From contig CANCMG010000004.1 in assembly GCA_947378965.1 (NCBI GenBank), positions 42,324-106,323 of the forward strand: a stretch of DNA of 64,000 nucleotides, written 5' to 3'. The position numbers were made by a program, and so were the translations under genes. The DNA comes from Alcaligenaceae bacterium (lineage in GTDB: Bacteria; Pseudomonadota; Gammaproteobacteria; Burkholderiales; Burkholderiaceae_B). The notes under the pieces were generated by a model. It saw only the letters and a list, made by a program, of their open reading frames with translations, did no database searches and was not told the origin of the DNA. Shown here in pieces: positions 1-64,000 of the stretch (positions within the stretch are counted from its first letter, which is position 1; the number at the start of each line of letters is the position of its first letter).

Positions 1-18
1 ACTTACTGAGCTTAAAGC

Positions 19-1140
19 ATGGCAAAGCGCGACTTTTACGAAATCCTTGGCGTAGCCAAAAATGCGTCAGATGATGAGCTGAAAAAATCTTATCGCAAAC
101 TTGCGATGAAATATCATCCTGACCGCAACCCTGATAGCAAAGAAGCCGAAGAAAAATTCAAGCAGGCCAAAGAGGCCTACGAGATTCTGTCGGATGACAG
201 CAAGCGTGCCGCCTACGATCGTTATGGTCATGCGGGTGTTGATCCCAATGCTGCGGGCGCTGCAGGTGGCGCCGGTTTTGGTGATGCCTTTGGCGATATT
301 TTTGGCGAGATTTTTGGTGGCGCAAGGCGTGGTGGTGGCGGTGGTGGCCCGCAGGTGTACCGCGGGGCTGACCTAAAGTACGCGATGGATATTACCCTTG
401 AGCAAGCAGCCAACGGTTTTGATACTGAAATTCGTGTGCCAAGCTGGGAAAACTGCGAAGTCTGCAAAGGGTCGGGGGCCAAAGTCGGAACCAAACCTAA
501 AACCTGCCACACCTGCGGCGGCGCCGGTGCAGTACGGATGCAGCAGGGCTTTTTTAGCGTGCAGCAAACTTGTCCGACTTGTCATGGTAACGGTAAAGAA
601 ATCACCGACCCTTGCGTGTCGTGTGATGGTGTGGGCCGCACACGTCGCAATAAAACGTTACAGGTTAAGATCCCCGCAGGGATTGATGACAGCATGCGCA
701 TTCGTTCGTCGGGTAATGGCGAGCCGGGCATCAACGGTGGCCCTTCGGGCGATCTGTTTGTTGAAATCCACATCAAAGAACACAAGATTTTTCAGCGCGA
801 TAACGATGACCTGCACTGCGAATTGACGATTCCGTTCACCAGTGCAGCGTTGGGGGGCGACATTCAGGTGCCAACCCTGAATGGCAAAGCTGAGATTTCG
901 ATCCCTGAGGGAACGCAATCCGGCAAAACGTTCAGATTGCGTGGCAAGGGGATCAAAGGCGTGCGCGCGTCCTATCCCGGAGACTTGTACTGCCACGTGG
1001 TGGTTGAAACACCTGTGCGCTTAACCGATGAGCAAAAGGGGTTGCTGCGACAGTTTGAAGCCTCATTGGGCGAAGGCAGTGATAAGCACTCGCCCCAAAG
1101 TAAGTCGTGGACAGATCGTGTGAAAGACTTCTTTTCTTAG
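19..1140 (+). CDS. dnaJ: Molecular chaperone DnaJ
   Basis: J domain with HPD ([10 protein letters not shown]), Gly-rich region, four CxxCxGxG zinc repeats, C-terminal substrate domain; full length. Confidence 0.98.
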
Positions 1141-1260
1141 TGGTTGTGTACGGTTCGAACGCTGTTTGGTTTGAACCCTTCCGCTAAGTAAGAGCGTGTC
1201 TTGAGCAATAAAAACCTGAGTGAAATAAAGTTTAAGCAACAGAAGACTTAGAAATTAAAA

Positions 1261-1305
1261 GCCCCCAGAAAATTGGCTGAATCGCCAAGTGTCTGGGGGC
1301 TTTTT
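1261..1305 (+). terminator. Rho-independent terminator downstream of dnaJ
   Basis: GCCCCCAGA ... TCTGGGGGC perfect 9-bp stem followed by TTTTT. Confidence 0.85.
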
Positions 1306-1395
1306 CACGAAACGTGTGGAAATCCTCCTTGTTCAAGGGAGGGGGTTTAAGTTTGAAAGTATCCCCGAAGTGATCCCTCGAGGCTGACGACTTGG

Positions 1396-4146
1396 TTATT
1401 TCTTTTTCTCAAAGTCACCGGCAGCGACGCTGCTGAACTGAGCGGGTTGCAAATACTGACGTACCGCAGCGTTCAGTTGTTCAGGCGTAAGCGCTGCGAT
1501 TTTCTGGTCTAAGTCAGCGGCCCACGCAAACGTACGCTCACTATCGAGGTAGCTGACCCAGGCCGAGGCAAGGCTGCCTTGCTGCGCGCGTGCGAGTTTG
1601 CGGTAGTTCAGCAGTGCCGTGATGCCATCTTTGACTTCTGTTGCCTCGAAGCCGTCTTTGACCAAACGATCAAGTTCTTGGCGAATCGCCTCTTGAACTT
1701 TGGTGCGATTTTCGGGGGCGAAGATTGCGTAGACACCCCAAGAGGCCGTGGGTTCAAAGGACGATACCGACAAGCGGCTGCGCACGTTGTAAGACAAGCC
1801 TTCTTTTTCGCGCACACGCATCCACAGGCGAGAGGTTTCAGACGACCCTAGCAAAAAGTTTGCAAGATATAGCGCAGGGTAAGCCGGATCAGTATCTTGA
1901 AGCTTTAAACCTAAGTTGGCCGTATAAAAGGCATTCGCCTTATCAGGTGTTAACGCCTGCATTTGCTCAGGCTTGACCTCGCGATAAGGGTTGCTGATAC
2001 GCGTGTAAGGTGCACCAGGAGCCCAAGTGCTTAAGGCCTTGGTCACGGTTTGTTCAAAGCTCGCAGGATTAAAGTGCCCCACGATACCGATCGATACCTT
2101 GCTGGCTCCGTAAAACGTCTTGTGAAAGTTCACCAGGTCGTTGCGTTTGAGGCTCGTGACGGCAGCTAAAGACTCTTCGAAACTAGGCATATAACGAATA
2201 TCGTCTTTTGCCCACGGATTGTCGTGACGCGTGAGCATGCGCGAAGCAATCGCGGTTGGCTCGGTCATTGAGCTTTTTAGGCTTGTGGTGAGTTTGCTGG
2301 TGTATTCGTCGAGTTGCTCTTGCGCAAAGTTAGCGTGTTGCACCACCTCAAACACCAGTGCCACCAGCGCATCGATATTGGCATGTGTGGTCGACACGCT
2401 AATCGTCAAATCAGTACCCGAGCCCGAAATACCAACTTCTCCCCCGAGTGCGTCAATACGATCACCAATTTGCTCGCGCGTCAGGGTATCGGTGCCCTTG
2501 AGCAAAAGATCTGCCGTCACAATCGCGTTCAAGCGCTGGCCTTTTAAGGCCTCGACGCTACCGAACTGCAGAGCGATGGTGGCATTGACTCGATCGCCAC
2601 GCGCTTCTTTTGGCAGCATGGCGAGTTTGACTGAGCCCTTGGGCACGGTGAGCGTTTTGCGTTGCGTGAGCGCGTCGATGTTTGCGGGGTCTGGGTCAAA
2701 GGCTTCGGCCTGTTTGAGTTGGGTGTTGCCGGTATAGCCTGCCAAGTCTTTTTGTAGATCAGGAATCGCCACCAACGGTGCGCGCACAGGTTTTTCGGTC
2801 GGTATGTATTGCCCTTGCGTACGATTGGCACGCGTCAGATAGTCTTGCCCGACACGTTGCGCTTGCTCAAGGGTCACTGCGCGAATACGGTCGCGCGAGA
2901 CAAACAGCATACGCCAGTCGCCCACGGCGATGGCCTCAGACAGTACTGAGCTGATTTTTTGGGCATCACTAAACATCTGATCCCAGCTTTTGAGCCACTG
3001 GTTGCGCACACGCTCAAGTTCTTCGGCTGTGAACGGTTGCTTGGCGAGCGACTCAATCGTGGTCGTGAGTGTGTCAAGTGCCTTGGCTTGATCGGTGCCG
3101 GGCTCGAGGGTCGCCCCGAACATCACGATGCCTGGCGCATATTCGTCCATCGTAAAGCCCAGCACGCTTGCGGCCTGCTTGGTGGGTACCAGCGCCTTGT
3201 AGAGTCGGCCAGACGGGGTGTCGGCGATCATCATGCTCGCGAGATCGAGCGCCGAAAAGTCGACGTGTGAAGCAGGGGGCACGTGGTACATCGTCGCAAC
3301 GAGTGGCGAGCCTCCGGTGCGGCGCAGCGTAATCGCTCGTTCGCCATCTTGTACTGGCTCGACGGTGTACTCGGGTGACAGCTTGCGGGTTGGCTTTGGA
3401 ATACTGGCAAAGGCACCAATGACATCCTTCAGCGCAGCTTGAGGATCGAATTTTCCGGCAATGATCAAGACGGCGTTGTCGGGTTGATAGTGCGTGCGAT
3501 AAAACGCCTGCAACTGACCAATATCGACATTTTCGACATCAGAGCGTGCACCAATAGGGGTCTTGCCGTAGTTATGCCACTGAAAAGCAACCCCCAGCAT
3601 CTTTTGCCAAAGCATTTGAAAGGGATTGTTTTCGCCGCTTTCCATCTCGTTGCGTACCACCGTCATTTCGGTGTCGAGGTCTTCACGTTTGATCGTTGAG
3701 TTGATCATGGCATCGGCTTGCCAGCCGATATACCATTTAAGGGTGTCAGGATTGGCAGCAAAGCTTGCGTAATAGTTGGTGCGGTCAGTCGAGGTTGAAC
3801 CGTTTGCTTGCAACCCACGCTTTGAAAATTCACCTAACGCGTTTGGAGTGTTTGGTGTGCCCTTGAAGAGCATGTGCTCAAGCAGGTGCGCCATGCCGGT
3901 TTCGCCATAGTTTTCGTGGCGCGAACCTACAAGGTAGGTCATGTTGACCGTGGTGGTCGGTTTAGAGTCGTCGGGTGCCAGCAAAATGCGCAAGCCGTTG
4001 ACCTCAAGCCTGTACTCAGTGATTCCTTCGACGCTTGTGACCGCTGTGACCCCTGCTGGTAGGGTGAGTTCTGTACTTTGGGCCGCTGCGATAAAAAAGA
4101 GAGAACCCAGTAAAGCGCACTTCAAGGCACGGGTAAGCAGCCACAT
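1396..4146 (-). CDS. M16 family zinc metallopeptidase (pitrilysin-like), secreted/periplasmic
   Basis: Signal peptide; HLLEHMLFKGT (HxxEH) motif; duplicated M16 N- and C-domains over 916 aa. Confidence 0.93.
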   Translation of the reverse strand: MWLLTRALKCALLGSLFFIAAAQSTELTLPAGVTAVTSVEGITEYRLEVNGLRILLAPDDSKPTTTVNMTYLVGSRHENYGETGMAHLLEHMLFKGTPNTPNALGEFSKRGLQANGSTSTDRTNYYASFAANPDTLKWYIGWQADAMINSTIKREDLDTEMTVVRNEMESGENNPFQMLWQKMLGVAFQWHNYGKTPIGARSDVENVDIGQLQAFYRTHYQPDNAVLIIAGKFDPQAALKDVIGAFASIPKPTRKLSPEYTVEPVQDGERAITLRRTGGSPLVATMYHVPPASHVDFSALDLASMMIADTPSGRLYKALVPTKQAASVLGFTMDEYAPGIVMFGATLEPGTDQAKALDTLTTTIESLAKQPFTAEELERVRNQWLKSWDQMFSDAQKISSVLSEAIAVGDWRMLFVSRDRIRAVTLEQAQRVGQDYLTRANRTQGQYIPTEKPVRAPLVAIPDLQKDLAGYTGNTQLKQAEAFDPDPANIDALTQRKTLTVPKGSVKLAMLPKEARGDRVNATIALQFGSVEALKGQRLNAIVTADLLLKGTDTLTREQIGDRIDALGGEVGISGSGTDLTISVSTTHANIDALVALVFEVVQHANFAQEQLDEYTSKLTTSLKSSMTEPTAIASRMLTRHDNPWAKDDIRYMPSFEESLAAVTSLKRNDLVNFHKTFYGASKVSIGIVGHFNPASFEQTVTKALSTWAPGAPYTRISNPYREVKPEQMQALTPDKANAFYTANLGLKLQDTDPAYPALYLANFLLGSSETSRLWMRVREKEGLSYNVRSRLSVSSFEPTASWGVYAIFAPENRTKVQEAIRQELDRLVKDGFEATEVKDGITALLNYRKLARAQQGSLASAWVSYLDSERTFAWAADLDQKIAALTPEQLNAAVRQYLQPAQFSSVAAGDFEKKK

Positions 4147-4219
4147 ATGAGCAATCCAAAAAGATGTGAATGAACCTGTTTGAGCGCAAGCACTCGAAAA
4201 GGTTCATTCGAGAGGCGAA

Positions 4220-5392
4220 TTACTTAGAAAGCAGACGCATCGCCTGTTCAATCCCCGAGACCGTCACCGGAAACATCTTGTCCTGAACGATGTTACGAAT
4301 CAGGGCGATGGATTGTCGATATTGCCAAGAAGCTTGTGGTTCAGGGTTGAGCCAAACAGCTTTGGGCCAAGTCGTAATCATGCGCTGCAACCATTCGGCG
4401 CCAGGCTCTTTGTTGTAGTGCTCGACTGAGCCGCCCGGCTGCAAGATTTCGTACGGGCTCATCGTGGCGTCGCCAACAAAAATCAGTCGCCAGTCAGCGT
4501 TAAATTTGCGCAACACATCTTGCGTTTCAAAACGCTCCATTTGCCGACGTCGGTTTGATTTCCAGAGGTGCTCGTAGGGGCAGTTATGAAAATAATAGAC
4601 TTCTAAGTGCTTGAACTCGCTGCTCGCCGCTGAGAACAACTCTTCAACGCGGGCGATGTGGTCATCCATGCTGCCACCCACATCCAGCAACATCAAGACC
4701 TTTACATTGTTATGGCGCTCGGGAACCATTTTGATGTCAAGGTATCCTGCGTTGCGGGCGGTGCTGGTGATGGTGTCGTCTAGATCGAGCTCAAAATCTG
4801 AGCCCTCACGGGCAAAGCGGCGCAAACGTCGCAAGGCGACTTTGAAGTTGCGGGTACCAAGTTCAATTGAATCGTCGTAGTCTCTAAAGTTGCGTTCGTC
4901 CCAAACCTTAACGGCAGTACGATTGCCGCCCGAGGCGCCGCCCACCCGAATGCCTTCTGGGTTAAAGCCGCCGTTGCCAAACGGCGACGTGCCGCCCGTA
5001 CCGATCCATTTGCTGCCACCTTCATGGCGCTCTTTTTGCTCTTCGAGCCGTTCTTTGAACATTTCTAAAAGCTTATCAAGCCCGTGTTTTTCCAGCTCAG
5101 CTTTTTGTTCGGGTGTCAGGTGCTTTTGCAGCTCTTTGACCAACCAGTCGAGTGGAATTTTTTTGCCAGGCGGCAAAATCTGCTCGAGGCTGCGGTAATA
5201 GCCAGCGAAGGCCCGGTCAAAGCGATCAAAGAGTGTTTCGTCTTTGATGAGGGTGGTGCGCGCCAAAAAATAAAAGTCTTCAAGCGTAGGCGGCATCAGC
5301 GGCGTTGAAAGTGCTTCAAGTAACGTCAAATACTCTTTGACAGAGACTTTGAGTTTTTGCGTACGCAGGTGGTAGAAGAAATCAACGAGCAT
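4220..5392 (-). CDS. VWA domain-containing protein (CoxE-like)
   Basis: CoxE/VWA architecture with MIDAS-like LLDVGGSMDDH; paired with MoxR-type ATPase upstream. Confidence 0.88.
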   Translation of the reverse strand: MLVDFFYHLRTQKLKVSVKEYLTLLEALSTPLMPPTLEDFYFLARTTLIKDETLFDRFDRAFAGYYRSLEQILPPGKKIPLDWLVKELQKHLTPEQKAELEKHGLDKLLEMFKERLEEQKERHEGGSKWIGTGGTSPFGNGGFNPEGIRVGGASGGNRTAVKVWDERNFRDYDDSIELGTRNFKVALRRLRRFAREGSDFELDLDDTITSTARNAGYLDIKMVPERHNNVKVLMLLDVGGSMDDHIARVEELFSAASSEFKHLEVYYFHNCPYEHLWKSNRRRQMERFETQDVLRKFNADWRLIFVGDATMSPYEILQPGGSVEHYNKEPGAEWLQRMITTWPKAVWLNPEPQASWQYRQSIALIRNIVQDKMFPVTVSGIEQAMRLLSK

Positions 5393-5999
5393 GGCGTTTG
5401 AGCTGATAGGTTAGGTGGTCGCGAACCTCAGGCCATTCGCCTGCGATCACGCTGTACATGACGGTGTCACGCACCGTGCCATCGCGGCGCAAGGCATGAT
5501 GGCGAATAGCGCCGTCGCGCTTTGCCCCGAGCCTTTCGATGGCGCGCTGCGAGGCGTAGTTAAAGTTGTCGGTACGCCAACCGACAACACCGGCGCCCAG
5601 CGTATCAAACGCGTGGGTGAGCAACAGTAGTTTGCAGGCGGTATTGACATGCGTGCGTTGCAGGCTTTTACCGTACCAGGTGTAGCCGATTTCAAGACGC
5701 GCAACGGAGGCGATGATGTCGTGGTAACGAGTGGTACCAAGGATTTTGCCAGAGGTCTCATCCTTGACCACGAAGGGCAACATGTGCCCTGCCGCCAAAC
5801 CGTCGAGCGCCGTCTGAATATAGCTAGACGTTTGATCGGGCTCGGGCACTGAAGTCACCCGCAGATTCCAAAGTTCTCCGTCGCATGCCGCGGCTGTCAA
5901 GCCTTCGGCGTGCGCTTGCGAGAGTGGCTCGAGACGGACGCCCCAGCCTTGCAAGGCACAGGGCGAGGGGGCCTGCTGAAAGCCTTGATTTTTAACCAT
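5382..5999 (-). CDS. GNAT family N-acetyltransferase (RimJ/RimL-like)
   Basis: LEPLSQAHAEGL, LEIGYTWYGKSLQRTHVNTACKLLLLTHAF, AIERLGAKRDGAIR are typical RimJ/L-like GNAT motifs; start chosen at internal Met (MVKNQ). Confidence 0.87.
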   Translation of the reverse strand: MVKNQGFQQAPSPCALQGWGVRLEPLSQAHAEGLTAAACDGELWNLRVTSVPEPDQTSSYIQTALDGLAAGHMLPFVVKDETSGKILGTTRYHDIIASVARLEIGYTWYGKSLQRTHVNTACKLLLLTHAFDTLGAGVVGWRTDNFNYASQRAIERLGAKRDGAIRHHALRRDGTVRDTVMYSVIAGEWPEVRDHLTYQLKRHAR

Positions 6000-6891
6000 T
6001 GTTTGGGCCTGAAGGACGACGGGTGCTGCTGCGTGTGACGGCAGCAAGGCGTTCGAGCAATTGCAAATCTTGCTCGTTTTTAAGCAGTGCGCCAGCCAGC
6101 ATCGGCACCGAGGTGGCGGCGTGCGCGTCGATCTCTGCGGGGCTGACGTCTTCTGCGATCAAGAGGCGCAGCCAGTCTAGAAACTCAGAGGTTGAAGGCT
6201 TCTTCTTCAGGCCGGGCGCTTCGCGCAACGCAAAAAACGTATCTAGTGCTGCGCGCAAGACTTCAGCGTGCAGGTTAGGAAAGTGCACGTCGACAATGCT
6301 GCGCAAGGTGTCGCGATCAGGAAAGCGAATGTAATGAAAGAAGCAGCGGCGCAGAAACGCGTCTGGCAGGTCTTTTTCGTTATTTGAAGTGATGATGACG
6401 AGCGGACGGTGAAGCGCACTAATCGTTTCACGCGTTTCGTAAACATGAAATTGCATTTGGTCGAGTTCGCGCAACAAGTCATTCGGAAACTCGATGTCGG
6501 CTTTGTCGATTTCATCGATCAGAAGCACAACAGGCGCTGGCGCAGTAAAGGCCTGCCACAGTACGCCTTGCATGATGTAGTTGCGAATATCCTTGACTTT
6601 TTCTTCGCCTAACTGCGAATCACGTAAGCGCGAGACGGCATCATATTCGTAGAGGCCTTGGTGCGCTTTCGTGGTTGATTTGATGTGCCATTGCAGCAGG
6701 GGGCGATCCAGTGCAGCGGCAACTTCTTCGGCCAACATGGTTTTGCCAGTGCCGGGTTCGCCCTTGATGAGCAGGGGGCGCTGAAGTGTCAGGGCGGCAT
6801 TGACCGCTAGTTTGAGGTCGTCGGTGGCGACATAGCGCTCGGTACCGTCAAAACGTTTGGTTTGCTCGGGATTCTGGATCGAAGAGGTCAT
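5992..6891 (-). CDS. MoxR-family AAA+ ATPase
   Basis: Walker A GEPGTGKT, Walker B VVLLIDEIDKAD, sensor TSNNEKDLPDAFLRR; start chosen at MTSSIQNPEQ. Confidence 0.92.
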   Translation of the reverse strand: MTSSIQNPEQTKRFDGTERYVATDDLKLAVNAALTLQRPLLIKGEPGTGKTMLAEEVAAALDRPLLQWHIKSTTKAHQGLYEYDAVSRLRDSQLGEEKVKDIRNYIMQGVLWQAFTAPAPVVLLIDEIDKADIEFPNDLLRELDQMQFHVYETRETISALHRPLVIITSNNEKDLPDAFLRRCFFHYIRFPDRDTLRSIVDVHFPNLHAEVLRAALDTFFALREAPGLKKKPSTSEFLDWLRLLIAEDVSPAEIDAHAATSVPMLAGALLKNEQDLQLLERLAAVTRSSTRRPSGPNNG

Positions 6892-7030
6892 GAAGGGGCC
6901 GCAAAGTAAAGGTTCAATGGTAAAAGTTCGGGTGTCGAAATTTAATTTCGCCAATTATCGTACAATCTTAACGTTTTGCGGCCGAGAGTATTCTCGGATT
7001 GTTGTTCTGGTGTGACCAGAGCTCTTTTAG

Positions 7031-7429
7031 ATGAAGTTGTTCAAAATTATGTCCCCAAATCTGATGCGTTCGGGCAGTGCGTCGATTGCTCGACGACTCC
7101 CCCAAGTTTTTGTTGGCTTAGCGATGGCAGCCTTCTGTGCCTTTGCTTCAACCGGCTTTGCTGCAGAACCCGCTGTTGGTAACGCTGAGGCTGCTAAAGC
7201 GAAAGTCTCAATGTGTATTGGTTGCCATGGTATTGCTGGTTATCGTGCAAGTTTTCCTGAGGTGTACTCGGTGCCGATGATTGCGGGTCAAAACGCAGCC
7301 TACCTGCAGGTTGCCTTGCGCGCCTATGCTTCAGGCGAGCGAACCCATCCCACCATGGATGCGATCGCAAAAAGCCTGTCAGATCAAGATATTGCTGATC
7401 TGTCCGCCTACTATGCCAAACTTAAATAA
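7031..7429 (+). CDS. c-type cytochrome, class I, monoheme
   Basis: Signal peptide and CIGCH heme-binding motif, C-terminal LSAYYAKLK. Confidence 0.9.
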   Translation: MKLFKIMSPNLMRSGSASIARRLPQVFVGLAMAAFCAFASTGFAAEPAVGNAEAAKAKVSMCIGCHGIAGYRASFPEVYSVPMIAGQNAAYLQVALRAYASGERTHPTMDAIAKSLSDQDIADLSAYYAKLK

Positions 7430-7441
7430 CCGGGGGCTCCT

Positions 7442-7804
7442 ATGAAACATCTAAAGCTTGCCCTCTGTGGCGTTATGGTGATGATGGGTTCGAGTTTGGC
7501 TCAAGCAGCCGACCTCAACGCCGGCAAAGCCACCTGGGAAAAACTCAACTGTGCCTCTTGCCACGGGGCAGATGCCAAGTCACCGATTATGCCTGCGTAC
7601 CCTATCTTGGCTGGTCAACATGCCGACTTTTTGGCGCACGCCTTGAAAGCCTATCAACGGGGTGCAGCGGGCGCGCCGGCTTCGGCCAATGTGCGTAAAA
7701 ATGCCGTGATGGGTGCTTTTGCTGTGCAGCTGTCTAAGCAGGATGTCGAAAACGTTTCTGCCTGGCTTGCTTCGCAGCCAGGCCCGTTGGCTGTGCGCAG
7801 GTAA
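7442..7804 (+). CDS. c-type cytochrome, class I, monoheme
   Basis: Signal peptide, CASCH heme motif; 12 bp after the previous cytochrome gene. Confidence 0.9.
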   Translation: MKHLKLALCGVMVMMGSSLAQAADLNAGKATWEKLNCASCHGADAKSPIMPAYPILAGQHADFLAHALKAYQRGAAGAPASANVRKNAVMGAFAVQLSKQDVENVSAWLASQPGPLAVRR

Positions 7805-7832
7805 ACCGCTGCACCAAGCTGGTGCATGGCAG

Positions 7833-8261
7833 TTAATCGCGACTTGCCCGTTGGCGAATTAATTCGATATAGGTATCGCTGTCTAGTGGGGTGCCCAAGC
7901 GCTGGGACTCCCAGACGACCTGTCCCAGGCATTCCATGATCTGATGTACCGCATCGTGCCCACTCGAGCCTCGTGCCATGGTTTCGAAGGCTTGTTTGAT
8001 GCCGCGCGGGTGGTCAATCGAGAGTTGTTCGGCAATCGCTAAATGCATCGAAAGGTGCAAAAAGGGGTTGCTGCGGCCATCTTCAACCTTGAACTCTTGC
8101 GTCATCGTGTCTGGGCTTTCAAGCGCTTCATGGTATTCGGGGTGTTGCTTGATCCAGTCTAAGGCCATGGCTTCGAGCGGGGTCAATAACTCGTGGGCGC
8201 GGTCTTTGCGCCAGGTGTTAACAAAAAATTCTCGGACTTGTTCGCGCGACGGGTTAAACAT
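7833..8261 (-). CDS. DUF1841 family protein
   Basis: MFNPSREQVREFFVNTWRKDRAHELLTPLEAMALDWIKQHPEYH matches remembered DUF1841 pattern; start at 8261. Confidence 0.82.
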   Translation of the reverse strand: MFNPSREQVREFFVNTWRKDRAHELLTPLEAMALDWIKQHPEYHEALESPDTMTQEFKVEDGRSNPFLHLSMHLAIAEQLSIDHPRGIKQAFETMARGSSGHDAVHQIMECLGQVVWESQRLGTPLDSDTYIELIRQRASRD

Positions 8262-8479
8262 GGGACTCCGTGACAGAAAGTCGTATGCAAGCATACAAAG
8301 CTGTCCATATAGTGAAACAACAGGTCGGAAATGCCCAAATATAGGGCATACCCCAATGTAACAATACCCTTGAAGGTGCAAAATCTTTTTCATGCAGGTG
8401 AGGGGACAAGGCTCTGCATGAGCAAGCTAGCAGCATCGGCTTCATAACAAAAAGCAGGGCTCTAATAAAAAAAAATCGC

Positions 8480-8511
8480 ACAACGGCTGGCACTTTGGTG
8501 TCAGCCGTTGT
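8480..8511 (-). terminator. Intrinsic terminator-like hairpin on minus strand
   Basis: ACAACGGCTG / CAGCCGTTGT perfect 10-bp stem; on the minus strand followed closely by a run of 9 T (8467-8475). Confidence 0.65.
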
Positions 8512-8547
8512 CGCTTATACCCACCAAGTTGTATATTTTAGGCGATC

Positions 8548-8820
8548 ATGCGCCCCGCTCAAGCCTACTCTCGCACCCGTTACTGGCGCCATAATCTCTT
8601 GCTGATTGTGGGGCTGTTGTGCCTTTGGTGGTTGGTGACCTTCGTGCCAGCTTATTTCGCACTTGAATTAAGTCAATATCTCATTTTCGGCTGGCCATTT
8701 TCGTTTTGGATGGCAGCCTTCGGTGCTCCGCTTGTCTTTTTGCTGATTGTTGGGCTCTACGCCTGGTGGATGGCTCGCTGCGACCAACGCGCTCGTCGCG
8801 CCCCTCAAGCGGGCGACTGA
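8548..8820 (+). CDS. DUF4212-type small membrane protein (symporter small subunit)
   Basis: 90 aa, two TM segments, YWRHNLLLIVGLLCLWWLVTFVPAYFA; directly upstream of a sodium:solute symporter. Confidence 0.85.
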   Translation: MRPAQAYSRTRYWRHNLLLIVGLLCLWWLVTFVPAYFALELSQYLIFGWPFSFWMAAFGAPLVFLLIVGLYAWWMARCDQRARRAPQAGD

Positions 8821-10881
8821 GTGTCTCAAGAGCCTACCTCGCAGCGAAGCTTTCACGCCCAACTGTTTCGCGGCTATGCCGCATATACCTTGGGCTTTTG
8901 CTTGCTGGTGCTCTTACTAGCCCTGTTTGAAATTATGGGGTTGGCCAGGCAATGGATCGGTTATGTTTTTTTGCTCGTGACCGTGGCGTTGTATGCAGGC
9001 ATTGGAATTATGTGCCGCACTTCGGATCCGGTTGAGTACTATGTCGCCGGCAGACGGGTGCCGGCTATCTACAACGGGATGGCCACTGCGGCGGATTGGA
9101 TGTCAGTTGCCTCGTTTATCGGTGTCGCCGGCACCTTGTACCTCACCGGTTACAACGGCTTGGCTTATATTTTGGGCTGGACCGGTGGCTACGTGTTGGT
9201 CGCGCTGTTTTTGGCTCCTTATCTACGAAAGTTTGGGCGCTACACCATTCCAGATTTTCTAGGAGCACGTTTCGGTGGTAACTGGCCCAGAATGCTTGGG
9301 GTGCTCTGCGCGGTGCTGTGCTCGTTCACCTATCTGGTCGCCCAGATTTACGGGGTCGGGATCATTACTACGCGTATGACCGGAATCTCGTTTGAGCTGG
9401 GGATTTTCATCGCCTTAGGTGGCGTATTGGTTTGTTCTTTTTTGGGTGGTATGCGCGCGGTCACCTGGACCCAAGTCGGGCAGTACATCATTTTGCTGAT
9501 CGCTTACTTGGTGCCCGTGGTGTGGCTTGCTGTCAAGCAAACGGGCGAACCCGTGCCGCAAGTGGCAGCAAGCTCTGTCTTGCAGCAAGTCAGCGAGCGC
9601 GAGCGCGAATTGACTCACGACCAAAGTGAGCTCGCTGTTCGTGCGTTGTGGCAGGCTCGTGCTGAGATGATGCAAGTGCGGGTCTCTGGCTTGCCCGAGA
9701 CTTACGAAACAGAACAACAAAAACTTCGTCTTCAACTGTTGCGTGCGCGTGCCAATGATGCCCCGATGGGTGAGGTGCGTAGCCTTGAGCGCGAGTTAGC
9801 GGCGTACCCTAAGTCGGTTGAGGGTGCCCGCATGGCTTGGTCCAAGGCGCGCGACGATTACGCCGTGCGCGCGACCGCGCCACAACCTCACGCTGCGCCT
9901 TTCGCAAGTCGAACCTTCGAGTTAACCGACGCTGTGAGAAATAATTTTTTGGCGATCGTGTTGTGCTTGATGATGGGGACAGCGGGCTTACCCCATATTT
10001 TGATGCGTTCGTTTACGACGCCGTCGGTCGATGCCGCTCGTAAGTCTGTCTTTTGGTCTTTGCTTTTTATTTTGCTGCTGTATCTCACGGCGCCGGCGTT
10101 GGCGATCTTGGTTAAGTTTGAAATTTATACGGATTTAGTGGGGAGTCGATTTGCAGATTTGCCGACGTGGGTACATGCGTGGTCGGCCGTCGATCGTTCA
10201 TTACTCAATATCGTGGATTTAAATCGCGATGGCATTGTGCAATTAGCCGAGATTCAGATGGGGGCGGATGTGGTTGTGTTGGCCGGCCCTGAAATTGGTG
10301 GCTTACCCTATGTCATCTCAGGTCTTGTTGCCGCAGGAGCCTTGGCCGCAGCCTTGTCAACGGCTGATGGTTTATTGTTGACCCTATCAAGTGCGCTCTC
10401 GCATGACACGTTGTTTAGAGTGCTGTCACCCAAGATGGGTCCGGGGCGGCGCGTGCTGTTATCCAAAATATTATTGCTGATCGTTGCCTTTGCTGCGGCC
10501 TGGGCGGCGACCCGAACGCCTGCCGATATCTTATTTTTAGTGGGTGCAGCGTTTTCGTTTGCGGCGTCGACATTTTTCCCGGTGCTAGTGCTGGGGATTT
10601 TTTGGAAAGGCGCAAACAAGTGGGGCGCCTGCTGCGGGATGTTGGCGGGCTTGTGTGTCACCGTCGTCTATATGATTCAAGCCCAGCCCTGGTTACGTCA
10701 TTGGCTGTTGGGGATCTCCACCAGCGAGCCCATTACGCTGTGGTGGGATATTCAACCGATCGCGGCCGGCGTTTTCGGGGCGCCCGCAGCGTTTATGGTG
10801 ATCGTTCTGGTGTCCTTGCTGACCCGGCGCATCAATCCTGTGACCGACGCGCTGGTTGACGATTTACGGTTGCCGGATTAG
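8821..10881 (+). CDS. Sodium:solute symporter, VC_2705-type (ActP-like), GTG start
   Basis: SSS family TM pattern; DUF4212 gene immediately upstream; GTG start abuts the upstream stop. Confidence 0.88.
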   Translation: MSQEPTSQRSFHAQLFRGYAAYTLGFCLLVLLLALFEIMGLARQWIGYVFLLVTVALYAGIGIMCRTSDPVEYYVAGRRVPAIYNGMATAADWMSVASFIGVAGTLYLTGYNGLAYILGWTGGYVLVALFLAPYLRKFGRYTIPDFLGARFGGNWPRMLGVLCAVLCSFTYLVAQIYGVGIITTRMTGISFELGIFIALGGVLVCSFLGGMRAVTWTQVGQYIILLIAYLVPVVWLAVKQTGEPVPQVAASSVLQQVSERERELTHDQSELAVRALWQARAEMMQVRVSGLPETYETEQQKLRLQLLRARANDAPMGEVRSLERELAAYPKSVEGARMAWSKARDDYAVRATAPQPHAAPFASRTFELTDAVRNNFLAIVLCLMMGTAGLPHILMRSFTTPSVDAARKSVFWSLLFILLLYLTAPALAILVKFEIYTDLVGSRFADLPTWVHAWSAVDRSLLNIVDLNRDGIVQLAEIQMGADVVVLAGPEIGGLPYVISGLVAAGALAAALSTADGLLLTLSSALSHDTLFRVLSPKMGPGRRVLLSKILLLIVAFAAAWAATRTPADILFLVGAAFSFAASTFFPVLVLGIFWKGANKWGACCGMLAGLCVTVVYMIQAQPWLRHWLLGISTSEPITLWWDIQPIAAGVFGAPAAFMVIVLVSLLTRRINPVTDALVDDLRLPD

Positions 10882-10933
10882 CTCGCTAGTCTTCGAGTCG
10901 AGCCGGCGCCTATCCTAAGCCCTGCGCGATGCG

Positions 10934-15114
<4,181 letters not shown>

Positions 15115-15119
15115 CAACT

Positions 15120-15764
15120 ATGCTTCTTAGCACTTGGACAAAAGGCTTGTTAAGTTCGGTGCTAACTGCTGCGTTGTGCTTGCCAGGCAGTCAGGCGACG
15201 GCCGCCTCGGCACAAGAGCAATTGCAAGGTTTTGTCTCGAAGGTGCAAGCGGCGACGGGTAATTTTTCGCAATACACGGTGGGTGCCCAAGGGCAAACCA
15301 AGCCGGCGCAAAGTGGGCAGTTTGCTTTTCAACGACCCGGACGATTTAAGTGGGATGTACTTAAACCCTATGCCCAGCAAATCGTGTCTGACGGACAGCA
15401 ACTTTTTCAGTTTGACCCCGACTTAAATCAGGTGACAGTGCGTAAGGTCGACCAGGCGATCGGTTCCTCGCCTGCAGCGATTCTTTTCGGTTCTGGCTCG
15501 CTTGAGCAATCGTTTACGGTGACCGCGTTACAAGATAAAGATGGTCTGTCGTGGTTGCGTGCCAAGCCGCGCAATGGCGAAGCAGGTTTCGTGCATGTTG
15601 ATCTCGGCTTTTCGGGCGGTTTGCCTGCCCGAATCATCTTGTTAGACGCCTTTGGGCAAAATACCCACATAGAGCTGTCTGGTCTGGTGCCGAACCCAAC
15701 GGTGGCGGTCGAAGTCTTCCGCTTTGTGCCTCCACCTGGTGCTGACGTGGTCCGCATGCAGTGA
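15120..15764 (+). CDS. lolA: Outer-membrane lipoprotein carrier protein LolA
   Basis: Signal peptide, [41 protein letters not shown]. Confidence 0.95.
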
Positions 15765-15770
15765 GCCTGC

Positions 15771-17081
15771 GTGATGACTGATCTTTTCAAAACCTCGCCT
15801 TTACCACCCCTTGCAGAGGCCTTACGCCCGAGCACGCTTGACGAGGTGATTGGTCAGCGCCACCTGCTCGGGCCCGGCAAGCCCTTGCGGGTTGCCTTTG
15901 AATCAGGGCGGCCGCATTCGATGATCTTGTGGGGGCCACCTGGCGTGGGTAAAACAACCCTGGCCCGATTGACCGCCAATGCCTTTGATTGTGCCTTTAT
16001 CGCGCTGTCTGCAGTTTTTGCTGGTGTCAAAGAGATTCGTGCCGCCATGGAGTCAGCGCAATTGACGCTTGACCAACATCAGCAGCGCACACTGTTGTTT
16101 GTGGACGAGATTCATCGGTTTAATAAGTCGCAGCAAGATGCCTTGTTGCCGTTTGTTGAGTCTGGCTTGGTCACGTTTATTGGCGCGACCACTGAAAATC
16201 CGTCTTTCGAAGTGAATTCTGCGCTGTTGTCGCGTGCGCAAGTCTATGTGCTTGAATCGCTGAATGAAGTTGAATTGCGCGAGTTGTTACTGCGGGCGCA
16301 ACAGACGGTGCTCGCAGAGTTTAGCGTTGAAGAGGCAGCCATCGACACGCTGATCGGATATGCCGATGGCGATGCGCGTCGTTTTTTAAATTTGCTTGAG
16401 CAAGCTGCAACGGCCGCTCACAATGCCAAGGTAACTTTTATTGATTCTGCGCTGGTGCAAAACGCGCTTAGTATGAATTCGCGCCGCTTCGACAAAGGCG
16501 GCGATAATTTTTACGATCAGATTTCAGCCTTGCATAAATCAGTGCGCGGCTCAAACCCCGACGCCGCGCTGTATTGGTTGACACGCATGCTTGACGGCGG
16601 CGCTGATCCTAAGTACTTAGCGCGACGCATTGTGCGCATGGCCTGGGAAGACATTGGTTTGGCTGATCCGCGCGCGATGCAAATCGCCAACGACGCGGCA
16701 CAAACCTTCGAGCGTTTAGGTTCGCCTGAGGGCGAGTTGGCGCTTGCGCAGGCTACTATTTACTTAGCCGTAGCGGCAAAAAGTAATGCGGGTTATAACG
16801 CGTACAACCAAGCGATGGCGTTTGTGAAACAGGATCAATCTCGCCCAGTGCCGGTGCACTTGCGTAATGCCCCCACCAAACTGATGAAAGAGCTTGGCTA
16901 CGGTCACGCTTACCGGTACGCGCACGACGAACCTGAGGCCTACGCCGCCGGAGAAACCTATTTGCCTGAGGGTATGCCTGACCCGTCTTGGTATCAACCT
17001 GTTGCCCGAGGTCTTGAAACCAAGATTGCTGAAAAAATGGCGCACTTAAGCGAGCTCGATCGGCAAGCTAGAAAAAAGTAA
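15771..17081 (+). CDS. rarA: Replication-associated recombination protein A (RarA/MgsA AAA ATPase)
   Basis: [52 protein letters not shown]. Confidence 0.96.
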
Positions 17082-17084
17082 AGG

Positions 17085-18554
17085 ATGCATGTCATGGACT
17101 GGCTAGATGCGCACACACTGGCGCGAATTCAATTCGCGTTCACTGTGAGTTTTCATATTATTTTTCCGGCCTTTTCGATCGGCTTAGCCAGTTATCTTGC
17201 GGTGCTCAACGGCTTGCACTTGATGACAGGCCGAACGGTCTATTTGGATTTATTTAATTATTGGAAAAAAATCTTTGCGATCGCCTTTGGTATGGGTGTC
17301 GTCTCGGGCTTGGTGATGAGTTACGAGTTTGGCACCAACTGGAGCGTCTTTGCTGATAAAACGGGTCCGGTGCTCGGTCCGCTGATGGGCTACGAGGTCA
17401 TGTCAGCTTTTTTTCTTGAGGCAGGTTTCTTAGGCGTCATGCTGTTTGGGCGTGCGCGTGTCGGTCCGCGTCTACATTTCTTTGCCACGGCGATGGTGGG
17501 GCTCGGTACCTTCATGTCTGCGTTTTGGATTTTGTCGGTCAATAGCTGGATGCAAACTCCTGCGGGCTTTAGTCAAAATGAAGTCGGGCAGTTTGTGGTC
17601 GAAAGCTGGTTTGAGGTGATTTTTAATCCTTCCTTTCCCTATCGCTTAGTGCACATGGTTTTGGCGGCTTACCTGACGACGGCCTTTGTCGTTGGAGGGG
17701 TGGCAGCGTTTCATTTGTTAAAGATGCGCTTGCAAAAAGTCGTGTTGGCAACGCCAGAGCGTTTGGCGTCGCAGTTGGCTGTACGCACGATGTTTTCGAT
17801 GGCGATGTGGATGGCAGCCTGCGTTGCCCCGCTACAAATTTTGGCGGGCGACCAGCACGGACTCAATACGGTTGAGCATCAGCCGCGCAAAATCGCTGCG
17901 ATCGAAGGGCATTACGAAACCCAGGCACGTGCACCGCTTATTTTGTTTGGCATACCCAATAGCAAAGAAGAGCGCATGGATTATGTGGTCGAAATTCCTT
18001 ATCTGGGTAGTCTGATTTTGACCCATACGTTAGACGGCGTGATTCGGGGCATGAAAGAATGGCCCCCCTCTGAGCGTCCGCCAATGGGCATCGTGTTTTA
18101 TGCGTTTCGCGTCATGGTGGGCATCGGTATGCTGATGCTAGGTCTGGGGTTCTGGAGCCTGTGGCTGCGGCATCGGGGCAAGCTCTACGACAATGTATGG
18201 ATGCACCGCGCGGCGCTCTGGATGGGGCCCTCTGGCTTTGTGGCGGTCCTGGCAGGTTGGGTGGTGACTGAGGTCGGGCGGCAGCCGTACACGGTCTATA
18301 ACCTTTTACGTACGGCTGACTCAGCCTCGCCCATTGACGCGGCGGCTGTGGCCGGTTCGTTAATCGCGTTTGTGGTGGTGTATTTCGCACTCTTTGGTGC
18401 GGGTGTAGTGTACATCTTGAGGTTAATGCGTCAGGTGCCCGATGCAGGGCATGGTGAACTGGCCTTAAACGAACCAGTTCGCGCAGGCGGAATGTTGCCT
18501 GCGACTGCGTTGGCTAGTACGTCAGGTGCGGATACGTTAAAGGGACAGCCATGA
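17085..18554 (+). CDS. cydA: Cytochrome bd ubiquinol oxidase subunit I (CIO-like)
   Basis: RIQFAFTVSFHIIFPAFSIGLASY, GWVVTEVGRQPYTVYNLLRTADS; adjacent cydB. Confidence 0.95.
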   Translation: MHVMDWLDAHTLARIQFAFTVSFHIIFPAFSIGLASYLAVLNGLHLMTGRTVYLDLFNYWKKIFAIAFGMGVVSGLVMSYEFGTNWSVFADKTGPVLGPLMGYEVMSAFFLEAGFLGVMLFGRARVGPRLHFFATAMVGLGTFMSAFWILSVNSWMQTPAGFSQNEVGQFVVESWFEVIFNPSFPYRLVHMVLAAYLTTAFVVGGVAAFHLLKMRLQKVVLATPERLASQLAVRTMFSMAMWMAACVAPLQILAGDQHGLNTVEHQPRKIAAIEGHYETQARAPLILFGIPNSKEERMDYVVEIPYLGSLILTHTLDGVIRGMKEWPPSERPPMGIVFYAFRVMVGIGMLMLGLGFWSLWLRHRGKLYDNVWMHRAALWMGPSGFVAVLAGWVVTEVGRQPYTVYNLLRTADSASPIDAAAVAGSLIAFVVVYFALFGAGVVYILRLMRQVPDAGHGELALNEPVRAGGMLPATALASTSGADTLKGQP

Positions 18555-19558
18555 CAATTGACTATGCCTTGATTTGGGCCGGACTGATTGCTTTCGCGGT
18601 CTTGGCGTATATCGTGCTAGATGGCTTTGACCTCGGCGTCGGAATTTTGTTTCCGTGGGTCAAGGGCCGCGAGTATCGCGACCAGATGATGAATTCGGTT
18701 GTCCCGGTGTGGGATGGCAACGAGACTTGGCTGGTATTAGGCGGGGGCGGCTTATTTGCAGTGTTTCCGCTCGCCTATTCAATCATTATGCCGGCCTTGT
18801 ATGCCCCGTTTATTGTGATGCTGTTGGCGTTGGTATTTAGAGGCGTTGCGTTTGAATTTCGGTTTAAAAGTCGCAATAACCAATGGTTTTGGGATCTTGC
18901 GTTTGCGGGCGGTTCAACTGTTGCGGCGTTTGCGCAAGGTGTTGCGATGGGTGCACTCGTTCAGGGGATACCGGTCGCCGGGCGTGCCTATTCTGGTGGT
19001 TGGTGGGATTGGTTATCGCCTTTCAGTTTGCTGACGGGTCTTGCCCTGGTTGTGGGCTACGCGTTACTCGGGGCTACCTGGTTGATGCTAAAAACTGAAG
19101 GCCACGTGGCGCAGCAAGCCCTGCGTGCTGCGCGTGTACTGGGGTTCGCGCTGTTGGGTTTGATTGTGGTGGTGAGTCTCTGGACCCCCTTCTTACATGA
19201 ACACTTTATGCGCAAGTGGTTTGCCTGGCCTGACATGGTGCTTGTGATCCCCGTGCCGATTCTGGTGTCGCTGTGCGCGCTCTTGTTTTTTAAAGGTCTG
19301 TCTCAAGACAAGCCGTTAATGGCCTTTTTGTCGGTGCAAGGTTTGTTTGTCTTGTCTTATCTGGGGCTGTTGATCAGCTTTTTTCCATACATTGTGCCGT
19401 CAGTGGTCACACTGTGGCAGGCGGCAGCACCCGATAAGAGCCTGAAGTTTTTATTAGTGGGCGCCGTCGTGTTGCTACCGATGATTTTGGCCTATACCGC
19501 CTACGCCTACTGGGTGTTTCGAGGCAAAGTGCGCCCCACGCATCACTATCACGCCTAA
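18551..19558 (+). CDS. cydB: Cytochrome bd ubiquinol oxidase subunit II
   Basis: YIVLDGFDLGVGILFPWVKG, PVWDGNETWLVLGGGGLFAVFPLAYS; overlaps cydA stop by 4 bp. Confidence 0.95.
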   Translation: MTIDYALIWAGLIAFAVLAYIVLDGFDLGVGILFPWVKGREYRDQMMNSVVPVWDGNETWLVLGGGGLFAVFPLAYSIIMPALYAPFIVMLLALVFRGVAFEFRFKSRNNQWFWDLAFAGGSTVAAFAQGVAMGALVQGIPVAGRAYSGGWWDWLSPFSLLTGLALVVGYALLGATWLMLKTEGHVAQQALRAARVLGFALLGLIVVVSLWTPFLHEHFMRKWFAWPDMVLVIPVPILVSLCALLFFKGLSQDKPLMAFLSVQGLFVLSYLGLLISFFPYIVPSVVTLWQAAAPDKSLKFLLVGAVVLLPMILAYTAYAYWVFRGKVRPTHHYHA

Positions 19559-19632
19559 GGTAGGCCACAGGGGCTTAGGGTTTTTGCTCCTTTGTGCCCC
19601 TTTGTGCCCAGTAAGCGGCTAGGTTTTTTTGA

Positions 19633-21105
<1,473 letters not shown>

Positions 21106-21228
21106 AAAGCGAACGTCTTCTCTAGAGTAGACGTTCGATGTGAACGAGCGTTATCGATTTTTGCTGTGGCCACCCTGTTTTAACGCTTACGGCGCTTGGT
21201 GCGTTGGCACTTTAGGTCAGCTCAGGTT

Positions 21229-21654
21229 TTACCGACCGTAATAGCCGCGGTTGTAATGCCCGTGGCCGTTACCATGTCCGCGATAGCCGCCATAATAGCT
21301 GTTGCCACCGTAATACCCTGGCGCCACCACAACCGGGGCATAGTATCCCGGTGCAGGCCTCACTATCACTCGTGGGGCGACATAGACCGGGGCAGGGGCG
21401 TAATAAACCGGTGCCGGACCATAATAGGGCTGTGGCGCCGCGTACGCCACGGGAGCTGGTGCGTAATAGCGCTGCTGCACTGGGTACGCTACCTGTGCGG
21501 GCGCGTAATAAACTGGGGCTGGGCGATATACCGGGGCGCCAATGACAATCGGCGGTATGCCGATGACTACGCCGACCGAAGGCCCTGCGACAACACCGCT
21601 TGCACTCAAAGACCCAGCGATCGTTGCCATCAGCGTTAACAGGACTCTTTTCAT
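21229..21654 (-). CDS. Secreted low-complexity Pro/Tyr/Ala/Gly-rich protein
   Basis: Signal peptide MKRVLLTLMATIAGSLSASGVVA followed by APVYYAPAPV-type repeats and a Gly/Tyr/His-rich tail. Confidence 0.65.
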   Translation of the reverse strand: MKRVLLTLMATIAGSLSASGVVAGPSVGVVIGIPPIVIGAPVYRPAPVYYAPAQVAYPVQQRYYAPAPVAYAAPQPYYGPAPVYYAPAPVYVAPRVIVRPAPGYYAPVVVAPGYYGGNSYYGGYRGHGNGHGHYNRGYYGR

Positions 21655-21895
21655 TTTGCTCGCTCCATTGAGTCGGAATACTACGTTTAGTACCCCCGTT
21701 GCTCACAATTCATATTCTAGGTGGACTGGCAAAAAAATCTAGGCGTCTGCTGCCGACACCTGTTTCAGGTGATTTCAATTGATTTTATAATTCGAGGGCG
21801 AGGCGTTGTGTATAACTTACATTTATTCTTAGGTGTTTCCTGTGTTTGTGTCAAATGTGCCTGCAGTGATAGGGAGCAGGTAAATTTCTAGTCCT

Positions 21896-23902
21896 TTGGC
21901 AGTCTTCGACTTTGTCCCCACCCACCCTTGCGCGATTGAACAAGAGTTGCGCCGCGTGCGTGCGCTCTTGCAACTTGAGCAAAAAGAAGACCAAACGCAA
22001 TTCAAACTTAAAAATGCCAAGGCTAGTGTAAAAGAGCGCATCCGGCGCGGCCTCACGTGGTATCCCATCACGATTACCAGTGAGGAAATCGGCTTTGGCG
22101 GCAAAGTGGTGCTTGAACTAGAGCGCCCAGAAAGTCAGCAGGACCTGCACTTGTTTCAGGTGGGCAAAAATGCTTCGCTGTTTAGCAATGCGCCGCCTCA
22201 CTTGGCGACCGATCGGCCCGTGCTCAGTGGCGTCATTACCAGCGTACGGCGCAATAAGCTACTGCTGGCCACAACCAAAGAGGAGCTTCCCGACTGGGTA
22301 TTTGACGGAAGCAAACTAGGCGTTGATCTCACTTTCGATGAGGTGAGCTACCGCGAGATGGACCTCGCCCTTGACGAGGTGATTTATGCTCATGGAAACC
22401 GGTTAGCCGAGTTGCGCGACGTTTTGCTGGGTGCCCGGCAGGCGAGGTTTCGCGCGCACAACGCCGACGACCTGTTTTATCCCAGCCACCTCAACGACTC
22501 GCAGCTAGCGGCCGTACGCCTGGTGATCACGGCTCAAGACGTAGCGATCATCCATGGTCCGCCCGGTACTGGCAAAACCACGACCTTAGTGCAGGCCATC
22601 CTAGAAACCACGCGGCGCGAACGGCGGGTGTTGGTGTGTGCACCCTCGAATACGGCTGTTGATCTGCTCACCGAAAAGCTGGCCGAGCGCGGTGTCAACG
22701 TGATCCGACTGGGCAATCCTAGCCGCGTCTCAGACCTGCTGCTCGAGCACACCTTAGATGCTCGCGTGATGGCGCATTCGAGTTACGGTGAAATGCGCGC
22801 GATGCGCCAAACCGCCGAGCAACAACGCCAAACTGCCAACGAATACACCCGCGATTTTGGCTTCGAAGAGCGGCAGCAGCGCCGGTTGCTGAAAGAAGAA
22901 GCGCGAATGCTGTTTCAGGCAGCCGATAATTTAGAGCGTTTTATCATCGAAGATGTGCTCGAGTCGGTGCAGGTCATCACTTGCACACTCGTAGGCGCCA
23001 GCAATCGTAATATTCGGCATCTGATCTTTGAGACCGTCTTTATCGACGAAGCCGCCCAGGCCTTAGAGCCTGGCTGCTGGATTCCGATTGCCAAGGGCAC
23101 ACGCGTGATTCTGGCTGGCGATCACCATCAGCTGCCACCCACTGTCAAAAGCGAACAGGCTGCCCGCGAGGGCCTACGCGAAACGTTGTTCGAAAAGTGC
23201 ATCAAGCGGCAGCCAGCCACAGCCCGCATGCTGACGGTGCAGTACCGCATGCACGAGCAAATCATGGGATTCAGCTCTGTGCAGTTTTACAGTGGTCAAC
23301 TAGAGCCGCATCAAACTGTGCGCCACGCCGATTTAGCTGCTTACGACCAGAGCTTTGTGCACGACCTGCCCGTAGAATTCATCGACACGGCCGGCTGCGG
23401 CTTGCTTGAGTTCACAATTTCTGAAAGCCGCTCTACGGCTAACCCCGAAGAAGCGGATTTACTGCTTAAGCGCCTCGCCCAACTCTTAGAGCCTTACGAT
23501 CAGGCCGAGCACGAGCAAGACCCACTCACCATCGGCGTGATCGCCCCTTACCGCGCTCAAATCAACTATTTGAAGGACGCCATCGAGCAAATCGATGATC
23601 TCAACAGCCTGCTGCAGCAACGCACGCTGAGCGTGGGCACCGTCGATTCGTTTCAGGGCCAAGAGCGCGACATCATTGCTATTTCACTGACGCGCAGCAA
23701 TCGCCAAGGCGAAATTGGCTTCTTGGCGGACATCCGTCGCATGAACGTTGGGATGACTCGCGCCCGGCGTAAGTTGCTACTGGTTGGCGACTCGTCTACG
23801 CTCGCCTCCAATCCGTTTTTCGTGGACTTGCTCGCTTACGTGAAGCGCCTTGGTGGCTACCGCACGGCCTGGCAAATCGCTGATTACGTAGGGCCGGATT
23901 GA
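21896..23902 (+). CDS. AAA superfamily 1 DNA/RNA helicase (IGHMBP2/Upf1-like), non-ATG start
   Basis: GPPGTGKTTTLVQAI Walker A, VFIDEAAQALEPGCW (DEAA), GDHHQLPPTV, TVDSFQGQERDIIAISLTRSN, NVGMTRARRKLLLVGD. Confidence 0.92.
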   Translation: MAVFDFVPTHPCAIEQELRRVRALLQLEQKEDQTQFKLKNAKASVKERIRRGLTWYPITITSEEIGFGGKVVLELERPESQQDLHLFQVGKNASLFSNAPPHLATDRPVLSGVITSVRRNKLLLATTKEELPDWVFDGSKLGVDLTFDEVSYREMDLALDEVIYAHGNRLAELRDVLLGARQARFRAHNADDLFYPSHLNDSQLAAVRLVITAQDVAIIHGPPGTGKTTTLVQAILETTRRERRVLVCAPSNTAVDLLTEKLAERGVNVIRLGNPSRVSDLLLEHTLDARVMAHSSYGEMRAMRQTAEQQRQTANEYTRDFGFEERQQRRLLKEEARMLFQAADNLERFIIEDVLESVQVITCTLVGASNRNIRHLIFETVFIDEAAQALEPGCWIPIAKGTRVILAGDHHQLPPTVKSEQAAREGLRETLFEKCIKRQPATARMLTVQYRMHEQIMGFSSVQFYSGQLEPHQTVRHADLAAYDQSFVHDLPVEFIDTAGCGLLEFTISESRSTANPEEADLLLKRLAQLLEPYDQAEHEQDPLTIGVIAPYRAQINYLKDAIEQIDDLNSLLQQRTLSVGTVDSFQGQERDIIAISLTRSNRQGEIGFLADIRRMNVGMTRARRKLLLVGDSSTLASNPFFVDLLAYVKRLGGYRTAWQIADYVGPD

Positions 23903-24102
23903 ATTAGTCGCATGCTGATAGTGAGCCGCATGCTGATATATTGCTTCAGCTGGTGTACCCCCGTCGTTGATATCGACCTTGATTCCCTTCATGTCGCAAA
24001 AGAGTGTTGCATATTCCGTTAAACTAAATTTGGTTGAAATTTCCTCTTCTTGTTGCGCCGTACACAGTCTGGCGGCTCGACCTACCCGTTTCCTCGGCCC
24101 CG

Positions 24103-24996
24103 ATGCGTCCCACTACCTTGTTGTTTTTGGTTGTACCGCCCCTGATGTGGGCCAGTAACGCCATTGTGGGCCGGATGGCCGCAGGGGCGATCCCCCCAAT
24201 CACCTTAAATTTCTTGCGCTGGGTCGTTGCGATTTTGGTGTTATTACCCTTTGTGTGGCAGCGATTAAAGCAAGACTGGCCCGTCGCCCGTCAATCTTGG
24301 GTGATCTTGGCTGCAACCGGGTTTTTAAGCACCACCACCTACAACGCCTTGCAGTATTTGGCGCTCACAACATCGAGTCCGATCAATATTGCGTTAATCA
24401 CCGCAGCGGGCCCGATTTTTACGCTGCTGATGGGACGTTCATTATTTCAGGCACCGATTAGCCGCGCAGCCACCGTTGGGGCTGTGGTGTCGATGCTTGG
24501 CGTGGCTTGGGTACTGATTCGAGGTGATGTGCTGAACGCGGCGCGAATTTCGTTCGTGCCTGGTGATTTGTTTATGTTGCTCGCCATCGCCTTGTGGGCG
24601 TTGTATACCTGGCTGCTGCGTAGCAGACCCGCTGAAATGTCCGGCTATAGCGTGTTGACGATGCAGATGGCCTGGGGTTTACTGTTTGCGGTGCCTATGG
24701 TTCTGGCAGAGTTGTATTGGGGCAGTTACGCTGCCATCGAATGGTCGCCCAAAATTTACGGCATGGTCGTGTATGTCGCCCTGGGCCCCGCGCTGCTGGC
24801 TTACCTTTGCTATCAACAAGCGGTTTTGCGAACAGGCTCGCAACTGCCGATGTTTTTCTTGAACCTGACTCCGGTATTCGCTGCGTTGATGTCTGTGATG
24901 TTGCTGGGCGAGTTTCCCGAGCTTTATCATGTTGTGGGGCTGGTGTTGATCGTGTTGGGAATTGTGCTGGCTAATCCCCCTAAAAAATCTGTTTGA
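24103..24996 (+). CDS. EamA/DMT-family permease
   Basis: About ten TM segments; PPLMWASNAIVGRMAAGAIPPITLNFLRW; start chosen at MRPTTLLF. Confidence 0.9.
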   Translation: MRPTTLLFLVVPPLMWASNAIVGRMAAGAIPPITLNFLRWVVAILVLLPFVWQRLKQDWPVARQSWVILAATGFLSTTTYNALQYLALTTSSPINIALITAAGPIFTLLMGRSLFQAPISRAATVGAVVSMLGVAWVLIRGDVLNAARISFVPGDLFMLLAIALWALYTWLLRSRPAEMSGYSVLTMQMAWGLLFAVPMVLAELYWGSYAAIEWSPKIYGMVVYVALGPALLAYLCYQQAVLRTGSQLPMFFLNLTPVFAALMSVMLLGEFPELYHVVGLVLIVLGIVLANPPKKSV

Positions 24997-25029
24997 TATG
25001 TTGCAGTATTTTTGATCTTGAGGTGTTCG

Positions 25030-26106
25030 ATGCTGTCTTTGGTTCTTTTGTCTCTCAAGCGCCTCGTCGCTGGCGCTGCCCTCGGTTGTGCCTGCCTCAC
25101 TGCTGCGCTGCCTGCGCTCGCAAACGATGTACAAGGTAAATATCTCCCAACAGGCGCACAAACCAATCCTCCTTTTCCGTTTTTGCAAGGGGCGAACTTG
25201 GTCCAGGCCGACGGGGCCTGGCAGTTCTATCAACAGAACATGGGTCGTGCCATGTCAGAGTGGGCGCATACTGAGATCAATCAATCCGCAGGTACCACCC
25301 TGTTTTATCCTTTTTCTGGCCCAGACTTTGTGACCGCGGCGCACTTGTTTCCGCAGGCGACTCGTTTTGTGATGGTGGCGATGCAGGCTGCGGGTGAACC
25401 TGCGGTGTTAAGCAATATGTCGAGTACGCGCGCACAAAATTTTCAGACTAAATTTTTGCGCGAATGGATGAAGTTTAGCCGTCTGGCATTTTTTCGCACT
25501 GATGATTTAAATGAAGATTTACGCGACAAGCACGCGCAAATTGGTGTGACAACGATTTTGATTACCTTTGCGTTGTATATGGGTTATGACGTCCATGACG
25601 TCTATCCTATTACGCTTGACTCTAAAAGTGGGCAGTTTATACAAACAACGGGCGACTGGAAATCTGTGCGGCTGGTGATGAGCAAAGGTGGTAAGCCCGT
25701 GATGCTTGATTATGTCAGCCTTGATCTATCTGACTCTCACCTAAGTCAAACCGAGCCGATGCGAGCCTGGCTTGACCGCGAGTCGCGCAACCCCGTGCTG
25801 CTCAAAGCCGCTTCGCATCTGCTGCAAGAAACCTATTTTTCAGTGTTGCGCGATATCTTGGTGGCAAATGCAAAAATGGTTGTGCAAGACGAAACTGGCT
25901 TGAACTACACCTACTTGTCGCAGATTGGTCCGGTTAGTTTGTATGGTGGTTTTTTGTATCCACACGAACTGTTTAATCGTAAAAAGCAAGAGTCCTTAGC
26001 GCAAGCTTATAAAGATTCTAAAAATGTAAAGCCTTTGCCGTTTGCGTTTAGCTATAACAAAACGACCGAGCGTCGTAGCGTGCAAATTGTGCGACGCGCA
26101 GATTAG
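25030..26106 (+). CDS. Secreted protein of unknown function
   Basis: Signal peptide (LKRLVAGAALGCACLTAALPALA) then ~330 aa with LFYPFSGPDFVTAAHLFPQATRFVMVAMQAAGEPA; no family confidently named. Confidence 0.7.
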   Translation: MLSLVLLSLKRLVAGAALGCACLTAALPALANDVQGKYLPTGAQTNPPFPFLQGANLVQADGAWQFYQQNMGRAMSEWAHTEINQSAGTTLFYPFSGPDFVTAAHLFPQATRFVMVAMQAAGEPAVLSNMSSTRAQNFQTKFLREWMKFSRLAFFRTDDLNEDLRDKHAQIGVTTILITFALYMGYDVHDVYPITLDSKSGQFIQTTGDWKSVRLVMSKGGKPVMLDYVSLDLSDSHLSQTEPMRAWLDRESRNPVLLKAASHLLQETYFSVLRDILVANAKMVVQDETGLNYTYLSQIGPVSLYGGFLYPHELFNRKKQESLAQAYKDSKNVKPLPFAFSYNKTTERRSVQIVRRAD

Positions 26107-26262
26107 GCCCAACGTCTGGTGCTTTGGCATGACGTGAAGGTTGAATCAAACACGCAAGGTACTCGTTGGCTAATTGCACCTGCAAATGAGGTGTTTCAAC
26201 CGGGCTTGAAGCTTATGCGTTAGCGTTGACGGCGCAGGCTTAACGCTTAGGGTTGAACCAAG

Positions 26263-26301
26263 AAACCCCCGCTAAAGCTTAAGCTACGGCTTAGCGGTGG
26301 G
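26263..26301 (-). terminator. Terminator of the alpha/beta hydrolase gene (minus strand)
   Basis: CCACCGCTAA...TTAGCGGGGG then TTTCTT on the minus strand; overlaps the stop codon. Confidence 0.6.
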
Positions 26302-27193
26302 AGAATTCACCCTTGCGCGCAAAGGCGGCCACGCTAAAACTGCGTGTGGCGTCATTAAATCCTTTGGGATCATCTACAAATAAGGCATGCCCGGGTTTTT
26401 CCATGATGTTGACTGTGATCAACTCTGGCGGGCGCTTGGCGAGTAAGGCCGCGCCTTGCTCTTTTAACCACGGTCGTGCAATGTAAAGCACCGGTACGTT
26501 TTGTTTTTCAAGCGTTTCGCGCCAGTATTCACGAGGATATGGTTGGTTCATTAATTGGATGGCGATCGTGGGCGGTACGCGCATGGCCGAATCAAATACC
26601 GCTTGTGCAACTAAAGGTGGCGGGGGCTCGCGATAAATGTCTTTGCAAAAGGCGCTAAGGTAGGCTTCGCGTTTTTTTGGATCGTTCATGGTTTGCTGAA
26701 AATTTGATGAACGTCCCCCCGGTGGACGGCCTTCGCCCACAGAGTTATCGATCAGGATTAGGCCGCGCAAGCCCTTGGGTTTGTAATTGGCAAGGTAGTC
26801 GAGCGACTCAAGCACACCAAGTGACCAGCCGGCCAAAATAAAATTTTTGACTTTCGCTGCTTTCAAGAATTCGTCCAAATCCCGCATGCGTCTTTGAGGA
26901 GCGTGCGACAAGGTTGTGAGCGCAGAGAGCCCCTGTGAACGAGGATCAAAGGCCAAGACCCTAAATTTATCCGAGAGCGCGAGTAGTTGTTGTTCAAACA
27001 CGGCAGCGGGCATCACCCAGCCGGGGATGAAAACAAGCGTTTGTTCGCCCCTACCTGCCTCAAGATAATGTAGACGCACGCCGTCTGAGGAGGTGAAGTA
27101 ATGGTGGTGGATGGGGTTTGCCTGAGCCAGCCCAGTGAGGAGCAGGGCGAGCAGTAGGTAAACTTTGCTCGATAGCGTGGCAACACCGTTCAT
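26291..27193 (-). CDS. Alpha/beta hydrolase, secreted
   Basis: Signal peptide; FIPGWVMPAAVFEQQL, FILAGWSLGVLESLDYL (GxSxG), C-terminal GHALFVDDP; start 27193. Confidence 0.9.
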   Translation of the reverse strand: MNGVATLSSKVYLLLALLLTGLAQANPIHHHYFTSSDGVRLHYLEAGRGEQTLVFIPGWVMPAAVFEQQLLALSDKFRVLAFDPRSQGLSALTTLSHAPQRRMRDLDEFLKAAKVKNFILAGWSLGVLESLDYLANYKPKGLRGLILIDNSVGEGRPPGGRSSNFQQTMNDPKKREAYLSAFCKDIYREPPPPLVAQAVFDSAMRVPPTIAIQLMNQPYPREYWRETLEKQNVPVLYIARPWLKEQGAALLAKRPPELITVNIMEKPGHALFVDDPKGFNDATRSFSVAAFARKGEFSHR

Positions 27194-27358
27194 CTTCTTG
27201 TCCCTGTGAAGCGTCATCTCTCTGTACAAGGCAACAAAGCGGTGCGTGGAGCGCAAGCGCCTTGGTTGCGTAATGGCTAACAGTAGACTGTATGATAGTG
27301 CACGACAAGATCGGCGAGGTTGCCTCTGAGGGCCCTCAAAAAAATAAAAGAGAATTGC

Positions 27359-28153
27359 ATGATAGACGTCAGTGGCAAGACCAAACTTTACGGCATTGTG
27401 GCCGATCCGATTGGGCAGGTGAAAGCCCCCGAAATGATGCGCAAGGTGTTTGAGCAGCGCGGCATTGATGGCGTGCTGATGCCCATGCATGTTGCGCCTA
27501 AAGACTTACCCGCTTTTACGCAAGCTTTGCGAGGTATCCAGAACTTTGGCGGCATGGTCGTCACGGTGCCGCACAAAACGACAATTGGCGTGCTGTGTGA
27601 TGAGATCACCGCTGCGGCGCGCACGGTTGGGGCAGTCAATATCGTGCGACGTGAAGCGGATGGGCGCTTGTTTGGAGATATCTTGGATGGCCGCGGTTTT
27701 GTAGCGGGCTTGCGATTGCATGACATCGAACCCAAGGGTAAAAAAATCTTGTTGGTGGGGGCGGGTGGGGCAGCGAACGCCATCGCTTTCGCGCTGGCTG
27801 AGGCCGGTGCTACGCAATTGGCGGTCTATAACCGCTCAGCCGATAAAGTGCGCGCCATGTTTGCGCGGTTGGCTCCTGTCTATCCGCAAGTTGAACTGGT
27901 GTTAGGAACACGCGATCCGCAAGGGTACGACTTGGTGGTCAATGCAACCTCTTTAGGGATGGCGAGCGCAGATCCTTTGCCGCTTGATGCCAATTTATTG
28001 AGCGCAGAACAAACGGTAGCCGAGATCATCATGGCCCCCGCGCTGACGCCGCTGCTGGCCGCGGCACAGGCGAAAGGCTGTCGTATTCAGTATGGTGCGC
28101 CCATGCTGGCGTCTCAGATCGAATTGATGGCCGATTTTATGGGGGCTAAATAA
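27359..28153 (+). CDS. Shikimate dehydrogenase family protein (AroE/YdiB-like, atypical substrate pocket)
   Basis: VTVPHKTTIGVLCDE, VGAVNIVRR, LLVGAGGAANAIAFALAEAGA; start MIDVSGKTK. Confidence 0.87.
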   Translation: MIDVSGKTKLYGIVADPIGQVKAPEMMRKVFEQRGIDGVLMPMHVAPKDLPAFTQALRGIQNFGGMVVTVPHKTTIGVLCDEITAAARTVGAVNIVRREADGRLFGDILDGRGFVAGLRLHDIEPKGKKILLVGAGGAANAIAFALAEAGATQLAVYNRSADKVRAMFARLAPVYPQVELVLGTRDPQGYDLVVNATSLGMASADPLPLDANLLSAEQTVAEIIMAPALTPLLAAAQAKGCRIQYGAPMLASQIELMADFMGAK

Positions 28154-29751
28154 TGCAAACTTACGATTACGTCATTGTTGGCGGTGGCACCGCTGCCTGT
28201 ATTTTGGCCAATCGTTTAACTGCTGATGGCCGTCATACTGTGTTGATGCTTGAAGCCGGTGGTGAGCCTAAAAGTATGTGGATCAATATCCCGGCTGGGT
28301 TTACTAAGCTGCTCAATGATCCCGCCTATAACTGGCGCTTTGAGACTCAACCTGAAAAAAATACCTATGATCGTACGATTGCCATCCCTCGCGGCAAGGG
28401 GCTGGGCGGGTCAAGCTTAATCAATGGCATGATCTACGTGCATGGCCAGCGCGAAGATTACGATCATTGGGCAGCTTTGGGGGCGACCGGTTGGTCATCC
28501 AAAGAGCTGATGCCTTACTTTGCGAAGCTTGAAACCTACCTGAAGGGTGATACGCAGCGAGGCAAAAGCGGCCCCATGCATATTCATCAAGTGACCGAGC
28601 GTTATCCGTTGGTCGATGCGTTATTGAAAGCTGCGGTTCAAGATGGACAGCCTTTGAATGAAGACTACAACGGTAAAGGCCAAGAAGGTTTTGGCTATTA
28701 TCAGGTCGAACAAAAAGAGGGCAGACGCTGGAGCGCGTATGACGGCTATTTAAAACCCGTTCGACACAGAAAAAATCTAACGGTTCATACCCGCGCTCAC
28801 GTGACGAAAGTGAACGTTGAAGCAGGGGTGTGTACCGGTGTGACGTATCAACAAAAAGGTGAAGTCTTTACGGTGCGTGCTGCGCGCGAGGTCATTATGT
28901 CGGCCGGCGCGGTACAAACGCCTCAGATTCTTGAGTTGTCGGGCATCGGCGACCCAGCGCTTTTGCAACGGTTTGACATCCCGGTGGTACATGCGGCTAA
29001 GCGTGTAGGTGAAAACTACATCGATCATTACGCGACGCGTATGAATTGGCGTGTCAAAAATACGCAGACGCTCAACGAACTGGCACAAGGCTGGCGTGTG
29101 GGCCTTGCCGTGTTGCAATATTTTGCGACACGCAAAGGGATTTTATCGTTGGGTACGGGCTTAGCCCACGGCTTTGTGAAAACACGTGCTGCGTTGCCAA
29201 CACCTGATGTGCAATATTTTTTCATGCATGCGACCTATGCCAATGCTGCCATTCGTAAATTGGATAATTTTCCGGGCATGACGATGGCGGTGTCGGGGTT
29301 GCGCCCAACGTCGCAAGGCAGTATCCATATCCAGTCTAAGGATCCTCTAGTTGGGCCCGCGATTAAACCGAACTTTTTAGCCAATACCGAAGATCAGCAG
29401 GCGCTTATTGAAGGTATGAAAATCGCCCGACGTATTGTTGAACGCCCGGCGTTGTCCAACTACATTGAGTCTGAAATGAGTCCAGGCGCTCGTGTTTTAA
29501 CTGACGAACAATGGTTGCATTTCGCGCGCGACAATGGTCAAACGACATATCACCCCATCGCTACCTGCCGGATGGGTTCTGATGATGAGGCGGTGGTCGA
29601 TACTCGCCTGCGCTTTAAGGGTTTGCGTGGCTTGCGTGTGGTAGATGCCTCGGTCTTCAGGGCGATGGTGTCGGGCAATACTCAGGCGGCTGTGATGATG
29701 GTGGCAGAACGTGGCGCAGACTTGATACTTGAAGATGCGGCGAAGCATTAG
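28153..29751 (+). CDS. GMC family oxidoreductase (choline dehydrogenase-like)
   Basis: YVIVGGGTAACILANRLT, GKGLGGSSLINGMIYVHGQ, SAGAVQTPQILELSGIG, C-terminal VDASVFRAMVSGNTQAAVMMVAERGADLI. Confidence 0.93.
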   Translation: MQTYDYVIVGGGTAACILANRLTADGRHTVLMLEAGGEPKSMWINIPAGFTKLLNDPAYNWRFETQPEKNTYDRTIAIPRGKGLGGSSLINGMIYVHGQREDYDHWAALGATGWSSKELMPYFAKLETYLKGDTQRGKSGPMHIHQVTERYPLVDALLKAAVQDGQPLNEDYNGKGQEGFGYYQVEQKEGRRWSAYDGYLKPVRHRKNLTVHTRAHVTKVNVEAGVCTGVTYQQKGEVFTVRAAREVIMSAGAVQTPQILELSGIGDPALLQRFDIPVVHAAKRVGENYIDHYATRMNWRVKNTQTLNELAQGWRVGLAVLQYFATRKGILSLGTGLAHGFVKTRAALPTPDVQYFFMHATYANAAIRKLDNFPGMTMAVSGLRPTSQGSIHIQSKDPLVGPAIKPNFLANTEDQQALIEGMKIARRIVERPALSNYIESEMSPGARVLTDEQWLHFARDNGQTTYHPIATCRMGSDDEAVVDTRLRFKGLRGLRVVDASVFRAMVSGNTQAAVMMVAERGADLILEDAAKH

Positions 29752-29802
29752 GGCGCCACAACGAGAGCGTGCGCGATTATTTCTAAACGCATCGAAAAAC
29801 TA

Positions 29803-29879
29803 AGATCCAAGATCACAGATCACAGATCACAGATCACAGATCAAAGATCCAAGGTCACAGATCAAAGACCAAAGATCTT
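29803..29879. repeat. Heptanucleotide tandem repeat, 11 x 7 bp, consensus AGATCAC/A
   Basis: Units: agatcca agatcac x4 agatcaa agatcca aggtcac agatcaa agaccaa agatctt. Confidence 0.95.
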
Positions 29880-29888
29880 TGGCTAGCG

Positions 29889-31631
29889 CTAGGCAGGTAA
29901 AGTGAGATATTGCAGAGCTAATTTTTTAAAGGCTTCGACACCGGGGTCTTTGTTTGGCAATTCTTGCACAATGATCTTGCCCACACTGTCGGCGAGTGAG
30001 TAGGCAAGCTTCGCATCTAAAAATAGCAAACGCGAGCGTCGCGCAAGCACATCTTCGACTGTGCGCGCGTATTCATGGCGTACGGCAAAGCGCACCATGG
30101 CTTCGGTGAGGCCGCCCCCTAGGGCGCGTTCGGCGCCAGGTAACTGAGTGACCTCCTCTGCCTCGTCGCCATAAGCTTTTATGCCGGGGGCTTCGTACAT
30201 GGGGTGATCGACCTTGCGACCCGTTTGTGCACCGACTAAGGTTAGGTTGGCTGTGAAGCAGGCTTGGCGCTCGGGTAAAAGTTTGGCGTCCACACAGTGC
30301 TTCAGCACGTCTTGCGCCATGGCACGATAGGTGGTCCATTTTCCACCCGTCACGGTCACCATCTTGCTTTTGCTGATGAGCACAGTGTGTTCGCGACTGA
30401 TGGCCTTGGTGTTGCCGTGTTCATCTTTCGGTGGTTTGACCAAGGGTCGTAGCCCAACCCAAATACTTTTAATATCTGCGCGCGTGGGTGCACGGGTTAA
30501 GTAGCGGGCCGACTCGCGCAAAATAAATTCGAGTTCTTCTGCATAAGGGTCTGGTTCACGACTTAAATCGTGGCGTGGCGTATCGGTGGTGCCGATAATG
30601 ACTTTACCTAGCCAAGGCACTGCAAATAGTACGCGCCCATCTGAGGTGTGCGGCACAATGATGGCGTGCTCGCCTGCTAAAAATTCACGATCAACGACGA
30701 CGTGCACTCCTTGGCTGGGTGCGACCATCGCCACGCTTTGAATACTCGCCGCGGCGTCATCTTTTTGTCGTAGCGCATCGACCCAGACTCCGGCGGCATT
30801 GACAACGCAGTTGGCTTTAATTGGGTAGATTTGTTGAGTTTCGTGGTCTTGTGCAAGTAAGCCCGTGATTTGACCCTTGTGATCTTGTGCAGATGAGCCG
30901 GTGCCTGGACCACCGCTGTGTGTCAGTTCTAGTGCGCTGCAATAGTTAATCAGTAAGGCACCGCGCTGTGCGGCGGTGCGTGCCAGTGCTAAGGCCAGGC
31001 GCGCATCGTCAAATTGGCCATCCCAGTATTTGACTGAACCTTTTAAGCCTTTAGTATGAAGATTAGGAACGTGTTTGAGCGTCTCGTGTGCACCCCAAAA
31101 ACGGGTGCGGCCTAAACTGCGTTTTCCTGAGAGCGCATCGTACAACAGCAAACCCGCACCATAAAACGGGATCTCCCAAAACTTGTAACAAGGCAAAATA
31201 AAGGCAAGCGGTTGTGCTAAGTGCGCCGCGTTATGCAATAAGGTTGTGCGTTCGTGCAAGGCTTCGTAGACTAAGGACACGTTGCCTTGGGCAAGATAAC
31301 GTACTCCGCCATGCACAAGCTTGGTTGACCTTGACGAGGTGCCTTTAGCAAAATCGGTGGCGTCAAGCAGCACGACAGAGTAACCACGCGAGGCCGCATC
31401 AAGCGCTAAACCTAAGCCCGTGGCACCGCCTCCAATAATGGCAAGATCGTAGGTTTTGTCTTCAGTCAGACGCGCGAGCAGTTGTGTGCGCTCAGTCAGA
31501 AGGGGGGTGCGTGATGCTTGGTCGGTATGCAGTGGTGTTCGTGAGGCTCGATCAAGCTCAAGTGGTTTTCGTGATGCTGGATCGGCCTGAAGCGATACCT
31601 GTGGTGCTTGTTGGGCCTTGGGTGTCATCAA
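29889..31631 (-). CDS. glpD: Glycerol-3-phosphate dehydrogenase (FAD-dependent, aerobic)
   Basis: [59 protein letters not shown]. Confidence 0.95.
31504..31593 (-). repeat. Coding tandem repeat 3 x 30 bp at the N-terminus of glpD
   Basis: Units at 31504, 31534, 31564; encodes [10 protein letters not shown] / [10 protein letters not shown] / [10 protein letters not shown]. Confidence 0.85.
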
Positions 31632-33190
31632 TTTGCCCAGCCTTTCGCGCGCTCAAGCGCTTGATGCCATCTTGCCAGTTTTGCTTGACGCGCTGCCGCA
31701 GCCATCGCAGGCTCGAATCTGCGATCGACCGACCATTGCGTGGCAATGTCTTTGGTGCTTGACCATAAGCCAACTGCAAGGCCCGCCAGATAGGCAGCAC
31801 CGAGCGCCGTGGTTTCGGTGACGTTGGGGCGCACCACCGGTACTCCTAGAAAATCTGCCTGTATTTGCATCAGCAGATCATTGTTTGAGGCGCCGCCGTC
31901 TACCCGTAATTCGGCCAGGGCGATGCCAGAGTCTTTTGCCATTGCGGCAAAGACATCGGCCACCTGAAGGGCAATCGCTTCAAGCGCTGCCCGCGCGATA
32001 TGGGCTTTGGTGGTGCCTCGAGTCATACCGATTAGCGTGCCACGGGCATTGCCGTCCCAGATCGGTGCACCTAGGCCTGTAAAGGCCGGCACCAAGTAGG
32101 TGTCAGCGACATCAGGCACGCTGGCGGCGAGTGCCTCGACTTCGGCTGCTGACGAGATAATATTTAAACCGTCGCGTAGCCACTGAATCGTGGCCCCACC
32201 CATAAAGACCGAGGCTTCGAGGCAGTAGGTGGTGGCGAGCGCCCCAGAGTGCTGAGCGCTTTTGGCTTGGCTTGCGTCGGTTTGTTGTGACTGGGCGGGT
32301 GGCGTTGCTGAAGCCTCGAGGCGTTGCCAGCCCACGGTGGTAAGTAATTTGTTTTGGCTGACCACCGGTTGATGCCCAGTATTGAGCAGCATGAAGCAGC
32401 CAGTGCCATAGGTATTCTTGGCCATACCAGGTTCAAAACAGGCTTGGCCGAAGGTTGCCGCCTGTTGATCACCAATCATTGAGGCGATCGGGATGGCACG
32501 TCCAAAGAGGCTTGGATCGGTGTGCGCCACGATGCCAGAACTAGGTACCACGGTCGGTAAGACCGAGCGCGGAATCCTGAGTAAGGCAAGTAGTTCGTCA
32601 TCCCAGGCGAGGGTGTGTAAATTGAACAGGAGCGTGCGCGAGGCATTGCTCGGGTCGGTGATATGCGCTTGGCCCTTCGTCAGGTTCCAGACTAGCCAAC
32701 TGTCGATGGTGCCGAAGGCCAGCTCACCACGTTCGGCGCGGGTACGCGCGCCTGGGATATTATCGAGTAGCCAGGCCAGTTTGGTGCCTGAAAAATAAGC
32801 GTCTAAGACTAAACCGGTTTTGTCTTGGATGAACGCCTGATGCCCTTGTTGCCGTAAGGCGTCGCAGTGTTCAACCGTACGACGGTCTTGCCAAACAATC
32901 GCGTTGGCAAGCGGCAGGCCGGTTGTACGATCCCATAACACGGTGGTTTCGCGTTGATTGGTGATGGCGATTGCCGCGACGCTGTCAGTCGCTCCGGCAG
33001 GAGTCAGTACGTCTTTGAGCACTCGCAGCTGTGTTTGCCAGATTTCAAGGGCGTCATGTTCAACCCAGCCCGGCTGTGGAAAAATTTGTTTGAATTCGCT
33101 TTGAGCGGTGCGCACGCTGTGGCCTTGCGCATTAAACAAAATCGCGCGAGAGCTTGTGGTGCCTTGATCGAGTGCGAGGATGTGGGTCAT
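31628..33190 (-). CDS. glpK: Glycerol kinase
   Basis: [76 protein letters not shown]; overlaps glpD by 4 bp. Confidence 0.96.
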
Positions 33191-33208
33191 AGATCGTATC
33201 TGTTGTAA

Positions 33209-34198
33209 CTAAACATTACCCGTCACCCGGAAGCCGCAATTGCTAGACGTGGTTGAGGGCGTATTCGCACCTCTTGCTGCAAGTCGATAGCGATTGCAAT
33301 AAGAGTCGTGGCATAAAAAAGACCCGCCTCGCATTGAACGTTTGCCTGTTGGAACGGAATACAGAGGGTTTTCGAGACTAGTGCTGACATGATAGTCCGA
33401 ACTAAACCAGTCGGCGCACCATTCCCAGACATTGCCGACGGTATTAAATAGTCCAAAGCCATTTGGCTCATAGCTCTGCGCCGCCTGTGGCTCTGGTTGC
33501 CATCCTTCGTGCGGTAAATTTGGAAACTCACCCTGCCAGATATTGCAAGGCAAGGGTTGGTTCATCTGAAGCGTGTCACCCCAGGAATAGCGTTTCTCAG
33601 GTAGCCCGCCGCGTGCCGCGCACTCCCATTGCGCCTCTGTCGGTAGGCTAACCCCAGCCCAGGCGCAGTAGGCTTGGGCGTCATGCCAGGAAATGTGTAC
33701 GACAGGGTGCTCAGGAATGGTCAAGTGACTCGAGCCTGGTCCAGACGGGCGCTGCCAACAAGCGTCTGTAAGATCGACCCACCATACGAGATCGTTTGAA
33801 ACTGGAGTGACAGTTTTTTTTAGAGCCTGAGACAGTTGCAAATAAAAAACAAAGGATGAGCCTAGCCGCTCTGCTTCAGTGACATATTGCGTATCGCGAA
33901 CAAACTGATTGAATTGACGATTGGTGACTGTTGTTGGGGCGATCCGAAAGGCGTCCAGTTTGACTAAGCGCGCCGGACCTTCGCCGTCGTCTTGAAAACC
34001 GATGTTTTCATTGGTGCCCATCACAAAAGAGTTGCCGGCGATTGCGATTAAGTCGCTGTGCTGTTGTGAGTGAGCGGCTGTCGCGCCGGCGTGGGCTGTT
34101 GAGACGACAAGCGCGTTAGAGGCAAGGTGCTCGGCATTTGGCAATACTTCTGCTCGCGGTAAAGACCGCTGCGCCGAGCAGCAGGCTTTATGTTGCAT
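33209..34198 (-). CDS. Formylglycine-generating enzyme (SUMF1 family sulfatase maturase)
   Basis: IAGNSFVMGT, PEHPVVHISWHDAQAYCAWAG, LPTEAQWECAARGG, NVWEWCADWFSSDY, GGSFLCHDSYCNRYRLAARG with C-x4-C pair. Confidence 0.92.
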   Translation of the reverse strand: MQHKACCSAQRSLPRAEVLPNAEHLASNALVVSTAHAGATAAHSQQHSDLIAIAGNSFVMGTNENIGFQDDGEGPARLVKLDAFRIAPTTVTNRQFNQFVRDTQYVTEAERLGSSFVFYLQLSQALKKTVTPVSNDLVWWVDLTDACWQRPSGPGSSHLTIPEHPVVHISWHDAQAYCAWAGVSLPTEAQWECAARGGLPEKRYSWGDTLQMNQPLPCNIWQGEFPNLPHEGWQPEPQAAQSYEPNGFGLFNTVGNVWEWCADWFSSDYHVSTSLENPLYSVPTGKRSMRGGSFLCHDSYCNRYRLAARGANTPSTTSSNCGFRVTGNV

Positions 34199-35818
34199 TT
34201 AGTCTTTTTCCCAAAAAGCGCGCGTGACACCTTGGCTGCGCATGAGTTCGACAATTTTGTCGCGCGGCAATACGCCGCAGCGCTTGGCCCAGACTTCGTA
34301 TTGAAGCGCCATCTCTGTGACGCGCTCAGGATGTATCGCCGCCAAATCATTGAGTTCGGTACGGTCGGCCTCCATGTCGTACAGTTCCCAGTCGCAAGGG
34401 TAACGCTTCACCAACTTCCATTTACCGACTCGGATGGCCGCATTGCCTTCGTGCTCCCAAAACATCGGTGGCCGTTCGGTGGTATCACCTTTGAGCGCAT
34501 TGCTTAATGAGTGCCCTTCGAGCGCGGTAATTTGATGCCCTGCATAGTGTTCGGGGTAGGGTGTCTGGGTGATGTCAAGAATTGTTGCCATAATGTCGGG
34601 CAAGTACCCTGGTGAATGTCTGACGGCACCTCGGTCTGAGATGCCTGTTGGCCAATGCATAATGAGCGGCGTGGCAACGCCGCCCTCGTGAATCCAGTGT
34701 TTGTAAAGCCTAAAAGGTGTGTTTGACAGGTTGGCCCAGGCCGGGCCGTAGCTTTGATAGGTGTCTTCGGGGCCGGGCATCAGCGAGGTGTCATTGCCAA
34801 AATGCACTGGTTTACCGTCGCGTGTTTTGGCGCGGGCGATCATGAGCTTATCGACAAGTTCGTCGATCGACACGCCTTCAGGGATGTCTTCTGCGCAAGC
34901 GCCATTGTCTGACATAAAAATCACCAGCGTGTTGTCAAGTTCACCGGCCTCTTCGATGGCTTGCAAAATACGGCCGATGCCTTGATCCATTCTGTCGATC
35001 TGCGCGGCATAGACTTCCATACAGCGTAGTAACCAGGCTTTTTGTTCGGCGTCTTCCCAGCTCGGTTGGGTAGGGTCGCGGTCGGTCAGCGGCCATGAGT
35101 CTTTTAGGATGCCAGACTTGACCAGCCGCTCGAGTCGTTCTTTGCGCAGGGTATCCCAGCCGCTATCAAACCGCCCTTTATATTTTTGGATATCTTCTTC
35201 GTGGGCATGCAAGGGCCAATGCGGTGCGGTGTACGCGACGTAAGTAAAAAAAGGTTGAGCAGGGGACGAAGCGTAGTGTTGCTTAATATAAGTGACAGCT
35301 TGGTCGCTGATCGCGTCGGTATAAAAGAAATTTTTATCCTCGCGAGCCTCGTGCTCGGCATTTTTATTGTCGCGTGTCAGCGTGTTGGGATCATAAAAAC
35401 TGCCTGCGCCGATGATCGTGCCAAAAAATTCATCAAAGCCTCGTTGTTTAGGCCATGAATCGGTAGGTTCGCGCAAATTGCTCGAGACGTGCCACTTACC
35501 ACTCATGTAGGTTTTGTAATGACTCGCCTTTAAGGCTTCTGGAATCGTGACACAGCGCTGATTCAGGTTGCCCGCGTAGCCTTCGGGGCCGCTGTCATAG
35601 GTCAAGATTCCGATGCCGGTCTGATGCGGATGCAAGCCCGTCATGAGCGATGCGCGTGAGGGGCTGCAGCGAGCCGTATTGTAGAACTGTGAAAAGCGTA
35701 AACCGCCAGCGGCCAGGCGATCCAAGTTGGGTGTTTCAATCTCGCCGCCATAGCAGCCGATATCAGAAAAACCCATGTCATCATTTAGGATCAAGACAAT
35801 ATTTGGTTTCTTACTCAT
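34199..35818 (-). CDS. Arylsulfatase-family hydrolase (Cys-type sulfatase)
   Basis: KPNIVLILNDDMGFSDIGCYGGEIETPNLDRLA; CSPSRASLMTG = C-x-P-S-R-x-x-x-x-T-G sulfatase signature (Cys51, codon 35666-35668). Confidence 0.94.
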   Translation of the reverse strand: MSKKPNIVLILNDDMGFSDIGCYGGEIETPNLDRLAAGGLRFSQFYNTARCSPSRASLMTGLHPHQTGIGILTYDSGPEGYAGNLNQRCVTIPEALKASHYKTYMSGKWHVSSNLREPTDSWPKQRGFDEFFGTIIGAGSFYDPNTLTRDNKNAEHEAREDKNFFYTDAISDQAVTYIKQHYASSPAQPFFTYVAYTAPHWPLHAHEEDIQKYKGRFDSGWDTLRKERLERLVKSGILKDSWPLTDRDPTQPSWEDAEQKAWLLRCMEVYAAQIDRMDQGIGRILQAIEEAGELDNTLVIFMSDNGACAEDIPEGVSIDELVDKLMIARAKTRDGKPVHFGNDTSLMPGPEDTYQSYGPAWANLSNTPFRLYKHWIHEGGVATPLIMHWPTGISDRGAVRHSPGYLPDIMATILDITQTPYPEHYAGHQITALEGHSLSNALKGDTTERPPMFWEHEGNAAIRVGKWKLVKRYPCDWELYDMEADRTELNDLAAIHPERVTEMALQYEVWAKRCGVLPRDKIVELMRSQGVTRAFWEKD

Positions 35819-35841
35819 GGCAATCCTGTATTTAAAAAAGG

Positions 35842-36897
35842 CTAAAGACGCTGACCTGTCAGGGGGTCAAATAAATGCACGGTTGCGGGCTGACAACTGA
35901 CTTTAATCGTTTCATTTTCTTTAATCAGCTGAGTGTGCGGTAGCTTCATTTTGATAGGTTGTTGGTCTACCAACAAAGCGACAGTCACGCTGTCACCCAA
36001 ATCCTCGATCAGTTCAACTGTTGCGGTCACACCCTCGGCGCTTGGCGTTAAATCAGAGGGTCGAACCCCAAAGATCACTTCGCGTGATGCAGCCGTGCTC
36101 TGTTCGATTTGAAGGCGATCACCATTTTTAAAGGTGATGGTTGAGCCTTGCCATTGGGCGGCCAGCAGGTTCATGGGTGGGCTGCCAATAAAGCTGGCCA
36201 CAGTCAACGTGGCAGGGCGAGCAAAGATATTTCTAGGGGTGTCAATTTGTACGATTTTCCCTTCCATAAAGACGGCAACGCGGTCGGCCAGCGTCATCGC
36301 TTCTTCTTGATCGTGAGTCACATATACCGTTGTGACTTTCAAAGAGCGCTGAAGTTTACGTAATTCGATGCGAGTCTCTAAGCGTAGTTTGGCGTCAAGA
36401 TTAGATAAGGGCTCATCCAGTAAAAATAGACGCGGTTGGCGCACAATCGCCCGCGCCAGTGCAACGCGCTGTTGTTGACCGCCCGAAAGTTGCCCGGGCT
36501 TGCGATCCATCAGATGCTCGATATTGACTTTAGTTGCAGCCTCTCGTGCAGCAAGATTTCTAGACGACTGATTTTGTCCAATCATCTTTAACGGAAAGGC
36601 AATGTTTTCTTCAACCGACATGTGTGGATACAGCGCATAGCTTTGAAAGACCATGGCGACATCACGTTCTCCGGGCTCTTTGCTGGTGACATCTTCGTCA
36701 TCCATAAAGACCTTGCCAGCACTGAGCGACTCAAGCCCGGCAAGCACTCTGAGTGTGGTCGTTTTGCCCGAGCCTGAGGGCCCTAAGAGCACAAAAAATT
36801 CGCCCGCTTTGATGTCGAGATCAATGCCGTGTAAGACCGTGAGTTGATCGTGTTTTTTGACCGCACCCTCGATGCGAATGCTGCCGCGCTGAGTCAT
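35842..36897 (-). CDS. ABC transporter ATP-binding protein (CUT1, UgpC/MalK-like)
   Basis: [51 protein letters not shown]-terminal TOBE; start 36897. Confidence 0.94.
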   Translation of the reverse strand: MTQRGSIRIEGAVKKHDQLTVLHGIDLDIKAGEFFVLLGPSGSGKTTTLRVLAGLESLSAGKVFMDDEDVTSKEPGERDVAMVFQSYALYPHMSVEENIAFPLKMIGQNQSSRNLAAREAATKVNIEHLMDRKPGQLSGGQQQRVALARAIVRQPRLFLLDEPLSNLDAKLRLETRIELRKLQRSLKVTTVYVTHDQEEAMTLADRVAVFMEGKIVQIDTPRNIFARPATLTVASFIGSPPMNLLAAQWQGSTITFKNGDRLQIEQSTAASREVIFGVRPSDLTPSAEGVTATVELIEDLGDSVTVALLVDQQPIKMKLPHTQLIKENETIKVSCQPATVHLFDPLTGQRL

Positions 36898-37733
36898 CGC
36901 CGCCCTCCGCCTTTGACTGCGCCAACGGTTAAGCCCTTCACGATATGACGTTGTGCAGCTATACCGATCAGGATCACAGGGGCCATTGCGACGATGGCGG
37001 CTGCGGCCAGGCGCGCCCATTGGGTCTGCTCAACAGAAATAAAGTTGAACATCGCAACAGTGACGGGCCGCACGCGGTTACCACCGAGCAACACAGAAAA
37101 CATGAATTCATTCCAAGAGTTGAGAAAGACAAAAATCGTTGTCACGGCGATGCCACCGCGCACCTGAGGCAAGATCACGTACCAAAGTGCGCGCAGCCGG
37201 CCGGCGCGATCAAGCAGGGCGGCTTCCTCCATCTCGAGCGGAATATCCTCAAAGTAAGACACCATTAGCCAGATGGCAAAGGGCAACGAAAAGGTCAGAA
37301 AGATCAGAATTAAACCCGAGTAGGTGTCTAGCCCTCCGATGCGTTGCAGCACCAGGTAATAGGGAATCACCAACCCCACCGGCGGTAGCATTTGTGTCAC
37401 CAGTACATAAAAGCCACTGGTTTGCTTACCTGGGTATTTGAGGCGGGCAATCGCGTACGCGGCCGGTACCGAAAATAGCATTGTCAGTAGTGTGGCGGTG
37501 CTTGAAACGACGATACTCGACCATAGGTTGGGTAGGATTGAATCCGCACCGCTTAGTACGGCACGATAATTATCGAGTGTCGGCGTAAAAATCCAGACTG
37601 GTGGATAGGCCAACACGTCGCGCTCAGTCTTAAAGGAAGTGAGCACTCCCCAAATCACCGGAAACGCCCAGACGGTGAGTAGCAGACCGGCGGCAGCAAA
37701 TAACATGAGTTGACGCGGGATGGTTTGTTTCAT
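36894..37733 (-). CDS. Carbohydrate ABC transporter permease (MalG/UgpE-like)
   Basis: EAA loop EMEEAALLDRAGRLRALWYVILPQVRGG; multi-TM; 4-bp overlap with neighbours. Confidence 0.93.
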   Translation of the reverse strand: MKQTIPRQLMLFAAAGLLLTVWAFPVIWGVLTSFKTERDVLAYPPVWIFTPTLDNYRAVLSGADSILPNLWSSIVVSSTATLLTMLFSVPAAYAIARLKYPGKQTSGFYVLVTQMLPPVGLVIPYYLVLQRIGGLDTYSGLILIFLTFSLPFAIWLMVSYFEDIPLEMEEAALLDRAGRLRALWYVILPQVRGGIAVTTIFVFLNSWNEFMFSVLLGGNRVRPVTVAMFNFISVEQTQWARLAAAAIVAMAPVILIGIAAQRHIVKGLTVGAVKGGGRR

Positions 37734-38638
37734 TTAGCGGCTTTTCTGCGTTTAAACATGACGTAAGACACGGCGAGCGTGAGGCCGAGCAGCACCATCG
37801 CAAGACTTGAGCCGTAGCCGAGATTTAATTCTGTAAACGAGGTTCGATAGGCGTATAAGTTCAAGATTTCGGTTGAGGAGCCTGGTCCGCCGCCCGTCGC
37901 CGCAAAAATGGCAGCAAAGGCTGAAAGCGCCGTCATGGTGCGCATGATGACAACCATGATGATCGCGGGGCGTATCAACGGTAGCGTGAGATACCGAAAA
38001 CGTTGCCAGGCGTTGGCTCGATCTAGCCGCGCTGCCTCATAGACGTCGGCGGGCAGAGTCGCGAGCGTCGCCAGAAAAACGAGAAAGGCGAACGGAGTCC
38101 ATTGCCATGTGTGGATGGCAATCACAGAGATGAGGGCGAGTTGCGGGTCGCCTAACCAGTTTTGACTGCCGAGCCCGAGAGCCCTAGTGACCAAGTCGAC
38201 GAGACCGACGTCAGGGGCTAACACGAGGGTGCGCCAAAACAAACCGACGACGACTGGGGCGAGCACAATTGGTAAGATCGCGGCGATACGCAACAGCGCC
38301 TGACCCTTGGGGATCTGCTGGACTAGCATCGCAAGCGACAGCCCAACCAGTATTTGTAAGCATACGGTCGAGCTCGTGTAGACCACAGTCAGCCATAGCG
38401 AGTTCATAAACCGCGGGTCGCTCGCCATCTTGCCGTAGTTGTCGAGACCGGCAAAACCCGATAGCCAGGGCATGGTCATATCAAGCCGGAAAAAGCTCGT
38501 CCAGCCCAAATAGACAAGAGGGGCAGTGGTGGTGATCACTAAAAGCAACAGAGACGGCCCGAGTAAGCACCAAGCGAATCTGCGCTCTTGCCTGGCAAGG
38601 GCAAGAGCGCCAGAGTCAATGGCTTGTGTTGCAGCCAT
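37730..38638 (-). CDS. Carbohydrate ABC transporter permease (MalF/UgpA-like)
   Basis: EAA loop DVYEAARLDRANAWQRFRYLTLPLIRPA; multi-TM. Confidence 0.93.
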   Translation of the reverse strand: MAATQAIDSGALALARQERRFAWCLLGPSLLLLVITTTAPLVYLGWTSFFRLDMTMPWLSGFAGLDNYGKMASDPRFMNSLWLTVVYTSSTVCLQILVGLSLAMLVQQIPKGQALLRIAAILPIVLAPVVVGLFWRTLVLAPDVGLVDLVTRALGLGSQNWLGDPQLALISVIAIHTWQWTPFAFLVFLATLATLPADVYEAARLDRANAWQRFRYLTLPLIRPAIIMVVIMRTMTALSAFAAIFAATGGGPGSSTEILNLYAYRTSFTELNLGYGSSLAMVLLGLTLAVSYVMFKRRKAAK

Positions 38639-38641
38639 TCT

Positions 38642-40051
38642 TTAGTTCTTCAAGAGCTGCTGGATTCTGGCTTGCGCTTCATCCAAGGCTTCTTTTGGTT
38701 TCTTTTGTCCGACCAGCGCAGCCTGAATGCTGGTTGCCATGGCTTCGCCAATGGCGGGCCACTGTGGCACTAAAGGTCGCCACTGCACATCGGTGTCGAG
38801 CTCGAGAGATTGCAAGGCTGCCGGTATGAAATTGTCGCCGGCACCGCTCATCGCTTCAGCAAAAGCGGGGTCGCGCCACAAGGAAATCCGGTTTAAACCA
38901 GAGCGTTTAGCCGGACCCGCAAATTTCCAGGATGTGCGCATTTGAGTTTCTGCACAGGTTGCCCAGGCAATGAAGAGCCAGGTTGCTTTTTTTGCACGCG
39001 CACTTAGGGCCGCGTTGATCGGGAAACCCCAGTTCCAGATTGAGGTGACGCGCTTGCCACCAGGGCCGGCTGGCCAGCGAGCGTAAGCAATCTTGCCAAC
39101 AACTTTTGATTTTTCAGGATTATTAATGACAGCGGCTGACGAGTGTGCATCGAGATACGTTGCCACAGTGCCTTGAGAAAAGGCGTCGGCAATATCGGGC
39201 CAGTTCCAGTTGCGTACCGCCGGTGGTGCGTACTGCGTTAACGCATCGACATACCACTCAAGGGCTTTGACGGCTTCGGGTGAGTTCACCACTAACTTGT
39301 CGCCGTTAAACCAACTGCCTCCGAAGCCGCGCAAAATGGAGGGATACACATACATATTTTGTCCGGCCCCCGAGAAGCCTCGCAAGGCGAGCCCGTAAGT
39401 GCGGGTCGCTGGATCTGTCAGAGCCTTTGCATTTGAGAGCAGCTGGTCATACGTTTCGGCGGGTTTAAGACCTTTGGCTGCGTAAAGGTCTTTGCGATAC
39501 ACCTGAACGGTGACTTCGCCATCAAACGGGATGCCATAGGGTTTGCCGCCGACAGAGTCTGCGTCGCGCCAGGCTTTGATGATGTCATCGTAATTAAACC
39601 AAGCCTGATCGGTTAGGGTTGGATCGTTCAGATAGGTATCCAAAGGGTCGACCCATTTGTTGGCAACGTAGAGCGGGTAGTACATCGGGTCTGCAGCGTG
39701 CGTCGCAAAGGTGGCGGTCTTTGACGATAGATCCAGCAAAGCTTTTTGGCGGATTTGGCCCGGCGGTACTTTCTCCATCCGTACCTTGATCCCTGTCAGT
39801 GCTTCGAACTGAGGGATCAGTGAGATGAGGTTTTCAAAGTAACTGGCCGGAATCACGGCCACCGAGATGGCTTCACCCTCAGTTTGGCGCCAGTTGATTT
39901 TTGCTGTTTTGTAGGCGGCGAGTTCGTCGCCTTGCCCAAAGGCTGTTGTCCAACTTGTGGCGCCTGAGGCCAGCATACCAAGGCTGGCGGCTTGTTTAAG
40001 CACTTTGCGTCGACCAGTTTGTAGGGCGTGGGTTCGAAACGATGATTTCAT
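38642..40051 (-). CDS. Carbohydrate ABC transporter extracellular solute-binding protein
   Basis: Signal region GRRKVLKQAASLGMLASGATSW; family 1 SBP fold motifs (ISVAVIPASYFENLISLIPQFEALTGIKVRMEKVPPGQ); start MKSSFRTH at 40051. Confidence 0.9.
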   Translation of the reverse strand: MKSSFRTHALQTGRRKVLKQAASLGMLASGATSWTTAFGQGDELAAYKTAKINWRQTEGEAISVAVIPASYFENLISLIPQFEALTGIKVRMEKVPPGQIRQKALLDLSSKTATFATHAADPMYYPLYVANKWVDPLDTYLNDPTLTDQAWFNYDDIIKAWRDADSVGGKPYGIPFDGEVTVQVYRKDLYAAKGLKPAETYDQLLSNAKALTDPATRTYGLALRGFSGAGQNMYVYPSILRGFGGSWFNGDKLVVNSPEAVKALEWYVDALTQYAPPAVRNWNWPDIADAFSQGTVATYLDAHSSAAVINNPEKSKVVGKIAYARWPAGPGGKRVTSIWNWGFPINAALSARAKKATWLFIAWATCAETQMRTSWKFAGPAKRSGLNRISLWRDPAFAEAMSGAGDNFIPAALQSLELDTDVQWRPLVPQWPAIGEAMATSIQAALVGQKKPKEALDEAQARIQQLLKN

Positions 40052-40104
40052 GATTATCTCCGGGTGGCTGCAGTGCGAGAGGGAGTAGATCACGCGCTGA
40101 GCAA

Positions 40105-40180
40105 TTGAATAATGAGCTGAATCTCTTCGGGTTGCTATTGTGTTGAATAGTGAGCTGAATCTCTTCGGGTTGCTATTGTG
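40105..40180. repeat. Tandem direct duplication, 2 x 38 bp, in the leader of the sulfatase/ABC operon
   Basis: TTGAATAATGAGCTGAATCTCTTCGGGTTGCTATTGTG and TTGAATAGTGAGCTGAATCTCTTCGGGTTGCTATTGTG; one mismatch. Confidence 0.95.
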
Positions 40181-40224
40181 TTTTGTGTCAGACGGCACCA
40201 AATCATCCGCAATCTTCGACTTTA

Positions 40225-40238
40225 TGCAATCGTTTACA
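40225..40238. promoter_or_regulatory. LacI-family operator (proximal to sulfatase/ABC operon)
   Basis: TGCAATCGTTTACA fits the LacI/GalR-type pattern TGNAANCGNTTNCA at every fixed position. Confidence 0.75.
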
Positions 40239-40351
40239 TCAAATTGAGATTAGCATTTAAAACATAAAATCGCACCTTTCTTTGATTTATTTTGCAAAAA
40301 AGCTATTTATTTTGAAAATAGATTATGAATTCCGTTTGATTTTTTTGGAGA

Positions 40352-40365
40352 TGAATACGTTTACA
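40352..40365. promoter_or_regulatory. LacI-family operator (proximal to the regulator gene)
   Basis: TGAATACGTTTACA fits TGNAANCGNTTNCA with one mismatch; 32 bp upstream of the lacI-type ATG. Confidence 0.65.
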
Positions 40366-40396
40366 TTCTCAGTTGTGTTTGACCTATACTTCTCGA

Positions 40397-41449
40397 ATGT
40401 CAACGCAAGAGCCAACAGACGCCTCGAATCCAGTCGCGCGCAGCCGTAGCGACGCAAAAGATGTTGCTCGCCTGGCGGGGGTGTCGACCGCTACGGTTTC
40501 GCGTGCTCTAAATAACCCCAAAAGTGTCGGGCCGGCCACGCGGCAACTAGTGCTTGAAGCTGCGGCTAAGTTGCGCTATGTGCCCCACGGTGCCGCACGT
40601 TCAATGCGCAGTCGTCGCAGCAATATGATTGGTGCGGTCGTACCGTCTTTTGATTACGCGTTGTACGCACGAACAACAAGCGCGCTACAGCAGCGTCTCG
40701 ACGAAAGCGGTTACTCACTTGTCTTAGCTGAGCATCACTATGATTTAGCGGTCGAATTACGCGTGGCCAGCCAGCTGATCGAACGCGGTGTTGATGCTTT
40801 TGTCTTTGTTGGCTTAGATCACGACCCCCGTTTGTTTTCACTCTTAGAAGACTACGGCCGGCCGTATGTCTTGACTTGGGGTATTGATCCTCTGCGTAAG
40901 CATCCGAGCGTAGGCTTTGATAATCAAGCGGCCACCTACGCGGTCACGAACCACTTACTCGCGTTAGGTCACCGCCAGATTGGCTTGCTGAGTGCCTACG
41001 TTGACGGTAACGATCGCGCACGTGAGCGTGGCGCTGGAGTGCGCCGTGCATTAGCCGAGGCTGGACTTGAGCTGCAGGCACAGCATGTTCAATATGCGCC
41101 TATCTCACTGCAGTCGGCCCAAGAGGCTGCTTTACGTCTGCTGTCTTTGCCGACGCCGCCCACTGCGATCGTTGCCACCAATGATGTGTTTGCCGTTGGG
41201 GCAATGCTGGCGTGTCGAAAGCTTGGGTTGGTCATTGGCCACGATATCTCGATTACAGGAGTCGATAATACCGACTTGGGTGCGACCCAAACCCCCGGCT
41301 TGACCAGCATCCGCACGCCGATCGTTGAAATCGGGTTGGCAGCCGCCGAGCAGCTGATCGCTCGACTTGAACAAGAGCCCTACAATCCGTTTCAAAGCTT
41401 TCCGATCGAGCTAGTGTGCCGGGGTAGTACCGGAGCCCCTAAGGGTTGA
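40397..41449 (+). CDS. LacI family transcriptional regulator
   Basis: DVARLAGVSTATVSRALNNPKSVGPATRQLVLEAAAKLRYVPHGAAR HTH; periplasmic-binding-like sensor domain; ATG at 40397. Confidence 0.95.
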   Translation: MSTQEPTDASNPVARSRSDAKDVARLAGVSTATVSRALNNPKSVGPATRQLVLEAAAKLRYVPHGAARSMRSRRSNMIGAVVPSFDYALYARTTSALQQRLDESGYSLVLAEHHYDLAVELRVASQLIERGVDAFVFVGLDHDPRLFSLLEDYGRPYVLTWGIDPLRKHPSVGFDNQAATYAVTNHLLALGHRQIGLLSAYVDGNDRARERGAGVRRALAEAGLELQAQHVQYAPISLQSAQEAALRLLSLPTPPTAIVATNDVFAVGAMLACRKLGLVIGHDISITGVDNTDLGATQTPGLTSIRTPIVEIGLAAAEQLIARLEQEPYNPFQSFPIELVCRGSTGAPKG

Positions 41450-41492
41450 ACCGTGTTGGCTTAGCTGTCCTTAGCCCAGATGGCAAGCTTAG

Positions 41493-41622
41493 GTTCGGTA
41501 ACGGCTCTTCAAAGTCTAAAACGAGGGCAAACACTCAATCCAAAGCAGATGACTAACGTTCGGTAACGACCCTATAAAGTCTAAAGCGAGGGCAAACACT
41601 CAATCCAAAGCAAATGACTAGC
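41493..41622. repeat. Tandem direct duplication, 2 x 65 bp, upstream of ugpB-like gene
   Basis: GTTCGGTAACG...CAAACACTCAATCCAAAGCARATGACTARC repeated with offset 65 bp; about 7 mismatches. Confidence 0.92.
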
Positions 41623-41784
41623 GAGTAATATGAATTGTCTCAATTTAACGTTAAGCTTGCTGGCGGCTGGCCTATGGTCCAAGAGCGCCTGTTACTAACA
41701 GATCTTTTTTAGGTGCTATCCCTTTTTAACCCATCGGCTCTAACCCTCTTGGCCCCCCTGCGGGCACGACTTACGGAGAAACCA

Positions 41785-43104
41785 ATGAAACTCAAATTTT
41801 CTATCGCATCGCTATCAACGATGCTTGCACTCAGCACCTCAGTGTTCACGCCGGCTCAGGCTCAGACTGAAATTCAATGGTGGCACGCCATGAGTGGCGC
41901 CTTGGGCGAGTGGGTCGATGATCTAGCCAAAGACTTTAACGGTAGCCAAAAAAATTACAAAGTGGTGCCAGTTTTTAAGGGCACCTATGACGAAGCGATG
42001 ACCGCAGCCGTGGCTGCCTTTCGTGCTGGTAATGCGCCTCATATTTTGCAAGTGTTTGAGGTTGGCACTGCCACGATGATGGCCAGCAAGGGTGCGATCG
42101 TGCCAGTTGCTGAAGTCATGAGTAAAGCAGGCGTGAAATTTGACCCTGCAGCGTACGTGCCTGCAGTGGCCGGTTACTACACGGCGCCTAATGGCCAGAT
42201 GCTGAGCTTTCCGTTCAATAGCTCAACGACAGTGTTCTGGTACAACAAAGATGCTTTCAAAGCGGCTGGTCTTGACCCAGAAAAACCACCATTGACCTGG
42301 CCCGAGGTCATTGCAGCAGCTCAAAAGCTGAAATACGCTGGGCACCAGTGCCCCTTCACAACAAGTTGGATTAGCTGGACTCAGCTAGAAAGCTTTAGCG
42401 CCTGGCACAACACTGAGTTTGCAACGCTGGGCAATGGCATGAAGGGCTTAGCGACCAGTCTGAAAGTCAATGGGCCCTTACAGTTGCGCCATATTGAAAA
42501 TCTTGCTGAAATGGCGAGCTCTGGGCTGTTTGTCTATAAGGGCCGTGCCAACGCCGCTGATCCAGTCATCGTTGCGGGTGAGTGCGCAATGGGGACGGGC
42601 TCGTCTGCCCTATATGGCAACCTAAAGCGTAATGCGAAATTTGACTTTGGTGTCTCTACCTTACCCTACTACGCAGACGTAAAAGGCGCTCCGCAAAATA
42701 CGGTAATCGGAGGCGCAAGTTTGTGGGTCATGGCGGGCCGTAAGGCCGACGAGTACAAAGGCGTGGCTCAGTTTTTTGAATTTTTGTCGCGCCCAGAAGA
42801 AGCTGCCAAAAGTCATCAGCGTACCGGCTACTTACCACTGACAATTGCTTCCTATGAGTTGACTGAAAAGTCTGGATTTTATAAAGCCAATCCAGGTACC
42901 GACATCGCTGTCACACAGATGATTCGTAAGACCACAGACAATTCGCGCGGCATTCGTTTAGGTAATTTCTTACAGATTCGAACCATCATTGACGAAGAAC
43001 TTGAGCAGGTTTGGGCCAGTAAAAAAACTCCCAAAGATGCGCTCGACACCATCGTCAAACGTGGCAACGAGTTGCTTGAGCGGTTTGAAAGAGCCAATCG
43101 TTAA
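41785..43104 (+). CDS. ugpB: ABC transporter substrate-binding protein, glycerol-3-phosphate type (UgpB-like)
   Basis: Signal peptide; TEIQWWHAMSGALGEWVDDLAKDFN; VPVFKGTYDEAMTAAVAAFRAGNAPHILQVFEVGTATMM; GGASLWVMAG. Confidence 0.88.
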   Translation: MKLKFSIASLSTMLALSTSVFTPAQAQTEIQWWHAMSGALGEWVDDLAKDFNGSQKNYKVVPVFKGTYDEAMTAAVAAFRAGNAPHILQVFEVGTATMMASKGAIVPVAEVMSKAGVKFDPAAYVPAVAGYYTAPNGQMLSFPFNSSTTVFWYNKDAFKAAGLDPEKPPLTWPEVIAAAQKLKYAGHQCPFTTSWISWTQLESFSAWHNTEFATLGNGMKGLATSLKVNGPLQLRHIENLAEMASSGLFVYKGRANAADPVIVAGECAMGTGSSALYGNLKRNAKFDFGVSTLPYYADVKGAPQNTVIGGASLWVMAGRKADEYKGVAQFFEFLSRPEEAAKSHQRTGYLPLTIASYELTEKSGFYKANPGTDIAVTQMIRKTTDNSRGIRLGNFLQIRTIIDEELEQVWASKKTPKDALDTIVKRGNELLERFERANR

Positions 43105-43183
43105 ATTTCAATAAATTGGCTGAGATGAGGTCGTAGCTGGCCTCGTCGCTCTTGACTGCTCACGACCTTGCGCTTTTTGGGTG

Positions 43184-44068
43184 ATGGAAAAAAAAGTTCG
43201 CTTTCAATCGCGTTGGTTACCTTGGGTGCTGATTGCACCTCAGTTAACGATCGTCTTGGTTTTTTTCTTTTGGCCCGCTGGTCAGGCCTTGTATCAAAGC
43301 GTGCTTGAAGAAGATGCGTTTGGTATGTCGCGCCAATTCGTGGGCATGCAAAATTTTTCACGGCTGTTTAACGACTCACTTTACCTCGAATCCTTTCAAA
43401 CCACGGCCTTGTTTTCGGTGTTGGTCGCAGTCTGTGGCTTGACCTTGGCGCTCTTGCTTGCGGTCATGGCGGATCGCGTGTGGCGCGCTGCAAGTATTTA
43501 TAAGACGCTCTTAATTTGGCCCTACGCCGTGGCGCCCGCCATTGCGGGAGTCTTGTGGGTATTTATGTTTGCTTCGCCCATGGGCGTCATCGCTTTTGCC
43601 GTGCGTTGGCTTGGCTTGAACTGGAATCATCTGCTTGATAGTCGAGACGCCATGACGTTGATCGTTGTGGCGGCAGTCTGGAAGCAAATTTCATATAACT
43701 TCTTATTTTTTTTGGCAGGGCTGCAGTCAATTCCAAAGTCATTGCTTGAGGCCGCGGCCATTGATGGGGCAACCCCCTGGCACCGCTTTCGCACGATCGT
43801 GTTTCCGCTGTTGTCACCCACCACGTTTTTCTTACTGGTGATTAACGTGGTGTACGCCTTCTTTGATACGTTTGCCATTATTGATGCCACGACACATGGT
43901 GGGCCGGGTAAAGCCACCTCAATCTTGGTTTACAAGGTGTATTACGACGGCTTTAAGGCGATGGATCTGGGCAGTTCGGCCGCACAGTCTGTGATCTTGA
44001 TGTTCATCGTGGTGTGCCTGACCGTGGTGCAGTTTCGCTTCATTGAGCGCAAGGTGCAATATGCGTGA
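43184..44068 (+). CDS. ugpA: ABC transporter permease, UgpA-like
   Basis: [33 protein letters not shown] loop [28 protein letters not shown]. Confidence 0.88.
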
Positions 44069-44083
44069 CCAGGTTGACATATC

Positions 44084-44938
44084 ATGATTGAAAGACGCCC
44101 CGTACTGACAATCCTGTCTCACCTCGTGTTGCTACTTGGTGTGCTGATTGTGGCGTTTCCGGTCTATGTGACGCTTGTGGCTTCAACCCAGACCACCGCG
44201 CAGATCACACAAGCGATCCCAATGTCTTTGGTGCCTGGCAACCACATGCTTGAAACCTATCGCCTTGCCCTCTTTGGTGGTGCAACAGAGTCGGGTGGGC
44301 GCATCTTGCCGGCTTGGCCGATGATGTGGGTGAGCTTGGTGACAGCTTTGCTCATTAGCGTGGGCAAAATCACGATTTCAATGCTCTCGGCGTTTGCCAT
44401 TGTCTACTTCAGGTTTCCGTTTCGAGGCCTGGTATTTTGGATGATTTTCATCACCTTAATGTTACCGGTTGAAGTCCGCATCGGGCCGACCTACCAAGTG
44501 GTCTCCAACCTTGGGATGTTGAACTCGTACGCGGGGTTGACCATCCCCTTGATTGCCTCGGCAACCGCCACGTTTTTGTTTAGACAGTTCTTTTTGACGG
44601 TGCCCGATGAACTGGTTGAGGCTGCGCGGATGGATGGCGCTGGGCCGATGCGATTTTTTTGGGATGTCTTGTTGCCTTTGTCTCGCACCAGTATCGCGGC
44701 GCTCTTTGTGATTCAATTTATTTATGGTTGGAATCAGTACCTCTGGCCATTACTGATCACGACCGACGAGAATATGTCTCCGGTGGTGATGGGGATCAGA
44801 CGTTTGATTTCGGGTGATGCATACACCGAGTGGAACGTCGTGATGGCGACCGCGATATTGGCGATGTTGCCACCGGCCTTGGTCGTGGTGCTGATGCAAA
44901 AGTGGTTTGTGAAAGGGTTAGTGGATTCTGAAAAATAA
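44084..44938 (+). CDS. ugpE: ABC transporter permease, UgpE-like
   Basis: [48 protein letters not shown]. Confidence 0.9.
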
Positions 44939-45023
44939 AACTTCAGTTAAATTGTTCAAGACGTGTCAACATGCACCTGAGGTCACCAATACATCAATTG
45001 GAGACAATCTCAGCCGCGACATC

Positions 45024-45135
45024 CAAGTCATAATACTCAAGTCATAACACTCAAGTCATAAGCCTCAAGTCATAACACTCAAGTCATAACACTCAATTCA
45101 TAGCGTTCCAGCCACAACACCTTAGTCACAACACC
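45024..45135. repeat. 14-bp tandem repeat, 8 copies, consensus CAAGTCATAACACT
   Basis: Contiguous 14-mers at 45024, 45038, 45052, 45066, 45080, 45094, 45108, 45122; the last three degenerate. Confidence 0.95.
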
Positions 45136-45151
45136 TCGAGCGTATACAGAC

Positions 45152-46156
45152 ATGGCCGCGATTTCTTTAAAAAATATCGTCAAGCAGTATGGCGTGGGTA
45201 AAGCCGCGGTGCAGGTGATCCATAACGTCTCTGCCGAAATCAGCGATGGTGAGTTTGTCGTCATCGTGGGTCCTTCAGGCTGCGGCAAGTCGACCTTGCT
45301 TCGGATGGTGGCTGGCCTTGAAGAGATCACTGCCGGCACCATTTCAATCGGTGCGCGAGTTGTCAATGATCTTGAACCTGCCGAGCGCGATATCGCGATG
45401 GTATTTCAAAACTATGCGCTTTATCCCCACATGACGGTCTTTGACAACATGGCATATGGTCTCAAAATCGCGCGCGTCGCCAAGGATGAAATCAAAGCTC
45501 GGGTTGAAAAGGCCGCAGGTATTCTTGAGCTCATGCCCTACCTAGACCGTAAGCCGCGTGCGTTGTCAGGTGGGCAGCGCCAACGTGTGGCCATGGGTCG
45601 AGCAATCGTGCGTCAACCACAAGTATTTTTGTTTGACGAACCCCTCTCTAATCTTGACGCAAAATTGCGCGCACAGACGCGACTTGAAATTCAAAAGCTG
45701 CACCGCGAACTTGGCATTACCTCTTTATTTGTGACGCACGATCAAGTCGAGGCGATGACCTTGGCGCAGCGCATGCTGGTGATGAATGGCGGAAAAATGG
45801 AACAGTTCGGCACGCCCGAAGAGGTTTACAACGCACCCGCAAGTACATTTGTGGCAAGCTTTATTGGCTCGCCGCCGATGAATTTATTAAAAGCAGCACC
45901 GGGCGTGGCTGCCGGCTCGATTTTGGGGATCAGACCCGAGCATCTTGAACTTGGTGCCGAGGGTTGGGCATTGACGGTGGATGGCATCGAATTGCTCGGT
46001 GCAGAGCGCCTGCTTTATTGTCGCCTGCAAGACGAGTCGCTGATTGTGCGGATTCACGAAGAGCAACAACCGCCGAAACTGGGGGCGACGATTTACGCTA
46101 AGCCGCGGGTCGATCGCCTGCATCTGTTTGCCGCGCGCACCGGGTTGCGTCTGTAA
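45152..46156 (+). CDS. ugpC: ABC transporter ATP-binding protein, UgpC-like
   Basis: [57 protein letters not shown]-terminal TOBE. Confidence 0.92.
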
Positions 46157-46410
46157 GGGTTTTCGCTAGTGTGCGCGGGGGTCGTGCGTCGCGAGCAGGG
46201 CGCCTGAGCTTGTCTGCCTGAGGCCGGACACACGAATGCCTAGCTTCAGAAGGGATCACTGTGATATCGTCCCAACTCAAGAGACGGGGCTGACTTTTTT
46301 TGGCGGCCCCGCAACAAGTGGTAGGGCTTAGTTGGCTTTTGTAGTCTCGCAATCAGTGGCGGGGCTCACTGCTTAAACAGCCCTGCACGCACCGAGACAA
46401 AACAAGCGTT

Positions 46411-47289
46411 ATGCAGACTGATTCTTACTTACCCTTTGATCCTAAGGTCGCGCCTAAGCAAAAATTGCCTGCGGGTACGGTGGATTGTCATTTTCATGTT
46501 TTTGAAGATGCGGCCAAATATCCCTACACGGCAAAGCGCTCGTATACGCCAAGCTTGGCCCCTTGGGCGGCCTTTGAGGCAATGAATCATGCCATTGGCG
46601 CAGATCGTGCCGTGCTGGTGCACCCCTCGGTTTATGGTCATGATCACGCCACGCTCTATGACACGCTGCAAGCGCATCCTGAGCGCTTACGTGCGGTCGG
46701 TGTCTTGCCGTTGGACGTGACTGACAAAGAGATTGAAAAACTGCATCAGGCCGGAACCCGCGGGACACGTCTGAATATTTTGTTTGCGGGCGGCGGTCAA
46801 TTGAGTGACGCCGAGAGCTTAGCCAAACGCCTGAAGCCGTTTGGTTGGCACATACAGTTTCTCGTAGATGTTGCGGCCCAGCCAGATATCCCAGCCTGGG
46901 CTGCCAAATTAGGCGTGCCTGTTGTCTTTGATCACTTCGGCCATCCTTCAACACCCGACGTCAATGATGCGGGCTTTAAGAACATGTGCGCCCTCGTAAA
47001 AGAAGGTATCGCCTGGGTAAAATTGTCTGGCGCTTATCGTGTGGTTGAGCCTGGCGCCAAGTGGGCAGCGATCCAGCCGTTTGTGGAGGCCTTGCTAGCG
47101 ACACGAACTGATCGGCTGGTGTGGGGCACAGACTGGCCGCATCCAAATATCCCTGCACCAATGCCTAATGATGGAGACCTCGCTGACGCGGTGTTTAAGT
47201 GGTTGCCCGACGCTGCGTTGCGGCAGCAGATTCTTGTGAATAACCCAGAAGTTTTGTATGACTTCGCCCCCTTTATTAAAAACGTTTAA
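46411..47289 (+). CDS. Amidohydrolase family protein (2-pyrone-4,6-dicarboxylate lactonase-like)
   Basis: GTVDCHFHVFEDAAKYPY; WGTDWPHPNIPAPMPNDGDL; NNPEVLYDF. Confidence 0.88.
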   Translation: MQTDSYLPFDPKVAPKQKLPAGTVDCHFHVFEDAAKYPYTAKRSYTPSLAPWAAFEAMNHAIGADRAVLVHPSVYGHDHATLYDTLQAHPERLRAVGVLPLDVTDKEIEKLHQAGTRGTRLNILFAGGGQLSDAESLAKRLKPFGWHIQFLVDVAAQPDIPAWAAKLGVPVVFDHFGHPSTPDVNDAGFKNMCALVKEGIAWVKLSGAYRVVEPGAKWAAIQPFVEALLATRTDRLVWGTDWPHPNIPAPMPNDGDLADAVFKWLPDAALRQQILVNNPEVLYDFAPFIKNV

Positions 47290-47309
47290 CTTTTAAAACC
47301 GGAGACTCT

Positions 47310-48308
47310 ATGAAACGTCGTCACTTATTCGCTCTTTCAGCCTTGGTTGCCGCCACCTTTGCGTTGGGCGCACCCACACAAGCGTTTGCCCAAAAGACCG
47401 TCTTGAAACTTGCTTGGACGACTCCAGAGAGCCCAACTGATCCCTATTCGGTTGGTGCGACAGCCTTCAAGAAAGCTGTCGAGGCAAACTCTAAGGGCTC
47501 GATCGAGGTGCAGCTGTATCCTAATCGTCAACTTGGTGAAGAGAAACAAGTGATGGAGGCTGTGCGCTTTGGCACGGTCGACATGACAATCATGACCAAT
47601 GCGGTGATTGCTCAAATTGAGCCGGCCTATCAGGTTAACGATCTGCCGTTCTTGTACTCAAGCGAAGCGCAAGCGCGTAAGGCGTTAGATGGCAAACTTG
47701 GCAACGACTTGTCGGCACTCTTGGCCAAGAAAAACATGCTTGTGTTGGGTTACATGGAAGGCGGCTTTCGCCAGATGATCAACAATAAAAAGCCTGTCGG
47801 TGTACCCGCCGATGTGACCGGCGTTAAGTACCGTGTTATGCAAAACCCAATGTATATCGACATGTTCACCTCGTTGGGTGGTGCTGCGGTGCCGATGGCT
47901 TGGGGCGAAGTGTTTACCGCTGTGCAGCAAGGCACGATTGACGGCCTAGAGATCCCGATCGCTGTGATCGATAGTTCAAAGATGTACGAAGTGACAAAGT
48001 TTTTGTCGATGACGAACCACACGTACTCGGCGATTGCTCTGTTGATTTCGAAACGCTCAATGGATAAGCTGACTCCCGAGCAAAAAACGGCAGTCATCGA
48101 AGCCGGTAAGACCGCAACGGCCGAGCAGCGCGCTGCAGCCTTGATCAACGAGAAGGCCTTGATTGATGGTCTCGCGAAGAAGGGCATGATCATTAACCAA
48201 GTGGCAGATGTCGCACCTTTTCGCAAATCGGTTCAATCGATTTACGATAAGTCGCGTGTCGCTGTTGGCGACGCGCTGATCAATCAGGCACTTGACGCAG
48301 TGAAGTAA
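47310..48308 (+). CDS. TRAP transporter substrate-binding protein (DctP family)
   Basis: Signal peptide; LGEEKQVMEAVRFGTVDMTIMTNAVIAQIEPAYQVNDLPFL; GVKYRVMQNPMYIDMFTSLGGAAVPMAWGEVFTAVQQGTIDGLE. Confidence 0.95.
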   Translation: MKRRHLFALSALVAATFALGAPTQAFAQKTVLKLAWTTPESPTDPYSVGATAFKKAVEANSKGSIEVQLYPNRQLGEEKQVMEAVRFGTVDMTIMTNAVIAQIEPAYQVNDLPFLYSSEAQARKALDGKLGNDLSALLAKKNMLVLGYMEGGFRQMINNKKPVGVPADVTGVKYRVMQNPMYIDMFTSLGGAAVPMAWGEVFTAVQQGTIDGLEIPIAVIDSSKMYEVTKFLSMTNHTYSAIALLISKRSMDKLTPEQKTAVIEAGKTATAEQRAAALINEKALIDGLAKKGMIINQVADVAPFRKSVQSIYDKSRVAVGDALINQALDAVK

Positions 48309-48320
48309 GAGGTTAAAAAA

Positions 48321-48347
48321 AGGCGCTCGGTTGGGCGCCTTTTTTTT
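48321..48347 (+). terminator. Intra-operon intrinsic terminator between dctP and dctQ
   Basis: AGGCGC-TCGGTTGG-GCGCCT followed by TTTTTTT. Confidence 0.85.
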
Positions 48348-48377
48348 ATAGGTGTATTTCTAGACTGGAAAATTTGT

Positions 48378-48848
48378 ATGCGTCATTGGTTTGACAAACT
48401 TGAAAGCGTATTGAAGATGGCCGCAGTTGCGATTGTGTTGCTGATGCTGTTGACACTCAGCGCGCAAGTCTTTTTGCGTTACGTTTTCGGTAAGGCCTTG
48501 TCCTGGAGCGAAGAGCTCTCTTTACTTGGTTTTGCCTGGGTCGTGGTGATTTCGACTGTCATCGGTATCCGGCGCCTGACCCACGCCCGCATGGATTTAC
48601 TGGTTGGCTTATTGCCGAAGTCACTGCACGGCGCGGTCGATGCTTTAGTGTCGTTGATGATGTGCTCCTTGGGCCTCTTCATGGCCTACGCCGGCTGGAA
48701 TTACGTGATCGAGACCCGTGGCGCCACCTCGGCGGCCATTGGGTTTCCGATTGAGTTTCTGTATTCAGCAGCGCCCGCTTTTGGCGTGTTGATTGCCTTG
48801 TTCTCTTTAGAACGCTTATTGCCTTGGGCGGAGTCTTTAAATGAGTAG
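48378..48848 (+). CDS. TRAP transporter small permease (DctQ)
   Basis: Four TM segments; QVFLRYVFGKALSWSEELSLLGFAWVVVIS. Confidence 0.93.
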   Translation: MRHWFDKLESVLKMAAVAIVLLMLLTLSAQVFLRYVFGKALSWSEELSLLGFAWVVVISTVIGIRRLTHARMDLLVGLLPKSLHGAVDALVSLMMCSLGLFMAYAGWNYVIETRGATSAAIGFPIEFLYSAAPAFGVLIALFSLERLLPWAESLNE

Positions 48849-50109
48849 CACCGCTTGGTTGTTGTCGGCAGGATTTGGCGTCTTGATGTTATTGGGCGTG
48901 CCTTTTGCGTTTGCGATTGGCATCGTCGTCGCGCTTTCGTTGTTGGTATCGGGTATCGAGCCTATGCTGTTGCCGCAATCGGTTGTTGCCGGCACGCAGT
49001 CTTTTTCGTTGCTGGCGATTCCGTTCTTCATGTTGGCGGGCGAGTTGATGTCTGCGGGCGGGTTGTCGCAACGGTTGATTAAAGTTGCTGATGTCTTTGT
49101 GCGTCATCTGACGGGCGGTTTGGGCTTGGTGACCGTGTTAGCCGCGGCGATTTTTGCGGCGATTTCTGGCTCGGCGCCGGCAACTACCGCCGCGATTGGC
49201 GCGATCATGATCCCTGCCATGGCCGAACGCGGCTATAGCAAACCTTTTGCGACCGCCGTTGCGGTGAGCGCGGGTATTTTGGCCCCCTTGATTCCGCCTT
49301 CGATTGCGTTTGTGATCTGGGGTGTGATCGCCGAGCAGTCAATCGCACGTTTATTTAGCGCAGGGATTTTGCCTGGCTTATTGATGGCAGCGGGGTTGAT
49401 GGTGGTGTGCTGGTGGCATGCCAAAAAGCACAAGATCCCCACGCAACCACGTGCAAAGTTGCCAGAAATACGCGCCGCGTTGCGCGATGGCATCTGGGCA
49501 CTGCTTGCACCGGCGATCGTCTTGGGTGGTATCTACGGCGGCGTGTTTACTCCAACCGAAGCGGCTGTGGTGAGTTGTGTGTATGCCCTCTTCGTTGGGA
49601 CGGTCGTTGAAAAGCGTTTGAAATGGCGCGAATTGCCTGAGATCGTTTGGCGCTCAACCAAAGTCACCGCGATTGTCATGTCGATCATTGTGTTCTCGGC
49701 TGGCTTTGGTATTTTGATTGCACAAGAACAACTTGCTCCGAAGGCCGCGACTTGGCTTGCCGCAAACATCCACGAAAAATGGATCATGTTGTTGGTCTTG
49801 AATCTGGTGTTTTTCTTGGTAGCAGCGGTGATGGATGAAATCGCCATCATGGTCGTGTTTGGGCCGCTGTTGATCGCGATTGCAAATAGTTTTGCGATTA
49901 GCCCAATTCACTTTGGGGCGATCATTGTGACAAACGTGGCGATCGGTATGGCAGCACCACCAATTGGTTATTGCCTGTTTGTTGGGATGGCCATCAGCGG
50001 CTTGAAACTCACCGACGTATCCCGCGTGATGCTGCCTTTTGTGGGTGTGATGCTGATTGTCCTGATGCTGGTGACGTATGTACCAGGCTTTGCCTTAGCG
50101 CTGCAATAG
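48841..50109 (+). CDS. TRAP transporter large permease (DctM)
   Basis: GVPFAFAIGIVVALSLL, SGSAPATTAAIGAIMIPAMAERGY, APLIPPSIAFVIWG, FTPTEAAVVSCVYALFVG; overlaps dctQ by 8 bp. Confidence 0.95.
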   Translation: MSSTAWLLSAGFGVLMLLGVPFAFAIGIVVALSLLVSGIEPMLLPQSVVAGTQSFSLLAIPFFMLAGELMSAGGLSQRLIKVADVFVRHLTGGLGLVTVLAAAIFAAISGSAPATTAAIGAIMIPAMAERGYSKPFATAVAVSAGILAPLIPPSIAFVIWGVIAEQSIARLFSAGILPGLLMAAGLMVVCWWHAKKHKIPTQPRAKLPEIRAALRDGIWALLAPAIVLGGIYGGVFTPTEAAVVSCVYALFVGTVVEKRLKWRELPEIVWRSTKVTAIVMSIIVFSAGFGILIAQEQLAPKAATWLAANIHEKWIMLLVLNLVFFLVAAVMDEIAIMVVFGPLLIAIANSFAISPIHFGAIIVTNVAIGMAAPPIGYCLFVGMAISGLKLTDVSRVMLPFVGVMLIVLMLVTYVPGFALALQ

Positions 50110-50134
50110 TTAAAAGCGTTCAGGGCTTGCGGTA

Positions 50135-50164
50135 AAGAACGGGCACTTAGTTGTGTCCGTTCTT
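50135..50164. terminator. Bidirectional terminator-like hairpin between convergent dctM and queC
   Basis: AAGAACGGGCAC / GTGTCCGTTCTT 12-bp stem with one G-U wobble on the plus strand (A-C mismatch on the minus). Confidence 0.6.
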
Positions 50165-50178
50165 ATTCAAGCGGCTTA

Positions 50179-50871
50179 TTACGCAAACTTGGCGTCTAAC
50201 GGGTCTTTGATCCCAACCTGCGCAAACCCCTTTGCCCTAAGCAAGCACGAGTCACACTGCTTGCAGGGCGCACCATTAGGTGCAGGGTCATAGCAGCTGG
50301 TGGTTTCTGAAAAGTCGACACCCAGCTCTAACCCTTTGCGAATAATATCTGCCTTACTCATGTTGATGAGTGGTGCGCGAATCTTGAGTCGTTGCGTGCC
50401 TTCGACGCCAGCCTTTGTCGCGAGATTGCCTAAGTGCTCAAAGGCTTCAATGAACTCTGGGCGGCAATCGGGGTAGCCGCTGTAATCCATTGCATTGACG
50501 CCTACAAAAATATCTTGAGCGCCTAAGACCTCGGCCCAGCCCAAGGCAAAGCTTAAAAAAATCGTGTTGCGTGCGGGTACGTAAGTGATGGGGATCCCCG
50601 CGCTGATGTCATCGACAGAGTGGCCTTTGGGCACGTCGATATCGGCGGTCAGTGCCGAGCCGCCAAAACTGCGTAAGTCGATATCCAGAATGGCGTGACG
50701 AGCAACGCCACGCAACTTGGCAAAGGCAGCGGCGCGTTCAAGCTCAATCGAATGACGCTGGCCATAACGAAAACTCAGCGCGTAGACTTCAAAGCCTTCG
50801 TGCTGAGCCATCGCCACCACGGTGGTTGAATCTAAACCACCACTTAATAAACAGACCGCTTTCTTTGACAT
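50179..50871 (-). CDS. queC: 7-cyano-7-deazaguanine synthase QueC
   Basis: [60 protein letters not shown]. Confidence 0.97.
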
Positions 50872-50884
50872 TCAATATGACCTA

Positions 50885-52408
50885 TTACTTCGCCGTCGGC
50901 ATCACAAACTCGGCACCTTTGCCGATGGTTTCAGGCCAGCGCTGCATCACTGATTTTTGCTTGGTATAAAAACGCACGCCTTCTTCGCCGTAAGCATGCA
51001 TATCGCCAAACAGGCTCTTCTTCCAGCCGCCAAAGCCGTGCCAGGCCATCGGTACCGGAATCGGCACATTGATCCCGACCATCCCGACTTGAATGCGACG
51101 GCTAAATTCGCGTGCGACGTTGCCATCGCGCGTGTAGCAAGACACGCCATTGCCAAACTCGTGAGCGTTGATCAACTCAACTGCCTCGCCAAAGTCTTTG
51201 ACGCGTACGCAACCAAGCACGGGGCCAAAAATTTCTTCTTTATAAATGCGCATTGAAGGGGTGACGTGGTCAAACAAACTGCCGCCAGTAAAAAAGCCTT
51301 GCTCGTGTCCGGCAACTTTAATCCCGCGCCCGTCGACCACCAATTTGGCGCCTTCATTTACGCCAACTTCGATATAGCCTTCGATACGTTCAAGTGCCTG
51401 GCGTGTGACGATGGGGCCCATTTCAGCGTCGAGTTCAAGACCATTTTTGATTTTGAGCGTTTTAGCGCGCGCGGCAAGCAGGGGGACGATTTTGTCGGCG
51501 ACATCGCCCACCAGCACGGCCACCGAAATTGCCATGCAGCGTTCGCCCGCAGAGCCATAGGCCGCGCCAATCAGGCCGTCCACCGCTTGCTCGATATCCG
51601 CATCAGGCATGACCACCATATGATTTTTGGCGCCACCCAAGGCTTGCACGCGTTTGCCTAAATCGGCGCCCCGCTGGTAGATGTATTGCGCGATGGGTGT
51701 TGAGCCCACAAAGCTGATGGCTTTGACGTCTGGGTGCTCGAGCAGCGCATCGACCGCAACCTTATCGCCTTGTACGACGTTAAAGACGCCGTCTGGCAGA
51801 CCAGCCTCCTTGAATAACTGAGCCATAAAGATTGAGGCAGAAGGGTCGCGTTCGCTTGGCTTCAAAATAAAGCAATTGCCTGCTGCGATCGCAACCGGAA
51901 ACATCCAGCATGGCACCATGCATGGGAAATTAAAGGGCGTAATCCCCGCGACCACGCCCAACGGTTGGCGCAGTGTCCAGTTATCGATGCCGGTCGAAAC
52001 TTGATCGGTGAAATCGCCTTTCAATAACTGCGGCATGCCGCAGGCAAACTCAACGATGTCGATGCCACGCATGACTTCGCCTTGTGCGTCGGTGAAAACC
52101 TTGCCATGCTCTTGGGTGATGATCGAGGCCAGTTCATCTTTGCGCTCGTTGAGCAAAGCTAAAAAGTTATTCATGATGCGAGCCCGTCGAATCGGGGGGG
52201 TGTCAGCCCAACTGGCAAACGCTTTTTTTGCACTCTCAACGGCAGACTTGACGGTATCTAAGCTGGCGAGCTCAACTTGGCGTGCCACTTGCCCCGTGGC
52301 CGGATTAAAGACATCTTGGGTGCGCGCACCGGCAGTCGTGATGGCTTGGTTGTGAATCCAATGCGAGACCACACTGGGGATGACGGGCATCGGAGGCTGC
52401 TTAGACAT
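50885..52408 (-). CDS. mmsA: CoA-acylating methylmalonate-semialdehyde dehydrogenase
   Basis: [80 protein letters not shown]. Confidence 0.96.
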
Positions 52409-52605
52409 ACAAAATCCTTTTAGAGTAGGTTTCGTGGCCGCGGGGGCACGAAAAGGGGGCACTTAAACGTAATTTCTCGATAACGCTAAAAACATGTGCT
52501 CAAAATACGAGCGTAATGTCATTGTAAGATGGTTGGCTAGGTGTTCGCACTTCTTGTTAAACTTTGCCCCTTTCTTGTTCGATTGACCGGAGTCTTTTTC
52601 ACGCT

Positions 52606-53361
52606 ATGAGTCAGCCCCTTCTTGGCAAAGTTGCCCTTGTGACCGGCGCCGCTCGCGGCATCGGCCGTGCCTGCGCGTTGAAACTGGCCTCTGCTGGCTG
52701 CGACATCGTTGCTAATTATTACAACAGCTTTGACGAGGCTGAGGCCGTTTGCGCTGAAGTGCGGGCGATGGGCCGTCGTGCGATTGCGGTACAAGCCAGT
52801 GTCGGCGTGCCCGACAGCGTGGTCGAGCTGTTTGAGGTCATTACCAAAGAATTTGGCCAACTGGATATTGTGATCAGTAACGCGGCCTCGGGTGTCCTGA
52901 AGCCCGCCATGGAAATGAGTCTGAAGCATTTTCGCTGGTGTCTTGAAACTAACGCCTTCGCAGTCAATTTGTTGGCACAACAGGCTTTGCCTTTAATGAA
53001 ACATGGCGGTCGCATTGTGGCCATGTCTAGTTTGGGCGCCCAGCGTGCCATGCCTCATTATGGGTTTATCGGCGCTTCAAAGGCAGCCCTTGAGGCTTTA
53101 GTGCGCACGTTAGCGCAAGAGCTCGGCCCGCAGGGGATTCGGGTCAATACAGTTTCGGCTGGTGTCGTGGATACCGACGCGCTGAGTCACTTTCCAAATC
53201 GCGAGCAGGTCTTGTCTGAATTTGCTGCACGTACGCCGGCGGGCCCTAGTTTGCTACCCACCAACGTTGCCGATGCCGTTTACCTGTTGTGTTTGCCAGA
53301 GGCCGCATGGATCAATGGCCACACCCTAGTGGTGGATGGCGGTTTTTCAATTTCAGGGTGA
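52606..53361 (+). CDS. SDR family oxidoreductase (FabG/FabI/FabL-like)
   Basis: VALVTGAARGIGRACALKLASAG (TGxxxGIG), S...YGFIGASKAALEALVRTLAQELGPQGIRVNTVSAG; ATG 52606. Confidence 0.92.
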   Translation: MSQPLLGKVALVTGAARGIGRACALKLASAGCDIVANYYNSFDEAEAVCAEVRAMGRRAIAVQASVGVPDSVVELFEVITKEFGQLDIVISNAASGVLKPAMEMSLKHFRWCLETNAFAVNLLAQQALPLMKHGGRIVAMSSLGAQRAMPHYGFIGASKAALEALVRTLAQELGPQGIRVNTVSAGVVDTDALSHFPNREQVLSEFAARTPAGPSLLPTNVADAVYLLCLPEAAWINGHTLVVDGGFSISG

Positions 53362-53366
53362 ACACC

Positions 53367-54125
53367 ATGAGCTTTGAGTCAGGTTTGGCGGGTAAAGTTG
53401 CGATTGTGACGGGTGGCTCGCGCGGGATTGGGCGTGCCATTGTCGAGTGTCTGGCGGCGCAAGGCGTTAACGTCAATTTTTTCTATCGTGGTAACGAGGC
53501 CGCAGCGCTTGAGGTTGTGGCTAGCGTCACGGCTACAGGCGGTAAAGCGACAGCCCTGCAAGTCGACGTCAGTGATTCGGCTGCCTGTATCGAGGCTGTG
53601 AACGCGGTGGCCGATCGTTGTGAACGCATCGATATCTTGGTCAATAACGCGGGTATCGTGCGCGACAACCTGATGGCTGTTATGGAAGACACCGAGATCT
53701 CAGAGGTGCTCGAAACCAATATTGGCGGTGTCTTCAATGTGACCCGCCCGGTGATCCCCTTCATGATGTCTCAGCGTGCGGGCCGCATCGTCAACTTGTC
53801 GTCCGTAGCGGGCAATAAGGCGGGGCGTGGGCAGGCGAATTACGCCGCCAGTAAAGGTGCGGTCGACGCCGTCACCCGAGCTTTAGCCGTTGAGCTAGCG
53901 TCGCGCAAAATTCTGGTCAATGCGGTGGCACCAGGGGTGATTGATACTGAAATGTCGCAGCAAGTGCGTGATCTTGCCGATGATGAAGTGAAAAATAAAA
54001 TATTACTTAAGCGCTATGGTCAGGCCCAAGAAGTCGCCAACGTGGTGGCCTTTTTGGTCTCAGATATGGCCAGTTATGTCACCGGTCAGGTTCTCTATGT
54101 TGATGGCGGCTTTAAGATGGCCTGA
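53367..54125 (+). CDS. fabG: 3-oxoacyl-ACP reductase FabG-like
   Basis: VAIVTGGSRGIGRAIVECLAAQG, NNAGIVRDNLMAVMEDTEISEVLETNIGGVFNVTRP, YAASKGAVDAVTRALAVELA. Confidence 0.93.
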   Translation: MSFESGLAGKVAIVTGGSRGIGRAIVECLAAQGVNVNFFYRGNEAAALEVVASVTATGGKATALQVDVSDSAACIEAVNAVADRCERIDILVNNAGIVRDNLMAVMEDTEISEVLETNIGGVFNVTRPVIPFMMSQRAGRIVNLSSVAGNKAGRGQANYAASKGAVDAVTRALAVELASRKILVNAVAPGVIDTEMSQQVRDLADDEVKNKILLKRYGQAQEVANVVAFLVSDMASYVTGQVLYVDGGFKMA

Positions 54126-54148
54126 GTTTTTGGCCAAAGTCGCTTGAG

Positions 54149-54183
54149 GTGTAGTGGCTAACCCAAGGGGGATTTCACTACAC
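54149..54183. other. Intra-operon hairpin between fabG-like and ACP genes
   Basis: GTGTAGTG ... CACTACAC perfect 8-bp inverted repeat, no U-tract. Confidence 0.5.
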
Positions 54184-54227
54184 TTGAGTTAAAATGACGC
54201 GCGCTTACCTCATATCCGGAGCTAATT

Positions 54228-54656
54228 ATGGCTGAAGCAGTCATCTCGAAAGAAGAAATTATGGCGGTGTTTCCAACCGTCCAAAAAACGATGGCAGATG
54301 CCCTCGGTTGCGATGTAGATGACATCAAGCTTGATGTGTCCTTGATCGAGGGTCTTGATGCCGAATCGATCGATTTCCTTGATATGGTGTTTCGCCTTGA
54401 GCGCGCCTTTAAAATCAAGGTGCCACGCGGCAAAATTATCGAAGACGTGCGCGGCGACATGCCCGTGACAGATTTCGAACAAGGCGGCGTCCTGACAGAC
54501 AAAGGTGTGGCGCGCTTACGTGAATATTTGTCTGAAATCGACGAATCACGTTTTAAGTTGCCAATGCGCGTAGATCACATCGCGCGGTTGTATACGCCCG
54601 AAACTTTCTGCAAGCTCGTGATTCGTGCTCAGCGCGCTTCACAAGCCGCTGGCTGA
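54228..54656 (+). CDS. Acyl carrier protein with C-terminal extension
   Basis: LDVSLIEGLDAESIDFLDMVFRLERAFKIKVPRG (phosphopantetheine Ser in ESI); 142 aa, longer than canonical ACP. Confidence 0.88.
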   Translation: MAEAVISKEEIMAVFPTVQKTMADALGCDVDDIKLDVSLIEGLDAESIDFLDMVFRLERAFKIKVPRGKIIEDVRGDMPVTDFEQGGVLTDKGVARLREYLSEIDESRFKLPMRVDHIARLYTPETFCKLVIRAQRASQAAG

Positions 54657-55537
54657 TGGTCTTGAGTGCGGCGCGGGCCACTGCCCCCGCGCCAACCGGT
54701 CGCTTTGCTGCATTTTCCTTTGTCGATCAGATCACTCAAATCCAAGGGGTCACACGCGTGTGCGGCCTCTACACAATCCCTGCCAATATTGAGCATTTTC
54801 CAGCCAGTTTAGTGGCCGAGGCGCTAGGGCAGTTGGCTGCGTGGGTGGCGATGTCGACGCTCGGTTTCAGTCACCGCCCAGTCGCTGCGTTAGCGGGCGA
54901 CACAAAGATTTTTTCGCTGCCCAAGCCTGGGGATACGCTTGAACTCATCGTTGACATCGAATCCTGCGATGCCGAGTCGATCTTGTATCGTGGCCATGCC
55001 TTGGTCAATGGCTCTACCGTGCTTGAACTCGCTGATACCGTGGGGTCAATGCTCGACATTCAAGAGTTTGACGATCCGGCAGCTTTAGCGGCAGACTTTG
55101 CCCAGTTGAGTGCCGGCGGTCGTGCCGTGGGGGCGTTTCAGGGCGTTCCCCAGCCGTCTTTGCTCGACGTGCCAGCATCCGCCCCAGAGCAGCTTCAGGC
55201 GCAGTTGATGGTGCCTGCAAAGGCCGATTTTTTTGACGATCATTTTCCACGTAGACCGGTGTTTCCGGCAACCTTGTTACTCGATGCGCTGTTGCGATTG
55301 GCAAGCCGCGTGGCTGTGCGGGCCGCTGGCGGCACAATGCTGCGGCTCACACGTATCACCAATGTCAAAGTGCGCGCCTTTACTGCACCAGGGGCCACGC
55401 TGTTGCTGTCGGCCCAACTCGCAGCGCCCGGCGCAGACGACCTCGAACCCTATATGGTCAAGCTGACCGCTCAGGCCGAAGGTAAAACCATTGCAAGCGC
55501 CAAAATGTATTTCGCGCTTGCCGGAGAAACTGCATGA
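54656..55537 (+). CDS. Tandem hotdog-fold dehydratase (FabZ/FabA-like)
   Basis: First domain EHFPASLVAEALGQLAAW; second domain ADFFDDHFPRRPVFPATLLLDALLRLAS; ATG overlaps ACP stop. Confidence 0.82.
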   Translation: MVLSAARATAPAPTGRFAAFSFVDQITQIQGVTRVCGLYTIPANIEHFPASLVAEALGQLAAWVAMSTLGFSHRPVAALAGDTKIFSLPKPGDTLELIVDIESCDAESILYRGHALVNGSTVLELADTVGSMLDIQEFDDPAALAADFAQLSAGGRAVGAFQGVPQPSLLDVPASAPEQLQAQLMVPAKADFFDDHFPRRPVFPATLLLDALLRLASRVAVRAAGGTMLRLTRITNVKVRAFTAPGATLLLSAQLAAPGADDLEPYMVKLTAQAEGKTIASAKMYFALAGETA

Positions 55538-56847
55538 CCACACGACGTCGCGTTGCGATTACAGGTATCGGCCTGGTGACCCCGGCTGGCCTCGATGCTG
55601 CCTCAACCTGGGCGCGGATTAAAGCGGCTCGCAGTTGTGCCGGGCCGATTACGATTTTTGACGCCTCTGGGTTTTCGACCCGTATCGCCGCTGAGGTCAA
55701 AGGCTTTGACGATTTGCCCCCGATTGACGATCGTAAGTTGCTTAAGTATGCAAGCCGCGCACACCGGTTTGCGTTGGCCGCTGCCGACCAGGCGATCGCT
55801 GACGCCGGCGTGCGTCCTACCTTTCAAGATGCAACGCGTTGGGGCTGCGTAGTGGGGGCGGGCATGATGACGGTGGCTCATCAAGAAATTGCAGCCGTAC
55901 AAAGTACTGCTGCCCCGGACGGCGAATTTGTCGCAAAGGCCTTGCTCAATGAACCGATTGCCAACGATGTGATGGCCTTTAGCCGTAGCTTGTCTACAGC
56001 CGGCATTTCTTTGTTGTTACGCCGGTTTGGGATACGAGGTTACGCCTCGACCGTCCATACTGCGTGTGCTTCGGGCGGTCAGGCAATCGGTACCGCCATG
56101 CGATTAATTCGGCGTGGGTTGGCCGACCGAGTCTTGACTGGCGGTTTTGATTCAATGATTTCGCCGGTTGGGCTTTCGGGCTTTTGTTTGCTGTCTGCGG
56201 TATCGCCCGATAACGATCAGCCCGAGCGCGCTAGTCGCCCGTTTGATTTGACCCGAAACGGTTTTGTGTTGGGCGAGGGCGCTGGGTTTTTAGTCCTCGA
56301 AGAATGGAACTCAGCCGTACAACGCGGCGCGACTATTTACGCTGAGCTTGCTGGCGACGGTAACTCTCTGTCGTCGTATCGCATCACCGACTCCCATCCC
56401 TCTGGCGACGGGCCAATCCAATCAATGCGTCGAGCAATTGCCGATGCAGGCGCGGGCATCGCCGATATCGATTATCTCAACGCTCACGGCACCTCTACCC
56501 CCATGAATGACCGCAGTGAGTGCGCTGCAGTCAAAGCAGTGTTTGGCGATCGGGTCAACGAAGTCGGTGTGAGCTCAACTAAAAGCGTGACGGGTCATCT
56601 GATTGCTGCAGCGGGTGCGGTCGAAGCGGGGTTGTGCGCCTTGGCCATTCGCGAAAGCTTGATGCCACCGAATGCTAATTTGCAGCAACTTGATCCCGAC
56701 TGTGATGTCAATATCGTGCGCGACCGACCACGTGAGCAGCGCATTGGGATGGCGATTTCAAATTCACTGGGGTTTGGGGGCAGCAATAGTTGCCTGGCTT
56801 TCCGGCACCCCGAAGACACGGCGGCGCTTGTCGCCTCAGGACGGTGA
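55534..56847 (+). CDS. Beta-ketoacyl-ACP synthase (KAS II type, active)
   Basis: ITGIGLVTPAGLDAA; TACASGGQAIG with catalytic Cys (codon 56065-56067); NAHGTSTPMND; KSVTGHLIAAAG. Confidence 0.93.
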   Translation: MTTRRRVAITGIGLVTPAGLDAASTWARIKAARSCAGPITIFDASGFSTRIAAEVKGFDDLPPIDDRKLLKYASRAHRFALAAADQAIADAGVRPTFQDATRWGCVVGAGMMTVAHQEIAAVQSTAAPDGEFVAKALLNEPIANDVMAFSRSLSTAGISLLLRRFGIRGYASTVHTACASGGQAIGTAMRLIRRGLADRVLTGGFDSMISPVGLSGFCLLSAVSPDNDQPERASRPFDLTRNGFVLGEGAGFLVLEEWNSAVQRGATIYAELAGDGNSLSSYRITDSHPSGDGPIQSMRRAIADAGAGIADIDYLNAHGTSTPMNDRSECAAVKAVFGDRVNEVGVSSTKSVTGHLIAAAGAVEAGLCALAIRESLMPPNANLQQLDPDCDVNIVRDRPREQRIGMAISNSLGFGGSNSCLAFRHPEDTAALVASGR

Positions 56848-56852
56848 GCACC

Positions 56853-58124
56853 ATGAGCCGAATCGTAATTACAGGAAATGGTGCGATCTGCGGTGCTGGC
56901 ACTGCTCCAGGCAGTATCGTTGAGACGTTGTTGGCGGGTCGCTCTGCCATCGCGCCAATCACGAGCTTCGAGGCCGAACAATTTCAAGGCGGCTTGGCTG
57001 CTGAGGTGCCTGACTACAACGGCGGCAAGCTACTAGGCGATCGCAAGTTGCTTAAGTTAGTACGACGTTCTGATGTCTTTGGCATCTATGCGGGCACTCA
57101 GGCGATTGAACAAGCGGGCTTACCGGCTTGGCGTGCGGCGCTCGATGAAACCGCAGCCGCGCACTATGCAGATCACACTGGGTGTTATGTGGGCTCAGGC
57201 GGAGGCGCCTTCGAGGTCAATTACGACTTTTTTCCGCTGATGGCCGAAACCAAAAATGATCTGAATGGGTTTGGTCGTGAATTGTCCAACATGGTCAACC
57301 CGATGTGGTTGCTCAAGTCATTACCCAATAACGTGTTGTGCCATATTAGTATCCGCCATCAACTCAAAGGGCCAAATGGTTGCATTACTAACCACACCTC
57401 AAGTGGCATTTTGTCGGTGATTGAAAGTGCTTGGGCCTTGCGTGAGGGGGATGCCGAGCGCGTTGTGGCAGTCGGTCACGATGCCCCGATTGAGCCGCAA
57501 ACCTTGTTATATCTTGATCGAGTTGGTTTGATTGGCAAAGACCTGCTGCGACCCTTTGATCAGCGGCACGACGGTTGTTTGTTGGGCGAAGGCGCTGCGG
57601 CGCTGGTGCTCGAAACCGAGGCCTCAGCGCGTGAGCGCGGTGCGACGATATTGGGCGAGTATCTGGGTGGTGGCGATGCCGCTGAGGGCGAGGGCTTGTT
57701 TAGCATTCGCTCGGATGGCGACGGGTTGAGTCGTGCCATTGAATTGGCGCTAGACGATGCAAAGCTCAAACCCGCGGATGTTGGCATGATTGTGGCGCAT
57801 GGCAACGGGACGCAAGAATCTGATGCGTCAGAAACGGCGGCCTTAGTGAAGGTGTTTGGTGCGGATATGCCACCCGTGACTGGTTTTAAGTGGTCGGTCG
57901 GGCATCTTTTTGCGGCCGCAGGGATGTTGGATGTTGCAGTCGGGCTCGAGGCTTGCCGGCGTAAGGTGGTGCCGGGGATTGCCAATCTTGAGCACCTTGC
58001 CGAGTCATGCAAGGGGCTCAATGTGTCGAAGCAGACGCGCGCGTCACGTAGTGATGTCGTACTGGTGGTATGCCGTGGCTTTGCAGGCACCAACGGTGCG
58101 TTGTTGCTGCGCGCGATTCAATAG
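56853..58124 (+). CDS. Beta-ketoacyl synthase homologue lacking active-site Cys (chain-length-factor-like)
   Basis: KS fold; GPNGCITNHTSSGILSVIESA where xACAxG is expected (Thr at the Cys position, 57396-57398); VAHGNGTQ and KWSVGHLFAAAG retained. Confidence 0.88.
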   Translation: MSRIVITGNGAICGAGTAPGSIVETLLAGRSAIAPITSFEAEQFQGGLAAEVPDYNGGKLLGDRKLLKLVRRSDVFGIYAGTQAIEQAGLPAWRAALDETAAAHYADHTGCYVGSGGGAFEVNYDFFPLMAETKNDLNGFGRELSNMVNPMWLLKSLPNNVLCHISIRHQLKGPNGCITNHTSSGILSVIESAWALREGDAERVVAVGHDAPIEPQTLLYLDRVGLIGKDLLRPFDQRHDGCLLGEGAAALVLETEASARERGATILGEYLGGGDAAEGEGLFSIRSDGDGLSRAIELALDDAKLKPADVGMIVAHGNGTQESDASETAALVKVFGADMPPVTGFKWSVGHLFAAAGMLDVAVGLEACRRKVVPGIANLEHLAESCKGLNVSKQTRASRSDVVLVVCRGFAGTNGALLLRAIQ

Positions 58125-58125
58125 A

Positions 58126-59364
58126 GTGGATGCCTCGACTGTTCAGCAGGACTCGTTGCCCGATGGCTGCGCAGTCGATACGGTCGAAATTGCTCGTATT
58201 GCCCGCTTGGTTGAAGCCTTGCCGGGCGATCTAGAAAAGTTGTTTTCTGCCCAAGAGCTAACTGATGCCGGCGAGGGTGCAGGGCGCATCGCCAGTCTTG
58301 CGGCACGCTTTGCTGCTAAAGAGGCTTGTTTAAAACTTTTTCCCAGAGAGACTGCACTCAATACCATCACGGCCATGGATTTTTCGGTCGTGCGTGATGC
58401 CTATGGCGCACCGCAGGTGGTTGCCAGCGCTGCAGCGCAAATCGTATTGGGACTGCATTTAGTCGCCAGTATAAAGTTGTCTCTCACGCATACGCCCCTG
58501 TCGGCGACGGCAGTCGCGCTGCGAGTGCCTAAGGTCATTGAGCCAAGCCGCGGAGGGCGGTTTTTGTATCGCTGGCTGCCTTATCGCCGTCAGATCATTT
58601 TGGACAACTTAACTCGCGTGTATGGGGCGCAAGTGAGTCAGCAGAAAATCCAGTTACTTGCGCAGGCGCATTACGGACATCTGCTCAAGTTGCTAAAAGA
58701 ATTGTTGCAATTTAGGTTTTTGTCGGTGCAACAAAAAAAGGATATTGTCAAAGTCGAAGGTGTGCCCGAGATGATCAAGGCCTTCGAGGCGGGCAAGGGT
58801 GTGCTGATTTTGACCGGCCACTTCGGTAATTTTGAAGTCTCGACCATTGCCGGAATTGAACACTTTCCCCAAGTGAAGGGACGTATTCATTTTTTGCGTC
58901 GTCCGATTAAGCCTAAATGGTTGAGCGACTTGTTGACCCGCCGTTTTAATCAGGCCGGCTTTGGCGTGGTGGGGCGTCGCGGTTCACTTGAAGAGATTGT
59001 TGAGACACTTGAGCGCGGAGATGCGATCGTGTTTCCGTTTGATCAATACGCCAGGCGACCAGAAGGCATTGAAGTCGAGTTTTTTGGCTACGCTGCAGGC
59101 ACTTACAAAAGTATGGCCTTAATCGCCTTGGCGACCGGTGCGCCCGTGTTGCCGGCCGCCTCATGGCGTGAGCCCGACGGCACCCACGTATTACAGTTTT
59201 TACCTCCACTCAGCCCCATCGTTGATGAGGATGTCGGCGCCGAAATCAAGCGCAATACGCGTGCGTTCAATCAGGCACTTGAGTTGGCAATTGTGAGGCA
59301 TCCAGAGCAATGGTGGTGGGTACATCGGCGCTGGAAAAATCAACCCAAGCTGCAAGACAGCTAG
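58126..59364 (+). CDS. Predicted holo-ACP synthase (AcpS)-LpxL-type lysophospholipid acyltransferase fusion, GTG start
   Basis: N-terminal GCAVDTVEIARIARLVEAL...RIASLAARFAAKEACLKLF...IKLSLTHTPLSATAVAL (AcpS); C-terminal LTGHFGNFEVSTIAG (HX4E) and LERGDAIVFPFDQYARRPEGIEVEFFG (LpxL/HtrB). No stop codon between. Confidence 0.85.
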   Translation: MDASTVQQDSLPDGCAVDTVEIARIARLVEALPGDLEKLFSAQELTDAGEGAGRIASLAARFAAKEACLKLFPRETALNTITAMDFSVVRDAYGAPQVVASAAAQIVLGLHLVASIKLSLTHTPLSATAVALRVPKVIEPSRGGRFLYRWLPYRRQIILDNLTRVYGAQVSQQKIQLLAQAHYGHLLKLLKELLQFRFLSVQQKKDIVKVEGVPEMIKAFEAGKGVLILTGHFGNFEVSTIAGIEHFPQVKGRIHFLRRPIKPKWLSDLLTRRFNQAGFGVVGRRGSLEEIVETLERGDAIVFPFDQYARRPEGIEVEFFGYAAGTYKSMALIALATGAPVLPAASWREPDGTHVLQFLPPLSPIVDEDVGAEIKRNTRAFNQALELAIVRHPEQWWWVHRRWKNQPKLQDS

Positions 59365-59428
59365 GTTGTTGAACCCGTACCGCATTCATTTCACCAAGTC
59401 GCGTGACTAACAGCCCGTTCGCCCCGTA

Positions 59429-59459
59429 CCGGCTACGCGTAGTTTGTTTGCGTAGCCGG
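59429..59459. other. Inverted repeat between convergent genes (possible transcription-end hairpin)
   Basis: CCGGCTACGC ... GCGTAGCCGG perfect 10-bp stem, no T tract. Confidence 0.45.
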
Positions 59460-59478
59460 CGGCGAGGATGCTGCGAGC

Positions 59479-59721
59479 TTAGTTAGACTTTGAGTTTTGA
59501 TGCTTGTCGTAAACATAGGTGCCGATTGCCCCGATGGCCGCGCCACCCAGTGCACCCCAGACAGGGTTGCCGTCTGCGATGAGCGCAATGCCCGCACCTG
59601 CAGCCGCACCAATTGCGCCTGCTGAGAGCTCGCGCTGTTGAGTGTTGCTCATGTTTGAACAGCCAGTGAGTGTGAGTGCTGCGCAAACTGGTAAAGCCAA
59701 TAAGATTTTTTTCATCATCAA
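59479..59721 (-). CDS. Small glycine-zipper lipoprotein
   Basis: Lipobox LTLTGC; GAIGAAAGAGIALIADGNPVWGALGGAAIGAIGTYVYDK. Confidence 0.8.
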   Translation of the reverse strand: MMMKKILLALPVCAALTLTGCSNMSNTQQRELSAGAIGAAAGAGIALIADGNPVWGALGGAAIGAIGTYVYDKHQNSKSN

Positions 59722-59770
59722 TCCTTAAATGTAATGAAGTCAGACGTCATGCACAAAACCCTAATTATCT

Positions 59771-60130
59771 TTAAGGTTTGCAAGGAAACGTCTCGCCCAA
59801 ATAGCGCAAAATCGTGTCTGAGGCAGAGGCCTGCTTGAATTGAGGATGTGCGGCCGACCATTTGATAAAGTTATCAATATGTTGTTGGCGTGTCAGGTTG
59901 GATGTTTGCGCGCAGACAAAGGCGGGGGCTTTTTGAGGATGGCGCGTCACGAGGTAGGTTTCGTAGACGCCTTGGCCGTAGCCGTGGCAAAAGTTTTGAG
60001 CCGCCACGTCTGCCGTATTTGTGCACAGGCTGACAAATTTCTCGGTGGTTGTTGTGGCCGCCGGTGCTTGTTGCGCCGAGGTGGTTGCACTGGCAAGCGC
60101 CAAGCAGAACAGTACGATTTGTTTTTTCAT
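59771..60130 (-). CDS. Rap1a/Tai family-like secreted protein
   Basis: Signal peptide; FCHGYGQGVYETYLV ... FVCAQTSNLTRQQHIDNFIKWSAAHPQFKQASASDTILRYLGETFPCKP. Confidence 0.75.
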   Translation of the reverse strand: MKKQIVLFCLALASATTSAQQAPAATTTTEKFVSLCTNTADVAAQNFCHGYGQGVYETYLVTRHPQKAPAFVCAQTSNLTRQQHIDNFIKWSAAHPQFKQASASDTILRYLGETFPCKP

Positions 60131-60311
60131 CATTCTTTCCGTGAAGCCTCGCTGTTTTGGGCGAAGAGATAAGGGCTCGATGGTCTTGCAATCGCAGTCT
60201 TTCGGGTCGATTTGCACCCTAGGACGAGGTTGCTGTCTTGTTAAACTGAATCATAACTTGGAAGTACAATCAAAAAACTTTCCCTTTTTTATTTTTTAAT
60301 CGAGATCCTAA

Positions 60312-60749
60312 ATGTTCAAAAGAATCGTTTCAGGGGCTGTCACTATGATGCTCACTTTAGGTTTAACGGCTTGTGCGCCAACAACGCCCAGCGCACCGCT
60401 TGAAATTCGTTCTGGCGTGATCCAACAAATTACTGCAACGCAAATTGCGAACAACCACGAAGCTGGCATTGGGGCGGTGATTGGTGGACTAGGCGGTTTG
60501 GGCGTAGGGGCGCTGATTGGTGGGGGTACGGGTAAAGCCGTCGCGATGGTTCTGGGCGCAGTGGGCGGCGCCGTGGGTGGTAACGAAATTCAAAAACATT
60601 ACGACAAGCCAATTGCTGGTCAGCAAATTTTTGTTCGTACCGGCAGCGGTGTTTTAGTGACCGTCACGCAACCTACTGGTAATTTTCATGTCGGACAAAA
60701 GGTTTACATTGAAGGCGCCGGTACAGACGCTAGGGTGGTTGCTCAGTAA
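60312..60749 (+). CDS. Glycine-zipper 2TM outer-membrane lipoprotein (SlyB/Pcp-like)
   Basis: Lipobox LGLTACAP; IGAVIGGLGGLGVGALIGGGTGKAVAMVLGAVGGAVGGNEIQKH. Confidence 0.85.
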   Translation: MFKRIVSGAVTMMLTLGLTACAPTTPSAPLEIRSGVIQQITATQIANNHEAGIGAVIGGLGGLGVGALIGGGTGKAVAMVLGAVGGAVGGNEIQKHYDKPIAGQQIFVRTGSGVLVTVTQPTGNFHVGQKVYIEGAGTDARVVAQ

Positions 60750-60867
60750 GAGTTGAGGCGTTTGCCTGTCGGTTCAAAGCAAACTGAGTTCGTTGAGGTC
60801 GCCTGATTGAATAGAGTGATGGCGATTTAAGCACCGAGCCGTAAACGCGCAAAATGATGATGAACAT

Positions 60868-60897
60868 AAAAAAACCGCTGCATGCAGCGGTTTTTTT
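60868..60897. terminator. Bidirectional intrinsic terminator
   Basis: Perfect 30-bp palindrome AAAAAAACCGCTGCATGCAGCGGTTTTTTT between convergent genes. Confidence 0.85.
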
Positions 60898-60911
60898 ACG
60901 AGTGCGTAGAG

Positions 60912-61214
60912 TTAAGCTTTTTTGACATAAGCGTTACACCAAGCTGCTGCGGCAACAAGCTTTCCTGGGAAGATGGCACAGGCGCCTGCTTCGGGCGACT
61001 TGCTCGCGTACAACTGGCAGTTGCCGCAAATTTGGCCATCGGCGTACTTTGGAAACTTGGCTTTATCGACTTGTGTGGCGACTGCTTTATAGCCCAGCGC
61101 AACGGCTTGAGGTTCGGCTTCGCCGATCAGTGCTTGCGCGCTCGCTTGTTGTGCAAGAGGCAAGGTGGCCAGACCGGCAGAGTAAATCATGAATTGGCGA
61201 CGTGAGGTTGTCAT
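60912..61214 (-). CDS. High-potential iron-sulfur protein (HiPIP)
   Basis: Tat-like leader TTSRRQFMIYSAGL; ICGNCQLYASKSPEAGACAIFPGKLVAAAAWCNAYVKKA with four Cys. Confidence 0.93.
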   Translation of the reverse strand: MTTSRRQFMIYSAGLATLPLAQQASAQALIGEAEPQAVALGYKAVATQVDKAKFPKYADGQICGNCQLYASKSPEAGACAIFPGKLVAAAAWCNAYVKKA

Positions 61215-61485
61215 ATCTGTATCCTGAAAATAAAAATGCTTTGTGAGCGAAACAACGTACAACTGTTATCAAACAACGTACGCGGCATTTGAGTAAAACG
61301 CCGCATAACGTTCATAACAAACCGACCAAGCCCGATGGCGAAACAACGTTCTGCTGTCTTAAAACAGCTCAAAAGTCACTTCAGCGAAACCCTGTGCAGC
61401 GATCGTCAAATGGGCCCTTTCCTATTCTATCGCTTTCAACATTTGCGTGTTGCGCGACCAATGTGGTTAATTTGGTGAATACACG

Positions 61486-62355
61486 TTAATCCGCATGACG
61501 CTTGTCGAACTCCCAAACGTCTTCAAAGCCCATGAGTTTGGTCAGATCAGTAAAGTCGTACAGATCAACGGGGTTGCCCGTGGATGAGCCTGTGTTTTTA
61601 AAGTGTTGATAAACCTTAGTCATTGCCTGAACGCCTGCCAACAGCGCTGTCACCGGAAATATCGCCAACTTAAAACCAAGTGCTTCAAGGTCGGCCTTGC
61701 TTAAGACGGGTGTGCGACCTTTTTCAACCATATTCGCTAACTGGGGTAAGTCAAACGACGCACCGATCTTGCGCATTTCTTCTTCGGTTTCGGGCGATTC
61801 AACAAACAAAATGTCTGCACCGGCTTTGGCATAGGCCTCAGCGCGTCGCAGGGCCTCATCCAGCCCAAGCGTAGTCCGCGAATCGGTGCGCGCAATAATT
61901 AAAAAGTCTTTTGATTGACGGGCTTCGGCGGCGACTTTGATTTTTTTGACCATATCCGCCATCGGGATCACGCGCCGGCCTGGGGTATGACCGCACTTTT
62001 TAGGAAACTCTTGGTCTTCGAGTTGAATGGCCGATGCGCCGGCAAGTTCGTAGCCCTGCACGGTGTGGCGCACGTTTAACAAACCGCCGTAGCCCGTGTC
62101 GCCATCGGCGATTAAGGGCGTTCGCGCCATTTTTGCCATGGCTCCCACTCGGCCGACCATATCGCTATAGGTCGCGAGGCCGGCATCAGGTAACCCCAGG
62201 TGCGAAGCCACGGCACCAAAGCCGGTCATGTACAAGGCATCAAAGCCAAAGCTGTCTGCCAGTCGAAGTGACACCATATCGTAGACGCCGGGTGCGGTGA
62301 CTAGCCCAGGTTGTTTCAGACGTTCGTGCAGCTTTGCAGGTTTAGAGTTTGCCAT
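61486..62355 (-). CDS. Isocitrate lyase/PEP mutase family protein
   Basis: APGVYDMVSLRLADSFGFDALYMTGFGAVASHLGLPDAGLATYSDM; IADGDTGYGG; IQLEDQEFPKKCGHTPGRRVIP. Confidence 0.93.
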   Translation of the reverse strand: MANSKPAKLHERLKQPGLVTAPGVYDMVSLRLADSFGFDALYMTGFGAVASHLGLPDAGLATYSDMVGRVGAMAKMARTPLIADGDTGYGGLLNVRHTVQGYELAGASAIQLEDQEFPKKCGHTPGRRVIPMADMVKKIKVAAEARQSKDFLIIARTDSRTTLGLDEALRRAEAYAKAGADILFVESPETEEEMRKIGASFDLPQLANMVEKGRTPVLSKADLEALGFKLAIFPVTALLAGVQAMTKVYQHFKNTGSSTGNPVDLYDFTDLTKLMGFEDVWEFDKRHAD

Positions 62356-62588
62356 GTCGAAATGCCTCAAAAAAATTGAGTGCTTATCGTAGCAGGTGAT
62401 GAGGTATTTGTTATCTGTTCGCGAGGCAGATTTTGCTGTCCGCCTGAAGTGTTTTGCCCGTATGTCAGGCTTGGTGCGCTGACGTTTGGTCAGTAAACAC
62501 TTGACTCGTTACACCGGGCAAGCCACACTCCTATTCACGTGTGTGGATGGCTGTTGCGAGTGATTCTTATTTACCCGAGGGTGCCACG

Positions 62589-63422
62589 ATGAACGATCTC
62601 AGTTTGCCAAAAGCGGTCAGCCAAGCGGCGCTGTCTGCACAAACCGTTAACCCCGGCCATCAAGCCCGCTTGCGTAGCCGCAACGGTGAGGCTCGTGGTC
62701 ATACCGCTGGTGTCGCACCGGGCAACGTACAAGGCAATTTGATGGTCTTGCCCAAAGATCTGGCAAGTGATTTTTTGCTGTTTTGTCAGCGTAATCCGCG
62801 GCCCTGTCCAATTTTGGCCGTGTCCGAGCCGGGTAATCCTATGCTGCCCAGCCTCGGTGAAGACGTGGATATTCGTTACGACATCCCGCGCTACCGTGTG
62901 TATCAAGACGGAGTATTGGTTGACGAACCCTTTGATATTGCCAGTCAATGGCGCGACGATTTAGTGAGCTTTGTTTTAGGTTGCTCTTTTTCGTTTGAGC
63001 AAGCCTTGGTTGAAGCAGGGATCCCTTTGCGCCACATTGAAGAGCAGCGCACCGTGCCAATGTATCGCACCAATATCGCAACGACGCCGGCAGGGGTGTT
63101 TCATGGCCCGATGGTGGTGTCAATGCGTCCAATGCGCCCAGCCGATATTGTGCGTGCGGTGCAGGTGACTTCGCGGTTTCCGAGTGTGCACGGCGCGCCG
63201 GTGCATATTGGCATGCCGCACCTGATCGGCATTCAAGACATCAATCAACCTGATTTTGGTGAGTCAGTCACCATCCATGACGACGAGATGCCTGTGTTTT
63301 GGGCATGTGGCGTGACGCCGCAATCTGTCGCGATGGCGATGAAGCCTGCCTTTTGTCTAACGCATGCACCAGGTTCAATGCTAGTGACCGATCTGACAAA
63401 TCATAGCCTGGCAAGTTTTTAA
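62589..63422 (+). CDS. Putative hydro-lyase (DUF1445/YcsI family)
   Basis: [74 protein letters not shown]. Confidence 0.92.
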
Positions 63423-63548
63423 CAGGCGGTAGTTGGGTAATTTTTACTAGCAATGCGTAGCGCCTGCCACAGCCAGTGTTGTCGAGACGACTGAGGCAAT
63501 TACATTTTTTCTTTTGTGTCGTTGAGTCATATTTTTAGGAGCTTGTAG

Positions 63549-64000
63549 ATGAATGTGTTAAATCGATCCGTCATGGTCACGGCCCTGTTTGCAGCTTTGC
63601 AGCTATCGAGTGTATCGGCTCAAACCGTAGCATCAGGCCCCAAGATTGCAGTCCAGGCAATCACTCAGGTGTCTCCAAGTATTCCGCAGTACACCCAGGT
63701 AGATCAACCCATGCTGCGCGATGGGCTCAGGGCAGCAACCAACGGTCGCGTTGAAGTCACCTTGTCGTCGTGGCCAGAACGCAACGTCAACGGCCCCGAG
63801 GTGTTGAGGTTGGTGCGTTCGGGTCAAGTCGATATTGCCGCAGGTCCGCTTACAACGGTGTCTGGTGATGTTCCCATGCTTGACGGTATTGATCTGGCGG
63901 GCTTGAATCCAAGTATCAAGCAAGCGCGCAAGGTCGCAGATGCCATGATGCCGGTTGCGAACAAAGAGCTCGAAAAGCTTGGGATCAAGCTTGTTGCAAC
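63549..64000 (+). CDS. TRAP transporter substrate-binding protein (DctP), truncated at window end
   Basis: Read manually: MNVLNRSVMVTALFAALQLSSVSAQTVASGPKIAVQAITQVSPSIPQYTQVDQPMLRDGL...GPEVLRLVRSGQVDIAAGPL; no stop before 64000; not in ORF track. Confidence 0.8.
   Translation, partial: MNVLNRSVMVTALFAALQLSSVSAQTVASGPKIAVQAITQVSPSIPQYTQVDQPMLRDGLRAATNGRVEVTLSSWPERNVNGPEVLRLVRSGQVDIAAGPLTTVSGDVPMLDGIDLAGLNPSIKQARKVADAMMPVANKELEKLGIKLVA

Follow-up and report, generated by a model that had tools for sequence, protein, structure and literature searches.

Gene cluster and architecture of the fused gene

The window (i.e., the whole 64,000-nt stretch of DNA that was analyzed) contains a cluster of seven genes on the same strand, encoding, in this order, a FabL-type enoyl reductase, FabG, a long acyl carrier protein (ACP), a double-hotdog dehydratase, two ketosynthases (KS1 and KS2), and a protein in which a holo-ACP synthase (AcpS) is fused to an LpxL/HtrB-type acyltransferase (LPLAT) (Table 1). 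The reductive cycle is complete in this cluster, which includes no thioesterase gene. The same gene order was found at every fused copy whose contig is long enough, with the fused gene always in the last position; the genes flanking the seven differ between lineages, as expected for a laterally mobile unit.

Table 1. Genes of the cluster and domains of the fused protein (positions in the window)
Feature	Position	Strand	Basis
FabL-type enoyl-ACP reductase, Y-x6-K	52606..53361	+	NF005975, 338.8 bits (cut-off 328)
FabG-type 3-oxoacyl reductase, Y-x3-K	53361..54125 (translated stretch)	+	Profiles, motif
ACP, 142 aa, DAES47IDFLD	54228..54656	+	PF00550; Ser invariant
Double-hotdog FabZ/FabA-like dehydratase, 293 aa	54656..55537	+	PF07977 in two stretches; motifs kept
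KS1, FabF-like ketosynthase, Cys-His-His	55534..56847	+	Profile matches, residues
KS2, chain-length-factor-like ketosynthase, Cys replaced by Thr, both His kept	56850..58124	+	Profiles, residues
AcpS-LPLAT fusion gene, 412 aa (412 codons)	58126..59364	+	GTG 58126 to TAG 59364
AcpS domain (group I phosphopantetheinyl transferase), residues 15-132	58168..58521	+	PF01648, TIGR00556, residue conservation, Foldseek
Linker, ~12 residues, 133-144	58522..58557	+	Junction alignment
LpxL/HtrB-type acyltransferase domain, residues 142-404	58549..59337	+	PF03279, H232/E237 invariance, Foldseek

The Y-x6-K motif of the enoyl reductase is conserved among the cluster relatives. The active-site Cys of KS2 is replaced by Thr, Ser, or Ala in the proteobacterial copies; KS2 is not quite a universally Cys-less chain length factor (CLF), as three Verrucomicrobiota copies (L053, L055, and L056) retain the Cys. 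In G1225, KS2 (L177:2223-3388) is broken by a frame break, which is probably an assembly error of this metagenome-assembled genome (MAG). Past its carrier domain, the cluster ACP continues for another ~70 aa; this conserved C-terminal extension is also found in the Legionella and Verrucomicrobiota copies.

The initial annotation had described the fused gene as one uninterrupted frame, and we confirmed a single open frame from the GTG to the TAG codon, encoding a protein that contains all of the AcpS and LPLAT motifs quoted previously. The start codon is uncertain, with the GTG located 1 nt past an upstream stop and an alternative TTG present at codon 11. Both halves scored above the curated cut-offs in a profile search of the protein, i.e., Pfam ACPS (PF01648; residues 15-99, E 3.3e-6, 27.5 bits vs. 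a cut-off of 25) and Lip_A_acyltrans (PF03279; residues 142-404, E 4.2e-34, 118.5 bits vs. a cut-off of 22.3); the latter match begins at profile position 40 of 295, bearing out the earlier remark that the LPLAT part lacks its usual N-terminus. While the AcpS half also passed the NCBIfam model pantethn_trn (TIGR00556; 48.9 vs. a cut-off of 45.35), it did not reach the acpS equivalog domain (TIGR00516; 35.1 vs. 59.8), and the LPLAT half missed all NCBIfam LpxL equivalog cut-offs (e.g., 80.6 vs. 297.8 for TIGR02207).

The AcpS domain includes the residues D18, E44, E66, K70, and H122, and the HX4E motif of the LPLAT domain corresponds to H232-E237. D18, E66, K70, and H122, as well as H232 and E237, are invariant among 11 aligned fusions, and D18, E66, and K70 are nearly invariant in a wider alignment that includes free AcpS proteins; the catalytic residues of both halves are kept in nearly all fused relatives, the exception being G446 (see below). 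The linker presents a near-constant length of ~12 residues and is stop-free in 30 of the 30 fused sequences of the junction alignment. In both domains, dN is far below dS, reflecting purifying selection. A perfect 10-bp inverted repeat is located ~65 bases past the stop codon of the fused gene, at window positions 59429..59459 (CCGGCTACGC / GCGTAGCCGG), with no T run on the + strand; this inverted repeat may represent a terminator or a small repeat.

An AlphaFold model, built as a single chain with the window protein and 26 relatives as input, presented two intact folds (mean pLDDT 91.5, pTM 0.88), with residues 1-9 alone poorly placed or disordered. Foldseek comparison with the PDB matched the N-terminal half with many AcpS structures and the C-terminal half with PatA and LpxM, and phmmer gave the same division, with AcpS chains matching the first half and PatA and LpxM chains the second; no single PDB chain spanned both halves among the phmmer and Foldseek matches listed. 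Foldseek also matched structures of the phosphopantetheinyl transferase (PPTase) domain of fungal type I fatty acid synthases (FAS). The AcpS-LPLAT fusion is real, and its tie to the ACP cluster, as put forward in the initial annotation, is well supported.

Distribution and origin of the fusion

A full-length uninterrupted fusion was found in 28 of the 31 genomes from the same genus (75-92% identity); of the remaining three, two carry the fusion as fragments spread over different contigs and one (G023) is without it. Sampling of the order Burkholderiales (398 genomes drawn) revealed the fusion in five genomes besides the window's own, and sampling of the class (369 genomes) revealed one further fused copy, in a genome of another order, as well as six LPLAT-only matches, one of them truncated by a contig end; 398 other genomes from the phylum yielded zero matches. 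Screening 85,462 species genomes identified further Burkholderiales and Verrucomicrobiota MAGs, and a plasmid search found no full-length relative. Altogether, at least six Verrucomicrobiota MAGs carry the full-length fusion. Most relatives are MAGs; one locus labelled as unfused in one tree (L046, from G455) is on a contig that starts inside the LPLAT part. Within the Verrucomicrobiota order that includes L055, the cluster is present in 7 of 196 genomes (fused in five of these seven) and represents one clade, which makes it unlikely that the Verrucomicrobiota copies are mis-binned contigs. Overall, the fusion persists across families and phyla at identities down to ~52%.

As the source assembly is a draft (189 contigs), a sequencing error or mis-assembly that joined two genes might be suspected, and the initial annotation had called for a check for a missed frameshift near 58540. 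The full-length frame in the 28 same-genus genomes and in other families and phyla excludes such a frameshift, and the presence of the same open frame in dozens of independently assembled genomes refutes a merging error, which we regard as virtually impossible; this sharing of the frame also rules out its origin by chance. Sequencing error and chance are thus both excluded, because the frame is open across genus, families, and phyla and because dN is far below dS.

All 20 fused domains fall into a single clade of the AcpS tree (99/79), and the fused domains and the G531 protein together split from all other AcpS (99/98); the genomes' own separate AcpS genes group apart from the fused ones (100/98), ruling out that the fused AcpS was copied from the host's own acpS. 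According to the trees, the fusion arose once. The nearest unfused relative of the fused AcpS is the stand-alone AcpS of G531, where separate AcpS and LPLAT genes are adjacent and overlap by ATGA, an arrangement that would be expected just before fusion. In a tree based on KS1, KS2, and LPLAT, the Legionella-type unfused clusters are apart from the Burkholderiales-Verrucomicrobiota group (100/100), and two AcpS-less Verrucomicrobiota clusters are nested among the fused ones; L045 and L039 represent long branches whose exact placement is unsure. The LPLAT of these two AcpS-less Verrucomicrobiota starts exactly at the position that corresponds to the end of the linker of fused copies, indicating that the AcpS part was removed there. 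Several Legionella-type genomes present a cluster without AcpS. In the G446 fusion (L039:10248-11459), the frame is still joined, the catalytic Glu is replaced by Arg, and Pfam ACPS no longer matches; this degenerate AcpS domain is possibly a pseudo-enzyme. As AcpS is missing or degraded in some clusters, the cluster works without it; its removal in two Verrucomicrobiota and its degeneration in G446 indicate that the AcpS domain is useful but dispensable. While AcpS removal was observed, no fused gene was seen split back into two genes.

The host genome also carries its own AcpS as well as an Sfp-type enzyme, suggesting that the fused AcpS is an extra, dedicated copy, and another PPTase is present in every fusion-bearing host examined. 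Restriction of the fusion to cells with a narrow AcpS and no Sfp-type enzyme was considered and rejected, as G350 and G429 have an Sfp-type enzyme only. Two further LpxL-type acyltransferases, both with normal N-terminal hydrophobic segments, are also encoded in the host genome, and the LPLAT clade of the fusion is separate from these two proteins. The N-terminal hydrophobic peak is absent in fused as well as unfused members of the fusion's LPLAT clade; the idea that fusion caused the loss of the membrane segment was therefore rejected.

Comparison with known clusters and enzymes

The window cluster is similar to the rhizobial acpXL-fabZXL-fabF1XL-fabF2XL-(adhA2XL)-lpxXL cluster, which makes a very long fatty acid that is put on lipid A, in that it brings together an ACP, a dehydratase, two ketosynthases, and an LpxL-type acyltransferase (PMC5613085). 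It differs from the rhizobial cluster by the addition of FabG, a FabL-type enoyl reductase, and an AcpS fused to the acyltransferase, as well as by its CLF-like second ketosynthase, 142-aa ACP, and double-hotdog dehydratase. The window proteins also scored below the cut-offs of NCBIfam PRK06508 (35.6 vs. 83 bits), PRK06501 (315 vs. 629 bits), PRK06333 (338 vs. 525 bits), and PRK06553 (102 vs. 273 bits), which we take to be the models of the rhizobial cluster. The best reading of this comparison is that the window cluster would work like the acpXL-lpxXL system while representing a separate family.

Aryl polyene clusters (e.g., apeA-R of E. coli), where a lysophospholipid acyltransferase attaches the product to the outer membrane, share with the window cluster an ACP, a ketosynthase with a chain length factor, a ketoreductase, dehydratases, and an acyltransferase (PMC8253772). 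Unlike these clusters, the window cluster includes an enoyl reductase, pointing to a reduced rather than a polyene product, and is devoid of acyl-ACP synthetase, methyltransferase, thioesterase, and transport/export genes; the E. coli ape cluster, on the other hand, has no PPTase of its own (PMC8253772). The Coxiella CBU_0034-0038 operon was also considered and set apart, by description only, based on its published gene content and order (PMC5423948).

The fused AcpS domain shares its fold and catalytic residues with AcpS holo-ACP synthases, but while the usual AcpS is a free protein of ~125 aa, this domain is N-terminal to an acyltransferase and belongs to a clade apart from the host AcpS. 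Similarly, the LPLAT domain shares its fold and HX4E motif with LpxL/HtrB, LpxM, and PatA, but has no N-terminal membrane segment. As a rule, the enzyme that activates a carrier protein is distinct from the one that off-loads the acyl chain. In fungal type I FAS, a fatty-acid enzyme likewise includes an AcpS-type domain; however, the PPTase domain is there on the synthase itself, whereas here it is on the putative off-loading acyltransferase of a type II system. No description of an AcpS-LPLAT fusion was found among the open-access papers searched, which is weak evidence of absence. Conservation of this fusion across phyla suggests that a dedicated fatty acid pathway has been packaged as a self-sufficient mobile cluster.

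Proposed role of the fused enzyme and its lipid acceptor

Our best reading is that the cluster common to many Burkholderiales and to Verrucomicrobiota represents a dedicated, laterally mobile unit for making fatty acids. We propose, with a probability of roughly 0.6, that the fused protein is the bifunctional last enzyme of this dedicated type II FAS, activating the cluster ACP and moving the product onto an envelope lipid. The AcpS domain would transfer 4′-phosphopantetheine onto Ser47 of the long ACP encoded in the cluster, with CoA as the donor. The acyl chain on this ACP would be extended and fully reduced by the two ketosynthases (KS1 and the CLF-like KS2) together with FabG, the double-hotdog dehydratase, and the FabL-type reductase. 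Finally, the LPLAT domain would take the completed chain off the ACP and attach it to a hydroxyl group on an envelope lipid, with lipid A as the most plausible acceptor. Such a route would require no thioesterase, and the fusion would hold activation and off-loading of one ACP on a single scaffold in a fixed ratio. Given the complete reductive cycle and the absence of a thioesterase from the cluster, activation, elongation with reduction, and ACP-to-lipid transfer represent the simplest route; we infer the two catalytic activities as well as their specificity for the ACP of this cluster, and likewise a saturated (long) product and the acceptor. The initial annotation had likewise suggested that one polypeptide could activate the ACP and use its acyl product, which is consistent with the conserved catalytic residues and the constant neighborhood, and which we also infer; the pairing is not obligatory, as three lineages have cut out or degraded AcpS yet kept the cluster. 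Bacteria with this cluster are predicted to have a long acyl chain in their envelope that is so far unstudied, and relatives with adjacent genes, without AcpS, or with a degenerate AcpS domain provide a natural test of the coupling between priming and transfer.

AcpS binds ACP as its substrate and is a homotrimer with active sites between subunits. The fused AcpS domain could serve mainly for docking or trimerization, keeping the cluster ACP in place for the LPLAT, with phosphopantetheinylation being secondary or performed by other enzymes; besides ACP binding, the other PPTase in every examined host and the retention of the fused domain in G446 despite its Glu to Arg replacement are consistent with such a role. 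However, docking would not need D18, E66, K70, and H122, which are kept in all other aligned fusions, and dN/dS is low across the AcpS domain, making this explanation unlikely. The G531 genes, which are one step from fusion, and the existence of AcpS-less clusters could also suggest that the fusion is a by-product of stop loss between adjacent operon genes, combining two independent activities with no gain; we consider this quite improbable, as the joined state with its short, near-constant linker persists in different families and phyla at identities as low as ~52%, and as the only change seen was AcpS removal and never re-splitting into two genes. Building on the bifunctional reading, one may speculate, tentatively and with clear doubt, that an AcpS trimer displays three acyltransferases and acts as a shuttle station, where the cluster ACP would be primed and then retained or bound again, and where its finished long chain would pass straight onto an envelope lipid, giving rise to an undescribed lipid in Burkholderiales and Verrucomicrobiota that was spread by lateral transfer.

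With regard to the acceptor, both Legionella sp. PATHC038 and G612 have LPLATs of the fusion's clade beside lpxA, lpxD, and lpxB, which suggests lipid A. Acylation of some other component of the envelope (a phospholipid, a glycolipid, or a lipoprotein), in line with what has been proposed for the aryl polyene acyltransferases, is a real possibility even if not the one we favor; the cluster is not adjacent to LPS genes within the 64-kb window (neighbors vary elsewhere), the LPLAT scored under all LpxL equivalog cut-offs, and PatA, which acylates a mannoside, is among its best matches in the PDB, while the lpx-linked LPLATs of Legionella sp. and G612 argue against this alternative. In Legionella sp. 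PATHC038, the unfused cluster itself ends with an LPLAT of the fusion's clade. The LPLATs that adjoin the lpx genes are two tandem copies in both Legionella sp. PATHC038 (L058:5783-11744) and G612 (L043:5770-11824); they are paralogs of the cluster LPLAT, have no N-terminal membrane segment, and are also located beside a heptosyltransferase-family gene in both loci.
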